Shown here piece by piece: positions 1 through 64,000 of a DNA stretch of 64,000 bases. Source of the DNA: an uncultured Williamsia sp. (lineage in GTDB: Bacteria; Actinomycetota; Actinomycetes; Mycobacteriales; Mycobacteriaceae); contig NZ_CANLWM010000001.1 of assembly GCF_947494875.1 (NCBI RefSeq), forward strand, positions 434,001 through 498,000, in the 5' to 3' direction. Position numbers and translations under genes: made by a program. The notes beneath the pieces were generated by a model. The model was not told the origin of the DNA and did no database searches. It worked only from the letters and a program-made list of their open reading frames with translations. Each line of letters starts with the position of its first letter. The stretch's first letter is position 1.

Positions 1-1
1 G

Positions 2-490
2 ATGGCGTTCGGGCTCCTCGCCGTGGTCGCCGTCTCGGCGTGCGGGGGACCGCCCGCCCCGGACTACGCGACCGCACCGGTGGGGTCCGTGTCGATCGCC
101 GCCCTGCCGGCCGAGACACCCATCCCGTGCGACCCGTCGACGGCTGCACCGGGCGAGACGGTGACCCGCGGTCCCGGTGACTACCAGTCGGCGCTGGGGG
201 TGGTGGCTGATTACCACTGGTCGATCATCACCGCCCGCGACGCCGCCCGCGCCAAGCGCGCGATCCGGGAGAACCAGACGATGGGCACGGATCCTCTGAT
301 CAACGCCGCGCTGACCGGCTTCCCCGTCGGGAGCACCTATTGCCTGCGGATGCGGCAGACCGCGCCGGGCACCGTCCTGCTGACGCTGACCACCCGCCCG
401 CCGGGCGGGGGCACCACCAGCTACCCGCTGCGCGCCACCGTCGACGGGCAACCGGGTGACATGAAGATCCGCGGCGAGGTGTCCCAGTGA
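2..490 (+). CDS. Putative lipoprotein, probably 5'-truncated by the window edge
   Basis: Exported protein of unknown function. The visible start is followed by a short hydrophobic stretch and a lipobox ending at Cys14 (V-S-A-C), so it should be cut by signal peptidase II and lipidated at that Cys. The usual positively charged residues before the hydrophobic core are absent, which suggests the true start lies upstream of base 1. The mature part has no domain I recognise; it contains two further Cys that could form a disulfide. Its stop overlaps the GTG start of the next gene (GTGA), so the two are translationally coupled and probably work together at the envelope. Confidence 0.6.
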   Translation: MAFGLLAVVAVSACGGPPAPDYATAPVGSVSIAALPAETPIPCDPSTAAPGETVTRGPGDYQSALGVVADYHWSIITARDAARAKRAIRENQTMGTDPLINAALTGFPVGSTYCLRMRQTAPGTVLLTLTTRPPGGGTTSYPLRATVDGQPGDMKIRGEVSQ

Positions 491-1230
491 GCGATGGACC
501 CGACCGTCCGGACGAACCCGACGACGCGTCCGGCGAGCCGGACCGCCCTGAGCCGCCTCGGGCGTCGTTGCCCGAGCCGCCGTGGTTCGCCATGCGCGAA
601 CCGGAACCGCCACGCGGATCGCCGGAGGCGCCGCCGCTCGCGGCCACGGAGTACCGCTCACCCGAGTCGTGGTCCGCGGGACTCGAGCAGCTGGCCGTCG
701 CCGGACAGCAGCGCGCCCGCACCGGGCGTCGCCGTCGCCCGACGCGGCTCGTCGTCGCGGCCGTCGTGCTCGTGGTGATCGGGGTCGCGGCCGGTGTCAC
801 GGTGTTCTTCAGCTCGAGCGGGGACTCGACCACCGGGCGGGCGCGGGTCCCGTTCTGTGACCCCGGCACCCAGGGCGCGACCACCACCGTCGCCGAGGGC
901 CAGGACCCCACTACCCCCGTCGGGGCGGTCGCGGCGTTCCTGAAGGCCGCGGTCACCGATCGCTCCGTCGCCGGGGCCCGCGCCGCGATGTCGACCGGCG
1001 CGGTCACCCCCTCCACCGATGACCTCCAGCGGTGGATCTCCGCGTTGCCGCCCTCGACCGACGGGTGGTGCGCGAGCGTGACGACCACCGAGTCCACCGC
1101 ACGCCTGCTCGTCGACGTCCGCATCCGCACCGCCGACGGTGTCGGGACCGTCGCCCGACAGGACGCCGTGTACGTGTCCTCCCCCACGCCTGATCGCTGG
1201 ACGATCGATGCCATCGTGGGCGCCACCTAG
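487..1230 (+). CDS. Single-pass membrane protein with proline-rich cytoplasmic tail
   Basis: Unrecognised 247 aa protein. Residues 1-80 are rich in Pro, Glu, Asp and Arg and look disordered. An Arg-rich stop (about 80-87) precedes one transmembrane helix (about 88-108), followed by a mainly extracytoplasmic domain of about 135 residues with two Cys. This layout is common in actinobacterial envelope proteins and resembles the SnoaL/NTF2-like Mce-associated style only loosely. The GTG start overlaps the stop of the preceding lipoprotein gene by four bases, arguing for one operon. No function can be assigned. Confidence 0.6.
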   Translation: MSDGPDRPDEPDDASGEPDRPEPPRASLPEPPWFAMREPEPPRGSPEAPPLAATEYRSPESWSAGLEQLAVAGQQRARTGRRRRPTRLVVAAVVLVVIGVAAGVTVFFSSSGDSTTGRARVPFCDPGTQGATTTVAEGQDPTTPVGAVAAFLKAAVTDRSVAGARAAMSTGAVTPSTDDLQRWISALPPSTDGWCASVTTTESTARLLVDVRIRTADGVGTVARQDAVYVSSPTPDRWTIDAIVGAT

Positions 1231-1260
1231 GATTTGCTGCGACAGATCAGCCCGATATCA

Positions 1261-1273
1261 TTACTCTGAGTAA
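1261..1273. promoter_or_regulatory. Palindrome TTACTC-N-GAGTAA upstream of lon
   Basis: A perfect 6-1-6 inverted repeat followed by CGGC, about 170 bp before lon. A near-identical 16-base sequence (TACTCNGAGTAACGGC) occurs at 44022-44037. It looks like an operator; the protein that binds it is unknown to me. Confidence 0.45.
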
Positions 1274-1378
1274 CGGCCACTCCCCCTTGTGGTCCACCGG
1301 TGGCCCCCGCGTTCCCCACTCCGGGGGCCACCACCGGACCCACGATTCCCGCGATTTCGCTGTGGACGAACACCGGGG

Positions 1379-1397
1379 TTGAGCGGGAACACCTCAA
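1379..1397. promoter_or_regulatory. HAIR-like HspR operator, distal copy
   Basis: TTGAG-N9-CTCAA, the core of the HAIR element (CTTGAGT-N7-ACTCAAG) bound by the heat-shock repressor HspR. It lies 45 bp upstream of the lon ATG. Regulation of lon by HspR is established in Streptomyces; here it is inferred from the site. Confidence 0.7.
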
Positions 1398-1409
1398 GTC
1401 GTGCTCCAG

Positions 1410-1428
1410 TTGAGCCGTTCATGCTCAA
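1410..1428. promoter_or_regulatory. HAIR-like HspR operator, proximal copy
   Basis: A second TTGAG-N9-CTCAA inverted repeat, 31 bp from the first centre to centre (about three helical turns) and ending 13 bp before the lon ATG, next to its ribosome binding site. Confidence 0.7.
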
Positions 1429-1441
1429 CACTGGAGGAACC

Positions 1442-3760
1442 ATGAGCGAACGTCTCCCCGTCCTGTTCCTGACCGACCCGATCGTCCTGCCCGGGATGGT
1501 CGTCCCCCTCGAGTTGGACGACGCCGCACGCGCCGCGGTCGACGCCGCGCAGGCGGCCGGCGGCTCGAACAAACTCCTCGTCGCGCCCCGCCTCGAGGAC
1601 CGCTACCCGTCCCACGGCGTCGTCGCGTCGATCGTGCAGGTCGGACGCCTGGCGAGCGGCGAACCCGCTGCCGTCGTGAAGGGCGAGTCCCGCGCCCACA
1701 TCGGCTCCGGGACCACCGGCCCCGGTGCTGCGCTGTGGGTCGAGGTCGACCTCGTCGAGGAGGGACCCGTCACCGCCGAGACCCGCGAGCTCGCAGCCGA
1801 GTACAAGAAGCTCGTGCTGGCGATCCTGCAGCGTCGCGAGGCCTGGCAGGTCATCGACTCGGTCAACCGCCTGACTGAGCCGTCGGCCCTCGCCGACACG
1901 GCCGGCTACGCGTCGTACCTGTCCGACGTGCAGAAGCGTCAGCTGCTGGAGACGCCCGACGTCGCCGACCGGCTGCGCTCCCTCATCGGATGGACGACCG
2001 ACCACCTCGCCGAGGTGGAGGTCAACGACAAGATCGCCGACGACGTCCGTGACGGGATGGAGAAGCAGCAGAAGGAGTTCCTGCTCCGCCAGCAGCTCGC
2101 GGCCATCCGCAAGGAGCTCGGCGAGGGTGAGCCCGAGGGCTCGGACGACTACCGCGCCCGCGTCGAGGCGGCCGACCTCCCCGACGCCGTTCGCACCGCG
2201 GCGCTGCGCGAGGTCGACAAGCTCGAGCGCGCGAGCGATCAGAGCCCGGAGACCGGCTGGATCCGTACCTGGCTCGACACCGTCCTCGACCTGCCGTGGT
2301 CGGTGACGACCACCGACTCGACCGACATCGTCGAGGCACGTCGCATCCTCGACGCCGATCACCACGGGTTGTCGGACGTGAAGGACCGCATCGTCGAGTA
2401 CCTCGCCGTGCGGGCCCGTCGTGCCGAGCGCGGCCTGCAGGTGGTCGGCGGTCGCGGGTCGGGTGCCGTGTTGGCCCTCGCCGGTCCTCCCGGGGTCGGC
2501 AAGACGTCGCTCGGCGAGAGCGTCGCGAAGGCGTTGGGCCGCAACTTCGTCCGTGTCGCGCTCGGCGGCGTCCGCGACGAGGCGGAGATCCGCGGACACC
2601 GGCGCACCTACGTCGGCGCCCTGCCCGGCCGCATCGTGCGGGCCATCAACGAGGCCGGTTCGATGAACCCCGTCGTCCTCCTCGACGAGGTCGACAAGGT
2701 GGGGTCGGACTTCCGTGGTGACCCCGCCGCGGCCCTGCTCGAGGTGCTCGACCCGGCGCAGAACCACACGTTCCGCGACCACTACCTCGATCTCGACCTC
2801 GACCTGTCCGACGTCGTGTTCCTCGCGACCGCCAATGTGGTGGAACAGATCCCGGGTCCGCTGCTGGACCGCATGGAGCTGATCACCATCGACGGGTACA
2901 CGGAGGACGACAAGGTGGCCATCGCCCGCGACCACCTGCTGCCCCGCCAGCGGGAGCGCGCGGCGCTGACCGAGGACGAGGTCGTCATCACCGACGACGC
3001 CCTGCGTGAGATCGCCGCCAACCACACCCGGGAGCCGGGTGTGCGGCAGTTCGAGCGCTTCCTCGCGACGGCGTTGCGCAAGGCCGCGACGCGCCTGGCC
3101 GACGGGTCGACGGGGTCGGTGACGGTCGGCGTCGACAACCTGACCGATTTCATCGGCAAGCCGCGCTTCACCCCGGACTCCGACGAGCGGACAGCAGTGC
3201 CCGGCGTCGCGACGGGTCTGGCGGTGACCGGCATGGGTGGTGACGTGCTGTACATCGAGGCCACCGCCACCGACGGCAGGCCCGGACTGAACCTGACCGG
3301 TCAGCTCGGTGACGTGATGAAGGAGTCGGCGCAGATCGCGCTCTCGTACGTGCGCTCGCACGCGGCGGAGCTCGGCGTCGACCCGGCATCGCTGGAGAAG
3401 GGCATCCACGTGCACGTCCCCGCGGGCGCGATTCCCAAGGACGGTCCGTCTGCCGGCGTCACGATGGTCACCGCGTTGGTGTCCATGGCGACCGGTCGCC
3501 GGGTCCGCGCGGATGTGGGGATGACCGGCGAGGTCACGCTGAACGGTCGGGTCCTGCCCATCGGTGGGGTGAAGCAGAAGCTGCTCGCCGCCCAGCGGGC
3601 CGGGTTGTCGACGGTGTTCGTGCCGCATCGCAACGCACCGGATCTGGACGACGTCCCGGCCGAGGTCCTCGAGGCACTCGACGTGCGTCCGATGACCGAC
3701 GTCGCCGACATCGTCGCCGTCGCACTGGAGGAGGCGCCGGCGGTCACCGCGGCTGCGTGA
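1442..3760 (+). CDS. lon: ATP-dependent protease La (Lon)
   Basis: Cytosolic AAA+ serine protease that degrades misfolded and regulatory proteins; 772 aa, normal for the family. Order of domains: N-terminal substrate-binding domain (about 6-200), coiled-coil region, AAA+ module with Walker A GPPGVGKT (about 349-356) and Walker B (VVLLDEVDK), then the peptidase domain with catalytic Ser670 in KDGPSAG and the Lys of the GGVKQK segment. The ATG at 1442 is chosen over upstream in-frame starts because a clear ribosome binding site (GGAGGAA) sits just before it and the protein then begins at the conserved LPVLFLTDPIVLPGM segment. Two HAIR-type inverted repeats upstream predict HspR repression and heat-shock induction. 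The gene stands alone. Confidence 0.96.
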   Translation: MSERLPVLFLTDPIVLPGMVVPLELDDAARAAVDAAQAAGGSNKLLVAPRLEDRYPSHGVVASIVQVGRLASGEPAAVVKGESRAHIGSGTTGPGAALWVEVDLVEEGPVTAETRELAAEYKKLVLAILQRREAWQVIDSVNRLTEPSALADTAGYASYLSDVQKRQLLETPDVADRLRSLIGWTTDHLAEVEVNDKIADDVRDGMEKQQKEFLLRQQLAAIRKELGEGEPEGSDDYRARVEAADLPDAVRTAALREVDKLERASDQSPETGWIRTWLDTVLDLPWSVTTTDSTDIVEARRILDADHHGLSDVKDRIVEYLAVRARRAERGLQVVGGRGSGAVLALAGPPGVGKTSLGESVAKALGRNFVRVALGGVRDEAEIRGHRRTYVGALPGRIVRAINEAGSMNPVVLLDEVDKVGSDFRGDPAAALLEVLDPAQNHTFRDHYLDLDLDLSDVVFLATANVVEQIPGPLLDRMELITIDGYTEDDKVAIARDHLLPRQRERAALTEDEVVITDDALREIAANHTREPGVRQFERFLATALRKAATRLADGSTGSVTVGVDNLTDFIGKPRFTPDSDERTAVPGVATGLAVTGMGGDVLYIEATATDGRPGLNLTGQLGDVMKESAQIALSYVRSHAAELGVDPASLEKGIHVHVPAGAIPKDGPSAGVTMVTALVSMATGRRVRADVGMTGEVTLNGRVLPIGGVKQKLLAAQRAGLSTVFVPHRNAPDLDDVPAEVLEALDVRPMTDVADIVAVALEEAPAVTAAA

Positions 3761-3768
3761 TCGGTCGG

Positions 3769-4395
3769 TCACAGCACGCGCGAGTCCCCGCGCCAGGCGT
3801 TCATCCCGTCGCGGACCGCGATCGCCGCGATGACGAGTCCGGCGATCGGATCTGCCCACGACCACCCGAACAGGCTGTTGACGACCAGTCCCGCCAGCAC
3901 GACGGCGGAGAGGTAGGTGCAGAGCAGGGTCTGCTTCGAGTCGGCCACCGCCGACGCCGAGCCCAGCTCGCGGCCGGCCCGGCGCTGTGCGTGGGAGAGC
4001 ACCGGCATGATCACCAGACTGAGGGCCGTCAGGACGATCCCGACCACCGAGTGCCGGGTATCGGCCGCACCGAGGAGCCCGCGGACGGCATCGACGGTGA
4101 CATAGGCGGCCAGGGCGAAGAACGACACCGCGATGATGCGCAGCGCGACCTTCTCCCTCGCCTCGGGATCCCGACCGGCGAACTGCCACGCCACCGCGGC
4201 GGCAGAGGACACCTCGATCACCGAATCCAGTCCGAAGCCGATGAGCGCCGTCGACGACACACGCGTGCCCTCGACGAGTGCGACGACGGCCTCGATCACG
4301 TTGTAGGTGATGGTGATCGCGACGAACCACCGGATCCGCCGCGACAACACCGCCCGCCGGACCGGCGATGCCTCCGTCTCGACACCGGTCGCCAT
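3769..4395 (-). CDS. Cation diffusion facilitator-type transporter
   Basis: Short (208 aa) multi-spanning protein with about six hydrophobic helices and no cytoplasmic C-terminal domain. The segment FGLDSVIEV in helix 2 and ADSKQT in helix 5 occupy the places where CDF exporters bind Zn, Cd or Co. Probably exports a divalent metal from the cytosol. The ATG overlaps the stop of the CmtR-like regulator gene by one base (TGATG), so the two form a sensor-exporter operon under the operator at 4740-4761. The metal is not certain; the regulator type points to Cd/Pb, possibly Zn. Confidence 0.82.
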   Translation of the reverse strand: MATGVETEASPVRRAVLSRRIRWFVAITITYNVIEAVVALVEGTRVSSTALIGFGLDSVIEVSSAAAVAWQFAGRDPEAREKVALRIIAVSFFALAAYVTVDAVRGLLGAADTRHSVVGIVLTALSLVIMPVLSHAQRRAGRELGSASAVADSKQTLLCTYLSAVVLAGLVVNSLFGWSWADPIAGLVIAAIAVRDGMNAWRGDSRVL

Positions 4396-4730
4396 CAGCA
4401 GCACCCGTGCGCGTCGGCGTCGGCGTCGGAGCAGCACGCCGGATCGACGGCGAGGACGACGCCGGCCACGTCGTACAGGGCGCGGCCTATTCGGGCGTCG
4501 GCCAGCTCGTAGCGCGTACGCCGGCCCTCCGGCGTCGCGACCACAAGGCCACAGCCGCGCAGGCACGCGAGGTGGTTCGACAGGATCTGGCGCGACACCC
4601 CGATCTCGACCGCCAGATCCGACGGATAGCCCGGCGCGTCCGCGAGCCGCATCAGGATCTGGGTGCGGGTGGCGTCGGACAGCGCCTGTCCGAGCCGGAC
4701 CAGGACCTCGTGGCGCACAGCGGTCGTCAT
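4395..4730 (-). CDS. ArsR/SmtB-family metal sensor, CmtR-like
   Basis: 111 aa winged-helix repressor. The recognition region (SRQILSNHLACLRGCGLV) closely resembles M. tuberculosis CmtR, whose Cd/Pb ligands are the two Cys spaced as C-LRG-C plus a C-terminal Cys. Both Cys are present here and the tail is unusually Cys-rich, with a CC pair, an Asp/Ala/His stretch and a final CC, giving spare ligands. The ATG at 4730 is chosen because the family begins just before the first helix and because the operator-like palindrome 4740-4761 lies directly upstream. It should repress itself and the downstream exporter, and release DNA on binding metal. Confidence 0.88.
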   Translation of the reverse strand: MTTAVRHEVLVRLGQALSDATRTQILMRLADAPGYPSDLAVEIGVSRQILSNHLACLRGCGLVVATPEGRRTRYELADARIGRALYDVAGVVLAVDPACCSDADADAHGCC

Positions 4731-4739
4731 GCTCGGTGA

Positions 4740-4761
4740 CGATACAGAACACGCTGTATCG
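4740..4761. promoter_or_regulatory. Operator-like perfect inverted repeat of the cmtR-like gene
   Basis: CGATACAG-AACACG-CTGTATCG, an 8-6-8 perfect inverted repeat that starts 10 bases upstream of the regulator start codon. The position and symmetry suit a dimeric ArsR-family autorepressor. Confidence 0.75.
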
Positions 4762-4794
4762 ACGGGCCCGGTCGGGAGCGGTGATGACGGGCAG

Positions 4795-5790
4795 TCAGGC
4801 GCCGCAGACGCCGGACATCTGGTCGGCCTCCCTGCACCAGTAGGTCGTCGGCGCATCGGAGAAGACGAGAACGCGCGCTCCCTCTGCGGAGGTCAGCGAT
4901 CCGATCCAGGTCTCGCCGGCTGAGATGCCACCGGCTCCGTCACCGAAGCGTTGCGTCTCGGTCGTGAACACGAGCCGAAACGACGATTCGGTCGGGCGCC
5001 ACGTCGCATCCCACGTCGAGCCGTTGGAGGCACCGCTTGCGAGCTTGACCGTTGCGGTTCCGTCGGGCTGCAGATCGATCAGGCGGCCATGTCCCACCCA
5101 CTCCCCCGTGAAGTCCACGGACGCGGCCGTCGGAGTGGGCATCTGAGCGCTCGTCCCGACCGGCGTGTACCGCCAGACGTAGCCGGAGTCGGAGAAGGTG
5201 AAACCCTTGCCGGTTGTCTTGTCGCCGCAGGAGACACCGGCCGTGCTCGTGTTGCAGGCGAATCCGTCGGCGCCGAGTTGCCGTCCGTAGGGCAGCACCG
5301 GCGTCTGCTCGAGCGGGAATCGCCAGAAGTCCGCCTGCCCCCGATATGTGAACTGCGCATCGCGGCCCTTCTGGATCCAGATCGCGTTCGGCCGAGATGT
5401 CGTCCCCACGGGGTTGGGCACGGCGGCCGGCTCGCCCGGGACCCCGATCGAGGGACCCGTGTTCGTGCTGGGTTGGCACCCGGCGGCAGCGAGCGTCGGC
5501 AGGATCGCACAGCGCCATTTGCCGCTCGGGGTGATGAAGTACCACCCACGCGAGCCCTCGGACTCCGCGAGATAGGTGTCTGCCGACACCGACGGGGTAA
5601 TCGAGGGCGCAGCACTGGCGGTGGGTGACGCCGTCGCGCCACTCGACTGTCCGGCCCCGGTCGTCGTCACCGGTTGAGCCTCGGTCGCGCGCTCGCCACT
5701 GTCACCACCGCAAGCTGACAGTGCGGTGATGCCGGCGATCGCGCAGACGAGGCCGGCCACACATCGGACGCGCACTCCGTTTCGAGCCAT
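4795..5790 (-). CDS. Putative lipoprotein of unknown function
   Basis: 331 aa. A basic N-terminus (MARNGVRVR), a hydrophobic stretch and the lipobox L-S-A-C predict export and lipid attachment. A Ser/Thr/Ala-rich spacer (about 30-70) leads to a globular region with several Cys and an FTGEWVGHGRLIDL segment that looks like a beta-rich fold. The ATG at 5790 is preferred to the one at 5826 because it gives a standard signal peptide. The gene is divergent from the hydrolase gene at 5871, with 80 bp between them. No family assigned. Confidence 0.7.
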   Translation of the reverse strand: MARNGVRVRCVAGLVCAIAGITALSACGGDSGERATEAQPVTTTGAGQSSGATASPTASAAPSITPSVSADTYLAESEGSRGWYFITPSGKWRCAILPTLAAAGCQPSTNTGPSIGVPGEPAAVPNPVGTTSRPNAIWIQKGRDAQFTYRGQADFWRFPLEQTPVLPYGRQLGADGFACNTSTAGVSCGDKTTGKGFTFSDSGYVWRYTPVGTSAQMPTPTAASVDFTGEWVGHGRLIDLQPDGTATVKLASGASNGSTWDATWRPTESSFRLVFTTETQRFGDGAGGISAGETWIGSLTSAEGARVLVFSDAPTTYWCREADQMSGVCGA

Positions 5791-5870
5791 CTGACGATCG
5801 TCGGGTCCCGGTGACGCGCGGTCCATCCTCCGAACGGAGCACAGCGGCGGCCGGACCTACACTGACCTGC

Positions 5871-6986
5871 ATGGTGATGGCGGATCGTCCCGAGGTCGAG
5901 ACCGCGTCGGCGCCGGTGACGGCGCTCGCGATGGTCGGGTTGGCCGAGAGCATGCTGAACGGCCTCGCGCGGGTGCCGTTCCGGAAGTTCTGGCAGGGCC
6001 CGGGCGGACTCCTCGACAACATCGGGCAGTCGGTGACGCGGCAGACGATCCGCTCGTTCATGGGCTACGCGATGGCGCTGCCGATCGAGGAGTTCCGGTC
6101 GATGGAGAAGATCCTCGACGACATCTGTCGGGTGGTGATGCCGCCGTTCATCAGCCTCACCGACAGTGTCGAGATCACCGACGACACCGTCGGCGGTATC
6201 GAGGGCATCTGGTGCCGCGCGAAGGCCAGCTCCGACGACTACGTCGAGCAGGTCACCGACAAGGAGACCATCACCGCGACCGTTCTGTACCTGCACGGCG
6301 GCGGTTACATCGGCACGTCGCCGATCATGTACTCCGCCTTCGCCGCATCGCTGGTCAACATCACCGGCTACGAGGTGTTCATCGCCGACTACCGGATGGC
6401 GCCGGAGTTCCCGTTCCCCGCCGGCGTGCACGACGCCGCCGACGTCTACCGCGGGCTGCTCGAGCGGGGCGTCGACCCCGACCACCTCGTCGTCGCCGGC
6501 GACTCGGGTGGTGGCGGTCTCGCGACGTCGCTGGTCTCGTACCTGCACGACCACGATCTGCCGAGACCTGCTGCGGTGATGCTCTTCTCACCCGAGGTGG
6601 ACCTCGACCTCAACCATCCGTCGATCACCGCGAACGCGCAGCTCGACATCCTCCCGTGGAACGTGCCGGTCAGCCCGTACCTGCAGGGCGTCCAGCCGAA
6701 CGACGAACGCGTGTCGGCGATCTACGCCAAGCCGGACCCGACCTGGTTCCCGCCGACCTTCGTCTGCTGGGGCGCCGACGAGATGTTCCGCGACGGCATC
6801 CGGAAGTTCTCCGAGGGTCTGTCCGCCGCCGGCGTGACCGTCTACGCGATGGAGGAGAAGGGCATGTTCCACGTCTTCCCGATCCTCATGCCCTGGGCGG
6901 AGTCGTCGCGTCGTGTGTTCCGGGCCCTGCGCGAGTTGTCGCACCGCCACGTCGAATCCGATCCTGCCGCCATCGCCACGCACTGA
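5871..6986 (+). CDS. Alpha/beta hydrolase, hormone-sensitive-lipase family
   Basis: 371 aa esterase/lipase-type enzyme. The oxyanion-hole motif HGGG is at about residue 141 and the nucleophile elbow GDSGGG at about 210-215. A probable acid Asp (CWGADEMFRDG, about 301) and His (MFHVFPIL, about 335) complete the triad. The family hydrolyses short to medium acyl esters in the cytosol. An extended N-terminal cap (about 1-110) precedes the core, as in mycobacterial Lip proteins. ATG codons at 5871 and 5877 are both possible. The next gene starts 18 bases downstream, so they may be cotranscribed. Confidence 0.88.
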   Translation: MVMADRPEVETASAPVTALAMVGLAESMLNGLARVPFRKFWQGPGGLLDNIGQSVTRQTIRSFMGYAMALPIEEFRSMEKILDDICRVVMPPFISLTDSVEITDDTVGGIEGIWCRAKASSDDYVEQVTDKETITATVLYLHGGGYIGTSPIMYSAFAASLVNITGYEVFIADYRMAPEFPFPAGVHDAADVYRGLLERGVDPDHLVVAGDSGGGGLATSLVSYLHDHDLPRPAAVMLFSPEVDLDLNHPSITANAQLDILPWNVPVSPYLQGVQPNDERVSAIYAKPDPTWFPPTFVCWGADEMFRDGIRKFSEGLSAAGVTVYAMEEKGMFHVFPILMPWAESSRRVFRALRELSHRHVESDPAAIATH

Positions 6987-7004
6987 GACCCCAGCCCGAG
7001 ATCG

Positions 7005-7340
7005 ATGCCGTACGACGAGGCACTGGCCGACCGCATCCGCGATGCGATGGAGACCGAGCCGCACCTCACCGAGAAGCGGATGTTCGGCGGGCTCGCGTTC
7101 CTCGTCGACGGCCACATGGCCGTCGTCATCCTGAGCAAGCAGCAGGGACTCATGATCCGCGTCGACCCCGACGAGGCCGACGCGCTCCTCGCCCGCGAGC
7201 ACGTCAACCCGATGATCATGTCCGGCAGGCCCGCTCGCGGATGGCTCCGCATCGATCCACCCGGCTTCGCCGACGATGATGCCCTCGGCGACTGGGTCGA
7301 CCGCGCAGCCGCATTCGTCCTCACCTTGCCGACCAAGTAA
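7005..7340 (+). CDS. TfoX N-terminal domain family protein
   Basis: 111 aa protein matching the TfoX_N domain family over its whole length (KRMFGGLAFLVDGHM, followed by a basic and acidic segment and GWLRIDPPGF). Despite the name, stand-alone actinobacterial members have no known role in competence and the function is open. It follows the hydrolase gene closely (18 bp) and precedes a drop in GC content. Confidence 0.82.
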   Translation: MPYDEALADRIRDAMETEPHLTEKRMFGGLAFLVDGHMAVVILSKQQGLMIRVDPDEADALLAREHVNPMIMSGRPARGWLRIDPPGFADDDALGDWVDRAAAFVLTLPTK

Positions 7341-7482
7341 TGCCTACCACGCCTGAATAGCTCGCCGTTTTTTGCTCCTGTGACGCCTCGGAATCCGCCG
7401 ATAGGAAGAGACGCCTGCACTAGGATTCGGTCCGATGTACAACGGTATTGGTTCCAGCTGAGCAAGGGTGGTCCTGACAATC

Positions 7483-7992
7483 ATGGACGAACAGCCGAGA
7501 TCTTTAGGGCTCGAGAAGCGGGGGAAGGTGTCCAGGAAGGTTGCTGCGTTTTTCAGCGCCGCGACACTGCTCCTCGGACTCGCCATTGGAGCTGGGGTCA
7601 CCTACGCCATTATGCAAACCGACGCAACTGACACTTCGACGGCAGCCGCAAGCGCGACAACAACTGACGCACCCGCCACCACCAGGACGTCCTCTGCACC
7701 TGTGATTCCGAAGCCGTCGGATTTCGTCATCGGAATCAATGTCACCGGCCAGCAATGCTTCGGCTCGGCTGGGTGTAATTACCGCTTCAGGATAAATCCG
7801 CAATACGTCGGCTTGACGCCACTTCCGGATACATTGACGGTGGTCTACAAGGTAAGCGGCGGAGACGAAGATCAGATCGCAAACTTCACGATCAAAAGTG
7901 ATGGAACAGCAACAATTGATAGTGAAAGCTTGGTACAAGGCCCAGCCGGAGCGCAACTGACCGCAGTAGCTACGCAGGTCCTCGAGGGTTGA
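7483..7992 (+). CDS. Membrane-anchored hypothetical protein in a lower-GC segment
   Basis: 169 aa if started at the ATG at 7483. A basic N-terminus (about 1-24) is followed by one transmembrane helix (AAFFSAATLLLGLAIGAGV), a Thr/Ala/Ser-rich linker (about 45-75) and an extracytoplasmic domain of about 90 residues with two Cys spaced C-FGSAG-C, likely a disulfide loop. Similar small domains occur in Rhodococcus and Gordonia envelope proteins of unknown role. GC content and codon use (ATA, TTG, AAA, AGT) differ clearly from both neighbours, suggesting recent acquisition or weak codon selection. No function assigned. Confidence 0.65.
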   Translation: MDEQPRSLGLEKRGKVSRKVAAFFSAATLLLGLAIGAGVTYAIMQTDATDTSTAAASATTTDAPATTRTSSAPVIPKPSDFVIGINVTGQQCFGSAGCNYRFRINPQYVGLTPLPDTLTVVYKVSGGDEDQIANFTIKSDGTATIDSESLVQGPAGAQLTAVATQVLEG

Positions 7993-8042
7993 AGCCAAAC
8001 ATGTGATTCCTACGCTCATCAAATGTCCGCATGCCGCAACAG

Positions 8043-8777
8043 TCAGCCTTCCGACTCGGCGGCATCGCTGTCGATCTGGCGGGCGTCGTAGAGGACCATG
8101 AGAGCGACGAGGGCCATGGCGACGGCACAGACCGCGACTGCGGGTGTCCCGAGCCATCGGGAGACGACGGACCCGATCACCGCTCCCCCGGCGAAGGCCG
8201 CCACCACCGCGCTGTAGAGCGCGCACCGTCGGCGACTCTCGCCGTCCCGCTGGGTGACGAGGGCATGGACCGACTCCACGAACCGCATCAGGTTGCCGGT
8301 GGTGGCGATGGTGATGATCGGCAGGCCACCGATCGTGCGGAAGAGTTCCATCTGCATCGCTGCGACGAACGCGATGGGTACGGTCACAACCACATTGGCC
8401 CACCCCGCCGGTACCGCGGCCACCAGACCCAGCACCACCGCCTGGGCGAGTGTCACCGACAACAGCAACGCCGCGCTCGTCGCGTCGCGCCACCAGGTGC
8501 GCAGCATCGTCGCCACCAGGACACCGACGACGAACGCGAGGATCGACCAGAGGTGGGCGACGGCCCGATGCCACTCCCCTGCCGCGCTCGACGTCGCGAG
8601 CAGGATCACGTTGCCCGTCTGCGTGTTCGCGAACACCCCGCCCCGCGTGATGTACGTGTAGGCGTCGAGGAACCCGCCCACGCCGATGAGGATCAGGACG
8701 AACCGCGGCGTCGACGCCGTCCCCACTCCTCTGCTCACAGACGTCGAGTCTGCCGCCCCGATGGCGGAGACGCCCAC
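8043..8777 (-). CDS. DUF1275 (YoaK) family membrane protein
   Basis: About 244 aa with six or more hydrophobic helices. The segments GGFLDAYTYITRGGVFANTQTGN and GGLPIITIATTGNLMRF mark the DUF1275 family, which is widespread and of unknown function. The start is uncertain: an ATG at 8849 would run into the start of the divergent symporter gene, so an internal GTG at 8777 is proposed. The gene is convergent with 7483-7992 and divergent from the symporter. Confidence 0.8.
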   Translation of the reverse strand: MGVSAIGAADSTSVSRGVGTASTPRFVLILIGVGGFLDAYTYITRGGVFANTQTGNVILLATSSAAGEWHRAVAHLWSILAFVVGVLVATMLRTWWRDATSAALLLSVTLAQAVVLGLVAAVPAGWANVVVTVPIAFVAAMQMELFRTIGGLPIITIATTGNLMRFVESVHALVTQRDGESRRRCALYSAVVAAFAGGAVIGSVVSRWLGTPAVAVCAVAMALVALMVLYDARQIDSDAAESEG

Positions 8778-8838
8778 ACTCTGCAGTGATGTCCGATATG
8801 TGTGATTCTGGACGCTCTCCGACTTCTCGAAGGCTGGT

Positions 8839-10383
8839 ATGAGCGACATCCTCTCGGCGATCTACGACGTCATCTGGTCCAACGCGCTGGTCTATCTGTG
8901 TCTCGGCGCGGGCCTCTACTTCACGATCCGGACGCGCTTCGTGCAGGTACGGCAGGTGCCGGAGATGCTGCGTCTGCTGGTGCGGGGCGAGAAGTCGGCA
9001 GATGGGGTGTCGTCCTTCCAGGCCCTCGCGATGTCGCTGGCCGGACGCGTGGGAACCGGCAACATCGCCGGCGTGGCCACCGCGATCGCGTTCGGCGGAC
9101 CCGGTGCCCTGTTCTGGATGTGGATGGTGGCGTTCTTCGGCGCGTCGACGTCGTTCGTCGAGTGCACGCTGGGACAGATCTACAAGACCCGGGACAAGCT
9201 GACCGACGAGTACCGGGGCGGCCCGGCGTACTACTTCAGTCGCGCATGGGCGCACACACGCTTCCGGGGAGCCGGGAAGGTGTACGGCATGCTGTTCGCC
9301 GCCGTCACCGTGATCGCCTGCGGTGTGCTGCTGCCCGGCGTGCAGTCGAACTCGATGGCGGTGGCCATGAACGGCGCCTGGGACGTCTCGACGTGGGTCG
9401 TCGGCGTCGGCGCGGTGATCGTCCTCGCGTTCGTGATCATCGGCGGCGTGAAGCGCATCGCCTCGTTCGCATCCGTGGTCGTGCCGTTCATGGCGGTCGC
9501 CTACATCCTCCTCTCGCTGATTGTCCTCGGCGCGAACGCATCCGAGGTTCCCGGTGTCATCGGCCTGGTCTTCTCGAGCGCCTTCGGTTTCGATTCCGCG
9601 TTCGGCGGCATCATCGGTGCCGCCATCATGTGGGGGGTCAAGCGCGGCATCTACTCCAACGAGGCCGGCCAGGGCACGGGACCGCACGCCGCGGCCGCGG
9701 CTGAGGTCTCGCACCCCGCAAAACAGGGCCTCGTACAGGCGTTCGCTGTGTACGTCGACACGCTGTTCGTCTGCAGTGCAACCGGTTTCCTCATCCTCAC
9801 CAGCGGTGCCTACCGCGTCTTCGAGGGCGAGAGCGCCGACGGGCGTGTCCTGGGCGAGGGCGGCGCGCTCGGCGGCGACGTCGTGGTGGGTCCGGCCTAC
9901 GCGCAAGAGGGATTCGACACGCTGCTCGACGGCGCGGGATCGAGCTTCATCGCCATCTCGCTGCTGTTCTTCTGTCTCACGACCATCATCGCCTACTACT
10001 ACATGGCCGAGACCAACCTGCGGTTCCTCATGGGCGACGCCGCCACGCGGTCCATCCCGTTCATCCGGAGCACCGTCGGAGGGACACTGACGATGCTGCT
10101 CCAGGCGGTCATCCTCGTCGCCGTGGTGTGGGGCACCGTCTCGACGGCCGCGGACGCGTGGACACTGGGCGACATCGGTGTCGGGGTGATGGCCTGGCTG
10201 AACATCATCGGCATCCTGATCCTGCAGCAGCCGGCCCTGAAGGCCCTGCGTGACTACGAGTCGCAGAAGAAGAGGGGCCTCGACCCGCAGTTCGACCCGG
10301 CCTCGATCGGGGTCGTCGGTGCGCACTTCTGGGAACAGCGACGCGCGACCGCGGACGTACGGAAGGATCCCGCGACCGCGTGA
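8839..10383 (+). CDS. Alanine/glycine:cation symporter family protein (AGCS)
   Basis: 514 aa integral membrane protein of the Na+/alanine-glycine symporter family, which couples Na+ or H+ to uptake of Ala or Gly. The family signatures are visible: SSFQALAMSLAGRVGTGNIAGVATAI near residues 55-80 and IMWGVKRGIYSNEAGQGTGPHAAAAAEVSHPAKQG near 268-300, with about eleven helices. A 40-residue loop (about 325-370) carries an acidic insert. Single gene with no close partner; regulation not visible. Confidence 0.92.
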   Translation: MSDILSAIYDVIWSNALVYLCLGAGLYFTIRTRFVQVRQVPEMLRLLVRGEKSADGVSSFQALAMSLAGRVGTGNIAGVATAIAFGGPGALFWMWMVAFFGASTSFVECTLGQIYKTRDKLTDEYRGGPAYYFSRAWAHTRFRGAGKVYGMLFAAVTVIACGVLLPGVQSNSMAVAMNGAWDVSTWVVGVGAVIVLAFVIIGGVKRIASFASVVVPFMAVAYILLSLIVLGANASEVPGVIGLVFSSAFGFDSAFGGIIGAAIMWGVKRGIYSNEAGQGTGPHAAAAAEVSHPAKQGLVQAFAVYVDTLFVCSATGFLILTSGAYRVFEGESADGRVLGEGGALGGDVVVGPAYAQEGFDTLLDGAGSSFIAISLLFFCLTTIIAYYYMAETNLRFLMGDAATRSIPFIRSTVGGTLTMLLQAVILVAVVWGTVSTAADAWTLGDIGVGVMAWLNIIGILILQQPALKALRDYESQKKRGLDPQFDPASIGVVGAHFWEQRRATADVRKDPATA

Positions 10384-10444
10384 TCCCGCCGCGGCGCCGG
10401 CAACTCCGCCCGATGTGACAACTGCACAGTGTATGTTCATCCGT

Positions 10445-11272
10445 ATGACCGCTGTCGCTCCTGGCGATCTCGCCGGCCACACCATCGTCATGTCCGGCGG
10501 ATCCCGGGGTATCGGGCTGGCCATCCTGCTCGCCGCGGCGAAGCGCGGCGCGAACGCCGTCATCCTCGCCAAGACGGACGCCCCGGACCCTCGGCTGCCC
10601 GGAACGGTGCACACCGCGGTCGCCGAGATCGAGGCCGCCGGCGGACGAGCCACGGCCGTCGTCGGGGACGTCCGCAACGAGGACGACGTCGCCCGGGCGG
10701 TGCAGACCGCGCTCGACACCTATGGCGGGGTCGACGTCTGCGTCAACAACGCCTCCGCGATCTCGCAGACGGCGACGACCGAGCTGTCGGCCAAACGCTA
10801 CGACCTGATGGCCGACATCAACGTGCGTGGCACGTTCCTCCTCAGCAAGGCCTGTCTGCCGCACCTCGTCGACTCCGGTCGCGGTCAGATCCTCACGCTG
10901 TCGCCGCCACTGAACATGTCGCCGCACTGGCTCGGGCGCTTCCCCGCGTACACGATGACGAAGTATGCGATGACGACGCTGACGCTGGGCTTCTCGGCCG
11001 AGGTCGAATCCGTTGCGGCGACGTGCCTGTGGCCGCAGACGCGGATCGCCACGGCCGTGATCAAGAACCTCCTCGGAGGCGACGAGGCGGTCGCGAAGTC
11101 GCGCGACCCCGCCATCATGGCGGACGCGGCCGCCGTCATCCTCACCTCGGGCGGCTCCTTCGACGGTCAGACGGTGATCGACGCGGACGTCCTCCGCGGT
11201 GCAGGCGTCACCGACCTCTCCGGGTACGGCGGCGGAGACGATCCGACCCTCGACCTCTACGTCGACCCATGA
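10445..11272 (+). CDS. SDR-family oxidoreductase, HSDL2-like
   Basis: 275 aa short-chain dehydrogenase. The NADP-binding motif is SGGSRGIGLAI (about 18-28), followed by NNAS and a catalytic YTMTK (Tyr-x3-Lys). The third catalytic position reads LSPP, so the usual Ser is shifted, as in the hydroxysteroid dehydrogenase-like 2 group. Substrate unknown. The stop overlaps the start of an enoyl-CoA hydratase gene (ATGA), which suggests fatty-acid or isoprenoid-acid catabolism. Another ATG lies 12 bases upstream. Confidence 0.87.
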   Translation: MTAVAPGDLAGHTIVMSGGSRGIGLAILLAAAKRGANAVILAKTDAPDPRLPGTVHTAVAEIEAAGGRATAVVGDVRNEDDVARAVQTALDTYGGVDVCVNNASAISQTATTELSAKRYDLMADINVRGTFLLSKACLPHLVDSGRGQILTLSPPLNMSPHWLGRFPAYTMTKYAMTTLTLGFSAEVESVAATCLWPQTRIATAVIKNLLGGDEAVAKSRDPAIMADAAAVILTSGGSFDGQTVIDADVLRGAGVTDLSGYGGGDDPTLDLYVDP

Positions 11273-12129
11273 GCCCACTCCGACCGGCTACCAGCCGAGA
11301 CACCGTCCGAGTCGATGTCGCAGACGGCGTCATGACGGTGACGCTGAACCGACCGGACGCGCTCAACGCGTACACGCCGCAGATGGGTTCGGAGTTGTTG
11401 TCGGTGTTCGACGACGCAGATGCCGACGACGCGGTCCGCGTCGTCCTGATCACCGGCGCGGGCCGGGCCTTCTGCGCGGGGGCAGACGTCTCCGGCGACG
11501 GATCACGATTCACCTACCCCGACGGGGACCGTCATGAGGACCCGGGTGGCACCATCACGCTGCGCATGATGCGGCTGCTCAAGCCCACGATCGTCGCGAT
11601 CAACGGGGCCGCGGTGGGGATCGGCGCCACCCTGACCCTCGCCGCCGACATCCGAATCGCCTCCACGACAGCCGTGTTCGCATTCGCGTTCACCCGTCTC
11701 GGCATCGTCCCGGAGGCGGCATCGCCGTGGTTCCTACCGCGGGTGGTCGGTCTGCCGCAGGCCCTGGAGTGGACGATGACCGGCCGGCGGTTCGCCGCCG
11801 ACGAGGCACTGCACGGGGGTCTCGTGCGGTCGACGCACGAGCCCGCCGAGTTGTTGCCCGCCGCCAGGGAACTGGCAGCCGAGATCGTCGACAACACCGC
11901 TCCGGTGTCCGTCGCGCTGACGCGACAGCTGCTGTGGCGTGCGTCGTCGGACACCGATCCCCTGGCGACCCATCGCCTCGCGTCGCAGGGGATGCGGGCA
12001 CGCGGTGAGGCACGCGACGTCCGCGAGGGGATCGCGGCGTTCCTGGAGAAGCGCCGACCGTCGTTCCCGGACACCGTCTCCGCCGACATGCCGGAGTTCT
12101 ATCCCTGGTGGGTCGACGAGCCGTTCTGA
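11269..12129 (+). CDS. Enoyl-CoA hydratase/isomerase family protein
   Basis: 286 aa crotonase-fold protein. The CoA-binding and oxyanion-hole segments are AFCAGADVSG (about 65-75) and INGAAVGIGATLTLAADIRIA (about 108-128). In the catalytic region the sequence is LGIVPEAASPWFLPRVVG, with the Glu present, so the protein may be active as a hydratase. The C-terminal part is extended. Coupled by ATGA overlap to the SDR gene upstream, so the pair probably act in sequence on an acyl-CoA. Substrate unknown. Confidence 0.9.
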   Translation: MSPLRPATSRDTVRVDVADGVMTVTLNRPDALNAYTPQMGSELLSVFDDADADDAVRVVLITGAGRAFCAGADVSGDGSRFTYPDGDRHEDPGGTITLRMMRLLKPTIVAINGAAVGIGATLTLAADIRIASTTAVFAFAFTRLGIVPEAASPWFLPRVVGLPQALEWTMTGRRFAADEALHGGLVRSTHEPAELLPAARELAAEIVDNTAPVSVALTRQLLWRASSDTDPLATHRLASQGMRARGEARDVREGIAAFLEKRRPSFPDTVSADMPEFYPWWVDEPF

Positions 12130-12151
12130 CCCCGAGCTGTCGGATCTGGTG

Positions 12152-15010
12152 TCAGGGGACGACGTTCACCATCCGGCCCGGGACATAGATCACCTTGCGC
12201 GGCTCACCGTCGAGCAGGGCGGCGATCTTGTCGTCGGCGAGCGCCGCACCGACCACGGTGGCCTCGTCGGCCTCGGCCGCGACCGTGATCCGACTGCGCA
12301 CCTTGCCCTTCACCTGCACAGGGATCTCGACCGTGTCCTCGACCAGCAGCGACTCGTCCGCGACCGGGAAGGGTCCGCGAGCCAGTGACTCGTCGTGGCC
12401 GAGGTGTGCCCACAGTTCCTCCGCGAGGTGCGGCGCGACCGGGGCGACCATCGAGATCAACGGCGACACCGCATCGCGCGGAGACCCGTCCGGGTACTGC
12501 TTGGTGAGGTGATTCGTGTATTCGATGAGCTTGGCGATCGCGGTGTTGAACCGCAGCGCGGCGTAGTCCTCGCGGACACCGGCGATGGTGCGGTGCAACG
12601 CCTTCATCGTGTCCTCGGCGGGCGCCTCGTCGGTCAGACGGACACCGCCGGACTCCTCGTCGACGACGAGACGCCACACACGCTGCAGGAAGCGTTGCGC
12701 GCCGACAACGTCCTTGGTCGCCCAGGGACGCGACTGGTCGAGCGGGCCCATCGACAGCTCGTAGACGCGGAGTGTGTCCGCGCCGTAGTCCCGGCAGATG
12801 TCGTCGGGCGCAACGGAGTTCTTCAGGGACTTGCCCATCTTCCCGTACTCACGCTGCACCGGTTGACCCTGGTGGAAGAAACCGCCGTCGCGCTCCTCCA
12901 CCTCCTCGGCCGGGACGTAGATCCCGCGGGCGTCGGTGTAGGCGAACGCCTGGATCATGCCCTGGTTGTACAACTTCCGGTACGGCTCGACGCTCGACAC
13001 GTGCCCGAGGTCGAACAGCACCTTGTGCCAGAACCGCGCGTACAGCAGGTGCAGCACCGCGTGTTCCACACCGCCGATGTACAGGTCGAGCCCGCCAGGG
13101 TCGTTGGCACCGTGGATGTCCGGACGCGGACCCATCCAGTACTTCTCGTTCTCGGGCTCGCAGAAGCGTGTCTCGTCGGTCGGGTCGATGTACCGCAGCT
13201 GGTACCAGGAACTCCCGGCCCACTGAGGCATGACGTTGGTGTCGCGCATGTAGTGCTTCAGGCCGTCCCCGAGGTCGAGCTCGACGTTCGCCCAGTCCGT
13301 CGCCTTCGCCAGCGGGGGAGAGGGGACGCTGTCGGCGTCGTCGGGATCGAACGAGACGGGTGCGAAGTCGTCGACCTCGGGCAACTCGACGGGCAGGTCC
13401 GACTCCGGGATCTGGTGGGCCTGACCCGCGTCGTCGTAGACGATCGGGAACGGCTCGCCCCAGTAGCGTTGCCGCGCGAAGAGCCAGTCGCGCAGCTTGT
13501 ACTGCACTGTGCCCGTGCCGGTCCCGTCGGCCTCGAGTCGCTCGATGATGGCGGCCTTGGCCTCGTCGACGCGCAGACCGTCCAGGAAACCGGAGTTCAC
13601 CAACGGACCGTCGCCGATGTACGCGGCCTCGGCGACTCCCTCGTCGGACCCGATCACCTCGACGATCGGCAGACCGAACGCGGTCGCGAACTCGAAGTCG
13701 CGGCCGTCGTGGGCAGGGACAGCCATGATGGCGCCGGTGCCGTACCCGATCAGTACGTAGTCGGCGATGAAGACCGGGACCTGCTCGCCGTTCACGGGAT
13801 TCACTGCGTACGCACCGGTGAAGACGCCGGTCTTCTCCTTGCTCTCCTGACGTTCGAGGTCGGACTTCGCCGCGATCGAGGCGCGGTAGCCGGCGACGGC
13901 GTCGGCCGGCGTCGCGGCACCGCCCGTCCAGCGGGAGTCGACGTCGGTGGGCCAATTCGGGGTGACGATCCGGTCGACGAGATCGTGTTCGGGCGCGAGG
14001 ACCATGTAGGTGGCGCCGAACAGGGTGTCGGGGCGGGTGGTGAACACCTCGACGGAAGTGTCGACACCGGGGATCGAGAAGGACACCCGTGCACCGCGGG
14101 ACCGCCCGATCCAGTTCTGCTGCATCGACTTCACCTTGTCCGGCCAGTCGAGCAGCTCGAGGTCGTCGAGGAGGCGGTCGGAATAGGCGGTGATGCGCAT
14201 CATCCACTGCCGCAGGCGCTTCCGGAACACCGGGAAGTTGCCGCGATCGCTGCGGCCGTCGGCGGTGACCTCCTCGTTCGCCAACACGGTGCCCAGTCCG
14301 GGACACCAGTTGACCATCGAATCCGACTGGTACACCAGTCGGTACGAGTCGACGACGGCCGCCTTGGCCGCCTCGTCGAGGTCGGCCCATGTCGAGCCGT
14401 CGGCGGGGGAGCGGGTGCCGGCGTCGAACTCGGCGATCAGCTCCGACACCGGGCGCGCCGTGTTCGCGTCCTCGTCGTACCAGGCGCCGTGGATCTGCAG
14501 GAAGATCCACTGCGTCCACTTGTAGAAGTCGACGTCTGTGGTCGACACCCGCCGACGCTCGTCGTGCCCGAGGCCGAGCCGACGGATCTGGGCGAGGTAG
14601 CGCTCGACGTTGGCCTCGGTGGTGGTGCGCGGGTGGGTGCCGGTCTGCACTGCGTACTGCTCGGCGGGCAGGCCGAACGCGTCGAACCCCATCGTGTGCA
14701 GGACGTTGACACCGATCATCCGGTGGAAGCGGGCGTAGACGTCGCTGGCGATGAATCCCAGCGGGTGCCCGACGTGCAGGCCCGAGCCGGACGGGTACGG
14801 GAACATGTCCTGCACGAACAGCTTGTCGGTGGTGCCGCCGAGGTCACCCGCGAGCGGGCCGACCGGGTTGGGCGCCTCGAAGGTGCCCCGCTCGGTCCAG
14901 ATCCGCTGCCAGCGGGCCTCGATGTCGCCGGCCAGCTCCGCGGTGTAGCGGTGGCCGGTGGCGGAGGCGGTGGTTTCGCTCGTCACCTGACCAGCGTAAA
15001 GCGTGGCCAC
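12152..15010 (-). CDS. leuS: Leucyl-tRNA synthetase
   Basis: 952 aa class I synthetase that charges tRNA-Leu in the cytosol. The HIGH-type motif is GLHVGHPLG (about 77-85), the CP1 editing domain follows (about 300-500), and the KMSKS-type motif is KMGKS (about 728). The start is either the codon at 15010 or a GTG at 14986; the M. tuberculosis homolog aligns well from RYTAELA onward, so neither is excluded. The gene is divergent from the SdpI-like gene. It belongs to the same neighbourhood as YqgE and the MFS gene further right, as in M. tuberculosis (Rv0037c, Rv0038, Rv0041). Confidence 0.96.
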
Positions 15011-15054
15011 GGGCCCGCAGCCCCCCGGTCGTAGGCGCCTCGTATCCTGGTCGG

Positions 15055-15492
15055 GTGATCACCGCAGCCCTCGTCCTGGGAGTCGTCGACGCCGTCCTGG
15101 CCGTCGCCGTACTCGTGGTCGGCGCGCTGGGTGTGACGCGCCGCCTCCCGCGCAACCGGTTCGTCGGGATCCGCACGCCGCTGACCCTCCGCTCCGACGC
15201 CGCCTTCGCCACCGCGCACACCGTCGCCGGGCCCGGATTCCTCGGTGCGGGCCTCATCGCCGTTCTCGGAGCGGTTCTGGGCATCGCTGCCGGATCGGCG
15301 ACGGGCCTCGTGTTCGCCGCGGTCGCCCTCGTCGCCGCCGTCGTGATCGTCGGAGCGGCCGCGTCGGTCGGACTGCGCGCCGCCGCCCGTGTGCCCGATG
15401 CCCCCGCCGACGACTCGTGCGGCACCAGCGGCTGCGGGTCCTGCGTCCTCGCCGGCGCATGCGGGACGGCGAACTCCACCGCGCGGTGCTGA
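15055..15492 (+). CDS. SdpI-family membrane protein with Cys-rich tail
   Basis: 145 aa from a GTG start, with three predicted helices (about 3-25, 60-80, 85-110). The loop [19 protein letters not shown] is the hallmark of the SdpI/YhfL family, known from immunity to the Bacillus toxin SdpC but much broader in distribution. The C-terminal 25 residues carry five Cys (CGTSGC, CVLAGAC and a final Cys), not expected in the family and possibly a metal or redox site. The 3' end overlaps the next gene. Confidence 0.75.
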
Positions 15493-16490
15493 AGCGACTC
15501 CACGTCGACGGCTTCATACTGGCGATCCTCGCCGCCGTCGTCGTCGCGTCCGTCCTGCCCGCCCGAGGGGTCTTCGCCGACGTCATGTCGTGGGTCGTCG
15601 TCGCGGCGATCGCACTGTTGTTCTTCCTCTACGGCGCCCGGATGCACCCGCGGGAGGCGATCGAGGGCCTCACCCACTGGCGCCTGCACCTGACGATCCT
15701 GGCGTTCACGTTCGTCCTGTTCCCGCTGATCGGCCTCGCGCTGCGCCCGCTGGCCGATCCGGTCCTCGGTGGCGACCTCGCGCTCGGCGTCGTCTTCCTC
15801 TGCCTGCTGCCCTCGACGGTCCAGTCGTCGATCGCGTTCACATCGATCGCCCGCGGCAACGTGGCGGGCGCCATCGTCAGCGCGTCCGCCTCCAACCTGA
15901 TCGGCGTCATCCTCACCCCGCTGCTGGTGGTCGTCCTGCTCAGCGGCGGCTCAGGGGTCCACATCGACGCGTCGGCGATCCTGCAGATCGTCCTGCAGAT
16001 CCTGGTGCCGTTCATCGTCGGGCAACTGGCCCGGCCACTCGTCGGGGGATTCCTCACCCGCCACGCCGGGCCGACCAAGCTCGTCGACCGCGGATCGATC
16101 GTGCTGGTCGTCTACGTCGCGTTCAGCGAGGGCGTCCGCGAGCACATCTGGTCGATCGTGCGGTGGTGGCAGATCCTCGTCGTGATCGGCGGTTCGATCG
16201 TCCTGGTGGCCGCGATGTTGTTCCTCACCGGCTGGGTGTCGCGACGGTTCCAGTTCTCGCGCGCCGACGCGGTCGCGATCCAGTTCTGCGGGACCAAGAA
16301 GAGCCTCGCGACCGGGTTGCCGATGGCCGCGGTGCTGTTCGCGAACCAGCAGGTCGGTCTGATCGTGCTGCCGCTGTTGGTCTTCCACCAGATCCAGCTG
16401 ATGATCTGCGCCTGGTACGCAGCGAGGCTGTCGCGGCAGGACCCTGCTACTTCTTCTGCCGGCGACTCCCGGAGTGCCAGTCCTCGGTGA
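15459..16490 (+). CDS. Bile acid:sodium symporter (BASS/SBF-like) family protein
   Basis: About 343 aa with nine to ten helices. The segments LPSTVQSSIAFTSIARGNVAGAI (about 125-150) and QFCGTKKSLATGLPMA (about 275-290) match the SBF-like group of BASS transporters, related to YfeH. Substrate is unknown; the family moves organic anions with Na+. The ATG at 15459 overlaps the SdpI-like gene by 34 bases; a GTG at 15486 would give a 7-base overlap and is equally plausible. The short C-terminal tail is Ser-rich. Confidence 0.87.
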   Translation: MRDGELHRAVLKRLHVDGFILAILAAVVVASVLPARGVFADVMSWVVVAAIALLFFLYGARMHPREAIEGLTHWRLHLTILAFTFVLFPLIGLALRPLADPVLGGDLALGVVFLCLLPSTVQSSIAFTSIARGNVAGAIVSASASNLIGVILTPLLVVVLLSGGSGVHIDASAILQIVLQILVPFIVGQLARPLVGGFLTRHAGPTKLVDRGSIVLVVYVAFSEGVREHIWSIVRWWQILVVIGGSIVLVAAMLFLTGWVSRRFQFSRADAVAIQFCGTKKSLATGLPMAAVLFANQQVGLIVLPLLVFHQIQLMICAWYAARLSRQDPATSSAGDSRSASPR

Positions 16491-17178
16491 TGCCCTCGGC
16501 GCCCGGCTCGACGCCGAACGCGCGGAGCTGCGGCCGCTCACGCAGTGACCGCTTCATCTCGGCGAAGCCGGGGAAGCTCGCCAGGCCGATGACGTGGTCC
16601 CAGAGTTCGAGCGCGTCGGCGTCGTCGGGCAGTCGGCTGATCACGGGGCCGAAGAACGCGACGCCGGTCGGCGGGGAGAACTGCAGGATCGGTGTGCCCA
16701 CGTCCTTGCCGGTCAGTTCCAACGCCTGATCGGTCTCGGCCTGGATGCCCGCGTCACGGGTCTCGTCGTCGAGGGCGTCGGCATGATCGGCCGGCAGATC
16801 GAGCCGCGCGAGGATCGGTGCGACGAACTCCGCGGTTCCGCGGCGGGCCTGGCCGGCGGCGTCGTCGGGTGCCTGCTTCGTGTCGAAGATCGCCGTCCCG
16901 AGCGCCTCGTAGAACGGTCCGACGGCGTCGTCGCCGTGCCGGTCACGGATGCTCGACGCGACCCGCAGGAGCTTCAGGCCCGCGGTGTGCTGCGCCTCGT
17001 ACTCCGGCGGGAAGTGGATGTCGTAGTCGACGCCGGCGTTCAGCTGCCGCAGCGAGATGAACCGCCAACCGACGCTGTAGTCGCGCTGCCGCGCGACGCT
17101 GCGCACCCACTTGCTGGTCATCCAGGCGAAGGGGCACACCGGGTCGAACCAGAAGTCGAGGTCGGACGACTGTGTCAT
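16447..17178 (-). CDS. DsbA-family thiol oxidoreductase, Rv2466c (mycothiol nitroreductase)-like
   Basis: 243 aa thioredoxin-fold protein with a helical insertion. The motif FWFDPVCPFAW at the N-terminus and GTPILQFSPPTGVAFFGPV near the cis-Pro match the mycothiol-dependent nitroreductase Rv2466c. Rv2466c has CPWC; here the motif is CPFA, so the nucleophilic Cys remains and the resolving Cys is lost, which would leave a monothiol mechanism using mycothiol. It overlaps the tetR stop by ATGA and is therefore expected to be under that regulator. Convergent with the BASS gene with a 44-base overlap of ends. Confidence 0.85.
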   Translation of the reverse strand: MTQSSDLDFWFDPVCPFAWMTSKWVRSVARQRDYSVGWRFISLRQLNAGVDYDIHFPPEYEAQHTAGLKLLRVASSIRDRHGDDAVGPFYEALGTAIFDTKQAPDDAAGQARRGTAEFVAPILARLDLPADHADALDDETRDAGIQAETDQALELTGKDVGTPILQFSPPTGVAFFGPVISRLPDDADALELWDHVIGLASFPGFAEMKRSLRERPQLRAFGVEPGAEGITEDWHSGSRRQKK

Positions 17179-17774
17179 CCCACGAAGCGTAATGCGCCCC
17201 GCGCCGCTCGGGTCAGGTGCTCGACGATCTGCTGTGTCGACCAGCCGTGGTGGCGACCGAGGTCGTAGACCACCCGCTCGTCGAAGATCGTGACCCACAG
17301 CAGCACGGTGGCGGTCACGTCGGCCGTCGGGATGGCTCCCTTCGCGACGAGCGCCTCGACGACGCCGGCGAGGGTTGCGTGCAGTGCGACGATCGCCGGG
17401 TCGCCGGCGACGAGCCGCTCGATGAAGCCCTCGTGGCTGCGGATGTGGCGAACGGCGGGACCCCACACCTCCGCCTGCGCGACCCACTGCTCGCAGAACG
17501 CGTCGAACCGGGCCGGCGGGTCGTCGACGTCGATCTCGTCCAACGCCGCGGTCAGCTGCCCGGCGGCGCGAGAGTAGTAGGCGTGCAACGCATCCGACGG
17601 CGATGGGAAGTGCCGGTAGGCCGTCGCGACGCCGACTCCGGCCTCGCTGGCGAGTTCAGGGATGGAGAAGTCGACCCGGCCCTCCTCCAGCAGCCGCTCG
17701 ACAGCATCGGTGAGTGCAGAGCGACTGCGGACCGCGTCGCTGCGGATCCGGGTCGACGTGTTCCGGGCCACCAT
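17175..17774 (-). CDS. TetR/AcrR-family regulator
   Basis: 199 aa. An N-terminal helix-turn-helix (about 15-60) includes FSIPELASEAGVGVATAYRHF, the TetR signature. The C-terminal domain is of the AcrR type that binds small hydrophobic ligands. Likely represses its own operon (with the DsbA-like gene) and perhaps the divergent MFS gene; two AGAA-N-TTCT inverted repeats in the 104-bp gap are its probable operators. Confidence 0.9.
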   Translation of the reverse strand: MVARNTSTRIRSDAVRSRSALTDAVERLLEEGRVDFSIPELASEAGVGVATAYRHFPSPSDALHAYYSRAAGQLTAALDEIDVDDPPARFDAFCEQWVAQAEVWGPAVRHIRSHEGFIERLVAGDPAIVALHATLAGVVEALVAKGAIPTADVTATVLLWVTIFDERVVYDLGRHHGWSTQQIVEHLTRAARGALRFVG

Positions 17775-17789
17775 GCCGCCACTGTATCC

Positions 17790-17853
17790 GAGAAGTTCTT
17801 CCCAACTGCCCGATCATGGGCTACGGTCGTCGCTCAAGTGATCAGAACTTCTC
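17790..17853. promoter_or_regulatory. Paired operator-like sites between tetR and MFS genes
   Basis: GAGAAGTTCT at 17790-17799 and its exact reverse complement AGAACTTCTC at 17844-17853. Each core is itself the palindrome AGAA-N-TTCT. The two centres are 54 bp apart, close to five helical turns, so a TetR dimer pair could bind on one face and control both divergent promoters. Confidence 0.6.
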
Positions 17854-17878
17854 ACTTCGAGCGGGCAGGAGGGCAACC

Positions 17879-19045
17879 GTGCGGGTCCTGATGCCAGGTG
17901 TGCTGTTCGTCCTCGTGATGGCGCAACCCAATCTCGCGACCGGCATGATGCCGCTGTATCGGGCCCGGTGGGATCTCGCCCCGCTGCTCATCACGGTCGT
18001 CTTCGCGGTGTACCTCCTCGCGCTCGTACCCACCCTGACCGTCCTGGGACGTCCCGCGAACCGGTCCGGGTGGTGGTGGCGGATCGCCGCCGGCGCAACG
18101 GCCGGTGTCGCAGCCGACGTCGTCATGGCGCTGGCCGACTCGGCCGCGGTGGCCTGCGTCGCGCGCGTCGCGGCGGGTCTGTCGGTCGGACTGGTCACCG
18201 GCTCGGTCTCCGGGCTGATCCTCGAGCGCGTGGGCGACCGCGGCCGCACCACGATGGCCACCGCGACCGTCCTCGGATCCGCCGTCGGCACCATCGCCGC
18301 CGCCGTCGTCGCGCAGTACCTGCCCGCGCCGACCGTGACCGTCTACCTGGTGCACGGCGTACTGCTGGCCGTGGTCGCGATCGCCGTCGTCCTCGACCGT
18401 GCGGCGACAGCACCCTCCGTCGCAGTCGTCGGATCGACGCCGTCCTCGACCGCCCGACACCATCCGACGACTGGATACCTCAGCGGGATCGCGGCGTGGG
18501 TGTCCGCGGGGCTGGTGGTCGCGCTCCTGCCGAGTTACGGCGCGACGGTCCTGCACACGCGTGACCTCGCCGTGCTCGCTGCTCCGGTGACGGTCTATCT
18601 CGTCGCCGCGTGGCTGGCCCAGCGCCTCATCCCGGTCACCTCTCGTCTGGCCGAACCCCCTGTGGCACAGGCGTTCATCGTCGTCGGTGTGATCGTGGCC
18701 GGCCTGGTCCCCGTGGTCCCCGATGTCACGACACTGCTCGTCGCAGGCGTCGTGGCCGGCATCGGGCAGGGTCTCGCCTACCGGGCCGGGCTGCAGATCG
18801 TCAGCGCCGCCTCCGGTCCCGGGGACCACGCACGCGCCGCATCGCGCTACGCCGCCGTCGCGTATCTGTTCGCCGCCGTCGCGACGATCGGGTTCGGCGC
18901 CGTCGCGACAGCCTCGTCGATGTCGTCGGCGGTCGTCGTGGCCGCGGTCGTGCTCGGCGTCCTCCTGCTCGCCACCCTGGTCACCACCGCACGGCGAGTC
19001 GTCCCGGCACCGCCGCCGGGACCCCCGTCGGACGTCCTCGTCTGA
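17879..19045 (+). CDS. Major facilitator superfamily transporter
   Basis: 388 aa with twelve hydrophobic helices and a central loop (about 180-200), typical of MFS exporters. The loop ERVGDRGRTTMATA lies where family signature motifs occur. The GTG at 17879 is chosen because a strong ribosome binding site (GCAGGAGGG) ends six bases before it. Divergent from tetR, with candidate operators between. Substrate unknown; a drug or metabolite exporter is the usual reading. The gene ends 71 bases before the APC permease gene and may be part of the same transcript. Confidence 0.86.
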   Translation: MRVLMPGVLFVLVMAQPNLATGMMPLYRARWDLAPLLITVVFAVYLLALVPTLTVLGRPANRSGWWWRIAAGATAGVAADVVMALADSAAVACVARVAAGLSVGLVTGSVSGLILERVGDRGRTTMATATVLGSAVGTIAAAVVAQYLPAPTVTVYLVHGVLLAVVAIAVVLDRAATAPSVAVVGSTPSSTARHHPTTGYLSGIAAWVSAGLVVALLPSYGATVLHTRDLAVLAAPVTVYLVAAWLAQRLIPVTSRLAEPPVAQAFIVVGVIVAGLVPVVPDVTTLLVAGVVAGIGQGLAYRAGLQIVSAASGPGDHARAASRYAAVAYLFAAVATIGFGAVATASSMSSAVVVAAVVLGVLLLATLVTTARRVVPAPPPGPPSDVLV

Positions 19046-19116
19046 CACCTCTCCCAGCACCGTCGGGCCCGACGACGTTCCCGCGGAACCGTTCTCCATC
19101 GACTCCGAGGTCTGTC

Positions 19117-20517
19117 ATGTCCCACGTCGCCACCCGTTCACCGTCCCCCGGATCGCCCACGCTGCACCGTCGTCTCGGCCGACTCGACCTCGTCGCGATG
19201 GGCGTGGGTGCCATCGTCGGCGCCGGCATCTTCGTCACCACGGGCGTCGCCGCGGCCACCAAGGCCGGACCCGCGATCGTCCTGTCCTTCGTCCTCGCCG
19301 GGATCATCTGCGTCCTGGTCGCCCTCTGCTACAGCGAACTGGCCTCGATGACACCGCGGTCGGGCAGCGCCTACACGTACACGCGGGAGTCGATGGGGGA
19401 GGGCCCGGCGTTCCTGGTCGGCTGGAATCTGCTGTTGGAGTTGGTGGTCGCCGGATCGGCGGTGGCGATCGGCTGGTCCGGGCTGTTCACCGCCGCGCTG
19501 AAGAGCCTGTTCGGGGTGACGCTCCCGACCGCCATCACCGCCGGCCCGTCCGCCGGCGGCGTGATCAACGTCCCAGCCGTGGCGATCACCGCGGTGATCG
19601 TCGGCATCCTCGTCCTCGACGTGCGGATGACCGCGGCCGTGGTCAAGACGCTGGTCGTCGTGACGATCGGCGTCCTGGTGCTCGTCGTCGTCATCGGCGC
19701 GCCGCACATCTCGACCACGCACTGGACCCCGTTCGCGCCCTTCGGTGTCCACGGCATCGCCGCCGGCGCGGCGCTCGCGTTCTTCGCCTATCTCGGCTTC
19801 GACATCGTCGCCACCTCCGCCGAGGAGACCAAGCGACCCGGTCGTGACCTGCCCTGGGGCATCATCGGATCCGTCGTCGTCGCGACCGTCCTCTACGTGG
19901 CCGTCGCGGCCGTCCTCACCGGCGTCGCCCCCTATCGGTCGCTGAACAACGAGGCCCCGGTGGCCACCGCACTCGAGGCACTCGGCGCCGGATGGATCGG
20001 TGACGTCATCCTCGTCGCCTCCGTGATCGCACTCACCAAGGGTCTGCTGATGCTGTTCTACGGCCAGACGCGCCTCGTCTTCGCGCTGTGCCGGGACGGG
20101 ATGCTGCCGCGCGGACTGTCGGCGACGTCGTCGCGCGGCGCGCCTCGGCGCCTCGTGCTCGTGCTCGGTGTGGTCGGGGCGGTCATCGCCGGGCTCCTCC
20201 CGATCGACACCGTCGCCGAACTGGTCAACGTCGGAGCACTCTTCGCATTCGCCGCCGTGGCCCTCGGCGTCCTGATCCTGCGCTACCGGGCGCCAGACCG
20301 CCCTCGCAGCTTCCGCGTCCCGCTCATGCCACTCGTCCCGGTGTTGGCGATCGCCGGGTGCGTGTGGCTGCTCACCACCCTCGACGAGCTCACCTGGGTC
20401 CGCTTCGCGGTCTGGAGTGCCGCGGGACTGGCTGTCTACCTGATCTATTCGCGTCGACACGCCGTCACATCGCCGGTTCCTGCACCCGAGTCGCAGCTGA
20501 TCGGCGCGAGGGGTTGA
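19117..20517 (+). CDS. APC-family amino acid permease
   Basis: 466 aa with about twelve helices. The first helix GVGAIVGAGIFVTTGVAA (about 28-46) carries the G-x-G/I-G-x-GIF substrate-binding motif of APC transporters, and FFAYLGFDIVATSAEETKRPGRDLP (about 226-250) is typical of the cationic amino acid transporter (YfnA/CAT) branch. Imports an amino acid by H+ symport, substrate not determined. It heads a run of five genes: the next starts four bases after its stop. Confidence 0.9.
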   Translation: MSHVATRSPSPGSPTLHRRLGRLDLVAMGVGAIVGAGIFVTTGVAAATKAGPAIVLSFVLAGIICVLVALCYSELASMTPRSGSAYTYTRESMGEGPAFLVGWNLLLELVVAGSAVAIGWSGLFTAALKSLFGVTLPTAITAGPSAGGVINVPAVAITAVIVGILVLDVRMTAAVVKTLVVVTIGVLVLVVVIGAPHISTTHWTPFAPFGVHGIAAGAALAFFAYLGFDIVATSAEETKRPGRDLPWGIIGSVVVATVLYVAVAAVLTGVAPYRSLNNEAPVATALEALGAGWIGDVILVASVIALTKGLLMLFYGQTRLVFALCRDGMLPRGLSATSSRGAPRRLVLVLGVVGAVIAGLLPIDTVAELVNVGALFAFAAVALGVLILRYRAPDRPRSFRVPLMPLVPVLAIAGCVWLLTTLDELTWVRFAVWSAAGLAVYLIYSRRHAVTSPVPAPESQLIGARG

Positions 20518-20521
20518 TCCG

Positions 20522-21613
20522 ATGACGGACACCATGTACCCGACGGCTGTCGAGTTCGGATCGCTCGACGAGATCCGCCAGACCGCGATGGGCGTGCTCC
20601 CTGCCGACGTCGCCGACTTCCTCGAAGGGGGTGCGGGCGCCGAACGGACACTACTTGCCAACCGAGAGGCGTTCCGGCGCTGGACGATCGCCCCTGAACC
20701 GATGAGCGGGGTGTCCGGCCCGGACACGGCGACCACGCTGCTGGGGATCCCCCTGGCTGTCCCGCTGCTGTCGGCACCGTTCGGAGGTGACGCGATGTTC
20801 CACCCGGACGGACACCGCGCCGTCGCCCGCGCCGCCGCGGCGACCGGGGTGGTCGACATCGCCCCGGAGGCCGGCAGCTTCTCCTACGCCGACGTGCGGG
20901 CGAGCGCGCCCGCGTCCGCGCGGATCGCTCAGCTGCACCCGTTCGTCGGAGCCGCCGCCGTCGCCGATCGCATCGCCGACGCCGGGTACGACGCCCTGTG
21001 TGTGACGGTCGACTGCCCCATCGGCGGCTTCCGCACCCGCAACATGCGCAACCGGTTCTCGCCGGACCTGGCACCGTTCAGCGGCAACGTCCCCACGACC
21101 GTCGACGACGGCCCGCGCGTCGCCGATGTGATGGGCCAACTGATGTCCGGCGGCGGATCCGCCTGGGACTGGGACGATCTCGCGTCCGCCGCATGCGGCT
21201 TCCCGCTGCCCTGGATCGCCAAGGGCGTCCTGTCCCCGACGGCCGCGGGTCGCGCGCTCGATGCCGGCGCGGCCGGGGTCGTCGTCTCCAACCACGGTGG
21301 CCGTCAGGTCGACCCGGCGCCGGCCAGTCTCGCCGCCCTGCCCGGCGTCCGCGCCGCGGTCGGACCGGATGTGCCCGTCCTGGTCGACAGCGGCTTCCGC
21401 AGTGGCGCCGACGTATTCCTGGCGCTCGCTCTCGGAGCCGACGCGGTCATCCTCGGCCGGTCCGTCGTGTACGGACTCGCGGCGGGAGGCGAGGCCGGTG
21501 TGCGGAGGGTGTTCGAGCTCATGACCGAGGAGCTCCGCGTCCTGATGACACTCGCCGGCGCAGACACCGTCGCCGACATCACCAGCGACAGGCTCGTGGA
21601 GGTCACACCGTGA
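20522..21613 (+). CDS. FMN-dependent alpha-hydroxy-acid oxidase
   Basis: 363 aa TIM-barrel flavoenzyme of the L-lactate/glycolate oxidase family, which oxidises L-2-hydroxy acids to 2-oxo acids. The catalytic His and binding Arg are in SNHGGRQVD (about 258-266); the FMN phosphate loop is DSGFRSGADV and the C-terminal GRSVVYGLAAGGEAGV is present. Also related to MftD of the mycofactocin pathway, but none of the other mft genes is nearby. Its stop overlaps the RidA start (GTGA). Confidence 0.88.
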   Translation: MTDTMYPTAVEFGSLDEIRQTAMGVLPADVADFLEGGAGAERTLLANREAFRRWTIAPEPMSGVSGPDTATTLLGIPLAVPLLSAPFGGDAMFHPDGHRAVARAAAATGVVDIAPEAGSFSYADVRASAPASARIAQLHPFVGAAAVADRIADAGYDALCVTVDCPIGGFRTRNMRNRFSPDLAPFSGNVPTTVDDGPRVADVMGQLMSGGGSAWDWDDLASAACGFPLPWIAKGVLSPTAAGRALDAGAAGVVVSNHGGRQVDPAPASLAALPGVRAAVGPDVPVLVDSGFRSGADVFLALALGADAVILGRSVVYGLAAGGEAGVRRVFELMTEELRVLMTLAGADTVADITSDRLVEVTP

Positions 21614-21993
21614 CGACGACCGCACCATCGTTCCCCGCGGCCCGCGTCCACGCCGGCCTGATCTACACTTCCGGCCTGGCGTCGATCGACACCACCACAC
21701 TGCAGCCGCGCCACCCCGACTTCGACGACCAGTGCTCCGACGTCCTCGGCCAGCTGGATGCGGTTCTCGTGCAGAACGGTTCGGCCCGCAGCGATGTCCT
21801 GCGGTTGGAGTGTTTCCTCGGCGCGCGGGATCACTTCGCCGCATGGAACGCCGCCTTCACCCGATACTTCCTCGGCAGCGTCGCCGAGGGCGCGGGCACA
21901 CCCGCCCGCACCACCACCATCACGACGCTGCCCATCGACGGGCTGCTCATCGAGATCCAGGCGATCGCCTGCATTCCGAAGGAGACACCATGA
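21610..21993 (+). CDS. RidA/YjgF-family protein
   Basis: 127 aa from a GTG. The fold elements are recognisable: GLIYTSGLASID (about 14-25), the dimer segment, and PARTTTITTLPIDGLLIEIQAIA, where an Arg sits at the position that binds the carboxylate of 2-iminoacids. RidA proteins hydrolyse reactive enamines/imines made by PLP or flavin amino-acid enzymes. Its place between two hydroxy/amino-acid-type oxidoreductase genes suggests it clears an imine made in this pathway. Overlaps both neighbours (GTGA and ATGA). Confidence 0.87.
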   Translation: MTTTAPSFPAARVHAGLIYTSGLASIDTTTLQPRHPDFDDQCSDVLGQLDAVLVQNGSARSDVLRLECFLGARDHFAAWNAAFTRYFLGSVAEGAGTPARTTTITTLPIDGLLIEIQAIACIPKETP

Positions 21994-22997
21994 CCATCAC
22001 CGGTCCGATCACCCGACACACCGACTCCGCCGAACTCCCCGCCGTCTCGCTCCGCGACATGATCGACGGGCAGACCGCCGGTCACCTCGTCGTCGCCGCC
22101 GACGACTGGGGCTGGTGGACCGATCTCCTGGACGGTCACGCCGTCCGGACCACCACCTGCATGGAGGAGGTGGTCGCCGACGGACTGGTTCGCGCGGGCC
22201 TGCTGTCGCGCCGTACGCAGGAGTTGACGCTGACCGGAGCCGGGAGAGACGTGGCCGCCCACCGCGGGTTCGTCCGCGTCACCGTCCGGGGCTGGGAACC
22301 CACCTTCCGTCAGTTGTCCGCCGCGCGAGCGGACCACCACATCCCCGCGGCGACCGAGCCGGAGAACGTCGCCCGTGGATGCACGGACATCGCGCGTCGC
22401 AGGCCGGAGATCCTCGCCGCCGTCGGCGGTGCCATCGCCGGCGACACCCCCGGTCTCACGGTCGATCTCGGATGCGCCGACGCCGGCCGCATCGCGTTGC
22501 TGTCCGCACTGGCACCCGACGAGCGGTTCGTCGGCGTCGACATCGAGGACGGCGTGATCGCGGACGCCACCGCCGACATCGCCGCGCGTGGTCTGTCCGA
22601 GCGCATCTCCCTTCTCTCCGGATCGGTCCAGTCGACCGAGGGTCGCCCTGCCTGGCTCGACGATCTCGACTGCGACGCGGTGACCACGGCGATGTCGTTC
22701 TTCCTGCTGCACCAGCTCGCCAGCGACGGCGGTGGGATCGCGGCGGTGCTCAGCGGGTGGATGGAGTGGTTCCCCAACCTGCGACGTCTGGTCATCGGTA
22801 ACGGCATGGAGCTGATGGCACCGTCGTGGACCCAGCAGCCGTGGTTCTCCCCGACCTACGAGATCTACCATGCGGCCACCGGTGTGCGTCTGTGGCGCGA
22901 GCACGAGTACACAGACGCGTTCAGCGAGCTCGGTTGGACTGTGACGCAACGTCACTCCGACCACACCATGTTGGTCACGAGCATCCTCGAGCGATGA
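21990..22997 (+). CDS. SAM-dependent methyltransferase with N-terminal helical domain
   Basis: 335 aa. The first 100 residues form a helical region that could be a winged-helix dimerisation domain (LTLTGAGRDVAAHRGFVRVT). The Rossmann core has motif I VDLGCADAGRIALL (about 163-176) and motif II VGVDIEDGVIADAT. The architecture is that of small-molecule O- or N-methyltransferases. The target is unknown; the genes around it point to an amino- or hydroxy-acid-derived molecule. Both ends overlap neighbours by ATGA. Confidence 0.82.
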   Translation: MTITGPITRHTDSAELPAVSLRDMIDGQTAGHLVVAADDWGWWTDLLDGHAVRTTTCMEEVVADGLVRAGLLSRRTQELTLTGAGRDVAAHRGFVRVTVRGWEPTFRQLSAARADHHIPAATEPENVARGCTDIARRRPEILAAVGGAIAGDTPGLTVDLGCADAGRIALLSALAPDERFVGVDIEDGVIADATADIAARGLSERISLLSGSVQSTEGRPAWLDDLDCDAVTTAMSFFLLHQLASDGGGIAAVLSGWMEWFPNLRRLVIGNGMELMAPSWTQQPWFSPTYEIYHAATGVRLWREHEYTDAFSELGWTVTQRHSDHTMLVTSILER

Positions 22998-24343
22998 CCA
23001 CGGCGATCCCGGCGGGGTTCGCCGGCCGCCTCGACACCCGGACCTCCGAGCGCGAGGCCTTCCTCCGCGACGAGACCGGTCTCCCCGGTCGGACACCGCG
23101 CGGTGTCATCCGCGCGCGCAGCGCCGACGACGTCGTCGCGTGCGTGCGGTGGGCGGGTACCGCCGGGATCCCCGTCATCCCGGTCGGAGCACGGACCAGC
23201 CTCGAGGGGCACCTGCTGGCGCGGGGAGACGAGGTCATGCTGGACGTCTCGTCGATGGACGACATCGTGTCGATCGATCCAGCCGACTTCGTCGCCGTCG
23301 TCCAGCCCGGGGTGACGAGAAAGCAGCTCGCGGCGGCGCTCGTTCCCCACGGACTGCAGTTCCCCGTCGACCCCGGCGCCGACGCGACGCTCGGTGGGAT
23401 GGCTGCCACCAACGCGAGCGGGACGACCACCTTCCGCTATGGGGGGATGCGTCGGAACGTCCTCGCGCTCACCGCGGTCACGGCCGACGGGGAGATCCAC
23501 CGCTTCGGGCGGGCCGTCGCGAAGAGCAGCAGCGGGTACGACCTCAAGGACCTCCTCATCGGCTCGGCGGGAACGCTGGCGGCCATCACCGAGCTGACAC
23601 TGCGTCTGCACCCGGTCCCCGAGGCGCAGGGCTCGGCGCGTCTGTCGTTCCCGGACGTCGCCGCGGCGGTCGCCGCGGCCACGGACCTGATCGGATCGGC
23701 GGTACCGGTGTCCCGCCTCGAGTTCGTCGACTCCGCGTCGATCGCGGCGCTGAACCGGTTCTGCGGGGACGGACTTCCGCCGGGCCCGGCCCTGTTCATC
23801 GATGTCGAGGCGACCTCGGCGGCGGCCATGGCCGAGGTCCTCGACGACGTCGACGCGATCGCCCGCGTCCACGGCGTCGTGTCGGTCGGGCGGGCGCAGA
23901 CGGCGACCGAGCGAACAGCGCTGTGGGACAACCGCCATCGACTCTTCCCGGCGATCAAGGCGGCGCACCCGGGTCACCAGTTCCTCGTCACCGACACCGC
24001 GGTTCCCTACTCTGCGATCGCCGGCGCCGTCGATCATGCGCACCGCACTGCCGCAGAGCTGGGTCTGCGGGTGACCACAGCGGGACATGTCGGTGACGGC
24101 AACGTCCACGTCGTGGTGCCCTACTCAGGCGGCACGCTGCCGCGCGCTCTCGCCTTCTCCGACGCGATGGTCGAGTACGCGTTGTCGGTGGGAGGGACCG
24201 CGAGCGGCGAGCACGGCATCGGGTTGGCCAAGAAGAAGTACCTCGCCGCCGAACACGGCTCCGCCTGCGACGTGATGGCGGCGGTGAAACAGGCGCTCGA
24301 CCCGCGGAACCTGTTCAACCCCGGGAAGATCCTCGATCCGTGA
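22994..24343 (+). CDS. FAD-linked oxidase, D-lactate dehydrogenase/GlcD-like
   Basis: 449 aa. The PCMH-type FAD-binding domain (about 35-215) has PVGARTSLEGHLL and DPGADATLGGMAATNASGTTTFRYG, where the pyrophosphate binds. The C-terminal cap (about 220-449) ends in GDGNVHVVV, GEHGIGLAKKKYL and NPGKILDP, all characteristic of D-2-hydroxyacid dehydrogenases (Dld/GlcD). Oxidises a D-2-hydroxy acid to the 2-oxo acid, passing electrons to a quinone or other carrier. As the last gene of a run that also encodes an L-hydroxyacid oxidase, it could complete an L/D inversion or handle the second enantiomer. Confidence 0.9.
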   Translation: MTTAIPAGFAGRLDTRTSEREAFLRDETGLPGRTPRGVIRARSADDVVACVRWAGTAGIPVIPVGARTSLEGHLLARGDEVMLDVSSMDDIVSIDPADFVAVVQPGVTRKQLAAALVPHGLQFPVDPGADATLGGMAATNASGTTTFRYGGMRRNVLALTAVTADGEIHRFGRAVAKSSSGYDLKDLLIGSAGTLAAITELTLRLHPVPEAQGSARLSFPDVAAAVAAATDLIGSAVPVSRLEFVDSASIAALNRFCGDGLPPGPALFIDVEATSAAAMAEVLDDVDAIARVHGVVSVGRAQTATERTALWDNRHRLFPAIKAAHPGHQFLVTDTAVPYSAIAGAVDHAHRTAAELGLRVTTAGHVGDGNVHVVVPYSGGTLPRALAFSDAMVEYALSVGGTASGEHGIGLAKKKYLAAEHGSACDVMAAVKQALDPRNLFNPGKILDP

Positions 24344-24347
24344 CCCG

Positions 24348-24893
24348 TCAGATCGGCTGAGCCCGTCGCACCTGATCCGCTGCGCGGGCGGGGTCGAGGT
24401 CGACGTCGCAGGTGATCACGCCCGAGCCCACCCGCAGCGTCCCCGACGACAGCGGCTGCGCCCGCAGGCCGCCCCGTCCGATGAGCGCCTTCCGCGTACC
24501 GTCGCCGGCCATGGTGTCCATCCACGAGCACGGGTGTGCCGGACGGCCGCCCCGGAACCGGATCGGTCCGTCGCCGGTGTCGAGGGTGAACTCGACGCCG
24601 CGCAGCGGATCGAGCTCGAGCCCGCGCGTCATGACGTTGCGACGCGCGAGGTGGGGATCGGCGTCGGCGGCCGCGGCCTCCCACGCCTCGAGAGCGAGGA
24701 AGGTCACGGCCGCCTCGGTGTGTGCGCGGACCCCGAAGAAGCGGTCCCCGCGGATCCCCTTGTCGGCCACGATCTCGACGCTGTCGGGAAGCGACGTCTC
24801 GACGTCGCCGGCGGCACCGTCCTTCGGCCGCCCGAAGTAGGCGTGCCGCGGGGACACCAGCAGAGACACCACCTCGATCGCGTAGGTGCGCAT
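24348..24893 (-). CDS. MOSC-domain protein
   Basis: 181 aa. The sequence DKGIRGDRFFG (about 44-54) and the later LARRNVMTRGLELDPLRG match the MOSC domain found in molybdenum cofactor sulfurases and YiiM-like reductases, with a Cys (PCSW) at the place expected for sulfur transfer. Stand-alone MOSC proteins use or deliver sulfur to Mo cofactor or reduce N-hydroxylated compounds. No partner gene is adjacent. The gene is convergent with the FAD oxidase, five bases apart. Confidence 0.83.
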   Translation of the reverse strand: MRTYAIEVVSLLVSPRHAYFGRPKDGAAGDVETSLPDSVEIVADKGIRGDRFFGVRAHTEAAVTFLALEAWEAAAADADPHLARRNVMTRGLELDPLRGVEFTLDTGDGPIRFRGGRPAHPCSWMDTMAGDGTRKALIGRGGLRAQPLSSGTLRVGSGVITCDVDLDPARAADQVRRAQPI

Positions 24894-24915
24894 GCACCCA
24901 CGGTGGCACAGACGC

Positions 24916-25605
24916 TCATGCGCCGGCGATCACCGCTTCCCGCCGGGCGAAGGCGCGTCCCGCGGTGGCCCTGATGACCGACAGCATCAGTCGCAGGCCG
25001 ACGCCGCCGTCGGCGAGCGCGCGACTCAGCTCATCGGGCGTGGTGTGCGCGAGGAACCGCGGGAACTCGAACCCCAGCTTGCCGCTCGTGCGGGCGGTCT
25101 CCTCGACCGATGCCCACGCCTCGGGTGAGAGGTGCCCACGGATGACCGGGAACACGACGCGCTCCTCCTCACCGATGTGCTCGTCGAGCAGCGAGTGGAG
25201 ATCGCGTAGCAGCACCCCGAGGGCGGCGGCCGACGACGGGTCGGGGTCGGGAGTCCGGTACGACGCGACGAAGTGCGCGGTGAGGGCACGCAGTCGGTCG
25301 AGCAGCGGGTCGAGGCTGTCGTGGTCGTCGGTGAGCTCGGTCAGGTCCACCGCGTCACCGACGGCCTCGACGATGAGCGGCCACAGGACGTCGTCCTCGA
25401 CGGTGTGGTGATGGTGGATCGAATCGGCGAAGTCGCGCAGGTAGGCGCCGATCGCGCTCGCTCGACGTCGCGAGCAGCTCGCTCCCGCGCCGATGTCGGT
25501 GAGGATCGTCGCGAAGCGGTCGGAATCGGCGAGCATGCCGCGGTGGGCGACCTGCATGCCGAGCAGATCGAGTTCGGTGGCGGGGGCGGTCTGGCTGGTG
25601 GTCAT
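24916..25605 (-). CDS. Hemerythrin HHE-domain protein
   Basis: 229 aa. The iron-ligand pattern is clear: HRGMLADSDRF, HHHHTVEDDVLWPLI, HDSLD and HSLLDEHIGEEERVVFPVI, giving the His/Glu set of a di-iron four-helix bundle in residues about 20-170. Such proteins bind O2, NO or store iron; actinobacterial versions respond to oxidative or nitrosative stress. A strong ribosome binding site (CGGAGGAC) precedes the ATG. The C-terminal third is helical and without known function. Confidence 0.87.
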   Translation of the reverse strand: MTTSQTAPATELDLLGMQVAHRGMLADSDRFATILTDIGAGASCSRRRASAIGAYLRDFADSIHHHHTVEDDVLWPLIVEAVGDAVDLTELTDDHDSLDPLLDRLRALTAHFVASYRTPDPDPSSAAALGVLLRDLHSLLDEHIGEEERVVFPVIRGHLSPEAWASVEETARTSGKLGFEFPRFLAHTTPDELSRALADGGVGLRLMLSVIRATAGRAFARREAVIAGA

Positions 25606-25737
25606 CGTGTCCTCCGTGGTCGGTGTGCGATCACGATGTGACGACCCGCTTGGAGATCACTGGGAACCGGCTTGGCGAGCGTTCCGCGGAACGCGCCGAC
25701 GACCTGCCGGTGGAATCCCGGCGGCCCGGCGGCGTTG

Positions 25738-26169
25738 ATGAACGGCATGGACGAGAAACCGGAACTGAGCCCCACCGGGTGGGTTCGCGACCAGACCGAG
25801 CAGATCCTCGAGCAGGGGACCACCGAGGGTGTCGAGGTGATGGGTCGGCCTGTCGTGTTGTTCACGACGGTCGGCGCGAAATCGGGCCAGAAGCGCTACA
25901 CGCCGTTGATGCGCGTCGAGGAGAACGGCAAGTACGCCATGATCGCCTCCAAGGGCGGTGACCCGCAGCACCCGGCCTGGTACCACAACGTGAAGGCCAA
26001 CCCCGCGGTGACGGTGCAGGACGGCACCGAGGTCCGCGAGATGACCGCTCGCGAGGTGTCGGGCGACGAGCGCGAGCACTGGTGGGCGCTCGCGGTCGAC
26101 GCGTACCCGCCCTACGCGGAGTACCAGACCAAGACCGACCGTCAGATCCCGGTGTTCGTCCTGGAGTGA
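25738..26169 (+). CDS. Deazaflavin (F420)-dependent nitroreductase family protein
   Basis: 143 aa (140 if the ATG at 25747 is used). Small split-beta-barrel protein of the Ddn type: ELSPTGWVRDQTEQILEQG at the start, PVVLFTTVGAKSGQKRYTPLMRV for cofactor phosphate binding, and GGDPQHPAWYHNVKANPAVTVQ. Ddn relatives use reduced F420 to reduce quinones or nitro compounds at the membrane. F420 use is inferred from the family. Neighbours do not suggest a pathway. Confidence 0.87.
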   Translation: MNGMDEKPELSPTGWVRDQTEQILEQGTTEGVEVMGRPVVLFTTVGAKSGQKRYTPLMRVEENGKYAMIASKGGDPQHPAWYHNVKANPAVTVQDGTEVREMTAREVSGDEREHWWALAVDAYPPYAEYQTKTDRQIPVFVLE

Positions 26170-26197
26170 CGAAGTACGCCCTCCGGGTGCCTCGGCG

Positions 26198-26827
26198 TCA
26201 GTTCCGGTCGACGTCGATCGGGTGGGTGGCGAGGAGGGGGAGCGGCCACGGTTGGCGGCGGAGGACCGAGGCGAAGACATCGGTCTTGGCCGAGGCGAGA
26301 AGGTCGTCGGGGAGGGCGGACCCGACCACCCAGGAGTCGCGGCGGAGTTCGTCGTCGAGCTGACCGATTCCCCAGCCGGAATAGCCGGCGAAGATGCGCA
26401 GGCCGTCGAGCACCTCGGCCAGTTCCTCCGGATCGGCGTCGAGGTCGACGAGCACCACGCGTCCGTCGACGGGGCGCAGGCCGGCGACACCGGTCGCGTC
26501 GAGACCGCGGCGGACGACACCCAGGCACAGCGCCGCGTCCTGCTTCACCGGTCCACCGATGAACACCGCGCGCGGCGACGCCGACAGGTCGGTCCAGCGG
26601 GGGAGCAGGTTGTGCACCGCCGTCTGGCTCATGCGGTTGATGACGACGCCGAGACTGCCCGCGTCGTTGTGCTCGACGATGTAGATCACCGTGCGACGGA
26701 ATGTGGGCTCCGTCAGCGTCGTGTTCGCGACGAGGAGGCTGCCCGCGCGGATCCGGTTGGCCGACACCGTGTCGTCCGGGCCCCCGTACTCGGGTCCCTG
26801 GTGCTCGGGATCATGCGGCATCGGCAC
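26198..26827 (-). CDS. YqgE/AlgH family protein
   Basis: 209 aa from a GTG at 26827 (or an ATG at 26821). Highly similar in style to M. tuberculosis Rv0038: RAGSLLVANTTLTEPTFRRTVIYIVEHND, FIGGPVKQDAALCLGV and IFAGYSGWGIGQL. The family is conserved and cytosolic, with no settled biochemical role. It is divergent from the MFS gene at 26912, as Rv0038 is from Rv0037c. Confidence 0.9.
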   Translation of the reverse strand: MPMPHDPEHQGPEYGGPDDTVSANRIRAGSLLVANTTLTEPTFRRTVIYIVEHNDAGSLGVVINRMSQTAVHNLLPRWTDLSASPRAVFIGGPVKQDAALCLGVVRRGLDATGVAGLRPVDGRVVLVDLDADPEELAEVLDGLRIFAGYSGWGIGQLDDELRRDSWVVGSALPDDLLASAKTDVFASVLRRQPWPLPLLATHPIDVDRN

Positions 26828-26911
26828 CGGTTCATTGTGGCACGCCCCAACCGCCGAGCGTCGGCGATCTCACAGCTCACGGGTGCCGCAGCAGTCCGTA
26901 CCCTCGTGTGC

Positions 26912-28252
26912 GTGAACGCTGTTCGTGCACTGTGCGAGCGCCCCTTCGCCGGGCGCCTGCTGGCCGTACGCATCAGCAGCCAGCTCACCGACGGCCTGTT
27001 CCAGGCCGCGCTCGGCGGGGCGATCCTGTTCAACCCCGAGCGTCACGCCGACCCGCTCGCCGTCGCCGGTGGGCTCGCCGTCCTGTTGCTGCCGTACTCG
27101 GTCATCGGGCCGTTCGCGGGCGCTCTCCTCGACCACTGGGACCGTCGCACGGTCCTCATCTGGGCCAACCTGCTTCGCGGTCTCCTGATCTGTGTCGCCG
27201 CGGGCACGATCGCCCTCGGCGCCCCCGACTACGCGGTTCTCGTCGCCGCGTTGGCGGTGACGGGGTCGAGCCGGTTCGTCGCCTCCGGGCTGTCAGCCGC
27301 GCTGCCGCACGTCGCGATCCGCGAACGCCTGGTGGCCACCAACGCCGCGTTCACCACGATCGGTTCGGGGGCGTTGGCGCTCGGCGCGGGGCTCGCTCTC
27401 GGGCTCCGCGCGATCTTCGGCTCCGACAACTCCGGCAGCGCGGCCACCACCCTGACCGCGGCGGTGCTCGCGCTCGTCGCCGCCGCGATCGCCGTCGGGG
27501 TCGGACATCTCGCGCTCGGCCCCGACCACCCCGACGTCGACGGCGCTCCCGTCGACGAGCGCCACCCGCGTGGGCCCGTCCTGCGCGCGGTCGCGGTCGG
27601 CTTCGCGCACGGTGCCCGCGCGGTGGTGCGGACGCCGACGGTGCTCGCAGCGCTCTCCGCGATCGGCGGTCACCGACTGGTCTTCGGTCTGAACACGCTC
27701 ATGCTGCTCGTGCTCGCCCGGCACGCCGGGTCGTCGGGCGGCTCGTCCGACGGCCTCGCCGGCATCGGTCTCGTCGCGACCCTCACGGCGGTGGGGCTCG
27801 TCGCGGCGGCGGTGGTGACACCGGTCTCCATCGCGCGCCTGGGCCGCCGTCGGACCTTGTTCGTCGCGCTGGGCGTCGGTGTCGTCGCCGAGACGTCGCT
27901 GGTCTCCTTCGACACCGTGGTCATCTGCGTGGCCGCCCTAGTGCTGGGCCTGATCGGTCAGATGGCGAAGCTGTGCGGGGACGCCGCGATGCAGCTCGAC
28001 ACCGACGACGCGGTGCGCGGCCAGGTGTTCTCGGTGCAGGACGCGGTGTTCAACGTCGCCTACGTCGCGGCGGTGACGGTCGCCGCGCTCACGATCGCCC
28101 CGGACGGCCGATCGCCGCTGCTGCCGATCATCGGTGCGGTGCTCTACGCCGTCGCGATCGTCGTCGTGCGGCTCATCCACCCCCGGCACGTCCCGCCGCC
28201 GCGGGAGTCGACCGTCATCCCAACTCGTCCCGGCGACCGGCTGCCGACCTGA
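26912..28252 (+). CDS. MFS transporter, Rv0037c-like
   Basis: 446 aa with about twelve helices; the opening FAGRLLAVRISSQLTDGLFQAALGG and the LLDHWDRRTVLIWANLLRG loop (the MFS motif A place) are typical of drug/metabolite exporters of the MFS_3 group. GTG codons at 26906 and 26912 are both possible. Divergent partner of YqgE with an 84-base gap holding both promoters. Substrate unknown. Its 3' end overlaps the convergent Asp-rich gene by 38 bases. Confidence 0.85.
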   Translation: MNAVRALCERPFAGRLLAVRISSQLTDGLFQAALGGAILFNPERHADPLAVAGGLAVLLLPYSVIGPFAGALLDHWDRRTVLIWANLLRGLLICVAAGTIALGAPDYAVLVAALAVTGSSRFVASGLSAALPHVAIRERLVATNAAFTTIGSGALALGAGLALGLRAIFGSDNSGSAATTLTAAVLALVAAAIAVGVGHLALGPDHPDVDGAPVDERHPRGPVLRAVAVGFAHGARAVVRTPTVLAALSAIGGHRLVFGLNTLMLLVLARHAGSSGGSSDGLAGIGLVATLTAVGLVAAAVVTPVSIARLGRRRTLFVALGVGVVAETSLVSFDTVVICVAALVLGLIGQMAKLCGDAAMQLDTDDAVRGQVFSVQDAVFNVAYVAAVTVAALTIAPDGRSPLLPIIGAVLYAVAIVVVRLIHPRHVPPPRESTVIPTRPGDRLPT

Positions 28253-28847
28253 GCGGCTCGTCCTCGCGGCCGCTGCCGTCGGCGAAGGCCGGGTCTCCAC
28301 GGAGCAACCACCGGTCGGCGACACCGTCGGCATCGGAGTCGACGAGGGCGGCGTCCGCGCGCTGATCGGCGTCGAGGTCGACCAGGATCCGCACGGGTGT
28401 CGTCGCCGAGCCCGCCGGGAACACCAAGCCCACACCGTCCGGTGTGGCCGGAGTGTCAGGGGCGGCAGGTGCGGCGGGGACAGGCGCGGCGGTCGGAGCG
28501 GTCGCCGCCGCCGGCTCGCGCGGGGCGGGTCCGACGTCGTGGACGCGGTGATCCCACAGGCCGCGACCGGTGTCCGAGTACGAGCGCGACTCGCCGTCGA
28601 CGTCGAGCACGACGAGGTCGGCACGACCGTCGCCGTCGGAGTCCCACATCGCGTCGTCGCGGTGGCCGTCACCGTCGAAGTCGAGCGTGATCGCGTCGAG
28701 GACACCGTCGCCGGACACGTCGCGGTCCAGCGGGGACGTCCACGTGTGGACGGTCCCGTCACCGGTGCCGAACGAGTAGACGAGACCGGTCCCGTGGGGG
28801 TCCGACAGGGCGTCCGGGGTGTCGGGATGAACAGGCTCCACACCCAT
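28215..28847 (-). CDS. Asp-rich DxDxDG repeat protein
   Basis: 210 aa. Repeats of the type D-x-D-G-D-G-x-x-D (for example DFDGDGHRDD, DSDGDGRADL, DSDADGVADR) fill residues about 35-85 and 155-190, separated by an Ala/Pro linker. These resemble calcium-binding loops of dockerin, thrombospondin type 3 and EF-like repeats. There is no signal peptide or membrane helix from the ATG at 28847, so its location is open. Related short proteins annotated as hypothetical or pullulanase occur in Gordonia and Nocardia; no enzymatic domain is visible here. Confidence 0.6.
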   Translation of the reverse strand: MGVEPVHPDTPDALSDPHGTGLVYSFGTGDGTVHTWTSPLDRDVSGDGVLDAITLDFDGDGHRDDAMWDSDGDGRADLVVLDVDGESRSYSDTGRGLWDHRVHDVGPAPREPAAATAPTAAPVPAAPAAPDTPATPDGVGLVFPAGSATTPVRILVDLDADQRADAALVDSDADGVADRWLLRGDPAFADGSGREDEPLRSAAGRRDELG

Positions 28848-28928
28848 TCGACGCAGCCCGCGGCCGACCGGTTCCACCCATCGGCGCGGCGGTACGGTGG
28901 CAACCGCGACCGAGCGGAGAGGCGGGGC

Positions 28929-30023
28929 ATGTACATCAGCGAGCTGGGGGAGCTGTGGCACCGCTCGCGCGTCGCACCCGACATCGTCCACCTCGACTCG
29001 GCGGCCGCGTCCCGCTCGTCGGACGCCGTGATCGGCGAGGTGACGAACCACCTCTGGCGCGAGTCCGCGCGCGGCGCCTACGTCGCGGCCGAGCAGTCCG
29101 CGGAACGTCTCGACCGTGCGCGCCGCGACCTCGCCACGATGGTCGGACACTCACCCGACGGCATCGCCTTCCGCGAGAGCGCCCTGTCCGCGTTGCGCGC
29201 CCTGCTGACGAACTGGGCCATGCCCGTCCCCGCGACGGTGTGGGTGTGCCCCACGGAGTACGGCCCGAACCTCGACCTGTTCGAGCGCCGCGGCTACTCC
29301 GTGCACACCATGCCGTCGACGGAGCACACCGGCCGGGTCAACACCGATGCGCTCGAGAACATGCTGCAGTTCGAACAGCCCGACGTGATCCACGTCTGCC
29401 ACATCGGGTCGCACAGCGGCGTCGTCCAACCCGCCGCGAAGATCGTCGAACTCGCGCACCGCGTGGACGTCCCCGTCGTCGTCGACGCCGCGCAGGCGAT
29501 CGGTCAGGTGGACTGCGCGACCGGCGCCGACATCGTCTACGGGACGAGCCGCAAGTGGCTCGCCGGTCCACGCGGCGTCGGTTTCCTCTCCGTGAGCGGC
29601 GACTCGCTGCGCCCGGTCGAGATCGAGAGCTCCGAGGCGTTCGTCGCCGGCCGCATCGGCTTCGGTACCGCCGTGCAGGAACTACAGAGCTACGGGCTCG
29701 AGCGGGTCCGGCGCGAGCTCGCGGCGATCGGGCAGCACACCCGGAGTCGCCTCGACGGGGTGGGCAGCTGGGAGGTCGTCGAACCGCTCGACGAGCCGTC
29801 GGCCATCACCACGCTCGCCCCACCGCCGGGGTGGCAGGACTCGGACGTGGCGGCGGCACGGGAGGCGCTGCGCTCACGGGGCATCCTCGTCACGTGCGCC
29901 GACACCTGGCGGGCACCTCTCTCCCGCGAGGAACGGTCGGTGCTGCGGATCAGTCCGCACCTCGACGTTCAGGACACCGACCTCGACCGTCTGGCCGCCG
30001 AACTGCGCGGCATGGGCTGGTGA
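28929..30023 (+). CDS. PLP-dependent aminotransferase class V, EgtE-like
   Basis: 364 aa. PLP-binding Lys in GTSRKWLAGPRGVGFL (about 200-215), with VVDAAQAIGQVD before it. The N-terminus (DIVHLDSAAASRSSDAV) and TEYGPNLDLFERRGY match EgtE, the hercynylcysteine sulfoxide lyase that makes ergothioneine. The partner genes egtA-egtD are not in this window, so the assignment to ergothioneine is a family call. A cysteine-desulfurase-like role is the main alternative. A purine-rich ribosome binding site (GAGAGGCGGGG) precedes the ATG. Confidence 0.75.
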   Translation: MYISELGELWHRSRVAPDIVHLDSAAASRSSDAVIGEVTNHLWRESARGAYVAAEQSAERLDRARRDLATMVGHSPDGIAFRESALSALRALLTNWAMPVPATVWVCPTEYGPNLDLFERRGYSVHTMPSTEHTGRVNTDALENMLQFEQPDVIHVCHIGSHSGVVQPAAKIVELAHRVDVPVVVDAAQAIGQVDCATGADIVYGTSRKWLAGPRGVGFLSVSGDSLRPVEIESSEAFVAGRIGFGTAVQELQSYGLERVRRELAAIGQHTRSRLDGVGSWEVVEPLDEPSAITTLAPPPGWQDSDVAAAREALRSRGILVTCADTWRAPLSREERSVLRISPHLDVQDTDLDRLAAELRGMGW

Positions 30024-30045
30024 GCCGCCGCAGATCCGTTGCTGC

Positions 30046-31587
30046 TCAGGCGGTGTGCGCCGCACCGATCTGATCGAGGATGTGCACCACCGCGGGCCGC
30101 GCGCGGGCGGCGTCAGCTCCCACCAGTCCGATGCGCGTGCGGCGCTCGAGGATGTCGTCCGCGTCGCGTGCACCCTCGGCGGTGACGGCGAACTCGATCT
30201 CGGCGCGCGTCACGTCGATCCCCGGTGCGATCGGGGCGAGGGGCGCGCCGATCGTCGACATCGCGACGACCCGATCGGCCTCACCACCGTGGCGGGACAG
30301 CAGCGACGCGGGCAGTCGACGGTTGCGGGGGCCCTGGGCGCCGATCAACGGGATCGACGCGGTCACACACGGATGCGCGTCGAGCCCACCGTGCTCGACG
30401 GCGAGGTCGAGGGCGTCGGACGCCATCCTCCGATAGGTCGTCAGCTTGCCGCCGACGACGGTGATGACACCGTCGCCGTTGCGGGTGACCGAGTGCTCGC
30501 GGGAGACGTCCGCGGTCGCGCCGTCGGACTGCAGCAGCGGCCGCAGCCCGGCGAAGGTGCCGACGACGTCCGAGCGGGAGAGTGGTTGCGCGAGCGCCGT
30601 GTTGACCGTGTCGAGGATGAAGTCGACGTCGTCGTCGGTAGCCGTCGGCACGTCGGGCACGGGTCCGGGCGCGTCGGTGTCGGTGAGTCCGATGTGCACG
30701 CGCCCGAGCTGCGCCGGGATCGCGAAGACGAATCGACTGCGCGAACCGGGGACCGGGACCATCAGTGCGGCCCTCGGATTCCCCAGACGCGCCGCCGGCA
30801 CCACGAGGTGGGCGCCGCGGCTCGGGCGGACGGAGATCGACGAGTCGACCGTCCCCGCCCAGACCCCCGTCGCGTTGACGACGGTTCGCGCGGAGACGTC
30901 GAACGACTCCCCGGTCACGGCGTCGGTGAGTCGCGCTCCGCGTCCGGTGATCTCGCCGGCACGCACACCCGTCACGATCGCCGCGCCGTGGGCTGCGGCG
31001 GTCCGCGCGATCGCCACGACGAGTCGGGCATCGTCGACGAGCTGCCCGTCCTGGGACGTCCACGCGCCCCGGACTCCGTCCAGCGACACCGCCGGGCAGA
31101 GGCGGGCGAGGTCGTCTGCGTGGATGCGGCGGGGCGGTGCCAGCACGTCTCGCGGGGTGCGTGCGCCACGGCGGAGGAGATCACCGAGGACCAGACCGGA
31201 GTGCACCAGGGCCGACGAGGCGCGGTCGGTGATGGGGATGGCCTGGGTCAGCGGGGAGATGAGATGCGGCGCGATCGTGGTCATCAGGTGGTTGCGTTCG
31301 ACGGCACTCTCCCAGGCGATCCCGACCCGACCCGAGGCGAGGTACCGCAGCCCGCCGTGGACGAGCTTGCTGCTCCACCGGGAGGTCCCGAAGGCGAGGT
31401 CGTGGGCCTCGACCAACGCCACCGACAGTCCGCGGGACGCGGCGTCGAGCGCGACACCCACGCCGGTGACGCCGCCACCGACGACGAGGACGTCCCACGG
31501 TGCGCGCCGGGTGCGCAACCGGTGTGCGTCGGCCTCGCGACGCCGCGGTCCGAGGTCGCCGGCGAAGTCAGGGCGGCGTGAGCTCAT
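30046..31587 (-). CDS. glpD: Glycerol-3-phosphate dehydrogenase
   Basis: 513 aa FAD enzyme that oxidises sn-glycerol 3-phosphate to dihydroxyacetone phosphate at the membrane. The FAD dinucleotide motif VVGGGVTGVGVALDAASRG is at about 35-53; FGTSRWSSKLVHGGLRYL and the later GGKLTTYR are family marks. It overlaps the upstream tetR gene by ATGA. With the divergent AGPS-like oxidase and lipid kinase it forms the same four-gene set I recall as Rv2249c-Rv2252 in M. tuberculosis, suggesting a shared role in glycerophosphate or lipid metabolism. Confidence 0.93.
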   Translation of the reverse strand: MSSRRPDFAGDLGPRRREADAHRLRTRRAPWDVLVVGGGVTGVGVALDAASRGLSVALVEAHDLAFGTSRWSSKLVHGGLRYLASGRVGIAWESAVERNHLMTTIAPHLISPLTQAIPITDRASSALVHSGLVLGDLLRRGARTPRDVLAPPRRIHADDLARLCPAVSLDGVRGAWTSQDGQLVDDARLVVAIARTAAAHGAAIVTGVRAGEITGRGARLTDAVTGESFDVSARTVVNATGVWAGTVDSSISVRPSRGAHLVVPAARLGNPRAALMVPVPGSRSRFVFAIPAQLGRVHIGLTDTDAPGPVPDVPTATDDDVDFILDTVNTALAQPLSRSDVVGTFAGLRPLLQSDGATADVSREHSVTRNGDGVITVVGGKLTTYRRMASDALDLAVEHGGLDAHPCVTASIPLIGAQGPRNRRLPASLLSRHGGEADRVVAMSTIGAPLAPIAPGIDVTRAEIEFAVTAEGARDADDILERRTRIGLVGADAARARPAVVHILDQIGAAHTA

Positions 31588-32186
31588 CGGGGTTCGTCCT
31601 CCGGGGTGGGGTCGGGTGCGAGATAGCCGCGCACCACGCGGGTGAGTTCGTCCGGCCAGTCGTCACCGACGATCGCGGCGACGGTCGCGCGACCGGTGAT
31701 CGCGGACTGGGCGACCAGGATGACCATGGCCGCGACGCGGGCGGGATCGCCGTCGCGGATCGCACCGAGGCGCTGCGCCGCGGCGAGACGGGACGCGAGG
31801 CTCTCGAGCGCCATCTGCTGACTGGCCCCGAACCTCTCGAAGACATACGGCGCGAGCAGATCCGGCTGCCGCCGGGTGAGCGACTCGAACAACGGGTCGC
31901 TGGTCACCGCGTCGGCGACACGGACCACCGCCACGACGAGTGCGTCGAGCACGTCGTCGCCGTGGGCCAGTGCCTCGTCGACCGCCGACAGGTGCTCGGC
32001 GCTGAGGTGCGCGAGTTCGCGCGTGAGCAGGTCCCGGATGACCGCGGAGATCTCCGGCCAGTGGCGGTAGACGGTGGGGCGGCTGACGCCCGCCTCCCGC
32101 GCGACCTCGGCCAACGTCACCTTGCGCCCCTCGCTGCGCACGAGACATCGCCGCGCCGCGTCGAGTACCGCATTACTGGTTGACAT
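31584..32186 (-). CDS. TetR-family regulator of the glpD/AGPS-like locus
   Basis: 200 aa. The HTH is KVTLAEVAREAGVSRPTVYRHW (about 20-41). The ATG at 32186 is chosen because it gives a normal TetR N-terminus and leaves a 20-base gap to the divergent start at 32207. Any operator must therefore overlap one or both start regions. Counterpart of Rv2250c by position. Likely controls both glpD and the divergent oxidase-kinase pair. Confidence 0.88.
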   Translation of the reverse strand: MSTSNAVLDAARRCLVRSEGRKVTLAEVAREAGVSRPTVYRHWPEISAVIRDLLTRELAHLSAEHLSAVDEALAHGDDVLDALVVAVVRVADAVTSDPLFESLTRRQPDLLAPYVFERFGASQQMALESLASRLAAAQRLGAIRDGDPARVAAMVILVAQSAITGRATVAAIVGDDWPDELTRVVRGYLAPDPTPEDEPR

Positions 32187-32206
32187 GTTGTGTAAAACTG
32201 TAACGC

Positions 32207-33847
32207 ATGATTGCGTCGCCGTCCTCGTTCTCCTCCGTCCCGGCACCCCCGATGCGGTGGGACGGCTGGGGTGACCCCGGCCGGGAGACCGCCCTGTCCG
32301 ACGCGATGCTCGGGCTGATCCGGGGGGCCCTCGGTGTCAGCGGTGATCCGCGGCCCCGCCACCACCCGGAGGACGTCGACGTCCCGGTCTCCCGGCTGAC
32401 CGACGAGGACGTCCGGCAGCTCGCGGACATCGTCGGGTCCGACCACGTCTCGATCGAGCCCGTCGACCGTCTGCTGCGGGCCGCCGGACGCAGCACCCCC
32501 GATCTCCTCGGCCGTCGTGCCCGGACCCAGTCCGCACCCGACGCCGTCGTCGTCCCCGGCTGTACCGACGAGGTCGCGCGAGTCCTGGCCTGGTGCGCCG
32601 ACTCCGACGTCGCCGTGGTCACCTACGGCGGCGGCACCGCGGTGACCGGTGGCCTCGCGCCGCTCGCCGGCGAACATCGCGCGGTGATCTCCCTGGACAT
32701 GTGCCGGTTCGACACCCTCGTCGGCGTCGACGAGGTCTCGCACATCGCCACCCTCGGGGCCGGCGTCACCGGACCCCGTGCCGAGGAACTGCTGGCCGAG
32801 CACGGCATGTCCCTCGGCCACTTCCCGCAGAGCTTCCGGTTCGCCACGATCGGCGGGTTCGCGGTGACGCGCTCGTCGGGACAGGCGTCGGCGGGGTACG
32901 GCCGGTTCGACGAGATGGTCGTCGGACTCACCCTCGTCACACCGCGCGGTGTCCTGCGCCTGGGCCCCGTCGAACGGTCCGCCGCCGGGCCCGACCTGCG
33001 TCAGCTGGTTCTCGGGTCGGAGGGGACGTTCGGCGTCGTCACGGAGGTGTCGCTCCGCGTGCACCCGATCCCGGAGGCCGTGGTCTCCCAGGCGTGGCGC
33101 GTGCCCGACTTCGCATCCGGAGCGGCGGCGGTGCGCAGGGTCGCGCGATCCGACGCCCGACCCACCGTGCTGCGGATGTCCGACGAGGCCGAGACCGCGG
33201 TCAACCTGGCGTCACCCGACGCGATCGGATCCGACGACACGTCGGGCGGGTGCCTCGTCATCACCCGGTTCGAGGGCCGGGAGTCCGACTGTGCGGACCG
33301 CCGAGCACGCGTGGCGGCGCTGCTGACCGACGCCGGCGCCACCGACCTGGGCGCCGGGCCGGCCGACGCGTGGGCACACGGACGCTTCGACGCGCCGTAT
33401 CTGCGGGATGCCCTGCTGGCGATCGGCGTGGGCTGCGAGACCCTCGAGACCGCGACGACCTGGTCGAGGGTGGAAGCCCTGCGGTCGGGCGTGTCGACCG
33501 CGGTCACGGCCGCACTGGGATCGGAGGACGGTCCGTGGTCGGCGTCGCCGGCTCTGGTGCTCTGCCACATCTCGCACACCTACGCGACGGCCGCCTCGCT
33601 GTACTTCACCGTCGTCTACCGCCTCGACGAGGACGACCCGATCCGACAGTGGGACGCGGCCAAGCAGGCGGCGTCACGCGCGATCGTCGACCACGGGGCG
33701 ACCATCACCCACCACCACGCGATCGGCACCGACCACCGCGCCTTCCTCGACTCCGAGATCGGTGACCTCGGCGTGCAGGTGCTGCGCGCCGTGAAGGCGA
33801 CGCTCGACCCGGCGGGCGTGATGAACCCCGGCAAGCTCGTCCCGTGA
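32207..33847 (+). CDS. FAD-linked oxidase, alkyldihydroxyacetonephosphate-synthase-like
   Basis: 546 aa. FAD-binding PCMH domain (about 110-290) with YGGGTAVTGGLAPL and FATIGGFAVTRSSGQASAGYGRFDEMV; the His-rich C-terminal motif HHHAIGTDH and NPGKLVP are typical of AGPS-like enzymes. True AGPS swaps acyl for alkyl on DHAP to make ether lipids; actinobacterial members (Rv2251, Rv3107c) have no proven reaction. The gene is divergent from tetR with only 20 bases between starts and is coupled to the lipid kinase by GTGA overlap. Confidence 0.87.
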   Translation: MIASPSSFSSVPAPPMRWDGWGDPGRETALSDAMLGLIRGALGVSGDPRPRHHPEDVDVPVSRLTDEDVRQLADIVGSDHVSIEPVDRLLRAAGRSTPDLLGRRARTQSAPDAVVVPGCTDEVARVLAWCADSDVAVVTYGGGTAVTGGLAPLAGEHRAVISLDMCRFDTLVGVDEVSHIATLGAGVTGPRAEELLAEHGMSLGHFPQSFRFATIGGFAVTRSSGQASAGYGRFDEMVVGLTLVTPRGVLRLGPVERSAAGPDLRQLVLGSEGTFGVVTEVSLRVHPIPEAVVSQAWRVPDFASGAAAVRRVARSDARPTVLRMSDEAETAVNLASPDAIGSDDTSGGCLVITRFEGRESDCADRRARVAALLTDAGATDLGAGPADAWAHGRFDAPYLRDALLAIGVGCETLETATTWSRVEALRSGVSTAVTAALGSEDGPWSASPALVLCHISHTYATAASLYFTVVYRLDEDDPIRQWDAAKQAASRAIVDHGATITHHHAIGTDHRAFLDSEIGDLGVQVLRAVKATLDPAGVMNPGKLVP

Positions 33848-34749
33848 GCGCCGCGATCACCGAGATCGTCGCGCTGGTCAACCCGCGATCGCGGCACGGC
33901 GCGGGAGCAGCCACGGCCGACGCCGCGGTCGCCGCGCTGCGGGCACGCGGGCTCACCGTCGACGTGCGGTCCGGCATGGACGCCGACGACGCCCGACGGA
34001 TCGCGGCGACCGCGATCGCCGAGGGCCCCGACGCACTGGTCGTCGTGGGCGGTGACGGCACCATCGCCGGGGCGCTCGAGGCCGCCGCCGGCTCGTCGGT
34101 GCCGGTCGGGATCATGCCGGCGGGGACGGGCAACGACCACGCACGCGCCCTGTCCCTCCCTCTCGGCGACTCCGACGCCGCGGCCGACGTCGTCGCCGCA
34201 GGTCACAGCCGCGCGGTGGACCTGGCGCGGTTGACCGCGGGTGGACGTTCGATGGTGTTCGGCACCGTGGCGGCGGTCGGTCTCGACGCCGCCGTGACCG
34301 AACGCGCCGTCGCGATGCGGTGGCCACAGGGGCAGGCGCGGTACCCGCTCGCCGCGATCGCGGAGATCGCCCGGCTCACCCCGCGACGCGTCCGCCTCAC
34401 CGTCGACGGCGAGCATCACGAACTCGACGCGATCCTGGTGGCCGTCGGCAACACCCCCAGCTACGGCGGCGGCATGCGCATCTGCCCGGCGGCGTCGATC
34501 GACGACGGCCGGCTCGACATCACCGTCGTGGAACACACGTCCCGGGCGCGCCTGCTCCGGCTGTTCCCGACGATCTACCGCGGCACCCACGTACGCCACG
34601 ACGGCGTCCACACCTTCACCGGTGCGTCCATCACCGTCGAGTCGTCGGACGTCCTTCCGGTCTCTGCCGACGGCGAGGTGTTCGGCACCACGCCGGTGAC
34701 CGTCGAGGTCCTCCCTGCGGCAGTGCAATTCCTCGCGCCCGAGGTGTGA
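33844..34749 (+). CDS. Diacylglycerol kinase family lipid kinase, Rv2252-like
   Basis: 301 aa from a GTG. The catalytic domain contains ALVNPRSRHGAG at the start, VVVGGDGTIAGALEAA (the GGDGT nucleotide motif, about 62-75) and MPAGTGNDHARAL. Phosphorylates diacylglycerol or a related lipid. In M. tuberculosis Rv2252 has been linked to phosphatidylinositol mannoside synthesis. Its GTG overlaps the oxidase stop (GTGA). A hairpin at 34894-34926 lies downstream. Confidence 0.9.
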   Translation: MSAAITEIVALVNPRSRHGAGAATADAAVAALRARGLTVDVRSGMDADDARRIAATAIAEGPDALVVVGGDGTIAGALEAAAGSSVPVGIMPAGTGNDHARALSLPLGDSDAAADVVAAGHSRAVDLARLTAGGRSMVFGTVAAVGLDAAVTERAVAMRWPQGQARYPLAAIAEIARLTPRRVRLTVDGEHHELDAILVAVGNTPSYGGGMRICPAASIDDGRLDITVVEHTSRARLLRLFPTIYRGTHVRHDGVHTFTGASITVESSDVLPVSADGEVFGTTPVTVEVLPAAVQFLAPEV

Positions 34750-34893
34750 CCGGGGCCACAGCGCAGTTGTCCACACTTTCCACAGACTCCTGTGGACAAG
34801 CCCACGACACCCTCTGTACGGCAACGAATTCGCGGTCGCAGCCGTGAACGTCTCAGCGAGACAGCAACTCTCACAGCCCCATCACACACACGC

Positions 34894-34926
34894 GTGGGCG
34901 GCTCGGGATGTTCCCGAACCGCCCAC
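34894..34926. terminator. Hairpin between convergent lipid-kinase and dps genes
   Basis: A 14-bp stem with one mismatch and a 5-base loop (left arm GTGGGCGGCTCGGG), no U-run, midway in the 274-base gap. As the genes converge, it can stop transcription from both sides. The rest of the gap shows nothing I can support. Confidence 0.6.
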
Positions 34927-35023
34927 GCAGGCGACGCCTCCCGGGCAGGAGAGAGCGTACGAATATTGGGTTGTCGCCGCGGACTCTCGTGAAGAGAGAA
35001 TCCGCCGACGTGGAGACCCGAGG

Positions 35024-35560
35024 TCAGCGAGCCTTCTGAGCCGCTTCCTGCTCGGTGCTTGCGCCGGCGTTCGACAGCTCGCCGGTGTAGCTCTCGAGGT
35101 GGGCACGGACGAACCAGTGGAACTTCTCGAGCTCCGCGGTCTGCCCGATGAGGATGTCCTCGGTCACCGGGTCGAGCTTGCCGGTGGTCTCGATGGCGTC
35201 ACGGTGCGAGCTGATGACGCCGACGTACACGAGGTCGAGCGCACCGAGGTGCGCCTGCACGGTGTCGCGACCGAGGCTGTAGTCGTCCCAGCTGCGGTCC
35301 TCTTCGATCGCCTTCGCGGTGCCCTTCGGCGACGACCCGAGGGTCGCGATGCGCTCGGCGAGCGTGTCGGCGTAGCCGCGCACCAACTCCACCTGCGGGT
35401 CGATCATCTCGTGGACACCGATGAAGTTGGTCCCGACGACGTTCCAGTGGATGTGCTTGAGCGTCAGGTGCAGGTCGTTGAACGCGCTGAGTCGTTCCTG
35501 AAGGGTCGCGACGACGGTGGCCGCGCTGTCCTCGGTGAGTCCTGGTGCTGTGAAAGCCAT
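35024..35560 (-). CDS. dps: Dps/ferritin-like DNA-binding protein
   Basis: 178 aa. The ferroxidase pattern HLTLKHIHWNVVGTNFIGVHEMIDPQVE (about 31-58) has the His, Asp and Glu ligands shared between Dps subunits. Stores iron and detoxifies peroxide; Lys and Arg at the C-terminus (AAQKAR) may bind DNA, as in MsDps. The ATG at 35560 is chosen by alignment to the family. Single gene. Other peroxide-defence gene nearby: catalase at 41.3 kb. Confidence 0.92.
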   Translation of the reverse strand: MAFTAPGLTEDSAATVVATLQERLSAFNDLHLTLKHIHWNVVGTNFIGVHEMIDPQVELVRGYADTLAERIATLGSSPKGTAKAIEEDRSWDDYSLGRDTVQAHLGALDLVYVGVISSHRDAIETTGKLDPVTEDILIGQTAELEKFHWFVRAHLESYTGELSNAGASTEQEAAQKAR

Positions 35561-35739
35561 GTACGCAACGCTAGATACCCAGGGGAAACGTCGACAAGGT
35601 CCTGTCGCGATCGCAACCAGACCGTCGTCGAGATAACGGTTTGATAACGGCCTGGCGTTACCAGGCAGAGATGAAGACGAGACCTCGCCGAGATGTCGCG
35701 GGTGCCCGTCCCGCGACGCGCGCCTGCCAGGCTGTACGC

Positions 35740-35958
35740 ATGACACGCCCCGACAACACCTGGCCGGGACGCTCCTCGTGGGGCCGCCTGGCCCCAGAGC
35801 ACCGCGCCGCGATCGGCACGGTGTTGCTGCTCGCCCTCATGACCTGCCTGTTCATCGTTGCGCTCCCGATGCTGGGATCCATGGTGATCGGCGCGGCGGT
35901 CGTCGCCGCATTCGCCGGTGCCGGCGCGGCCACCCTGTACGTGCTCTCCCGCGACTGA
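35740..35958 (+). CDS. Small two-helix membrane protein
   Basis: 72 aa. A polar N-terminus (about 1-22) is followed by two hydrophobic helices (about 24-46 and 48-67) and a short RD tail. Unknown function; similar tiny proteins are common in Gordonia and relatives. The gene ends four bases before the stop of the minus-strand methyltransferase gene. Confidence 0.55.
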   Translation: MTRPDNTWPGRSSWGRLAPEHRAAIGTVLLLALMTCLFIVALPMLGSMVIGAAVVAAFAGAGAATLYVLSRD

Positions 35959-35962
35959 CCCT

Positions 35963-36571
35963 TCACGGCGGTGGCGCGAGGCCGTCGGCCACCGCCACCG
36001 ACTGCTCGCCGGGCCCGCCGAACACGTCGATCACCACGTCGTCGTCGAGATATCCCGCCATCGGTGATCCCAACGCCTCCCGCAGGGCCGCGTGCACGGC
36101 GTCGCCCGACAGCTCGTGCTCGGGGACCGGGTGTCGGAAATGCACGGCGGCCACCGTCGCACCCGCATCCCGCAGCCCTCGACACCATGCCGTGACCGTC
36201 GCGAGATCCTCGGCGTCGAGGTAGTAGAGCACCTCGCTGACGACGACCAGGTCGTGATGCTCGCGCGGCCGCCAGCGTCGGATGTCGCCCACCTCCACAC
36301 GCACGCGGTCCCCGGCCGACGACAACCGACGCCGCGCGACGTCGACCGCGCGGGGGTGGAGTTCGACGCAGGTCAACCGCTCGCAGCGGTCGAGGAGAGC
36401 AGCGCTCAGCACCCCCGTCGACGACCCCAGCTCCAGCGCGTGCGCGTAGCGACGACGGGGGAGCACGGCGACGGTCAGGTCCCGCTTGCGGTGCTCGTAC
36501 CAGAGATGGTCGAAGCCCCACGGGTCCTCGCCCGCGGCGTACATCGCGTCGAAGTAGGCGGGATCGGTCAT
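35963..36571 (-). CDS. SAM-dependent methyltransferase, NodS-like
   Basis: 202 aa. The N-terminal segment YFDAMYAAGEDPWGFDHLWYEHRKRD is that of NodS-family N-methyltransferases; SAM motif I is ALELGSSTGVLSAAL (about 44-58) and motif II CVELHPRAVDVARRRL. NodS methylates the free amine of deacetylated chitin oligosaccharides in rhizobia. It is the last gene of a coupled run, directly after a PIG-L deacetylase gene (ATGA overlap), which is the same order of chemistry: deacetylate, then N-methylate. Substrate here is unknown. Confidence 0.82.
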   Translation of the reverse strand: MTDPAYFDAMYAAGEDPWGFDHLWYEHRKRDLTVAVLPRRRYAHALELGSSTGVLSAALLDRCERLTCVELHPRAVDVARRRLSSAGDRVRVEVGDIRRWRPREHHDLVVVSEVLYYLDAEDLATVTAWCRGLRDAGATVAAVHFRHPVPEHELSGDAVHAALREALGSPMAGYLDDDVVIDVFGGPGEQSVAVADGLAPPP

Positions 36572-37356
36572 GTGAAGAACAGCTCGGTGTCGGTGACGAG
36601 CCGGGCCAGCACCTCGGGCGGCAGGATCGCCCGATCGGCGGGATCGTCGGACAGATCGCTCACCTGGCTGACGAACCGGGCCACCGCTGTCCGCTTGGCC
36701 TCGACCACCTCGTCGGAGAGGGGGAGCACGCGCGCCCTCGACCAGGGCACCGAGGCGTCGTCGGGCGAGGCCCAGTGCCACATCCACACGGGGTACTCGA
36801 GGTAGACGCTGCCCGCGCCGGCGGCTGCCGTCGCGGCGGCCCAGCCCACGGCGGCGTGATCGGGGTGTCGGTCACCTCGCCACACGCCGACGACGATGTC
36901 GTGACCGCCGAACGTGGCGATCGCGTCGGCGATCTCGACCACCATGTCCTCGGCGTGGTCACCGAGTTCCCCGTCGGGCAACGAGCGGTGCTGGACGTGG
37001 TCGACACCGAGGACGTCGAGTGCGGCGACGAGCTCACCGCGCCGTCGTACGCCCAGCTCGTCGGCGGTGACCGTCGGGGAGCCCGGGTGCGATGCGGCCC
37101 CGTCCGACAGACAGAGCACCGTCACCTCACCGCCGTCACGGATCGTCTGCGCCATCAGGCCGCCGGCTCCCAACACCTCGTCGTCGGGGTGCGCGGCGAC
37201 CACCAGCATCCGGACGGCCGACGCCTGACCGGAATCGTCGGCGTCGAGCACGGGAAAGGACCGGTTCACCAGCCACTCGCGCCACCGCGCCGCCGACGTC
37301 ACCCCCGGATCGGTCCCGCGGAACGCGGGAACCGCACCGTTGCCGGTGCCGCTCAC
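36568..37356 (-). CDS. PIG-L (LmbE-like) deacetylase
   Basis: 262 aa from a GTG. The Zn-binding signature AAHPDDEVLGAGG (about 54-66) and the second metal site RHPDHAAVGWA (about 160-170) mark the PIG-L family, which removes N-acetyl groups from GlcNAc-bearing substrates (for example MshB, Mca, BshB). The N-terminal 45 residues are an extra segment. Overlaps the upstream acyl-CoA-dehydrogenase-like gene (GTGA) and the downstream methyltransferase (ATGA). MshB itself is usually alone, so a different substrate is likely. Confidence 0.87.
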   Translation of the reverse strand: MSGTGNGAVPAFRGTDPGVTSAARWREWLVNRSFPVLDADDSGQASAVRMLVVAAHPDDEVLGAGGLMAQTIRDGGEVTVLCLSDGAASHPGSPTVTADELGVRRRGELVAALDVLGVDHVQHRSLPDGELGDHAEDMVVEIADAIATFGGHDIVVGVWRGDRHPDHAAVGWAAATAAAGAGSVYLEYPVWMWHWASPDDASVPWSRARVLPLSDEVVEAKRTAVARFVSQVSDLSDDPADRAILPPEVLARLVTDTELFFT

Positions 37357-38342
37357 CGTCGGCCGTCCGGGTCGGCGACAAGGTCGCCGAGTGCGGCGAG
37401 GTCGTGGTCGGCGTGGGACTGGCGGATGTACACGGTGAGGTCCGCGGTCGCCGCGGCATGATCGGCTTCGGCCACCATCGGCCCCGGACCGAGCGCCCGC
37501 CCCGCGCGATCGAGCACCGCGGTCGCCACACCCTCGATCACCGCACGCGTCCGCAGCGCCGTGACGTGAGCGACCGCTCCGTCCTCCGGGTCACGGTCAA
37601 CGGCGGCCGCCGCCGCGGCCAACGCGGCATGTCCCGTCCACAGCGCCGTGTCGACGGCGCCGAGGTGCGCACGGGTCACCGGGTCGTCCCGCCGCGTCCT
37701 GCGGACCCGGTCCCCGACCGCACGCGCCCCGCCGAGCCAGCACGCGGCCACCCCGATCGCGCCGTGCCAGAAGCCGGAGCGCTCGAAGTAGTCGGCCCCG
37801 CTACCGACGCGCCGCGCCGGTGTGTCGTCGAATCGGACGGATCGCGTCATCGTCGCTGCCATCCCGGGCGAGTACCACGCATCGGGGCCGATCGAACCCC
37901 CGCCGTTCCGGGCGAGGTCGACCGCGAAGAGCGCCCGTTCGCCGTCGACCCACGCCGTGACGAGGGCGTGGCTGCAGCCGACGGCTCCCGAGCACCATGC
38001 CTTCACGCCGTCGAGGAACCACCGACCGTCACGCCGCGTGGCGGACACCCGTCCGTCCGGCGCCTCGGCCGCCCACACTCCCCACAGCTCACCGGGCCCG
38101 GGCGAACCGACACCGAGGTCGGCGAGGATCTGCTCGGCGTCGACGTGCGCCTCGACGAGCCGGCCGGTCGGGATGTCGTCACGAGCGATGTCGGCGAGCG
38201 CGTCGAGACGTTCACGGGTCCGACCCGAGCCCGGCGCGGGCAGGCGGAGTCCGGAGACGACGGCGCGCGCTCGCGTCACCGCGTCGGCATCCGCGTCCGG
38301 TGCAATGGCGGTCCGGTCCGCACCCGTCACCCAGGCGATCAC
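37353..38342 (-). CDS. Acyl-CoA-dehydrogenase-like protein
   Basis: 329 aa from a GTG. The middle domain LGVGSPGPGELWGVWAAEAPDG and GRWFLDGVKAWCSGAVGCSHALVTA aligns with the FAD-binding region of acyl-CoA dehydrogenases. The N-terminal helical domain and C-terminal helices are short, and the usual C-terminal YEG catalytic Glu motif is not seen; the end reads RQSHADHDLAALG. It may be a divergent dehydrogenase or flavin monooxygenase-type member. Coupled on both sides (GTGA), to the GT2 and the PIG-L genes. Confidence 0.75.
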   Translation of the reverse strand: MIAWVTGADRTAIAPDADADAVTRARAVVSGLRLPAPGSGRTRERLDALADIARDDIPTGRLVEAHVDAEQILADLGVGSPGPGELWGVWAAEAPDGRVSATRRDGRWFLDGVKAWCSGAVGCSHALVTAWVDGERALFAVDLARNGGGSIGPDAWYSPGMAATMTRSVRFDDTPARRVGSGADYFERSGFWHGAIGVAACWLGGARAVGDRVRRTRRDDPVTRAHLGAVDTALWTGHAALAAAAAAVDRDPEDGAVAHVTALRTRAVIEGVATAVLDRAGRALGPGPMVAEADHAAATADLTVYIRQSHADHDLAALGDLVADPDGRR

Positions 38343-39061
38343 GCGGTGCCCGGCAGCTCGATGATGTCGGCCAGCGCGTCGGCGAAACCCGCCGGTGCCC
38401 TGCCCACCCGACGGGTGGAGGTCGCGACCGGCGCCTCGGTGTCCCACGCGATGCTGTGCCCGGCCGCGTCGAGTGCCGAGACCAGCGCGACGTCCTCGTC
38501 CGATCGCACGCCCGCGAACCCGCCGACCCTGGCATAGGCGGCGGCCCGGACCCCGATGTTCGCGCCGTGGACGTGGCCGTGGCGGTCGCGTCGTTGCTCG
38601 GCGCGGTAGTCGGCGAGGAACAGACGCTCGGCGTGGACCGGCCACTGCGTCCAGTCCCGCGCGACGACCGTGCCCACCACGGCGTCGGCACCGGCATCGG
38701 CGAGCCACAGGTGGCGACGCAGCCAGTCCCGGGGCACTCGGGAGTCGGCATCGGTGGTCGCGAACCACACGTCGTCACCCGCGGGATGTCGCAGGAAGCC
38801 TGCGCGCCGCGCGGCTCCGACGTTGCGGACGTCGACGACCGTCACGTCGATGTCGGGACCCGGGATGGACGCCGAGGCGTCCGAGCACGCGTCGAGGACG
38901 ACGGTGACACTCACGGGGATGTCCACCGCGGCGATCGCCTCGGCCACCGCAGCGAGGGACCCGCCCAACTCGTCCGCCTCGTCGTGGACCGGTATCACCA
39001 CGACCGCACTGGAGATCCTCGTCCGCGAGGACCCGCTCCCGGGCACAGAACCCTCAGCCAT
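38339..39061 (-). CDS. Family 2 glycosyltransferase
   Basis: 240 aa. GT-A fold: VVVIPVHDEADELGGSLAAV (about 19-38), a TTDADSRVP metal-binding DxD-type motif (about 104-112), and GGFAGVRSDEDVAL with the catalytic ED. There is no membrane helix, so it acts in the cytosol or at the membrane face. Transfers a sugar from a nucleotide or lipid donor; the acceptor is unknown. The start overlaps the HAD gene by eight bases and its stop overlaps the next gene (GTGA). Confidence 0.85.
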   Translation of the reverse strand: MAEGSVPGSGSSRTRISSAVVVIPVHDEADELGGSLAAVAEAIAAVDIPVSVTVVLDACSDASASIPGPDIDVTVVDVRNVGAARRAGFLRHPAGDDVWFATTDADSRVPRDWLRRHLWLADAGADAVVGTVVARDWTQWPVHAERLFLADYRAEQRRDRHGHVHGANIGVRAAAYARVGGFAGVRSDEDVALVSALDAAGHSIAWDTEAPVATSTRRVGRAPAGFADALADIIELPGTA

Positions 39062-39722
39062 AGAGCGATGAGTGCGCGAGGAGGTCGGCCGCGTCGCGGT
39101 ACGTCTCGTCCGCGCCCGCCTCGCGGAGTTCCGCCGCACCGATCCCGCCCGAGCACAGCCCGATCCCGCGGACCCCCAGCGGGCTCGCCGCCAGGAAGTC
39201 CCACGTGGCGTCACCGACCATCACCGCGGCGGACGCCGGCACCCGCGCGCGTCCGAGGGCGATGTCGACGACGGTCCCGTCCGGCTTCGCCGTCGTGACA
39301 TCCTCCGACGAGGTCACCGCGTCGACGAGGTCGTCGACGTCGAGGAGCGCTCGCAGGGCCTTCAGCTCGTGCTCGGGTGCCGACGTCGCCAGGACCACGG
39401 TGTAACCGCGATCCTTGCTGGCGCGCACCAACTCCCGTGCACCGGGCAGGACGGTGAGCTGGTCGATGCCGTCGCCGTAGAGCTCGTCGTGCGCCGACGA
39501 CAACGCCGAGGTCAGCTCGTCGTCGTCCCGGTCACCCCCGGCGATCTCGACGAGTTCGGCCACCAGCAACCCGCCGTCCTTGCCGATGCGTATGTGGATC
39601 TCGCTGTGCGGCACCGAGAGTCCGTGCCGGCGGAACGCCGACCACCAGGCGGTCACGTGGGCGTAGACGGAATCGACGAGGGTGCCGTCGATGTCGAACA
39701 GGACCGCCTGGACGCGGTTCAC
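39054..39722 (-). CDS. HAD-superfamily phosphatase, PGP-like
   Basis: 222 aa from a GTG. HAD motif [17 protein letters not shown] (about 7-22), motif [11 protein letters not shown] and motifs III/IV in [10 protein letters not shown] and [12 protein letters not shown]. The helical cap is of the phosphoglycolate phosphatase/beta-phosphoglucomutase type, so it may dephosphorylate a sugar phosphate. Within the run it lies between catalase (GTGA overlap) and the GT2 gene (8-base overlap); a sugar-phosphate substrate would fit. Confidence 0.87.
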
Positions 39723-41269
39723 ACCCGGGCGCGCATGGACTCACGCGCGGGGTTGTCCTGCTCGCCCGCCTTGGGGTCGTCCTGGTCGGACTTCTCCGCG
39801 ACACCCTCGGCGATCGCCGACCCGACGTCGGGATCGATCCGACGCCAGTACTCGAGGGCACGCTCGAGGACCGCCGCGGACACCCCGTTGAGCAGGTGGC
39901 CGACCACGTTGTCGACCAGGCGCTCACGAGCTTCGTCGTCCATCACCTCACGGACGAGCGCACCCGCTTGTCCGAAGTCGTCGTCGGCGGGGTGATCGAC
40001 GTAGGCGCTGCGGACGATCTCCCCGTCGGCCGCCCAGCCGGGGTCCAGCCCGGGCGGCGGGTCGGCGTGCGGACCGCCGTAGGAGTTGGGTGCGTACACC
40101 GGATCGCTCACGGGCTGCACGCGCATCGCACCGTCCTTGGAGTAGCTGTGCGTCGGCACCGTCGGCGCGTTCACCGGCACCTGCTTGTAGTTCGCCCCGA
40201 TCCGGTAGCGGTGAGCATCGGAGTAGGCGAACGACCGCGCCAGCAGCATGCGGTCCGGGCTCAGCCCGATCCCGGGCACGAGACTGTTCGGCTCGAACGC
40301 CGCCTGCTCGATCTGGGTGTGGTGGTCGGTCGGGTTGCGGTTCAACGTGAGTCGACCGACCTCGCGGAGCGGGTAGTCGTCGTGTGGCCACACCTTGGTG
40401 AGGTCGAAGGGGTTGTACCGGTAGGACGTCGCGTCGTCGTAGGGCATCAGCTGCACCTTGAGCGTCCACGACGGGTGATCCCCGGAATCGATCGACTCGT
40501 ACAGGTCACGCGTGTGGTAATCGGTGTCGGCGGAGGCCATCTGGTCTGCCTCGTGCTGCGTGAAGCACTCGATGCCCTGGTCGGAGATGAAGTGGTACTT
40601 CACCCAGTGCTTGACGCCGTGGGCGTTCTCCCAGAGGTAGGTGTGCGACGAGTAGCCGTTCATGTGGCGCCAGGTGCGCGGGATGCCGCGATCGCCCATC
40701 AGCCACGTGACCTGGTGCGCGGATTCCGGCGACAGCGTCCAGAAGTCCCACTGCATGTCGTGGTCGCGAAGGTTGTTGTCGGCGCGACGTTTCTGCGAGC
40801 GGATGAAATGTTGAAACTTCATCGGGTCTTTGATGAAGAAGATCGGCGTGTTGTTGCCGACCATGTCGTAGTTGCCCTCGCGGGTGTAGAACTTCAGCGC
40901 GAAACCGCGCGGGTCCCGCCACGTGTCCGGGCTGCCACGCTCGCCGGCGACGGTGGAGAACCGGGACAGCACCTCGGTCTGCTCACCGGGCGAAAAGACT
41001 GCGGCGCAGGTGAACTCGGTGACATCCTCGGTGGTCTCGAACACACCGAACGCGCCACTGCCCTTCGCGTGCGGTTGGCGCTCCGGTATGCGCTCCCGAT
41101 TGAACTGCGCCATCTGCTCGATGAGGTAGTGGTCGTGCAGGACGATCGGTCCACCCGCTCCCACGGTGAGCGAGTGCTCGTCGCTGGGTGCCGGAGCGCC
41201 GGAATCGGTGGTGGTGCGTGGAGTCGACGAATGCTCAGAAGAGCGGTCGACGGCAGGATTCGAGGTCAT
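39719..41269 (-). CDS. katA: Monofunctional heme catalase
   Basis: 516 aa small-subunit (clade 3) catalase that dismutes H2O2. The distal His67 is in [13 protein letters not shown], the Asn is in [11 protein letters not shown] (about 140), and the proximal heme-ligand Tyr is in [12 protein letters not shown] (about 349). The N-terminal 35 residues are a Ser/Thr-rich extension. The 101-base gap to the divergent GAF-ANTAR gene must hold its promoter. Its stop overlaps the HAD gene (GTGA), so it heads the downstream run. Confidence 0.95.
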
Positions 41270-41370
41270 CAGGGCCTCCGCCCGTCGGTCGTGCTGAACA
41301 GCACCCGAGGGCTTCAGGCCGTGTGGTCGATACTATCCAGAGACCCTTCCCTGTCAACCGAGGACGATGC

Positions 41371-42087
41371 ATGACCGCAGGCGACAAGACCACCGGGGCG
41401 GAACTCGCCGCGTTGGCGCGGGTGCTCTACGAGCACGGTGAACACTCCGGCGAACAGACACTGCTGCCGTCCGTCACCCAGAGCGCGGTCGACTACGTCG
41501 ACGCCGCGGACTTCGCCGGCATCACGCTGGTGGAGAACGGGAGACTGACGTCGGTCGCCCCGACCGACCCGGTGGCCGGCCGTCTCGACGACCTGCAACA
41601 CGAACTGCGCCAGGGGCCGTGCCTGGAGGCCGCATGGGCCGATCAGAAGGTGCTCGTCGACGACCTCGCCGGCGACGACCGGTGGCCGCGGTTCGCGCGT
41701 CGTGTCCTCGACGAGACCCCCGTGCGGTCGATCCTGGCGTTCCAGCTCTACCGCGGTGACACCGCGATGGGCGCCCTCAACCTGTACGCCTCGGCGCCCC
41801 ATGCCTTCTCGTCGGACGACCAGGAGACCGCGCTGGCCGTGGCGACCCACGCCTCGCTCGCGATGCACACCGCCCGACGCGGAGACCAGTTCACCAGCGC
41901 ACTCGCGAGCCGCGACATCATCGGGCAGGCGAAGGGGATCGTGATGGAACGATTCGACGTCGACGCCGTCGCGGCGTGGGAGCTCATCCGGAAGTTGTCG
42001 CAGGACACCAACATCCGGGTCGCCGACGTGGCGCGGCAACTCGTCGAGGCCGACCACCCGGCTCGCCAGCGTGATCTGACGAACTAG
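41371..42087 (+). CDS. GAF-ANTAR domain regulator
   Basis: 238 aa. GAF sensor domain in residues about 15-165 and a C-terminal ANTAR RNA-binding helix bundle (about 170-228) with FTSALASRDIIGQAKGIVMERFDVDAVAAWELIRKLSQ. ANTAR proteins bind paired hexaloop hairpins in leader RNA and block termination. The GAF part probably binds a small ligand or reacts to stress. Divergent from catalase. Targets unknown; no paired-hexaloop leader was found beside it. Confidence 0.9.
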   Translation: MTAGDKTTGAELAALARVLYEHGEHSGEQTLLPSVTQSAVDYVDAADFAGITLVENGRLTSVAPTDPVAGRLDDLQHELRQGPCLEAAWADQKVLVDDLAGDDRWPRFARRVLDETPVRSILAFQLYRGDTAMGALNLYASAPHAFSSDDQETALAVATHASLAMHTARRGDQFTSALASRDIIGQAKGIVMERFDVDAVAAWELIRKLSQDTNIRVADVARQLVEADHPARQRDLTN

Positions 42088-42524
42088 TCCGGTCGCGACT
42101 CGTGGCCGGGCCGGCCGTGGGTGCGACGGCTCTCCTTCATCTCCGACTCGAAGACATGACGCCGCCCCCGCAGCAGTTCGTCCCGGACACGTCTCTCGGC
42201 GGCGCGCACGGTGGAGTAGTACGCGTCGTCGTACTCCTCGACGAGCTGGAACGACCAGCGGCCGGGAAAGGTGTTGAGACCGACCACCTCTCGTCGGATG
42301 TCGCCGGCCAACGCGGTGTGGCCGGCCTTCTCCAGCAGGTCGGCCGCCTCACCGAACGTCAGGTCCGCATGACCCGACAACTGATGCAGCTCGAACAGAT
42401 GACCGCGAGCGCGCTCCACGTACTCGAGCGCCTCGGTCATCTTGCCGACCGCCTCCACCGTCGCGTCGTCGACCCCGTCGGGCCTGCGATGCGGATCGTC
42501 CTCGGGGAGGCGGTCACCGGTCAA
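42084..42524 (-). CDS. Conserved partner of the EAL/DICT-type protein
   Basis: 146 aa, helical, of unknown function. It ends in a conserved-looking segment (GRWSFQLVEEYDD, then HVFESEMKE and RRTHGRPGHE). I recall similar proteins encoded beside DICT-domain genes in mycobacteria. The start is taken as TTG at 42524, which overlaps the stop of the upstream gene as TTGA and keeps the DDPHRRPDG segment; an internal GTG is the alternative. Convergent with the GAF-ANTAR gene with a 4-base overlap of ends. Confidence 0.7.
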   Translation of the reverse strand: MTGDRLPEDDPHRRPDGVDDATVEAVGKMTEALEYVERARGHLFELHQLSGHADLTFGEAADLLEKAGHTALAGDIRREVVGLNTFPGRWSFQLVEEYDDAYYSTVRAAERRVRDELLRGRRHVFESEMKESRRTHGRPGHESRPD

Positions 42525-43798
42525 TCGACGGTGAACCGCGTGAGGATCGAGTGGACGGCCTGCGTGACGGTCACCCGGTCGTAGGACTGGATGAAGTCGA
42601 ATGTCCGGTCGAGGTCGTCGGCCTCGACGTACAGATCCCGTGCGGAGAGCAGGGCGCAGAAGTGCGGTCCGAGGACCGCGACGTTCCACTCGTCGACCAG
42701 CGGGTCGCCCTCGTCGAGCGGCGCGTGCTGCACGTTGCCGTCGATCATGTTGGCCAGTCCGACGCCGTACACGCCGGCCAGGCCGGCGCGGTCGGACAGA
42801 TCGCGCCACCGGTCGGCGGTGAGTGCGGTGAAGTGCCGCGCGTGCTGGAACGTCCCCAGCACCACCACGGCGCTGCCCGCCGCGGAGGCCTGCGCCTCCA
42901 GCGACTTGCTCATCTCGATGAGGAGGCGCTTGCTGCCGCGACGAGGCCGATGGGTGGCCGTGCCGATCTGGTACGGCGTCGACAGGCCGGGGTCGGGCGT
43001 CGCCCACACCGGGACGTCCGGCAGCGGGTCCAGATCGCCGACGAGGATCCGCTCGGGGTCGTCGACCGCCGGGAACAGCGTCCCCATGCCGTAGGCGGCA
43101 CCGATGGTCTGGGCGGCCATGAGCCGCTCCTCGCTGTCGATGCCCTCGGCGATGACGATCGCGTGGCTGCGTTCCACGTGCGCGGCGAGGGCGTGCGCGA
43201 GGCGCGCCATGTTCGGTTCGGTGGTCCGCGAGAGCAGCTCCGGACCGGTGATGATGACGTCCGGCTCGATCAGCGCGAGCAGCGTGACCGCGTACTCGCT
43301 GACACCGAGACCGTCGACACAGATGACGTGGCCGGCCCGGCGTGCGGCGGCCACCTTCGTCATCGTGCGGTGCGGGCTGTGCAGCACCTCGTCGGGGCGG
43401 ACCGAGACGGCGAGCCGCTCTGCGCCGACCCGCTGATCGACGGCGTCGATCGAGTCGAGGTCGACCGAGACGAGCAGCGGGAGACGGGCGGCAGCGGCCT
43501 GGGCGCGCTCGGACCGGGCGAAGGCGAACTTGTGCCGGTCGAGGGAGCGCTCCTGCTGCATCAGTCGGGCGGCGTGCCGCAGGGCCTCCGCCGTACGCAG
43601 GGCCGAGCCACGCGGTCCGCGGACCTGCAGTTCGGCGCCGGCGAGGACGCGATCGTGGAGACGGCGGATGGGTGCGAACTGCATCGCGACCTCGAGTGCG
43701 CCGACGAACGAGTCCTCGTCGGCCTCGGGGCGACGGTCGACCTCGACGCGGGGGATCTTCTTCTGTGCCGGTTGGGAATCAGTGGAAATCTTCGTCAC
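42521..43798 (-). CDS. EAL-like/DICT-domain sensory protein
   Basis: 425 aa from a GTG. Residues about 30-250 look like a degenerate EAL domain (FAPIRRLHDRVLAGAELQVRG, IVIAEGIDSEERLMAAQTIGAAYGMG); the metal and catalytic acidic residues of active c-di-GMP phosphodiesterases are mostly missing, so it may only bind a ligand. The C-terminal half (about 275-420) fits the DICT sensory domain. Likely a signalling protein, coupled with the small helical partner gene by TTGA. An unusual palindrome lies upstream (44022). Confidence 0.75.
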   Translation of the reverse strand: MTKISTDSQPAQKKIPRVEVDRRPEADEDSFVGALEVAMQFAPIRRLHDRVLAGAELQVRGPRGSALRTAEALRHAARLMQQERSLDRHKFAFARSERAQAAAARLPLLVSVDLDSIDAVDQRVGAERLAVSVRPDEVLHSPHRTMTKVAAARRAGHVICVDGLGVSEYAVTLLALIEPDVIITGPELLSRTTEPNMARLAHALAAHVERSHAIVIAEGIDSEERLMAAQTIGAAYGMGTLFPAVDDPERILVGDLDPLPDVPVWATPDPGLSTPYQIGTATHRPRRGSKRLLIEMSKSLEAQASAAGSAVVVLGTFQHARHFTALTADRWRDLSDRAGLAGVYGVGLANMIDGNVQHAPLDEGDPLVDEWNVAVLGPHFCALLSARDLYVEADDLDRTFDFIQSYDRVTVTQAVHSILTRFTVD

Positions 43799-44123
43799 CT
43801 GCTAACAGGGCGACTGTCGGCTCAAGGACGACGGTCTGTCGAAGGGATGGCGTCCGCGTCGCGAGAACCCTGAGTTCCCGTCGGGCGGTGCGATGAAGTG
43901 TGAGGTGCATGTGCTCTCCCGTCCATGTCTCTCCCGGAGGCGCTTGCGCTGCACGTTCCGGGTCGTGATCGGGGTCCCGACAGATGGGACCGTGGACGAC
44001 GGGGGCCGCTGCTCGACCTGGTACTCAGAGTAACGGCATGTCACGGCCGGGTCCAGAGAGCATCACGCAAGGGTCCCGGCCGACGAAGTCGGTCACGGTT
44101 CGATAACGGCACGCGTGTGCTGG
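43799..44123. other. 325-base intergenic region
   Basis: Gap between the start of the EAL/DICT gene and the end of the tRNA nucleotidyltransferase gene. It holds an inverted repeat GGTCCC-N7-GGGACC at 43973-43991 that could be a terminator or operator and the palindrome at 44022. No convincing small gene or RNA seen. Confidence 0.5.
44022..44037. promoter_or_regulatory. TACTC-A-GAGTA palindrome with CGGC tail
   Basis: TACTCAGAGTAACGGC, one mismatch from the sequence upstream of lon (1262-1277). It lies 224 bp upstream of the EAL/DICT start. Candidate operator of an unidentified regulator. Confidence 0.4.
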
Positions 44124-45599
44124 TCAGACGCCCGCGTTCGGGTTCTCGGGCTGATCGGCCCACCACCTACGCAACGCCTCCTCGGCGGCGTCGGGATCCA
44201 GCGGGCCGGAGTCCAGACGCAGTTCCTTGAGGAAGCGCCAGGCCCGGCCGACGAGCGGACCCGGGGGGAGCCCGAGCAGCTCCATGATCGCGTTGCCGTC
44301 GAGGTCCGGACGGACCCGTGCGAGGTCCTCGGCGGCCGACAGTTCGGCGATCCGCCGCTCGAGGTCGTCGTAGGTGCGCTGCAACCGTGCGGCCCGGCGC
44401 TTGTTACGGGTGGTGCAGTCCGCGCGGACGAGCTTGTGCAGACGCGGCAGCAGCGGTCCTGCGTCGGTCACGTAGCGGCGCACCGCCGAGTCCGTCCACC
44501 GCCCCTCGTCGTACCCGTGGAACCGGAGATGGAGGAACACCAACGTCGCGACGTCCTCGATGACGGCCTTCGGGTACTTCAGTGCCCGCAACCGCTTGCG
44601 GACCATCTTCGCGCCGACCACCTCGTGGTGATGGAAGCTGACGCCACCGTCGGGCTCGTGACGTCGGGTCGCGGGTTTGCCGATGTCATGAAGGAGCGCG
44701 GCCCACCGCAGGACGAGGTCGGGGTCACCGTCCTCGAGGTCGATCGCCTGCTGCAGCACCGTCAACGAGTGCCAGTAGACGTCCTTGTGCTGATGGTGTT
44801 CGTCGATCGCGAGCTTCATGCCGGGGATCTCGGGCATCACGCGCTCGGCCAGGCCCGTGTCGGTGAGCGCGACGACGCCCTCGACCGCGTGCTCGGAGAG
44901 GATCAGCTTGTCCAGCTCGGCCGCGATCCGTTCCGCGGTGATCCGCCCGATCGAGTCGGCCATGGCGGTGATCGCCGCGGCGACCCGCTCCGACGGGGTG
45001 AAACCGAGCTGGGCGACGAACCGCACGGCCCGCAGCATGCGCAGCGGGTCGTCGGTGAAGGAGACCGACGGTTCGGACGGGGTGTCGATGACACCGGCCA
45101 GCAGGTCGTCGAGGCCGCCCAGCGGGTCGAGGAACTCCTGCTGTCCGCCCGGACCGAGCCGGACGGCCATCGCGTTCATGCGGAAGTCGCGGCGCACGAG
45201 GTCACCCTCGAGGGTGTCGCCGAACTCGACGACGGGGTTGCGCGTCACCTGGTCGTAGGTGTCGGCACGGAACGTGGTGATCTCGATGTGCTGGCCGTCG
45301 CGTGCGGCGCTGACCGTCCCGAAGGCGATGCCCGTGTCCCAGACCGCGTCGGCCCACCCGCGCAGCAACGACTGCACCGCCTCGGGGCGGGCGTCGGTGG
45401 TGAGGTCGAGGTCGGTGCCCAGCCGACCGAGAACCGCGTCACGGACCGACCCGCCCACGAGGTACAGCTCGAAACCGGCGTCGACGAAGCGGTCGGCGAG
45501 GGGTTCCAGGACGTCCGACAGGGTCCGCAGGGACACCGCGGCACCGGCCAGAAGGCGGGTGCGGCGGTCCTCCGAAGCCCCGGTGGCCGATCCCGTCAC
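44124..45599 (-). CDS. CCA tRNA nucleotidyltransferase/poly(A) polymerase family
   Basis: 491 aa from a GTG at 45599. Head domain with LYLVGGSVRDAVLGRLGTDLDLTTDARPE (the GGxVRD and DxD catalytic motifs, about 48-76), then RRDFRMNAMAV, DDPLRMLRAVRF (the nucleotide-selecting Arg), and a C-terminal HD domain (LLHDIGKPATRRHE). Very close in style to M. tuberculosis PcnA (Rv3907c). Adds CCA to tRNA 3' ends. It is divergent from the Nudix gene, as in mycobacteria. Confidence 0.93.
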   Translation of the reverse strand: MTGSATGASEDRRTRLLAGAAVSLRTLSDVLEPLADRFVDAGFELYLVGGSVRDAVLGRLGTDLDLTTDARPEAVQSLLRGWADAVWDTGIAFGTVSAARDGQHIEITTFRADTYDQVTRNPVVEFGDTLEGDLVRRDFRMNAMAVRLGPGGQQEFLDPLGGLDDLLAGVIDTPSEPSVSFTDDPLRMLRAVRFVAQLGFTPSERVAAAITAMADSIGRITAERIAAELDKLILSEHAVEGVVALTDTGLAERVMPEIPGMKLAIDEHHQHKDVYWHSLTVLQQAIDLEDGDPDLVLRWAALLHDIGKPATRRHEPDGGVSFHHHEVVGAKMVRKRLRALKYPKAVIEDVATLVFLHLRFHGYDEGRWTDSAVRRYVTDAGPLLPRLHKLVRADCTTRNKRRAARLQRTYDDLERRIAELSAAEDLARVRPDLDGNAIMELLGLPPGPLVGRAWRFLKELRLDSGPLDPDAAEEALRRWWADQPENPNAGV

Positions 45600-45696
45600 G
45601 AGCGAGCAGCCTACCCACCCGGGGGGCCCGCAGAGCACCCGTCGGCCCTCCCGACGCTTCCCGAACAGGAGGTGACCTCCCCGCTAGCATCAGGGG

Positions 45697-46836
45697 GTGT
45701 CAGCCGAACCCCACGACCCCGACCCCGCCTCGGCGGACGTCGGCGGCCGCGAGCCCTCCGGGCGGTCGCGGCGGCGTCGTGGTCGACGACGCGGTGGTCG
45801 GGGCCGGAACCAGGGCAGTGGTGACGGCGACGCCGCCCGGGCCGAACGCGACGCTCCCGAACCCACCCCACCCGCACGATCGGGCCACGGCACCGAGAAC
45901 AGCCGCACCCGGCGCGCACGACGGGGACGGCGGCGCGGACCCTCACGCCCGGAGGCAGCGCCCGGTGTCGCCGAGGGCGCACCGGACGACGCCGCCGTCG
46001 TCGTCACCCCCGCCGTCCCGCAGGACGGACCCGCGCCGCCCGGCCGTCCGGTGACCCCGTCCGACGTCAGCGCCCTGGCGCGCCCCGGCCGTCCGGGAAC
46101 CGCACGATCCGGTCGCGACGGCGGGTCGCGGAACCGGTCGCGACGCGGCGGCGCCGACCGTCGCCCGGGCCAGGACGCCGCCGATCCGAACGCCCCGCGC
46201 CTGCGGACCGTTCGGGAGACCTCCGCCGGCGGACTCGTCGTCTCCGGCATCGACGGCCCCACCGACGACCGGTGTGCCGCCCTCATCGGTCGGGTCGACC
46301 GGCGCGGTCGGATGATGTGGTCGCTGCCGAAAGGGCACATCGAGACCGGCGAGACGGCCGAACAGACCGCTGTGCGCGAGGTGGCCGAGGAGACCGGGAT
46401 CGAGGGCAACGTCGTCGCCCCGCTCGGCAAGATCGACTACTGGTTCGTCAGCGAGGGCAAGCGGATCCACAAGACCGTGCACCACTACCTGATGCGCTCC
46501 ACGGGCGGCGAGCTCTCCGACGCCGACTACGAGGTGGCCGAGGTCGCGTGGGTGCCGCTCTCCGAGCTGCCCCAGCGGTTGACCTACTCCGACGAGCGTC
46601 GACTCGCGCGGGCCGCGGCCCAGGTGATCGACGATCTCGCCGACGACCCCGAACGCCTCGCCCGCTCCGAGGCCGACTCGCTGCGGACCGAACCGAACGA
46701 CTACGAGAAGGCCGCAGCGGCCCGCAACCAGCGTCGCAACGAGCCGCCACGGGCGCACCGCCCACGCCGCCGACGCAAGCGGGACGGAGCCGGGCGGGGC
46801 GAGGGCGACCCGCGTCGCGACACCGACGGCGGATGA
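45697..46836 (+). CDS. Nudix hydrolase with basic disordered N-terminus (Rv3908/MutT4-like)
   Basis: 379 aa from a GTG. Residues 1-165 are Arg/Gly/Pro/Ala-rich and disordered, an RNA-binding or condensate-type tail longer than in M. tuberculosis. The Nudix domain (about 170-320) has the complete box [23 protein letters not shown]. The C-terminus is again basic ([10 protein letters not shown]). Hydrolyses nucleoside diphosphate derivatives; the true substrate is not known. It overlaps the DUF6049 gene by ATGA. Confidence 0.9.
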
Positions 46837-49334
46837 CCGACCACCGCGCACCGGCGGTGCGCCGCGTCCTCGTCGTCGCCATCGCGGTGCTGATCGCCAT
46901 CCTCGCCCCGGGTGTGGTGTCCGCGGCGCCGGCGGGCACCTCACCAGGTCAGACCACCCGCTTCCCCGAGGCGGCGCAGTTCGTCGACCTCGCACTGCGC
47001 TCGGTGACCCCGTCCACGGTGGACGCGTCGAGCCCGCCGACGGTGACGGTGCGCGGCACCCTGACCAACATCGGCGACCGCGACGTCCGGGATCTCGTCG
47101 TCCGTCTGCAGCGCGGCGAGCCGGTGTCGTCGGGCGCCGAGGCGCGGACGTCGCTGACGCTCGACCCGGCCCAGTACGAGACGACGACCCGGTTCACCAC
47201 CGTGTCCGGACGCCTCGCGCCCGGGGCGCGCGCCGACTTCTCCGTCACGGTGCCTCTCGCCGGCAGTCCGACGACACCGGGGCTGGGGATCGACCGGCCC
47301 GGCGTCTATCCGCTGATGGTCAACCTGAACGGCACACCCGACTACGGCGCCGCCGCACGTCTCGACGACACCCGCACCCTGCTGCCCGTCCTCGCGGTAC
47401 CGGCCGACGCCACACGCACGCCGTCGGCCCCGGTCGGTCCGGTCACGTCCGCCCCGGCCGGAACCACGCTCCTGTGGCCGCTCGCCGCGCCCGGGCAACT
47501 CGCCCCCGGCATCACGGGTGGGGGGTCGGAACCGGTCCGTCTCGTCGGGGACGACCTCGCGACGTCGGTCCGCCCCGGCGGGCGACTGCGGGGACTGCTC
47601 GACGCGCTCGACGCCGCGACCGGTGACCCCAGCTCGCCGGTCACCCGCAGCGTCTGTCTCGCCGTCGACCCCGACCTGCTGATCACCCTGCAGGCCATGA
47701 CACGGGGCTATGTGGTGTCCACCGATCCGGCCGACCCGCGGTCGTCCACCCGCGACGGGACCGGCGCGACCGACGCCGCCGACTACCTCGGCGACCTCCG
47801 GCAGGTCGCAGGACGCGTCTGCACCGTGGCCCTCCCGTTCGGCCAGGTCGACCTCGACTCCCTCGCCCGGGCAGCCGATCCCGCCCTCACCCGCACCGGG
47901 CTGGGGACCCCGTCCGACATCGTCGACTCGGTTCTCGGGGTCCGCAGCGTCCGCGGTCTGGTGATCCCGACGTCCGGTGCGGTGTCCGACGCCGGGGCGA
48001 AGCTCGTCACGGCCACCGGGTCGTCGTCGGTGCTGCTCGGCTCGACAGCGCTCGACCGGAGTCTGCCGACCGCCGACGGCCGCTACCGCGTCGGCACGAT
48101 GGGTGTGCAGACGTTCGACCCCGCGGTCACCACCGCCCTCGCGGCCCTGGGCACCGCGCCCGCGACGCCCCCGATCACCCCGGTGGACCAACGCTTCGCC
48201 CTCGACACCGAGTCGACGGTGGCGCGCAGGGGAGCGGCGGTCGGTGCGATCGCCTACGCCGCGCTCGCTCCCACCACCGACTCCGACACGGTGCGGATCG
48301 GCGGCAACCCCGACGACCCGACCACCGGCCGCAGCGAGGTCATCTCGCCACCGGCGGTGTGGTCCGCCTCGGCCGACGACGCCGCCGCGGTGCTCGGGAT
48401 CGTCGGCGCCGTCTTCCGGGCCGGACTCGCCACGCCCCAGCCGCTGCAGGACCTGGTGACCGCGTTGTCGTCGGCGAGAACGCCTGCGTCGCTGCGGATC
48501 CCGCCGGACACCACGGTCGGCCTCACCGCGCTCGACCCCGACACCACGACGTCCATCGCCCGGACGGCGAGCACGCTGTTCGCACTCGAGGCGTCGATGG
48601 TCGCGGGCAACGACGTCGCCATGTCACCGCGGACCTACGTCTCGCCGCTCGCCGAGGACCTGGTCCGCGCCATGCGGTCGGCCCCGGTCGACTCGACGGC
48701 CGACCGCCGGACGGTGACCCGCGCCGCGCGGACCCGTGTTCACGCCGTCGACCTCACCGTCGACCGCATGCGTGACTCGGTCGCCATCCTCGACCCCGGC
48801 GGCCGCTACACGCTCGCCTCGGAACGCTCGCCGCTGCTGCTGGTGGTCCGCAACGACCTGCCGCTGTCCATCCGCGTCCGGCTCGACACCGCCGCGCCGG
48901 AGGACCTCGACGTCGGCGACATCGGGGTGGTCGAGATCCCGCCCCGCGGTACCCGGCAGATCCAGTTGCCGACGCAGGCGAAGTCGTCGGCGTCGATGAC
49001 CGTGAACATCGCCCTGGTCACCTCCAGCAACGTCGCCGTCGGGACCGCGATCGACCTGTCAGTACATTCCAACGCCTATGGGAAGCCGCTCTTCATCATC
49101 ACCATCTGTGCGGGCGTCCTGCTGGTGCTGCTGGCAGGTCGTCGGCTCTGGCATCGGTTCCGCGGCCAACCCGACCCCGCCGACCTCGACCGGCCCGAAC
49201 CCGACGAGAGGGAGCGCCTGATGGCCGACAGCCGCTACCTGCACAGTGCCGACGTCACCGGGACCGACGTCTCCGAAGCCGACGGTGCGGATGTCCCAGG
49301 ACCTGGCGCCCCGCGGGGCGGCGGCGAGTCGTGA
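46833..49334 (+). CDS. DUF6049 family envelope protein (Rv3909-like)
   Basis: 833 aa. A cleavable signal peptide or anchor (about 1-32, [20 protein letters not shown]), a large extracytoplasmic region with Ig-like beta domains, and a C-terminal helix (about 751-773) with a basic cytoplasmic tail. Always found before murJ in Mycobacteriales, so a role in cell-wall synthesis is inferred. Coupled at both ends (ATGA with Nudix, GTGA with murJ). Confidence 0.88.
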
Positions 49335-52300
49335 CCACCCCCGAGGACCCCCGCGGTCCGCTGCCCCCGACCGAGCGGCGCGCGCAGCCGCAACGGATCC
49401 CACCGGCCGGCCAGGCGCCGACCATCCGGGCACGCCGCCGGCCGGCCCCCACACCCGCCGGCGGGCCCCCGCCACCGCGGTCCGGGCCGATGACGCACCC
49501 GTCGGGTCCGATCCCGCCTCCGTCGGGTCCCCTGTCTCGCCGCCCCGCGGCCGCGGTCGCGGTCACCACCCAGACCGAGGCACTCGACGACACCGTCGAC
49601 CCGACCCCCGCGGCCGGACGCGACCAGCCCTCCGACGAGAGCGTGCTGCGGACCAGTGGGTCGATCGCCTTCGCCACGCTGACCAGCCGCATCACCGGGT
49701 TCGTACGCACGGTGCTGGTCCTGGCGATGCTCGGTCCGGCGGTCGCGTCGGCGTTCCAGGCCGCCTACGTCCTGCCGAGCATCGTCGCCGAGGTGGTGCT
49801 CGGCGCGGTGCTCACCGCGATCGTCATCCCGGTGCTCGTCCGGGCGGAGAACGAGGACGCCGACGGCGGCGAGGGCTTCATCAACCGCATCTTCACCCTG
49901 GCGCTGACCATGCTCGGCGCGGCCACGGTGGTCGCACTGGTCTGTGCTCCGCTGCTGACCTATCTGAACCTGGGCGACGGGGAGGTGAACCGGCCGCTGG
50001 CCACCGCCCTGGCGTACCTGTTGCTGCCCGAGGTGCTGTTCTACGGGCTGTCGGCGCTGTTCATCGCGATCCTGAACATGAAAGGCGCGTTCCGGCCCGG
50101 CGCGTGGGCGCCGGTGTGGAACAACGTCGTCCAGATCAGCACCCTGGTCGCCTACTATCTGGTGCCCGGCGACATCTCGCTGAACCCGGTCCGCATGGGC
50201 GACGCCAAACTGCTCGTCCTCGGCCTGGGCACCACCCTCGGTGTCGTCCTGCAGGCGTTCATCCTGCTGCCCGCCCTCCGCCGTGCCGGCGTGCGTCTGC
50301 GGCTGCGGTGGGGTCTCGACGACCGGCTGCGCAGCTTCGGCCGGATGGCCGGGGCGATCGTGCTGTACGTCGCCGTCCTGCAGGTCGGCTTCTTCATCAC
50401 CTACCGGATCGCGTCCGGCGCGGACTCGTCCGGCGTCAGCGTCTACGCGACGCACTGGCAGCTGCTGCAACTCCCCTACGGCGTGCTGGGCGTGACCATC
50501 CTGACCGCGATCATGCCGCGACTCTCCCGCAACGCGGCCGCGAACGACACCCACTCCGTCGTCGACGACCTGTCCCTGTCGACACGACTGACGATGGTCG
50601 CGCTCGTCCCGGTCATCACGTTCATGACGTTCTTCGGGCCGGCGATCGCGATCGCGATCTTCGACGTCGGCAAGTTCGACCTGGACGCCGCCGACCAGCT
50701 CGGCATGGTGCTCAGTTTCGGCGCCTTCACGATCATCCCGTACTCGATGACGCTGGTTCAGTTGCGCGTCTTCTACGCCCGCGAGGACGCCTGGACACCG
50801 ACCGCGATCGCCGTGGGCATCACCGTGGTCAAGGTCGCCGCGTCCTATCTCGGGCCCGTCCTCTTCGACGACGGACACATGATCGTGCGGTGGCTGGCGT
50901 TCTCGAACGGGCTCGGCTACTTCGTCGGTGCCGTCGTCGGACACTTCCTGCTCCGACACCGCCTCGGCACCATGCGGATGACCAACGTCGCCCGCACCAC
51001 GATCGCGACGCTGGCCGCCTCCGTCGTCGGGTGCGGCGTGGTGTGGGGCGTGGCGCACGTGTCGGGACTGGCCCGCCTGTCCGACGACCACGGCAAGATC
51101 GCGTCGCTCGGATACCTGGTGCTCGTCGCCGTCGTCGCCCTCGGCCTGGTCTACACCTCGCTTGTGCTGCTGCGGATCCCGGACGTGATCGCGGTGAGCG
51201 TGGCGGTGCGACGGATGCTCGGGCGCGTGATCCCGGCGGTCGCTCCGCGGGCCGAGCCGCCGGGTGAGTCGGTCGCCGAGATGACGGTGCAGTTCCCGCG
51301 CATCACCGGCGAGGAGTCGACACCGTATTCTGGCCAGGTCCAGGTCATGCGACGTTTCGACAGCGGCACGTCGCGGTGGCAGGCATATTCGGACTACACC
51401 GGCGGCGCAGTCGGCCAGAGACCCGGTGGCGGTCCGCTCCGCCCGGGCGGCACGCCGCCGGACATGCGTTACCGGCGGAGAGGAGTGGGTTTCGTGGGAG
51501 AGGGCAGCGACGCGGGTCGCACCGGCGTCGACCGTCCCGGGGGCGACGATCCCGGTTCCCGGCCCGACGCGACACCGCCTGCGGGTGGTGGCGTGCACGA
51601 TCTGCCCGGCGCCGTCCACACCGACCCGCGTCTCTCGGCGCTCCGTCCCGACGGCACCCCGCGCTCCGACGCGCCCGTCGAGGAGCCCGCGGACACGCCG
51701 TCTCCTACCGCGCCCACCGATGCGGGCCCGACCGACGCGGCGAGCCCCGGGCTGCGTCGCGGTCCACGACTCGTGCCCGGGGCCGCCGTGGCGGGCGGTC
51801 GCTACCGGCTCCTGTCGGCGCACGGCGGCGCACGGGGACTGCGGTTCTGGCGTGCCCGCGACATCAACCTCGATCGCGACGTCGCTCTGACCTTCGTCGA
51901 CGCCGACCAGACCGCGCCGTCCCCGGCGGCAGGCGAGGCCGTCGGGTCCCGGGGTGAGGGCCCGCAGGCGGTGCTCTCACGGACGCTGCGACTCGGCCGG
52001 GTGAACGCGCCGGGCATCGCGCGCGTCCTCGACGTCGTCCGCGGGTCGTCGGGCGGGATCGTGGTGTCGGAGTGGGTGGCCGGGTCGTCGCTGGCGGAGG
52101 TCGCGCGCACCAACCCGTCCCCGATCGGAGCGGCCCGCGCCGTTCGGGCGCTCGCGGCCGCCGCCGAGTCCGCGCATCGCACCGGGAGTTCGCTCTCCAT
52201 CGACCACCCCGACCGGATCCGGATCTCCCGCGAGGGCAATGCCGTCCTGGCGTTCCCCGGCACGCTGGCCGGCGACGACAAGTCGACCGACGTCCGAGGT

Positions 52301-53317
52301 CTGGGTGCGGTGCTCTACGCGCTGCTGCTCGCTCACTGGCCGCTCGATCCCACGGACGTGTCGAAGAACGCCACCACCGACACGGTCGACGAGCCGATCG
52401 GCGGACTGGAGCCGGCCGTGCCGTCGGCGGCGGGTGGTCCGGCGGAGCCCCGGGCGCAGCGTCCCGACGTACCGTTCGAGATCTCGGCGGTCGCGGCGCG
52501 GGCCTTGGAGGGCAACAGCGGGATCCGGACCGCGGCGACCATCCAACACGTGCTCGACCAGGCGACGGTCGTCGACCAGAAGACCGACCTCATGCCGGTG
52601 GTCGGACCCGACGGTGCCCGGCCCACGCCGACGAGCAACGTCGCCCCCGGGTCGTCGAGCAGCCGGTTCTCGGTGCGGGACATGTCGTCTCGGTCGAAGC
52701 GGGTTCTCGCCGTCTCGGCGGGCGCGGCCCTGCTGATCCTGCTCGTGATCGTCGCGCTCGTCGTCTGGCTGTCCGACGCCGTCGGTCCCGACACCACACC
52801 GACCGACATCAACTCGATCATCACCTCGTCGGAGTCCGCTGCCCCGTCGGGATCACAGCCGGCGACGGGTACGGCCGCGGCGGCCGTGCCGCTCCGGTCG
52901 GTCACGGTGGTGGACTACTCACGCCAGACCCCGGACTCGTCGGCCAACGTCGGCAACGTCATCACCGGGCAGGACCCGCCGTGGCGGACCGATCTCTACC
53001 GAGGTGGTCCCCGGTTCGGGAACCTCAAGCCCGGACTCGGGCTGATGATCGCGCTGCAGAACCCCGCGGCGGTCCGCACGGTCACCGTGCGGACACCGAA
53101 TCCCGGCCTCTCGCTACAGATCCGGACCTCACCGTCCGCGGACGCGTCGTTCGACTCGACGGTCCCGGTAGCCGCGATGACGGTCGGACAGCCGACCACC
53201 ACGGTCACCGTCGACCAGCCACGCCAGAGCCCGTACATCCTCGTCTGGCTCACCGAACTGCCGCAGTCCGGGCGCGGGTACCAGGGCGTCATCAGCCAGA
53301 TCTCGATGACCACCTGA
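49331..53317 (+). CDS. murJ: Lipid II flippase MurJ with C-terminal pseudokinase and extracellular domain
   Basis: 1328 aa from a GTG, longer than M. tuberculosis MviN (about 1184). Domains: Pro-rich cytoplasmic segment (1-105), 14-helix MOP flippase (about 108-640; RTSGSIAFATLTSRITGFVRT at its start), a Gly/Pro/Asp-rich linker (about 650-810), a pseudokinase (about 815-1080; the usual VAIK Lys is replaced in DVALTFVD and no HRD or DFG is seen), one helix (RVLAVSAGAALLILLVIVAL, about 1124-1147) and a beta-sandwich extracellular domain. Flips lipid II for peptidoglycan. In mycobacteria the phosphorylated pseudokinase recruits FhaA. Confidence 0.94.
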   Translation: MTTPEDPRGPLPPTERRAQPQRIPPAGQAPTIRARRRPAPTPAGGPPPPRSGPMTHPSGPIPPPSGPLSRRPAAAVAVTTQTEALDDTVDPTPAAGRDQPSDESVLRTSGSIAFATLTSRITGFVRTVLVLAMLGPAVASAFQAAYVLPSIVAEVVLGAVLTAIVIPVLVRAENEDADGGEGFINRIFTLALTMLGAATVVALVCAPLLTYLNLGDGEVNRPLATALAYLLLPEVLFYGLSALFIAILNMKGAFRPGAWAPVWNNVVQISTLVAYYLVPGDISLNPVRMGDAKLLVLGLGTTLGVVLQAFILLPALRRAGVRLRLRWGLDDRLRSFGRMAGAIVLYVAVLQVGFFITYRIASGADSSGVSVYATHWQLLQLPYGVLGVTILTAIMPRLSRNAAANDTHSVVDDLSLSTRLTMVALVPVITFMTFFGPAIAIAIFDVGKFDLDAADQLGMVLSFGAFTIIPYSMTLVQLRVFYAREDAWTPTAIAVGITVVKVAASYLGPVLFDDGHMIVRWLAFSNGLGYFVGAVVGHFLLRHRLGTMRMTNVARTTIATLAASVVGCGVVWGVAHVSGLARLSDDHGKIASLGYLVLVAVVALGLVYTSLVLLRIPDVIAVSVAVRRMLGRVIPAVAPRAEPPGESVAEMTVQFPRITGEESTPYSGQVQVMRRFDSGTSRWQAYSDYTGGAVGQRPGGGPLRPGGTPPDMRYRRRGVGFVGEGSDAGRTGVDRPGGDDPGSRPDATPPAGGGVHDLPGAVHTDPRLSALRPDGTPRSDAPVEEPADTPSPTAPTDAGPTDAASPGLRRGPRLVPGAAVAGGRYRLLSAHGGARGLRFWRARDINLDRDVALTFVDADQTAPSPAAGEAVGSRGEGPQAVLSRTLRLGRVNAPGIARVLDVVRGSSGGIVVSEWVAGSSLAEVARTNPSPIGAARAVRALAAAAESAHRTGSSLSIDHPDRIRISREGNAVLAFPGTLAGDDKSTDVRGLGAVLYALLLAHWPLDPTDVSKNATTDTVDEPIGGLEPAVPSAAGGPAEPRAQRPDVPFEISAVAARALEGNSGIRTAATIQHVLDQATVVDQKTDLMPVVGPDGARPTPTSNVAPGSSSSRFSVRDMSSRSKRVLAVSAGAALLILLVIVALVVWLSDAVGPDTTPTDINSIITSSESAAPSGSQPATGTAAAAVPLRSVTVVDYSRQTPDSSANVGNVITGQDPPWRTDLYRGGPRFGNLKPGLGLMIALQNPAAVRTVTVRTPNPGLSLQIRTSPSADASFDSTVPVAAMTVGQPTTTVTVDQPRQSPYILVWLTELPQSGRGYQGVISQISMTT

Positions 53318-53324
53318 GTCGATC

Positions 53325-53957
53325 ATGACCGAGCGGGAGGATCTGATCGTCGGCGGCGACGGTCGCAGTCGTCCGATCTGGGCGGCACGACCAGGCCTGA
53401 TGCAGGACTACTACGACACCGAATGGGGCTGTCTCGTGCACGGTGAGAACGCCTACTTCGAACGCCTCAGTCTCGAGGGCTTCCAGTCCGGGCTGTCGTG
53501 GGCGACCATCCTCCGCAAGCGCCCCGCGTTCCGAGAGGTGTTCCGCGACTTCGACGTCGACACCGTCGCCGGCTTCACCGACGACGACGTCGAGCGGTTG
53601 ATGGGTGATGCCCGGATCGTGCGCAACCGCGCGAAGATCGAGGCCACGATCGGCAACGCCCGCGCCACGCAGACCCTCCGGCAGGACGGTGGACTGGAGG
53701 ATCTGATCTGGTCCTTCCGGCCCGAGACGACGCCGACGCCGCAGTCGATGGCCGACGTCCCGACGGTGTCGGCCGAGTCGACAGCACTGTCGAAGGAGTT
53801 GCGCCGCAGGGGTTTCCGTTTCGTCGGCCCGACAACCGCCTTCGCCCTGATGGAGGCCCTGGGTGTCGTCGACACCCACCTGGTCGGGTCTCACCGGAGG
53901 GGCAGCTCGGGTGTGTGGGCTCCGGACGGCGCCTTCCTCGGCCGGGGCGACGCGTGA
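53325..53957 (+). CDS. tag: DNA-3-methyladenine glycosylase I family, lacking Zn-binding Cys
   Basis: 210 aa. Core features are intact: DYYDTEWGCLVHGENAYFERLSLEGFQSGLSW (about 28-59), the helix-hairpin-helix region and RRRGFRFVGPTTAFALMEALGVV. Removes 3-methyladenine from DNA. In E. coli Tag the N-terminal Cys4 and the C-terminal VGC supply a Zn site; here the start reads GRSRPIWAA and the end HLVGSHRRG, so both of these Cys are absent. It starts seven bases after murJ and overlaps the next gene (GTGA). Not part of the murJ-sigM block in M. tuberculosis. Confidence 0.85.
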   Translation: MTEREDLIVGGDGRSRPIWAARPGLMQDYYDTEWGCLVHGENAYFERLSLEGFQSGLSWATILRKRPAFREVFRDFDVDTVAGFTDDDVERLMGDARIVRNRAKIEATIGNARATQTLRQDGGLEDLIWSFRPETTPTPQSMADVPTVSAESTALSKELRRRGFRFVGPTTAFALMEALGVVDTHLVGSHRRGSSGVWAPDGAFLGRGDA

Positions 53958-54988
53958 TCGCCCTGTCCGACCTGGCGGTCCCGATCGTCGGTGCACCGAT
54001 GGCCGGCGGTCCCACCACCGACGCCCTCGTCGTCGCGGTGTCCCGGGCGGGCGGTCTCGGTGTCCTCGCCACCGCCTATCGCACGCCCGCGCAGACCGCC
54101 GCCTCCGTGTCCGCGGTGCGCGCCGCCGGTGTCGAACGGTTCGGTGCGAACGTCTTCGTCCCGGACGACCACGCTGAGCACGACGCCGATCTCGCATCGC
54201 TGTCCGCCTATCGGGACCTGTTGCGCACCAGGATCTCCGGCGTGGAGCCCGGTGTGATCGCACCCCGGGGCCGCGATGGGTACGACGAGACACTGGACGT
54301 CCTGCTCGACGCGGGGGTCCCCTGGGTGTCGTTCACGTTCGGGCTGCCCGGCCGCGATGTCGTCGACCGCCTGCACGCGGGCGACGCCGCCGTCGTCGTC
54401 ACCGTGACCACCGCGTCCGATGCCCGCAGCGCGGTGGAGAGGGGAGCCGACGTCGTGTGGGTCCAGGGACCCGAGGCCGGCGGTCACCGTTCCACGTTCG
54501 ACGTCGCGGCGGAGCCCCCGACCGTCCCGATCGAGGACCTGCTCGCCGACGTCCGGTCCGCGGTCGACGTCCCCCTGATCGCCTCCGGTGGCGTGGGTGA
54601 CGGCCGCGACGTTCGCCGGTTGCTCGACCGCGGCGCCGCTGCGGTGGGAGTCGGCACGGCGCTGCTGCTCGCCGACGAGGCCGGGACGAGCGAGCCGTAC
54701 CGAGCGGCACTGACCGATCCGGGATTCGACGAGACCGTCCTGACGCGGGCGTTCTCGGGTCGGGTCGCCCGCGGACTCCGCAACCGCTTCCACGACGACC
54801 TCGGCGACCACGCACCGGCACGGTTCCCGGAGGTCAACACCCTCACCGCGCCGCTGCGACGTGCGGCGACCGCGGTGGGCGACCCGCACGGGATCTCGCT
54901 GTGGGCGGGCACCGGCCACCGCGGTGCACGCACCGGGCCGGCGGCCGAGATCGTGGCGGATCTGTGGCGGTCTGCACAGCAGGGATGA
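53954..54988 (+). CDS. Nitronate monooxygenase family flavoprotein
   Basis: 344 aa from a GTG. FMN TIM barrel: VPIVGAPMAGGPTTDALVVAVSRAGGLGVLA (about 8-38), GPEAGGHRSTF (the catalytic His region, about 178-188), IASGGVGDGRDV and VGVGTALLL. Oxidises nitronates (for example propionate-3-nitronate) or is a related NAD(P)H:quinone reductase. Overlaps tag (GTGA); the pair is inserted between murJ and sigM. Confidence 0.87.
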   Translation: MIALSDLAVPIVGAPMAGGPTTDALVVAVSRAGGLGVLATAYRTPAQTAASVSAVRAAGVERFGANVFVPDDHAEHDADLASLSAYRDLLRTRISGVEPGVIAPRGRDGYDETLDVLLDAGVPWVSFTFGLPGRDVVDRLHAGDAAVVVTVTTASDARSAVERGADVVWVQGPEAGGHRSTFDVAAEPPTVPIEDLLADVRSAVDVPLIASGGVGDGRDVRRLLDRGAAAVGVGTALLLADEAGTSEPYRAALTDPGFDETVLTRAFSGRVARGLRNRFHDDLGDHAPARFPEVNTLTAPLRRAATAVGDPHGISLWAGTGHRGARTGPAAEIVADLWRSAQQG

Positions 54989-55062
54989 CGCCGGTCCGTC
55001 GTCCATCCACAGGGTCCCGCGCGCGCCTGTGACGCACGCGACGTGGGCATTAGTCTCCCTCC

Positions 55063-55719
55063 ATGGCCGGGGGTGGAGACGACGTGCGCAGCGACGCCGA
55101 TCTCCTCGCCGCGCACGTGGCGGGCGACCGTGACGCGTTCGCCGAGCTCATCGCCAGGCACCGGGCGCACCTGTGGGCCGTCGCGGTGAGGACCAGCGTC
55201 AGCGACGACGACGCGGCGGACGCCCTCCAGGAGGCGCTGTTGAGCGCCCATCGCGGCGCCCACCGGTTCCGGTCGGACGCGAAGGTCAGCTCGTGGCTGC
55301 ACCGCATCGTGGTCAACGCCTCGCTCGACCGGATGCGTCGGGAACGCCACCGACGGGACGTCACCCCTCTCGACGTCACGGCCGACACCGTCGTCGACCC
55401 CACCGATGCGACCGGTCACGTCGACCTGCGGTTGTCGGTCGGCGGGGCTCTGGCGACGCTGCCCGCGGACCAGCGGGCGGCCGTCGTCGCGGTCGATGTC
55501 GAGGGGTACTCCGTCGCCGACGCCGCGAGGCTCCTCGGCGTCCCGACCGGCACCGTGAAGAGCCGCTGCGCCCGCGGTCGCGCGAAGCTGGCCGTCTCGC
55601 TGGGGCACCTCCGGGACGCGACGGCACCCGACGTACCGGGAACCGATCGGGCGTCGGCAGCGTCTGATGGGGGAGGGACCGCACATCCGATGCACCCGCG
55701 ACGGGGAGGTGACCGGTGA
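55063..55719 (+). CDS. sigM: ECF sigma factor SigM
   Basis: 218 aa. Region 2 (about 18-85; ELIARHRAHLWAVAVRTSVSDDDAADALQEALLSAHRGAHRF) and region 4 (about 125-180; LPADQRAAVVAVDVEGYSVADAARLLGVPTGTVKSRCARGR) are complete. The C-terminal tail is extended. Its position between murJ and trxB matches SigM (Rv3911). The stop overlaps the anti-sigma GTG (GTGA), so sigma and anti-sigma are made in balance. Confidence 0.92.
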   Translation: MAGGGDDVRSDADLLAAHVAGDRDAFAELIARHRAHLWAVAVRTSVSDDDAADALQEALLSAHRGAHRFRSDAKVSSWLHRIVVNASLDRMRRERHRRDVTPLDVTADTVVDPTDATGHVDLRLSVGGALATLPADQRAAVVAVDVEGYSVADAARLLGVPTGTVKSRCARGRAKLAVSLGHLRDATAPDVPGTDRASAASDGGGTAHPMHPRRGGDR

Positions 55720-56498
55720 GAGACGACCCGACGGGCCCGGTGCAGCCGTCCGTCCCCGTCGATGTCATCGCCGACCTGCACGCCGGACTGCTGCCCGACG
55801 ACGAGGCCCGCCTCGTGCGTGCCCAGGTCGAGGCCGACCCCGCATCCCGCCGTGTCCTCGCCGCCCTCGACGCGACCGTCGACGACCTCCGTGGCGCGCG
55901 AGTCGAACCGCGTGAACCACCACCCGCCGTCGCGGCGGCGATCGACGCGACGCTGCGGTCGTTGCGGGACGGAGACCTCCCACCGGGGTCGGAACCCCAT
56001 CCCGCCGACGATCCCCGCGTCATCGCGATGGACACCGCGCGCGACGCCCGTCGCCGACGCGGGCTGTTGATCGCGGCCGCCGTCGCCGTGGTGGTCGCCG
56101 TCGCCAGCGGCGTGATCGCGATCTCGACGGCCAGTCGGCCCTCGTCGGACACCGTTCGTGCCGACCCGTCGGCCGGCGCACCGGGCGGGCCGTCCGCCTC
56201 ACCCCCGGCCACCGTCTCCCTGTTGTCGGTCGTCGGGCGCACCGATCCCGCACTGGGCAGTCCCGACGACCCCGGCTCCCGGCTGCGCGGATGCCTCGCC
56301 GCCAACGGTGTGCCGCAGTCCACCGCCGTCGTCGGGTCGGGGTCCGTCGTCCTCGACGGGCGACCCCGACTCGTCGTGCTGCTGACCACCGGCGTCGCCG
56401 GTCGGTTCGACGCGCTCGTCACCGGCACCGAGTGTTCGGCAGGCCGGCCGGAGACGATCTCCCGGCAGGTGATCGGGGTCACCCCACCGACGCGATGA
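55716..56498 (+). CDS. Anti-sigma factor for SigM, membrane-anchored
   Basis: 260 aa from a GTG with a strong ribosome binding site (GGGGAGG). Cytoplasmic helical part (about 1-110) resembles an anti-sigma domain but has no HxxxCxxC zinc motif; then one helix (GLLIAAAVAVVVAVASGVI, about 115-135) and an extracytoplasmic domain with two Cys. Counterpart of Rv3912. Holds SigM at the membrane until a signal arrives. Confidence 0.82.
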   Translation: MRDDPTGPVQPSVPVDVIADLHAGLLPDDEARLVRAQVEADPASRRVLAALDATVDDLRGARVEPREPPPAVAAAIDATLRSLRDGDLPPGSEPHPADDPRVIAMDTARDARRRRGLLIAAAVAVVVAVASGVIAISTASRPSSDTVRADPSAGAPGGPSASPPATVSLLSVVGRTDPALGSPDDPGSRLRGCLAANGVPQSTAVVGSGSVVLDGRPRLVVLLTTGVAGRFDALVTGTECSAGRPETISRQVIGVTPPTR

Positions 56499-56558
56499 CC
56501 AGCGACGACGGGTGAACGGCGACATGCGTCACGCCGGGTCGGCGCGTGCGCTGCGTGG

Positions 56559-56584
56559 GGAACAGAAGCCCCTACGCTGACGTT
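56559..56584 (+). promoter_or_regulatory. SigH/SigR-type promoter of trxB
   Basis: GGAAC-N18-GTT, matching the -35/-10 pattern used by the thiol-stress sigma factors SigH (Mycobacterium) and SigR (Streptomyces). It ends 32 bases before the trxB ATG. trxB2-trxC is a known SigH target in M. tuberculosis. Confidence 0.7.
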
Positions 56585-56616
56585 GGACAGGCCGTTCGCG
56601 CAAGAGAAGAGGACCG

Positions 56617-57606
56617 ATGAGCGAGACGGGTACCGACACGATCCACGATGTGATCATCGTCGGATCGGGCCCCGCAGGATATACAGCCGCCGTGTACGCG
56701 GCCCGCGCCGAGTTGGCGCCGGTCGTGTTCGAGGGCACGCAGTTCGGCGGCGCCCTCATGACCACCACCGAGGTCGAGAACTTCCCGGGATTCCAGACCG
56801 GTATCCAGGGCCCCGCCCTCATGGACGAGATGCGCGAGCAGGCGCTGCGCTTCGGTGCCGACCTGCGCATGGAGGACGTCGACGCCATCCGTGCGACGGG
56901 TGACGTCAAGGAGGTCGAGGTCGCCGGTGAGGTCCACCGCGCGCGAGCTCTGATCCTGGCGATGGGCGCAGCCGCGCGGTATCTCGACATCCCCGGCGAG
57001 CAGGATCTGCTCGGCCGCGGCGTGTCCGCCTGCGCGACGTGCGACGGCTTCTTCTTCCGCGATCAGGACATCGCCGTGATCGGCGGTGGCGACTCCGCGA
57101 TGGAGGAGGCCACCTTCCTCACCAAGTTCGCACGCAGCGTGACCCTGGTGCACCGTCGTGACGAGTTCCGTGCGTCGAAGATCATGCTCGAGCGCGCGCG
57201 TGCCAACGAGAAGATCCGTTTCGTGACGAACGCCGCCGTCGAGGGCGTCCTCGGCGACTCGTCGGTCACGGGAATCCGCCTGCGCGACACCGTGACCGGC
57301 GAGGAGAGCACCCTCGACGTGACCGGCATGTTCGTCGCCATCGGGCACGACCCGCGCAGTGGTCTCGTCGCCGGCCAGGTCGATCTGGACGCCGACGGCT
57401 ACGTCGTGACCCACGGCGGCACCACCGCCACCTCCGTCGACGGGGTGTTCGCCGCCGGCGATCTCGTCGACCACCGCTATCGCCAGGCCATCACCGCGGC
57501 CGGTACCGGATGCAGCGCGGCCATCGACGCCGAGCGCTGGTTGTCCGACCAGGCCGACGGGGCGGTCGCCGTCCCCGCCGACGTCGCGGTCGCCGCACTG
57601 GGCTGA
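56617..57606 (+). CDS. trxB: Thioredoxin reductase
   Basis: 329 aa. FAD motif [15 protein letters not shown] (about 15-29), redox pair CATC (about 139-142) in [16 protein letters not shown] motif [11 protein letters not shown], and the C-terminal FAD motif [17 protein letters not shown]. Transfers electrons from NADPH to thioredoxin, encoded 67 bases downstream. A good ribosome binding site (AGAAGAGGA) and a SigH/SigR-type promoter precede it. Confidence 0.96.
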
Positions 57607-57673
57607 CGCCCTCCACGGCCGCACGTCGACGTGCGGCAACAGACCACCACCACAGATCAACAAGGAGACAACA

Positions 57674-58012
57674 ATGGGTGCCAACACCGTCACCGTCACC
57701 GACGACACGTTCCAGAGCGAGGTCCTGGGTGCCGACAAGCCCGTCCTCGTCGATTTCTGGGCCACCTGGTGCGGCCCGTGCAAGATGGTCGCCCCGGTTC
57801 TCGAGGAGATCGCCGCCGACAACGGCGACAAGCTGACCGTCGCGAAGCTCGACGTCGACGCCAACCCGGCCGTCGCACGTGACTTCAAGATCATGTCGAT
57901 CCCGACCATGATCCTGTTCGAGAACGGCCAGCCGACCAAGACGATCGTCGGCGCCAAGGGAAAGGCCGCCCTGCTCCGCGAGCTCGACGGGGTCATCGGC
58001 GCGTCTGCCTGA
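57674..58012 (+). CDS. trxA: Thioredoxin
   Basis: 112 aa. Active site WCGPC (Cys33/Cys36), VLVDFWATWCGPCKM and the cis-Pro IPTMILF. General disulfide reductase. A strong ribosome binding site (AAGGAG) precedes the ATG. Cotranscribed with trxB and ended by the hairpin at 58045-58081. Equivalent to TrxC (Rv3914). Confidence 0.96.
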   Translation: MGANTVTVTDDTFQSEVLGADKPVLVDFWATWCGPCKMVAPVLEEIAADNGDKLTVAKLDVDANPAVARDFKIMSIPTMILFENGQPTKTIVGAKGKAALLRELDGVIGASA

Positions 58013-58044
58013 CGCCACGGGTCGCAGGGCCCCTCGGTTGACCA

Positions 58045-58081
58045 CCTGGTCCGGTCCGCACATCGCGCGGACCGGACCAGG
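58045..58081 (+). terminator. Perfect hairpin after trxA
   Basis: A 15-bp perfect stem (left arm CCTGGTCCGGTCCGC) with a 7-base loop, no U-run, 32 bases after the trxA stop. Probable terminator separating trxBA from cwlM. Confidence 0.65.
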
Positions 58082-58147
58082 CATGTTGGCCCGAGGCCGT
58101 CGGACCTGCGAGACTCACACGGTTCGGCCGACGAGAGAGGGTGCCAG

Positions 58148-59311
58148 ATGACGCTGTACCGCCTGGGTGATCAGGGGTCTGCGGTCATCGAGATCCACTC
58201 GCTCCTGGCCGACCAGGGACTGCTCCCGCGCGCTGCGTCCGACGGCGGCCGCCACAGTGTCGACACCTCCGCGGTGTTCGACGCCGACACCGACCACGCG
58301 GTCCGCGCCTTCCAGCAGCAGCGTGGACTCATCGTCGACGGGATCGTCGGTCCCGCGACCTTTCGCGTGCTGCGGGAGGCGTCGCACCGGTTGGGGACAC
58401 GCGTCCTCGCGTTCCGTCTCTCCGCGCCGATGCACGGCGACGATGTCGCGACCCTGCAGTCTCGCCTGCAGAATCTCGGCTTCTACACCGGACTCGTCGA
58501 CGGGTCGTTCGGCGCGACGACCCATGCCGCCCTCTGCACCTACCAGTCCGAGAACGGCATGTCGCCGGACGGCATCTGCGGACCGGAGACACTCCGCTCG
58601 CTCGAGCGTCTCGGCACCCGCGTCACCGGCGGCTCCCCGCACGCCATCCGCGCCCAGGAGGACGTCCGCCGATCCGGCCCCCGACTGTCGGGCAAGCGCA
58701 TCGTCATCGACCCGGGGACGGGTCGACCCGACGAGATCGTCGACGCCGCAACGGCTTCCGAGGAGACGGCCATCCTGTGGGATCTCTCCCACCGCCTCGA
58801 GGGGCGGATGGCCGCCGCCGGCATGGAGACCTTCGTGTCCCATCCCGCCGACGCCGATCCCGAAGACGCCGACCGTGCTCGGACTGCCAACGCCTTCGGC
58901 GCCGATCTCGTGATCGCCCTCCGGTGCGGACGGTACCGTTCGCCCGTCGCCAGCGGCGTCGCGAGCTTCCACTTCGGCAACTCCCACGGCTCGGTCTCGA
59001 CGATCGGGCAGTCACTGTCGGGGTACATCCAGCGGGAGATCGTCGCACGGACCCCGTTGCAGGACTGTCGATCCCACGCCCGCACGTGGGACATCCTGCG
59101 GTTGACCCGGATGCCCGTCGCGCAGGTCGACGTCGGTTACATCACCAGCCCGCACGACCGCGCCCTGCTCGCGGACGGCGTCGTCCGCGACACCATCGCC
59201 GACGCGATCCTGGTGGCCGTCAAGCGTCTCTACCTGCTCGGTGAGGACGACCGTCCCACCGGCACGTACACGTTCGCCGATCTGCTCGCCTCCGAGCAGA
59301 TCGCACGCTGA
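58148..59311 (+). CDS. cwlM: N-acetylmuramoyl-L-alanine amidase-like regulator CwlM
   Basis: 387 aa, no signal peptide. Two peptidoglycan-binding domains (about 8-75 and 92-155) precede an amidase_3 fold (about 180-360). In mycobacteria CwlM stays in the cytosol, is phosphorylated by PknB and activates MurA, rather than cleaving wall. The tail TGTYTFADLLASEQ (about 370-384) matches the region of the phosphorylated Thr. Sits between trxA and the par region, as in Rv3915. Confidence 0.9.
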   Translation: MTLYRLGDQGSAVIEIHSLLADQGLLPRAASDGGRHSVDTSAVFDADTDHAVRAFQQQRGLIVDGIVGPATFRVLREASHRLGTRVLAFRLSAPMHGDDVATLQSRLQNLGFYTGLVDGSFGATTHAALCTYQSENGMSPDGICGPETLRSLERLGTRVTGGSPHAIRAQEDVRRSGPRLSGKRIVIDPGTGRPDEIVDAATASEETAILWDLSHRLEGRMAAAGMETFVSHPADADPEDADRARTANAFGADLVIALRCGRYRSPVASGVASFHFGNSHGSVSTIGQSLSGYIQREIVARTPLQDCRSHARTWDILRLTRMPVAQVDVGYITSPHDRALLADGVVRDTIADAILVAVKRLYLLGEDDRPTGTYTFADLLASEQIAR

Positions 59312-59338
59312 GGGTTGCTCGGACGTCGCTCCACCGCG

Positions 59339-60049
59339 TCACACCCGCCCGACCGGGCTCGGCGCAGCCACCCGCTCGCGTCCCTCGACGTCGATCATCG
59401 CCATGATGACGAGCTTGTCCAGAGCGCTCTCCACCGCTGTCTTCCACCCGAGTCCCTCGTCGAGCTCGAGTCGATAGCGCGGGAACCTGTGGTGCGCGGC
59501 GACCAGCTCGAACCCGGAGTCCGCCAGGAAATGGGCGTCCACCATGCACCCCGGACACAGGCCGCCGGGTACGGGATCCTCCAGAGCTGCCTCCACCGCG
59601 GGGTCGCCCTCACCGGACGACCGGACGATGCCGAACGCCTCGACTGCACGGACACCGCGCTGGACGAGATCGGCCAGGACGGCGTCGACGAGACGCTGCG
59701 CGGTGCCGGGCACCGCGGTGTCCACCCGAACCGACGTCAGCAGAACCGCGTCCGGGCTCACCGGGGACGTCGGGAACAGGCGGGCTCGGGGGACGCGACC
59801 GGGAGGGGCGTAGAACGCGGTTCCCATCACTCGGCCGGACTCGGTGTCGACGGCGACCTGGGCACAGCGACCCCAGTCGAGCATGACCATCGAGATCCAC
59901 GCCTCCTTGTCGAACTCGGAGTCGATGGATCGCCCGGACGCAGGGTCCGGGATCGCTGCGGGGTCGACCTCCCAGAAGACGCATCGGCGCACATGACGGG
60001 GCAGGGTCTCGAACTTGTCGAGGTCGAGCGCACGGATCGCCACGGTCAC
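59339..60049 (-). CDS. GNAT-like conserved protein (Rv3916c-type)
   Basis: 236 aa from a GTG. A GNAT-type fold is suggested by VSPDAVLLTSVRVDTAVPGTAQRLVDAVLADLVQRGVRAVEAFG, and CPGCMVDAHFLADSGFELV follows. Conserved beside parB in Mycobacteriales, function unknown. Convergent with cwlM. Confidence 0.78.
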   Translation of the reverse strand: MTVAIRALDLDKFETLPRHVRRCVFWEVDPAAIPDPASGRSIDSEFDKEAWISMVMLDWGRCAQVAVDTESGRVMGTAFYAPPGRVPRARLFPTSPVSPDAVLLTSVRVDTAVPGTAQRLVDAVLADLVQRGVRAVEAFGIVRSSGEGDPAVEAALEDPVPGGLCPGCMVDAHFLADSGFELVAAHHRFPRYRLELDEGLGWKTAVESALDKLVIMAMIDVEGRERVAAPSPVGRV

Positions 60050-60169
60050 GCGGCCGCCTCCGTCAACGTCGTTGGGCGACAGAACTTTTGACCATCAAGC
60101 GCCCTGACGGACGTCCGTGACGTCACAGTGACGTTTCGATGCGGACCCTGCGTACCCGACTTCACGACG

Positions 60170-61189
60170 TCAGTTGTTCCCGTTCCGGGCCAGGAGGTCG
60201 ACGATACGTTCGAGGTCGTCCACGGACCCGAACTCAACGACGATTTTGCCCTTGCGCTTGCCGAGCGACACCGTCACCCGCGTGTCGAGGCGGTCCGACA
60301 GCTTCTCGGCGACGTCCTGGAGACCCGGCATCTGCATCGGCCGGCGACGCGGGGGAGTCGGGGCCGCCGCAGGACCGTCGTGGTTGGCGAGCGTCACCGC
60401 CTCCTCGGTCGCCCGAACCGACATGCCCTCCGAGACGATCCGCGCGGCCAGCGCCTCCTGTGCGTCCGCGCCCGACTCGAGGGAGAGCAGAGCCCGGGCA
60501 TGCCCGGCGGAGAGCACCCCGGCCGCCACACGCCGCTGCACCGGGATCGGCAGCTTGAGCAGACGGATCATGTTCGTGACCACCGGGCGGGAGCGTCCGA
60601 GACGCGCGGCCAGCTCGTCGTGGGTGACACCGAACTCTTCGAGCAACTGTTGGTATGCCGCCGCCTCTTCCAGCGGGTTCAGCTGCACCCGGTGGATGTT
60701 CTCCAGGAGCGCGTCGCGGAGCATGTCGCCGTCCTGCGTCTCCCGCACGATCGCGGGGATCCGCTCGAGCCCGGCTTCCTGGCTGGCGCGCCACCGGCGC
60801 TCGCCCATGACCAGTTGGTAGCGCACGTCGCCGCGCGGCTGGGGGAGTCGTCGCACGACGATCGGCTGCATGAGACCGAACTCGCGGATCGAGTGGATGA
60901 GCTCCGCGAGGGCCTCGTCGTCGAAGGCGGTGCGGGGCTGCTGCGGGTTCGGCTCGATCTGCGTCGGCGGGATCTCGCGGTAGACGGCACCGGCCTCGTC
61001 GAGGTCCGGGGTCGCCGAGGGTGCTCCGCCCGGTGTGGACGACGAACCGTCACCGAGCACGACGTCGGCGGCGGCCGACGTGAGGCGCGGTCCCTCGTCG
61101 GGACCGGTCGGGATCAGGGCGGCGAGACCGCGCCCGAGACCGCCACGTCGTTGTCCCGCGCCGCGGGTGGGTGTCGGCTTGTCGGTCAT
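60170..61189 (-). CDS. parB: Chromosome partitioning protein ParB
   Basis: 339 aa. N-terminal CTP-binding domain with [13 protein letters not shown] (the GERRxRA motif), the arginine patch [21 protein letters not shown], then the helix-turn-helix ([24 protein letters not shown]) and a C-terminal dimer domain. Binds parS, slides as a CTP clamp and loads SMC. Overlaps parA by ATGA; two parS sites are in this same operon. Confidence 0.95.
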
Positions 61190-62166
61190 CGCGTCTGGCC
61201 CTCCCCGGTCGCACGCTCGGCGCGCAGACCGATCTCGCGGCCGGCGTCGAGGTAGCTCATCGCACCTCGCGAACCGGGGTCGTACTGGATGATGGTCATC
61301 CCGAAGCCCGGGGCCTCGGACACCTTCACGCTGCGCGGGATGATCGTCGTCAGGACCTTGTCGCCGAAGTGCCGACGGACCTCCTCGGCGACCTGGTCGG
61401 CGAGCTTCGTGCGGCCGTCGTACATCGTCAACAGGACCGTCGAGACGAACAGGTCCTTGTTGAGGTGAGCCGACACGAGCTCGATGTTCTGCAGCAACTG
61501 CCCGACGCCCTCCAGCGCGTAGTACTCGCACTGGATGGGGATGAGGACCTCTTTCGCCGCGACCATCGCGTTGACCGTCAGCAGGCCCAGCGAGGGCGGG
61601 CAGTCGATGATCACGTAGTCGACCCCGCGCCGCTCCAGCACCTCGGGCTCGAGGGCGTTCCGCAGTCGTGTCTCCCGAGCGACCATCGAGACCAGCTCGA
61701 TCTCCGCACCCGCGAGGTCGAGGGTGGCGGGCACGCACAGCAGGTTCTCGTGGGCGGTCGACTGTGCGATCGCCTCGTCCAGCGACACCTCGCCGAGCAA
61801 CAGCTCGTACACCGATGCGATGTCGGGATTCCGGTGGTCGATGCCCAGGGCGGTGCTCGCGTTGCCCTGCGGGTCGAGGTCGATCACGAGGACGCCCAAT
61901 CCGTGCAGGGCGAGCGCGGCGGCGATGTTCACGGCGGTGGTGGTCTTGCCGACCCCACCCTTCTGATTCGCGACGGTGATGATGCGCGTGGCGACGGGGC
62001 GGGGGAGATGCCCCGAGAGTCCGCGGGTCAACACCTGGCTCGCGCGCTCTGCCGCGGCAGCGATCGGTGTGTCCGAATATCGCCCTGTTTCACGTGAAAC
62101 ATCGGGCGTGCCGGCGCCCGCAGGTCCACGTGCTGCGGGCGTCTCGTCCGGAGATCCGTCGGCCAC
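61186..62166 (-). CDS. parA: Chromosome partitioning ATPase ParA
   Basis: 326 aa from a GTG at 62166. The deviant Walker A is [16 protein letters not shown], followed by [17 protein letters not shown] and [17 protein letters not shown]. Moves ParB-origin complexes. The GTG at 62166 is preferred because AGGAG lies seven bases before it; an in-frame ATG at 62199 would add 11 residues. The parS site at 62086 encodes DVSRET within the disordered N-terminal region. Confidence 0.94.
62086..62101. other. parS site inside parA
   Basis: TGTTTCACGTGAAACA, an exact match to the bacterial parS consensus bound by ParB. It lies in the parA coding region. Confidence 0.95.
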
Positions 62167-62255
62167 CACATCACTCCTTCGACCGCGCCTGCCCAACATC
62201 GTGCGCTGCACCCCATCGCTGTTCCGGGGCGACCGACGCCGACCCCTGCTGCCCG

Positions 62256-62948
62256 TCACCGCGATGTCCGGCGGCGCTTCTGCGGTCTCTCCACTCGCCG
62301 CGCACGCACGATCGTCGTCGGCACGGAAAGCGTATCCGCCCCGACCGTCTCGACGCGCAGCGCGGTCAATCCGAACTTGCCGACAGTGCCGGCATGGGTC
62401 GCGATCTCCTCCGCCGCCGACGCACCTTTGATGGCAACCAGTTCGCCGCCCGATCGGATGAGAGGCGCCGACCATCGGGCCAATCGGTCGAGCGGCGCGA
62501 CCGCGCGCGATGTCACGACGTCCGCATCGCCCACCGCGTCGACAACCGTCCGCTCCTCGGCCCGCCCCCGCACGACCTCCACGTCGAGCCCGAGGGCGTC
62601 GATGGCCTCCCGCAGGAAGTCGTGTCGTCGTTCCAGCGGTTCGAGGAGTGTGACCCGAAGAGTTCGACCGGCCAACGCCAGAGGGATCCCCGGAAGGCCG
62701 GCGCCACTACCGACGTCGACGACCCGGACGTCATCGGGAAGCGCCGTGGCCAGGACGCCGCAATTGAGGATGTGTCGATCCCAGAGCCGCTCGGTCTCGC
62801 GCGGTCCGATCAGGCCGCGCTCCACACCGGCGGTCGCCAACAGGTCTCGGTAGACACGCGCACGCCCCAGCCGGTCACCGAAGACGGCGAAAGCCGCCGA
62901 GGCGATCTCGTCACGGTCGAACTCGGTGTCGTGTTTCACGTGAAACAT
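62256..62948 (-). CDS. rsmG: 16S rRNA (guanine-N7) methyltransferase RsmG
   Basis: 230 aa. SAM motif VVDVGSGAGLPGIPLALAG (about 74-92) and LWDRHILNC. Methylates G527 of 16S rRNA. The ATG at 62948 is fixed by the overlapping parS, which encodes the N-terminal MFHVKH found in many actinobacterial RsmG proteins. Basic C-terminal tail. First gene of the rsmG-parA-parB unit. Confidence 0.94.
   Translation of the reverse strand: MFHVKHDTEFDRDEIASAAFAVFGDRLGRARVYRDLLATAGVERGLIGPRETERLWDRHILNCGVLATALPDDVRVVDVGSGAGLPGIPLALAGRTLRVTLLEPLERRHDFLREAIDALGLDVEVVRGRAEERTVVDAVGDADVVTSRAVAPLDRLARWSAPLIRSGGELVAIKGASAAEEIATHAGTVGKFGLTALRVETVGADTLSVPTTIVRARRVERPQKRRRTSR
62932..62947. other. parS site at the rsmG start
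   Basis: A second exact TGTTTCACGTGAAACA. It overlaps the rsmG start codon, so ParB binding here could also influence rsmG-parAB expression. Confidence 0.95.
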
Positions 62949-62976
62949 GCTCCGTTCATCGATGGGGGAGAGGTGC

Positions 62977-63024
62977 CCTGACAACGCAGGGCCCCGACCC
63001 TTCGGTCGAGGCCCTGCGGTCAGG
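62977..63024 (-). terminator. Hairpin between jag and rsmG
   Basis: A 14-bp stem with one mismatch (arms 62986-62999 and 63004-63017, loop CTTC), extended by CCTGAC/GTCAGG. It follows the jag stop and precedes rsmG on the minus strand, so it likely ends the rpmH-yidC-jag transcript. Confidence 0.7.
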
Positions 63025-63045
63025 ACTGAATCGCGGACGGCGGCA

Positions 63046-63675
63046 TCACTCCGCGATGACGACCACGCGCCGACGGGGCTCGGTGCCCTCGCTCTCGCTG
63101 TACACGCCGGAGACCGCGGCCACCGCGTCGTGGACGATCTTCCGCTCGAACGGTGACATCGGATCGAGCTGTTCCCGGCCGCCGGCGTCGCGGACACGCT
63201 CGGCCACCTCGGTGCCGAGACGACTGAGGCGCTCACGCCGACCAGCACGCCATCCGCTCACGTCCAGCATGAGCCGGGACCGGTCACCGGTCGACTGTTG
63301 GACGGCGAGCCGTGTCAGTTCCTGGAGTGCATCGAGGACCTCGCCGTCCTTGCCGACGAGCTTGCCGAGATCGCGACCGCCGTCGATGCTCACCACCGCG
63401 CGGTCCCCATCGACGTCGAGGTCGATGTCACCGTCGAAGTCGAGGAGATCGAGCAGTTGCTCGAGGTAGTCGCCCGCGATCTCGCCTTCCTCGACGAGGC
63501 GGTCGTCCCCGTCCTCGGCGTCGTCGTCGTCGTCGTCGTCGGACTCGTCGACCACATCGGACTCGTCGACCGCTTCCGGCTCGGGCGACTCACCGGTCGT
63601 GTCGACCTGACCGACGGCGGGCTCGGTCTGGTCCTCGGTCACGTCGTGCTCGGCATCGCTCGTGTCGGTGCTCAT
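63046..63675 (-). CDS. jag: Jag family RNA-binding protein (KH-R3H)
   Basis: 209 aa. A long acidic N-terminal region (1-75) contains seven consecutive Asp from a GTC-type repeat. KH domain with VGKDGEVLDALQELTRLAVQ, then the R3H domain, PMSPFERKIVHDAV, and a basic end (EPRRRVVVIAE). Binds RNA; Jag/KhpB homologs act in cell division and wall synthesis. Equivalent to Rv3920c, directly after yidC. Confidence 0.92.
   Translation of the reverse strand: MSTDTSDAEHDVTEDQTEPAVGQVDTTGESPEPEAVDESDVVDESDDDDDDDAEDGDDRLVEEGEIAGDYLEQLLDLLDFDGDIDLDVDGDRAVVSIDGGRDLGKLVGKDGEVLDALQELTRLAVQQSTGDRSRLMLDVSGWRAGRRERLSRLGTEVAERVRDAGGREQLDPMSPFERKIVHDAVAAVSGVYSESEGTEPRRRVVVIAE
63520..63541. repeat. (GTC)7 trinucleotide repeat in jag
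   Basis: Seven GTC units on the plus strand, encoding part of the poly-Asp stretch of Jag. In-frame gain or loss of units would change only the acidic tail length. Confidence 0.85.
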
Positions 63676-63763
63676 GGATATCCCTCGCAATCATGTGTGG
63701 ACAGGTCTGTGTGCGGCGCCCGCGGACACCGGCTGGGGCGACCGTCTCAGCGGCCGCCGGGCG

Positions 63764-64000
63764 TCATCGCCGTTTGCGACGCTTCTGCTGGGTACCGGTC
63801 GGACGCTGTCCGGGACGCGGCGAGGCGCCGGCGCTCTTGCGCGCACCACCTCCGCCGGTTCGTTTGGCGGTGCCGCCCTTGGTGAGGTCGGTCCGTCCGG
63901 TGGCGGGGGGCGCTGTCTCCTCGACCTCGACGGCCTCCGACGGCGCCTCGGTCTCGTCGGACGGCGAGTCACCGTTCGTCGACGGCGCACCCTTCTTCTT
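63764..64000 (-). CDS. yidC: Membrane protein insertase YidC, C-terminal fragment
   Basis: Only the last 78 codons are inside the window; the gene continues past base 64000. The fragment is the hydrophilic tail: KKKGAPSTNGDSPSDE, an acidic stretch, then a Gly/Arg/Lys-rich end QQKRRKRR. No helix is included, so the identity rests on position (right before jag, as Rv3921c) and on the typical basic tail. Stop TGA at 63764-63766. Inserts membrane proteins with or without SecYEG. Confidence 0.8.
   Translation of the reverse strand, partial: KKKGAPSTNGDSPSDETEAPSEAVEVEETAPPATGRTDLTKGGTAKRTGGGGARKSAGASPRPGQRPTGTQQKRRKRR

Follow-up and report, generated by a model that had tools for sequence, protein, structure and literature searches.

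A conserved glycosyltransferase, flavoprotein-like, deacetylase, and methyltransferase gene cassette with a probable role in amino-sugar deacetylation and N-methylation

Introduction

Several described systems combine sugar transfer with modification of an amino sugar. In rhizobial Nod-factor synthesis, the family-2 glycosyltransferase (GT2) NodC builds a GlcNAc chain, the deacetylase NodB frees an amine, and NodS N-methylates it. Mycothiol synthesis employs MshA, MshA2, and MshB, a pattern of glycosyltransferase, phosphatase, and PIG-L deacetylase. Other PIG-L enzymes are catabolic, such as diacetylchitobiose deacetylase, which acts in chitin breakdown. Among flavoenzymes with the acyl-CoA dehydrogenase (ACAD) fold, the nitrososynthases KijD3 and DnmZ take amino sugars as substrates.

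The locus described here encodes members or relatives of several of these families in a single overlapping run. In a search of open-access papers, judged by the openings of their abstracts, no description of the gene set was recognised.

Organisation of the Locus

The window is a 64,000-nucleotide stretch of DNA from an uncultured Williamsia sp., and the genes of interest occupy positions 35963-41269 of its minus strand. The run begins with a heme catalase (39719..41269; Pfam catalase, 600.5 bits), followed by a HAD-IA phosphatase-like gene (39054..39722; Pfam HAD-type Hydrolase, 91.4 bits), with which it overlaps by 4 bp. The HAD gene overlaps by 8 bp with a small GT2 (38339..39061; Pfam Glycos_transf_2, 37.6 bits, cut-off 23.3), and each remaining overlap is 4 bp, leading to a flavoprotein-like protein with the ACAD fold, from a divergent clade (37353..38342), a PIG-L family deacetylase (36568..37356; Pfam PIG-L, 95.3 bits, cut-off 28.2), and a NodS-like SAM-dependent methyltransferase (35963..36571; Pfam NodS, 57.8 bits, cut-off 24). 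These six genes are real, and the overlapping arrangement put forward in the original prediction, with catalase upstream, was confirmed from the DNA and Pfam.

The next gene on the same strand encodes a Dps-like ferritin (35024..35746, given as ORF bounds with an uncertain start) and is a neighbour of the cassette in all five complete same-genus loci. The HAD gene is also kept at the same place within the genus. The catalase gene is the sole PF00199 match of its genome in a profile search; its best NCBIfam model is HPII, with a score below the HPII cut-off.

Conservation and Distribution of the Cassette

The GT2, ACAD-like, PIG-L, and methyltransferase genes form a true conserved unit. Among 396 Actinomycetota genomes searched, the ACAD-like gene occurs in 52 and the methyltransferase in 49; both are present in 46, against 6.4 expected if they were independent (genome relatedness being uncorrected for), and in all 46 they lie no more than 1.72 kb apart. 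The four-gene grouping, whose conservation across Actinobacteria the original prediction had set as a check, is not scattered. In a scan of named genomes, all four genes were present at 55 of 80 loci, and at least one was missing at the other 25.

The cassette also extends to proteobacteria, Deinococcus, and Nostoc and occurs on plasmids, of which 19 annotated stretches were looked at. The order ACAD-PIG-L-methyltransferase recurs across phyla. In Deinococcus (five loci), PIG-L adjoins the ACAD-like gene in four, with a methyltransferase nearby in three and a GT2 in two. A Methylobacterium record has the ACAD-like gene by itself, and one of seven same-genus genomes lacks an ACAD match. The recurrence of these genes together in other genera and phyla, along with the above-expectation co-occurrence of the ACAD-like and methyltransferase genes, places the grouping beyond chance.

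The Glycosyltransferase, Deacetylase, and Methyltransferase

The GT2 retains D57, D104, D106, E189, and D190, which are invariant in 28 aligned rows. At 240 aa and with a single hydrophobic window, it lacks, by length and hydropathy, the set of membrane segments typical of NodC, leaving unsupported the earlier proposal that it builds a GlcNAc chain. The donor is not readable from the fold, since the structures closest to it act on varied sugars, among them fucose, mannose, and GlcNAc.

The deacetylase belongs to the PIG-L family by Pfam score and by its zinc and catalytic motifs, with HPDDE and HxDH intact and unchanged in all 27 aligned rows. The nearest solved relative of its profile is diacetylchitobiose deacetylase at 81.6 bits, with MshB entries at 51.8-53.8 bits. 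Of 40 Actinomycetota loci fetched, 21 carry PIG-L, 16 a NodB-like CE4 deacetylase, none both, and three neither, as judged by these profiles; at loci L139, L150, and L151 the deacetylase search comprised the PIG-L profile and a CE4 query. The CE4 enzyme takes the place of PIG-L in all 16 Rubrobacter-type loci fetched, where its ACAD and methyltransferase neighbours are of the same families, and three such proteins score 107-116 bits to NodB (cut-off 240). This replacement supports a deacetylate-then-N-methylate logic. Of the Nod-like order of steps that had been proposed around a PIG-L enzyme, this is the part that gains support; chain building is the part that does not.

The methyltransferase profile scores 234.5 bits to PDB 4isc, 105.9 bits to NodS (3ofj), and 51.3 bits to the next entry. 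By this score, 4isc is an evident orthologue of the cassette enzyme, and its database label is just "Methyltransferase". Against the NodS equivalog, the protein scores 75.2 bits, below the cut-off of 300.

Proposed Pathway

The probable function of the cassette is deacetylation and N-methylation of a compound containing an amino sugar. More specifically, it is proposed, at a probability of roughly 55% and on the basis of sequence comparisons, to be a portable pathway, carried in stress islands, that yields an N-methylated glucosamine-type glycoside. The GT2 would place an N-acetylamino sugar, most likely GlcNAc, on an acceptor, with the HAD phosphatase of this genus perhaps removing a phosphate. 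PIG-L is predicted to take off the N-acetyl group, as suggested by its intact motifs and its NodB-like replacement. By analogy with NodS, its nearest characterised relative, the methyltransferase would then methylate the freed amine, and the ACAD-fold protein may oxidise the product or an intermediate.

A rather unlikely alternative, though the most probable of the rivals, is that the cassette acts on a glycan or glycolipid of the envelope, the GT2 sugar being placed on a lipid- or polymer-linked acceptor and then deacetylated and N-methylated, such that no free soluble metabolite is made. Consistent with this, a Novosphingobium locus has three glycosyltransferases besides that of the cassette, a Deinococcus gobiensis locus has a second glycosyltransferase and a UDP-galactopyranose mutase, and a 546-aa Rubrobacter protein weakly resembles arabinofuranosyltransferases (34.2 bits, cut-off 1050). 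However, many loci are without these extra genes, and of the five proteins encoded in the window only the GT2 has a hydrophobic 19-residue segment above 1.6, a single one at residue 38 (1.94), the others reaching 1.33 or less.

The ACAD-Fold Protein

The original prediction had assigned the ACAD-like protein no role. Its only Pfam match is to Acyl-CoA_dh_M at 24.9 bits, below the cut-off of 33.3, while its fold is clearly that of acyl-CoA dehydrogenases (Z 27-29). The usual catalytic glutamate position, mapped via structure comparison and alignment with the ordinary ACADs of the genome, is occupied by Gln308; the column holds glutamine in 129 of 131 rows, with one glutamate and one gap. The absence of the usual glutamate makes classical acyl-CoA dehydrogenation unlikely. 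Among the 12 ordinary ACADs of the genome, seven have glutamate in this column and five alanine or glycine; some true ACADs place the catalytic glutamate elsewhere, and these five may do so as well. Identification as a canonical acyl-CoA dehydrogenase is hence disfavoured on sequence grounds, although Gln308 alone is no proof against dehydrogenation.

It is quite improbable that the enzyme is a true acyl dehydrogenase whose product bears an unsaturated acyl chain. The fold speaks for such an activity, whereas the near-invariant Gln308 speaks against it, as do the lack of an acyltransferase in the unit of the window and the C-terminal domain PF00441, which matches 55 places in the genome, the window ACAD gene not being among them.

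The ACAD-fold flavin monooxygenases DszC, MsuC, and the nitrososynthases KijD3/DnmZ share the fold and rank among the first Foldseek matches. However, identity to the cassette protein is 16-20%, and their structural Z scores are tied with those of ordinary ACADs. Group D monooxygenases of this fold oxygenate their substrate using reduced flavin supplied by a reductase, and a reductase-like gene within the set is seen only in the Rubrobacter-type variant. In four of five Deinococcus loci read, the flavoprotein is fused to a GH1-like domain, which ties it to sugars. As a single sequence, this N-terminal domain gave no PDB match and sub-cut-off Pfam matches; a four-sequence profile matches GH1 beta-glucosidases (E=6e-7). 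It is conceivable, at long odds, that the ACAD-fold enzyme is an N-oxygenase giving an N-hydroxy-N-methylamine or nitrone, a sugar-borne radical trap. If so, the product would represent a new class of small-molecule antioxidant, one that bacteria tolerant of drought and radiation make alongside catalase and trehalose.

Stress-Gene Neighbourhood

Catalase lies close to the cassette in 3 of 44 genomes, against 0.15 expected within 10 kb, with one further case at a distance of 9.95 kb. In a second set it does so in 5 of 20 against 0.12 expected, the window being counted in both. It is missing from the fetched stretch in three of five complete same-genus relatives. Among 44 Actinomycetota genomes, a single one has otsA nearby, where about 0.2 would be expected, so a trehalose link is unsupported within this phylum and is mainly proteobacterial. 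In Pseudomonas, treY and glgX are upstream of the cassette in all 18 loci returned. The cluster table of a P. putida study (PMC4636370) lists glgA, treY, malQ, treZ, an unnamed gene, glgX, a hypothetical gene, and an autotransporter, and the cassette does not figure in that table. Outside Pseudomonas, otsA/otsB or catalase is often found close to the cassette; of the 19 plasmid stretches, six carry otsA, otsB, or glgE and six carry catalase. NHEJ genes are among the neighbours at some other loci.

The catalase overlap here and the Dps, trehalose, and NHEJ neighbours elsewhere suggest that the product is made during oxidative stress or desiccation, and the surrounding genes speak for a role in stress metabolism more than in signalling. 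The occurrence of the set in gene islands for trehalose and catalase in unrelated bacteria, Deinococcus and Rubrobacter among them, raises the possibility that it makes a stress molecule not yet recognised. Nod-factor-like enzyme logic in four or more phyla (Actinomycetota, Pseudomonadota, Deinococcota, and Cyanobacteriota), on plasmids and near genes for trehalose or catalase, would suggest that a common stress metabolite has yet to be named.

The catalase neighbours, suggestive of redox stress, and a glycosyltransferase, PIG-L, and phosphatase set that recalls MshA, MshB, and MshA2 could also indicate a redox buffer of the thiol type, similar to mycothiol or bacillithiol, a reading that is very improbable. 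The unit as annotated has no cysteine ligase, and the PIG-L protein falls below all four equivalog cut-offs, namely MshB (31.7 bits, cut-off 224.35), Mca (25.9, 277.15), BshB1 (61.4, 182.5), and BshB2 (47.6, 195.25). True MshB (361.5 bits) and Mca (512.1 bits) are encoded on other contigs of the genome. Mycothiol and bacillithiol synthesis are therefore rejected, and the deacetylase is not the MshB-type enzyme that the original prediction had named as its competing identity.

Least probable of all, co-transcription of stress genes in no shared pathway would fit the frequent proximity of catalase, Dps, trehalose, or NHEJ genes but not the tight co-occurrence of the cassette genes, the ACAD-PIG-L-methyltransferase order repeated across phyla, or the finding that a different deacetylase family can stand in for PIG-L while its partners stay the same.

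Comparison with Known Systems

The cassette shares sugar transfer and PIG-L deacetylation with mycothiol synthesis (MshA/MshB). It differs in having a methyltransferase and an ACAD-fold protein in place of the ligase and acetyltransferase, and the genome keeps its own MshB and Mca outside the cassette. Diacetylchitobiose deacetylase, the closest solved PIG-L relative, is known from chitin catabolism, not from such a gene set.

The literal Nod-factor pathway is rejected on the GT2, the deacetylase type, and the score cut-offs. The GT2 is small and without NodC-like membrane segments, the window deacetylase is PIG-L rather than a CE4 NodB, and scores fall below the NodS and NodB equivalog cut-offs. 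A NodA search gave no matches in the genome, with a control that likewise matched nowhere. The cassette further adds an ACAD-fold protein, and its context is one of stress genes. Nevertheless, as with NodC, NodB, and NodS, a GT2, an N-deacetylase, and a NodS-like methyltransferase are encoded together, and in the Rubrobacter-type variant the deacetylase is itself a NodB-like CE4 enzyme.

Gene Organization and Conservation

The GT2, divergent acyl-CoA-dehydrogenase-fold (ACAD), PIG-L, and NodS-like methyltransferase genes form a real unit. In the window, they close a minus-strand run of catalase (41269–39719), HAD (39722–39054), GT2 (39061–38339), ACAD (38342–37353), PIG-L (37356–36568), and methyltransferase (36571–35963), in which successive genes overlap by 4, 8, 4, 4, and 4 bases, confirming the arrangement described in the original prediction. 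All six proteins are matched by Pfam, the ACAD through its middle domain alone and under the cut-off; among the NCBIfam matches listed for the run, none reaches the cut-off except two general HAD-IA subfamily models. The catalase (39719–41269) is the sole PF00199 match in its 4.77 Mb genome. The same genome harbors 55 PF00441 acyl-CoA dehydrogenase matches.

Scattering of the genes in relatives had been named as an outcome that would count against a shared pathway; across Actinomycetota, they are not scattered. Of 396 evenly sampled genomes, 52 have an ACAD match (E up to 1e-10), 49 have a methyltransferase match (E up to 1e-25), and 46 have both, vs 6.4 expected if kinship is ignored; 24 of the 52 ACAD-positive genomes belong to one family (f32). 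The starts of the two genes lie at most 1.72 kb apart in all 46. Six genomes contain the ACAD without the methyltransferase and three the reverse. Two of the 52 matches (genomes G176 and G344, E ~3e-11) are no stronger than another match found in the genome of the window itself and may be ordinary ACADs.

Among 60 relatives and the window's genome, 31 of 61 have the ACAD (the G031 match is weak), and blastp with the window's proteins places both PIG-L and the methyltransferase in 21 of 30 loci (L007–L036; 1.5 kb flanks, some shortened). A scan of named genomes covered the best 80 of 475 confirmed relatives and is biased to close ones; in profile searches, 55 of the 80 loci have the complete set of four clustered on the ACAD's strand, 10 have the ACAD, PIG-L, and methyltransferase without GT2, and 15 have fewer genes, with 7 of the 80 loci close to a contig end. 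The GT2 gene is upstream of the set in some lineages (e.g., Rhodococcus and Mycobacterium) and downstream in others (e.g., Streptomyces and Pseudomonas). Some loci have the ACAD, with or without PIG-L, and no methyltransferase detectable by profile: six from Mycobacterium (L047, L054, L057, L062, L073, and L096), two from the same family (L130 and L131), and L070, where ~4 kb separates methyltransferase-like pieces. Such loci may represent decay of the set.

Within the genus, the ACAD is present in six of the seven other genomes searched; the seventh (G003) gave no match. Five of these loci have full flanks (L186–L190), while the sixth ends at a contig end. All five keep the order HAD, GT2, ACAD, PIG-L, methyltransferase, Dps, lipid kinase, and FAD oxidase. 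The catalase and the GAF-ANTAR gene beside it adjoin the set in two (L186 and L187); in the remaining three, the genome's single catalase is situated elsewhere. At a locus from another genus (L193), a catalase immediately precedes GT2, and HAD was not found there.

Catalase, Trehalose, and Plasmid Neighbors

Proximity to catalase was compared with chance in 44 of the 46 genomes having both ACAD and methyltransferase, two with incomplete loci being set aside. In three genomes (window included), the ACAD has a heme catalase no more than 5 kb away, compared to 0.15 expected within 10 kb, and in a fourth the distance is 9.95 kb; 23 of the 44 have no heme catalase. In an overlapping sample, 20 of the 31 ACAD-positive relatives, a heme catalase is near the ACAD in five (window included) vs 0.12 expected.

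Only 1 of the 44 Actinomycetota genomes has otsA near the ACAD (~0.2 expected), so within these data it is the proteobacteria that show linkage to trehalose genes. Genes taken to be treY and glgX precede the set on the same strand in all 18 Pseudomonas loci among the best 80 of 475, and a presumed treZ is present in 17, the 18th ending at a contig end. This naming draws on Pfam domains and on the gene order in PMC4636370.

By tblastn, the window's ACAD matches 31 plasmid records, 19 of them from Acinetobacter, and a Roseivivax ACAD matches 54 (E up to 1e-5); among the latter matches listed, at least 28 extend over 80% or more of the query, among them at least 13 from Sulfitobacter and at least 8 from Deinococcus. 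Twenty-four hand-picked plasmid stretches were fetched, two without gene annotation of the region. One of these unannotated regions, from Nostoc, harbors the ACAD, PIG-L, and methyltransferase in order, with GT2 on the opposite strand (profiles). As raw counts over 19 annotated stretches (the last three Deinococcus records left out), otsA, otsB, or glgE occurs in six (two Acinetobacter, two Comamonas, Legionella, and Cupriavidus) and catalase in six (two Acinetobacter, Cupriavidus, Roseivivax, Sulfitobacter, and Novosphingobium), that of Roseivivax being a manganese catalase. In both Comamonas records, otsA and otsB flank the set; in Cupriavidus, PIG-L lies past the catalase on the opposite strand; the Bradyrhizobium stretch includes Ku and LigD; and in Methylobacterium (L209), the ACAD stands alone, the other three genes not being annotated within 8 kb. 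A general stress protein gene is found near the cassette in Komagataeibacter (L213).

The ACAD-like Protein

The predicted structure adopts the ACAD fold (pLDDT 89.2), with structural Z-scores of 27–29 to both dehydrogenases and DszC/TdsC; Foldseek ranks DszC, MsuC, and KijD3 among its top matches. Residue 308 was placed at the usual catalytic glutamate site by sequence alignment and by counting back from aligned C-terminal ends in the structure comparison, using the residue numbers of the catalytic glutamate. It is glutamine in 129 of 131 cassette rows (one Glu, one gap; some genomes counted twice). A further alignment, which includes Deinococcus, Rubrobacter, and alphaproteobacteria, shows glutamine in each of its 31 cassette rows. 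Glutamate occupies that column in just 7 of 12 ordinary ACADs, so the change is suggestive and falls short of proof.

Among five Deinococcus plasmid loci, four have PIG-L adjoining the ACAD, three have the methyltransferase nearby, and two have GT2 nearby. Four of the five loci (L206, L208, L217, and L218) encode a fusion in which the ~400 residues preceding the ACAD form a domain with a profile match to GH1 β-glucosidases (E = 6e-7), a fusion that would tie the ACAD-like protein to a sugar substrate. At the D. radiodurans locus (L206), an opposite-strand helicase gene separates PIG-L and the methyltransferase.

Deacetylase Exchange and Comparison with Nod-Factor Synthesis

The PIG-L protein retains its HPDDE and HxDH motifs in 27 of 27 aligned rows. 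Its profile is closest to diacetylchitobiose deacetylase (81.6 bits) and TT1542 (78.2 bits), followed by BshB1 (59.2 bits) and MshB entries (51.8–53.8 bits). Of the 18 Pseudomonas loci among L081–L122, 14 have an additional, divergent PIG-L gene after the cassette. The methyltransferase profile scores 234.5 bits against 4isc, 105.9 bits against NodS, and 51.3 bits against phospho(methyl)ethanolamine methyltransferases. The GT2 model has a GT-A fold (pLDDT 92.8), the alignment shows the usual acidic residues, and its closest structures use differing sugars.

The strongest evidence for the role of PIG-L comes from its replacement. Up to ~20 kb was fetched around the ACAD in 40 of the 51 other ACAD-positive Actinomycetota genomes. 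PIG-L is part of the set in 21 of these loci, while in 16 (L152–L167; 15 of the 24 f32 genomes and the sole f23 genome) a CE4 polysaccharide deacetylase upstream of the ACAD takes its place; the two never occur together, and in three (L139, L150, and L151) neither the PIG-L profile nor the CE4 query matched. The four CE4 proteins scanned match Polysacc_deac_1 at 80–92 bits, and for three of them the best NCBIfam model is NodB (107–116 bits, below the cut-off of 240). The one methyltransferase scanned in this group (L160) is NodS-like (73.6 bits). Downstream of the methyltransferase, 14 of the 16 loci encode a ferredoxin-reductase-like flavoprotein, the other two ending at a contig end, and an annotated Rubrobacter indicoceani plasmid has the same gene order. 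This Rubrobacter-type variant (L152–L167; L207, 6919–11570) comprises a NodB-like CE4, ACAD, NodS-like methyltransferase, ferredoxin-reductase-like flavoprotein, and GT2. In a midpoint-rooted tree, the 51 cassette ACADs separate from nine ordinary ones encoded by the window's genome, and those of the CE4 group form a single clade (100/100). An unrelated polysaccharide-deacetylase family beside the same partners is the best pointer to what PIG-L does.

The cassette is broadly distributed, with a clear route to testing it. The original prediction had it follow Nod-factor logic, in which an amino sugar is deacetylated and then N-methylated, with an unrelated deacetylase. That logic is partly supported by the NodB-like CE4 standing in for PIG-L; membership in the Nod-factor pathway did not hold. 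The cassette may work like the NodB–NodS part of Nod-factor synthesis, but it lies outside that pathway.
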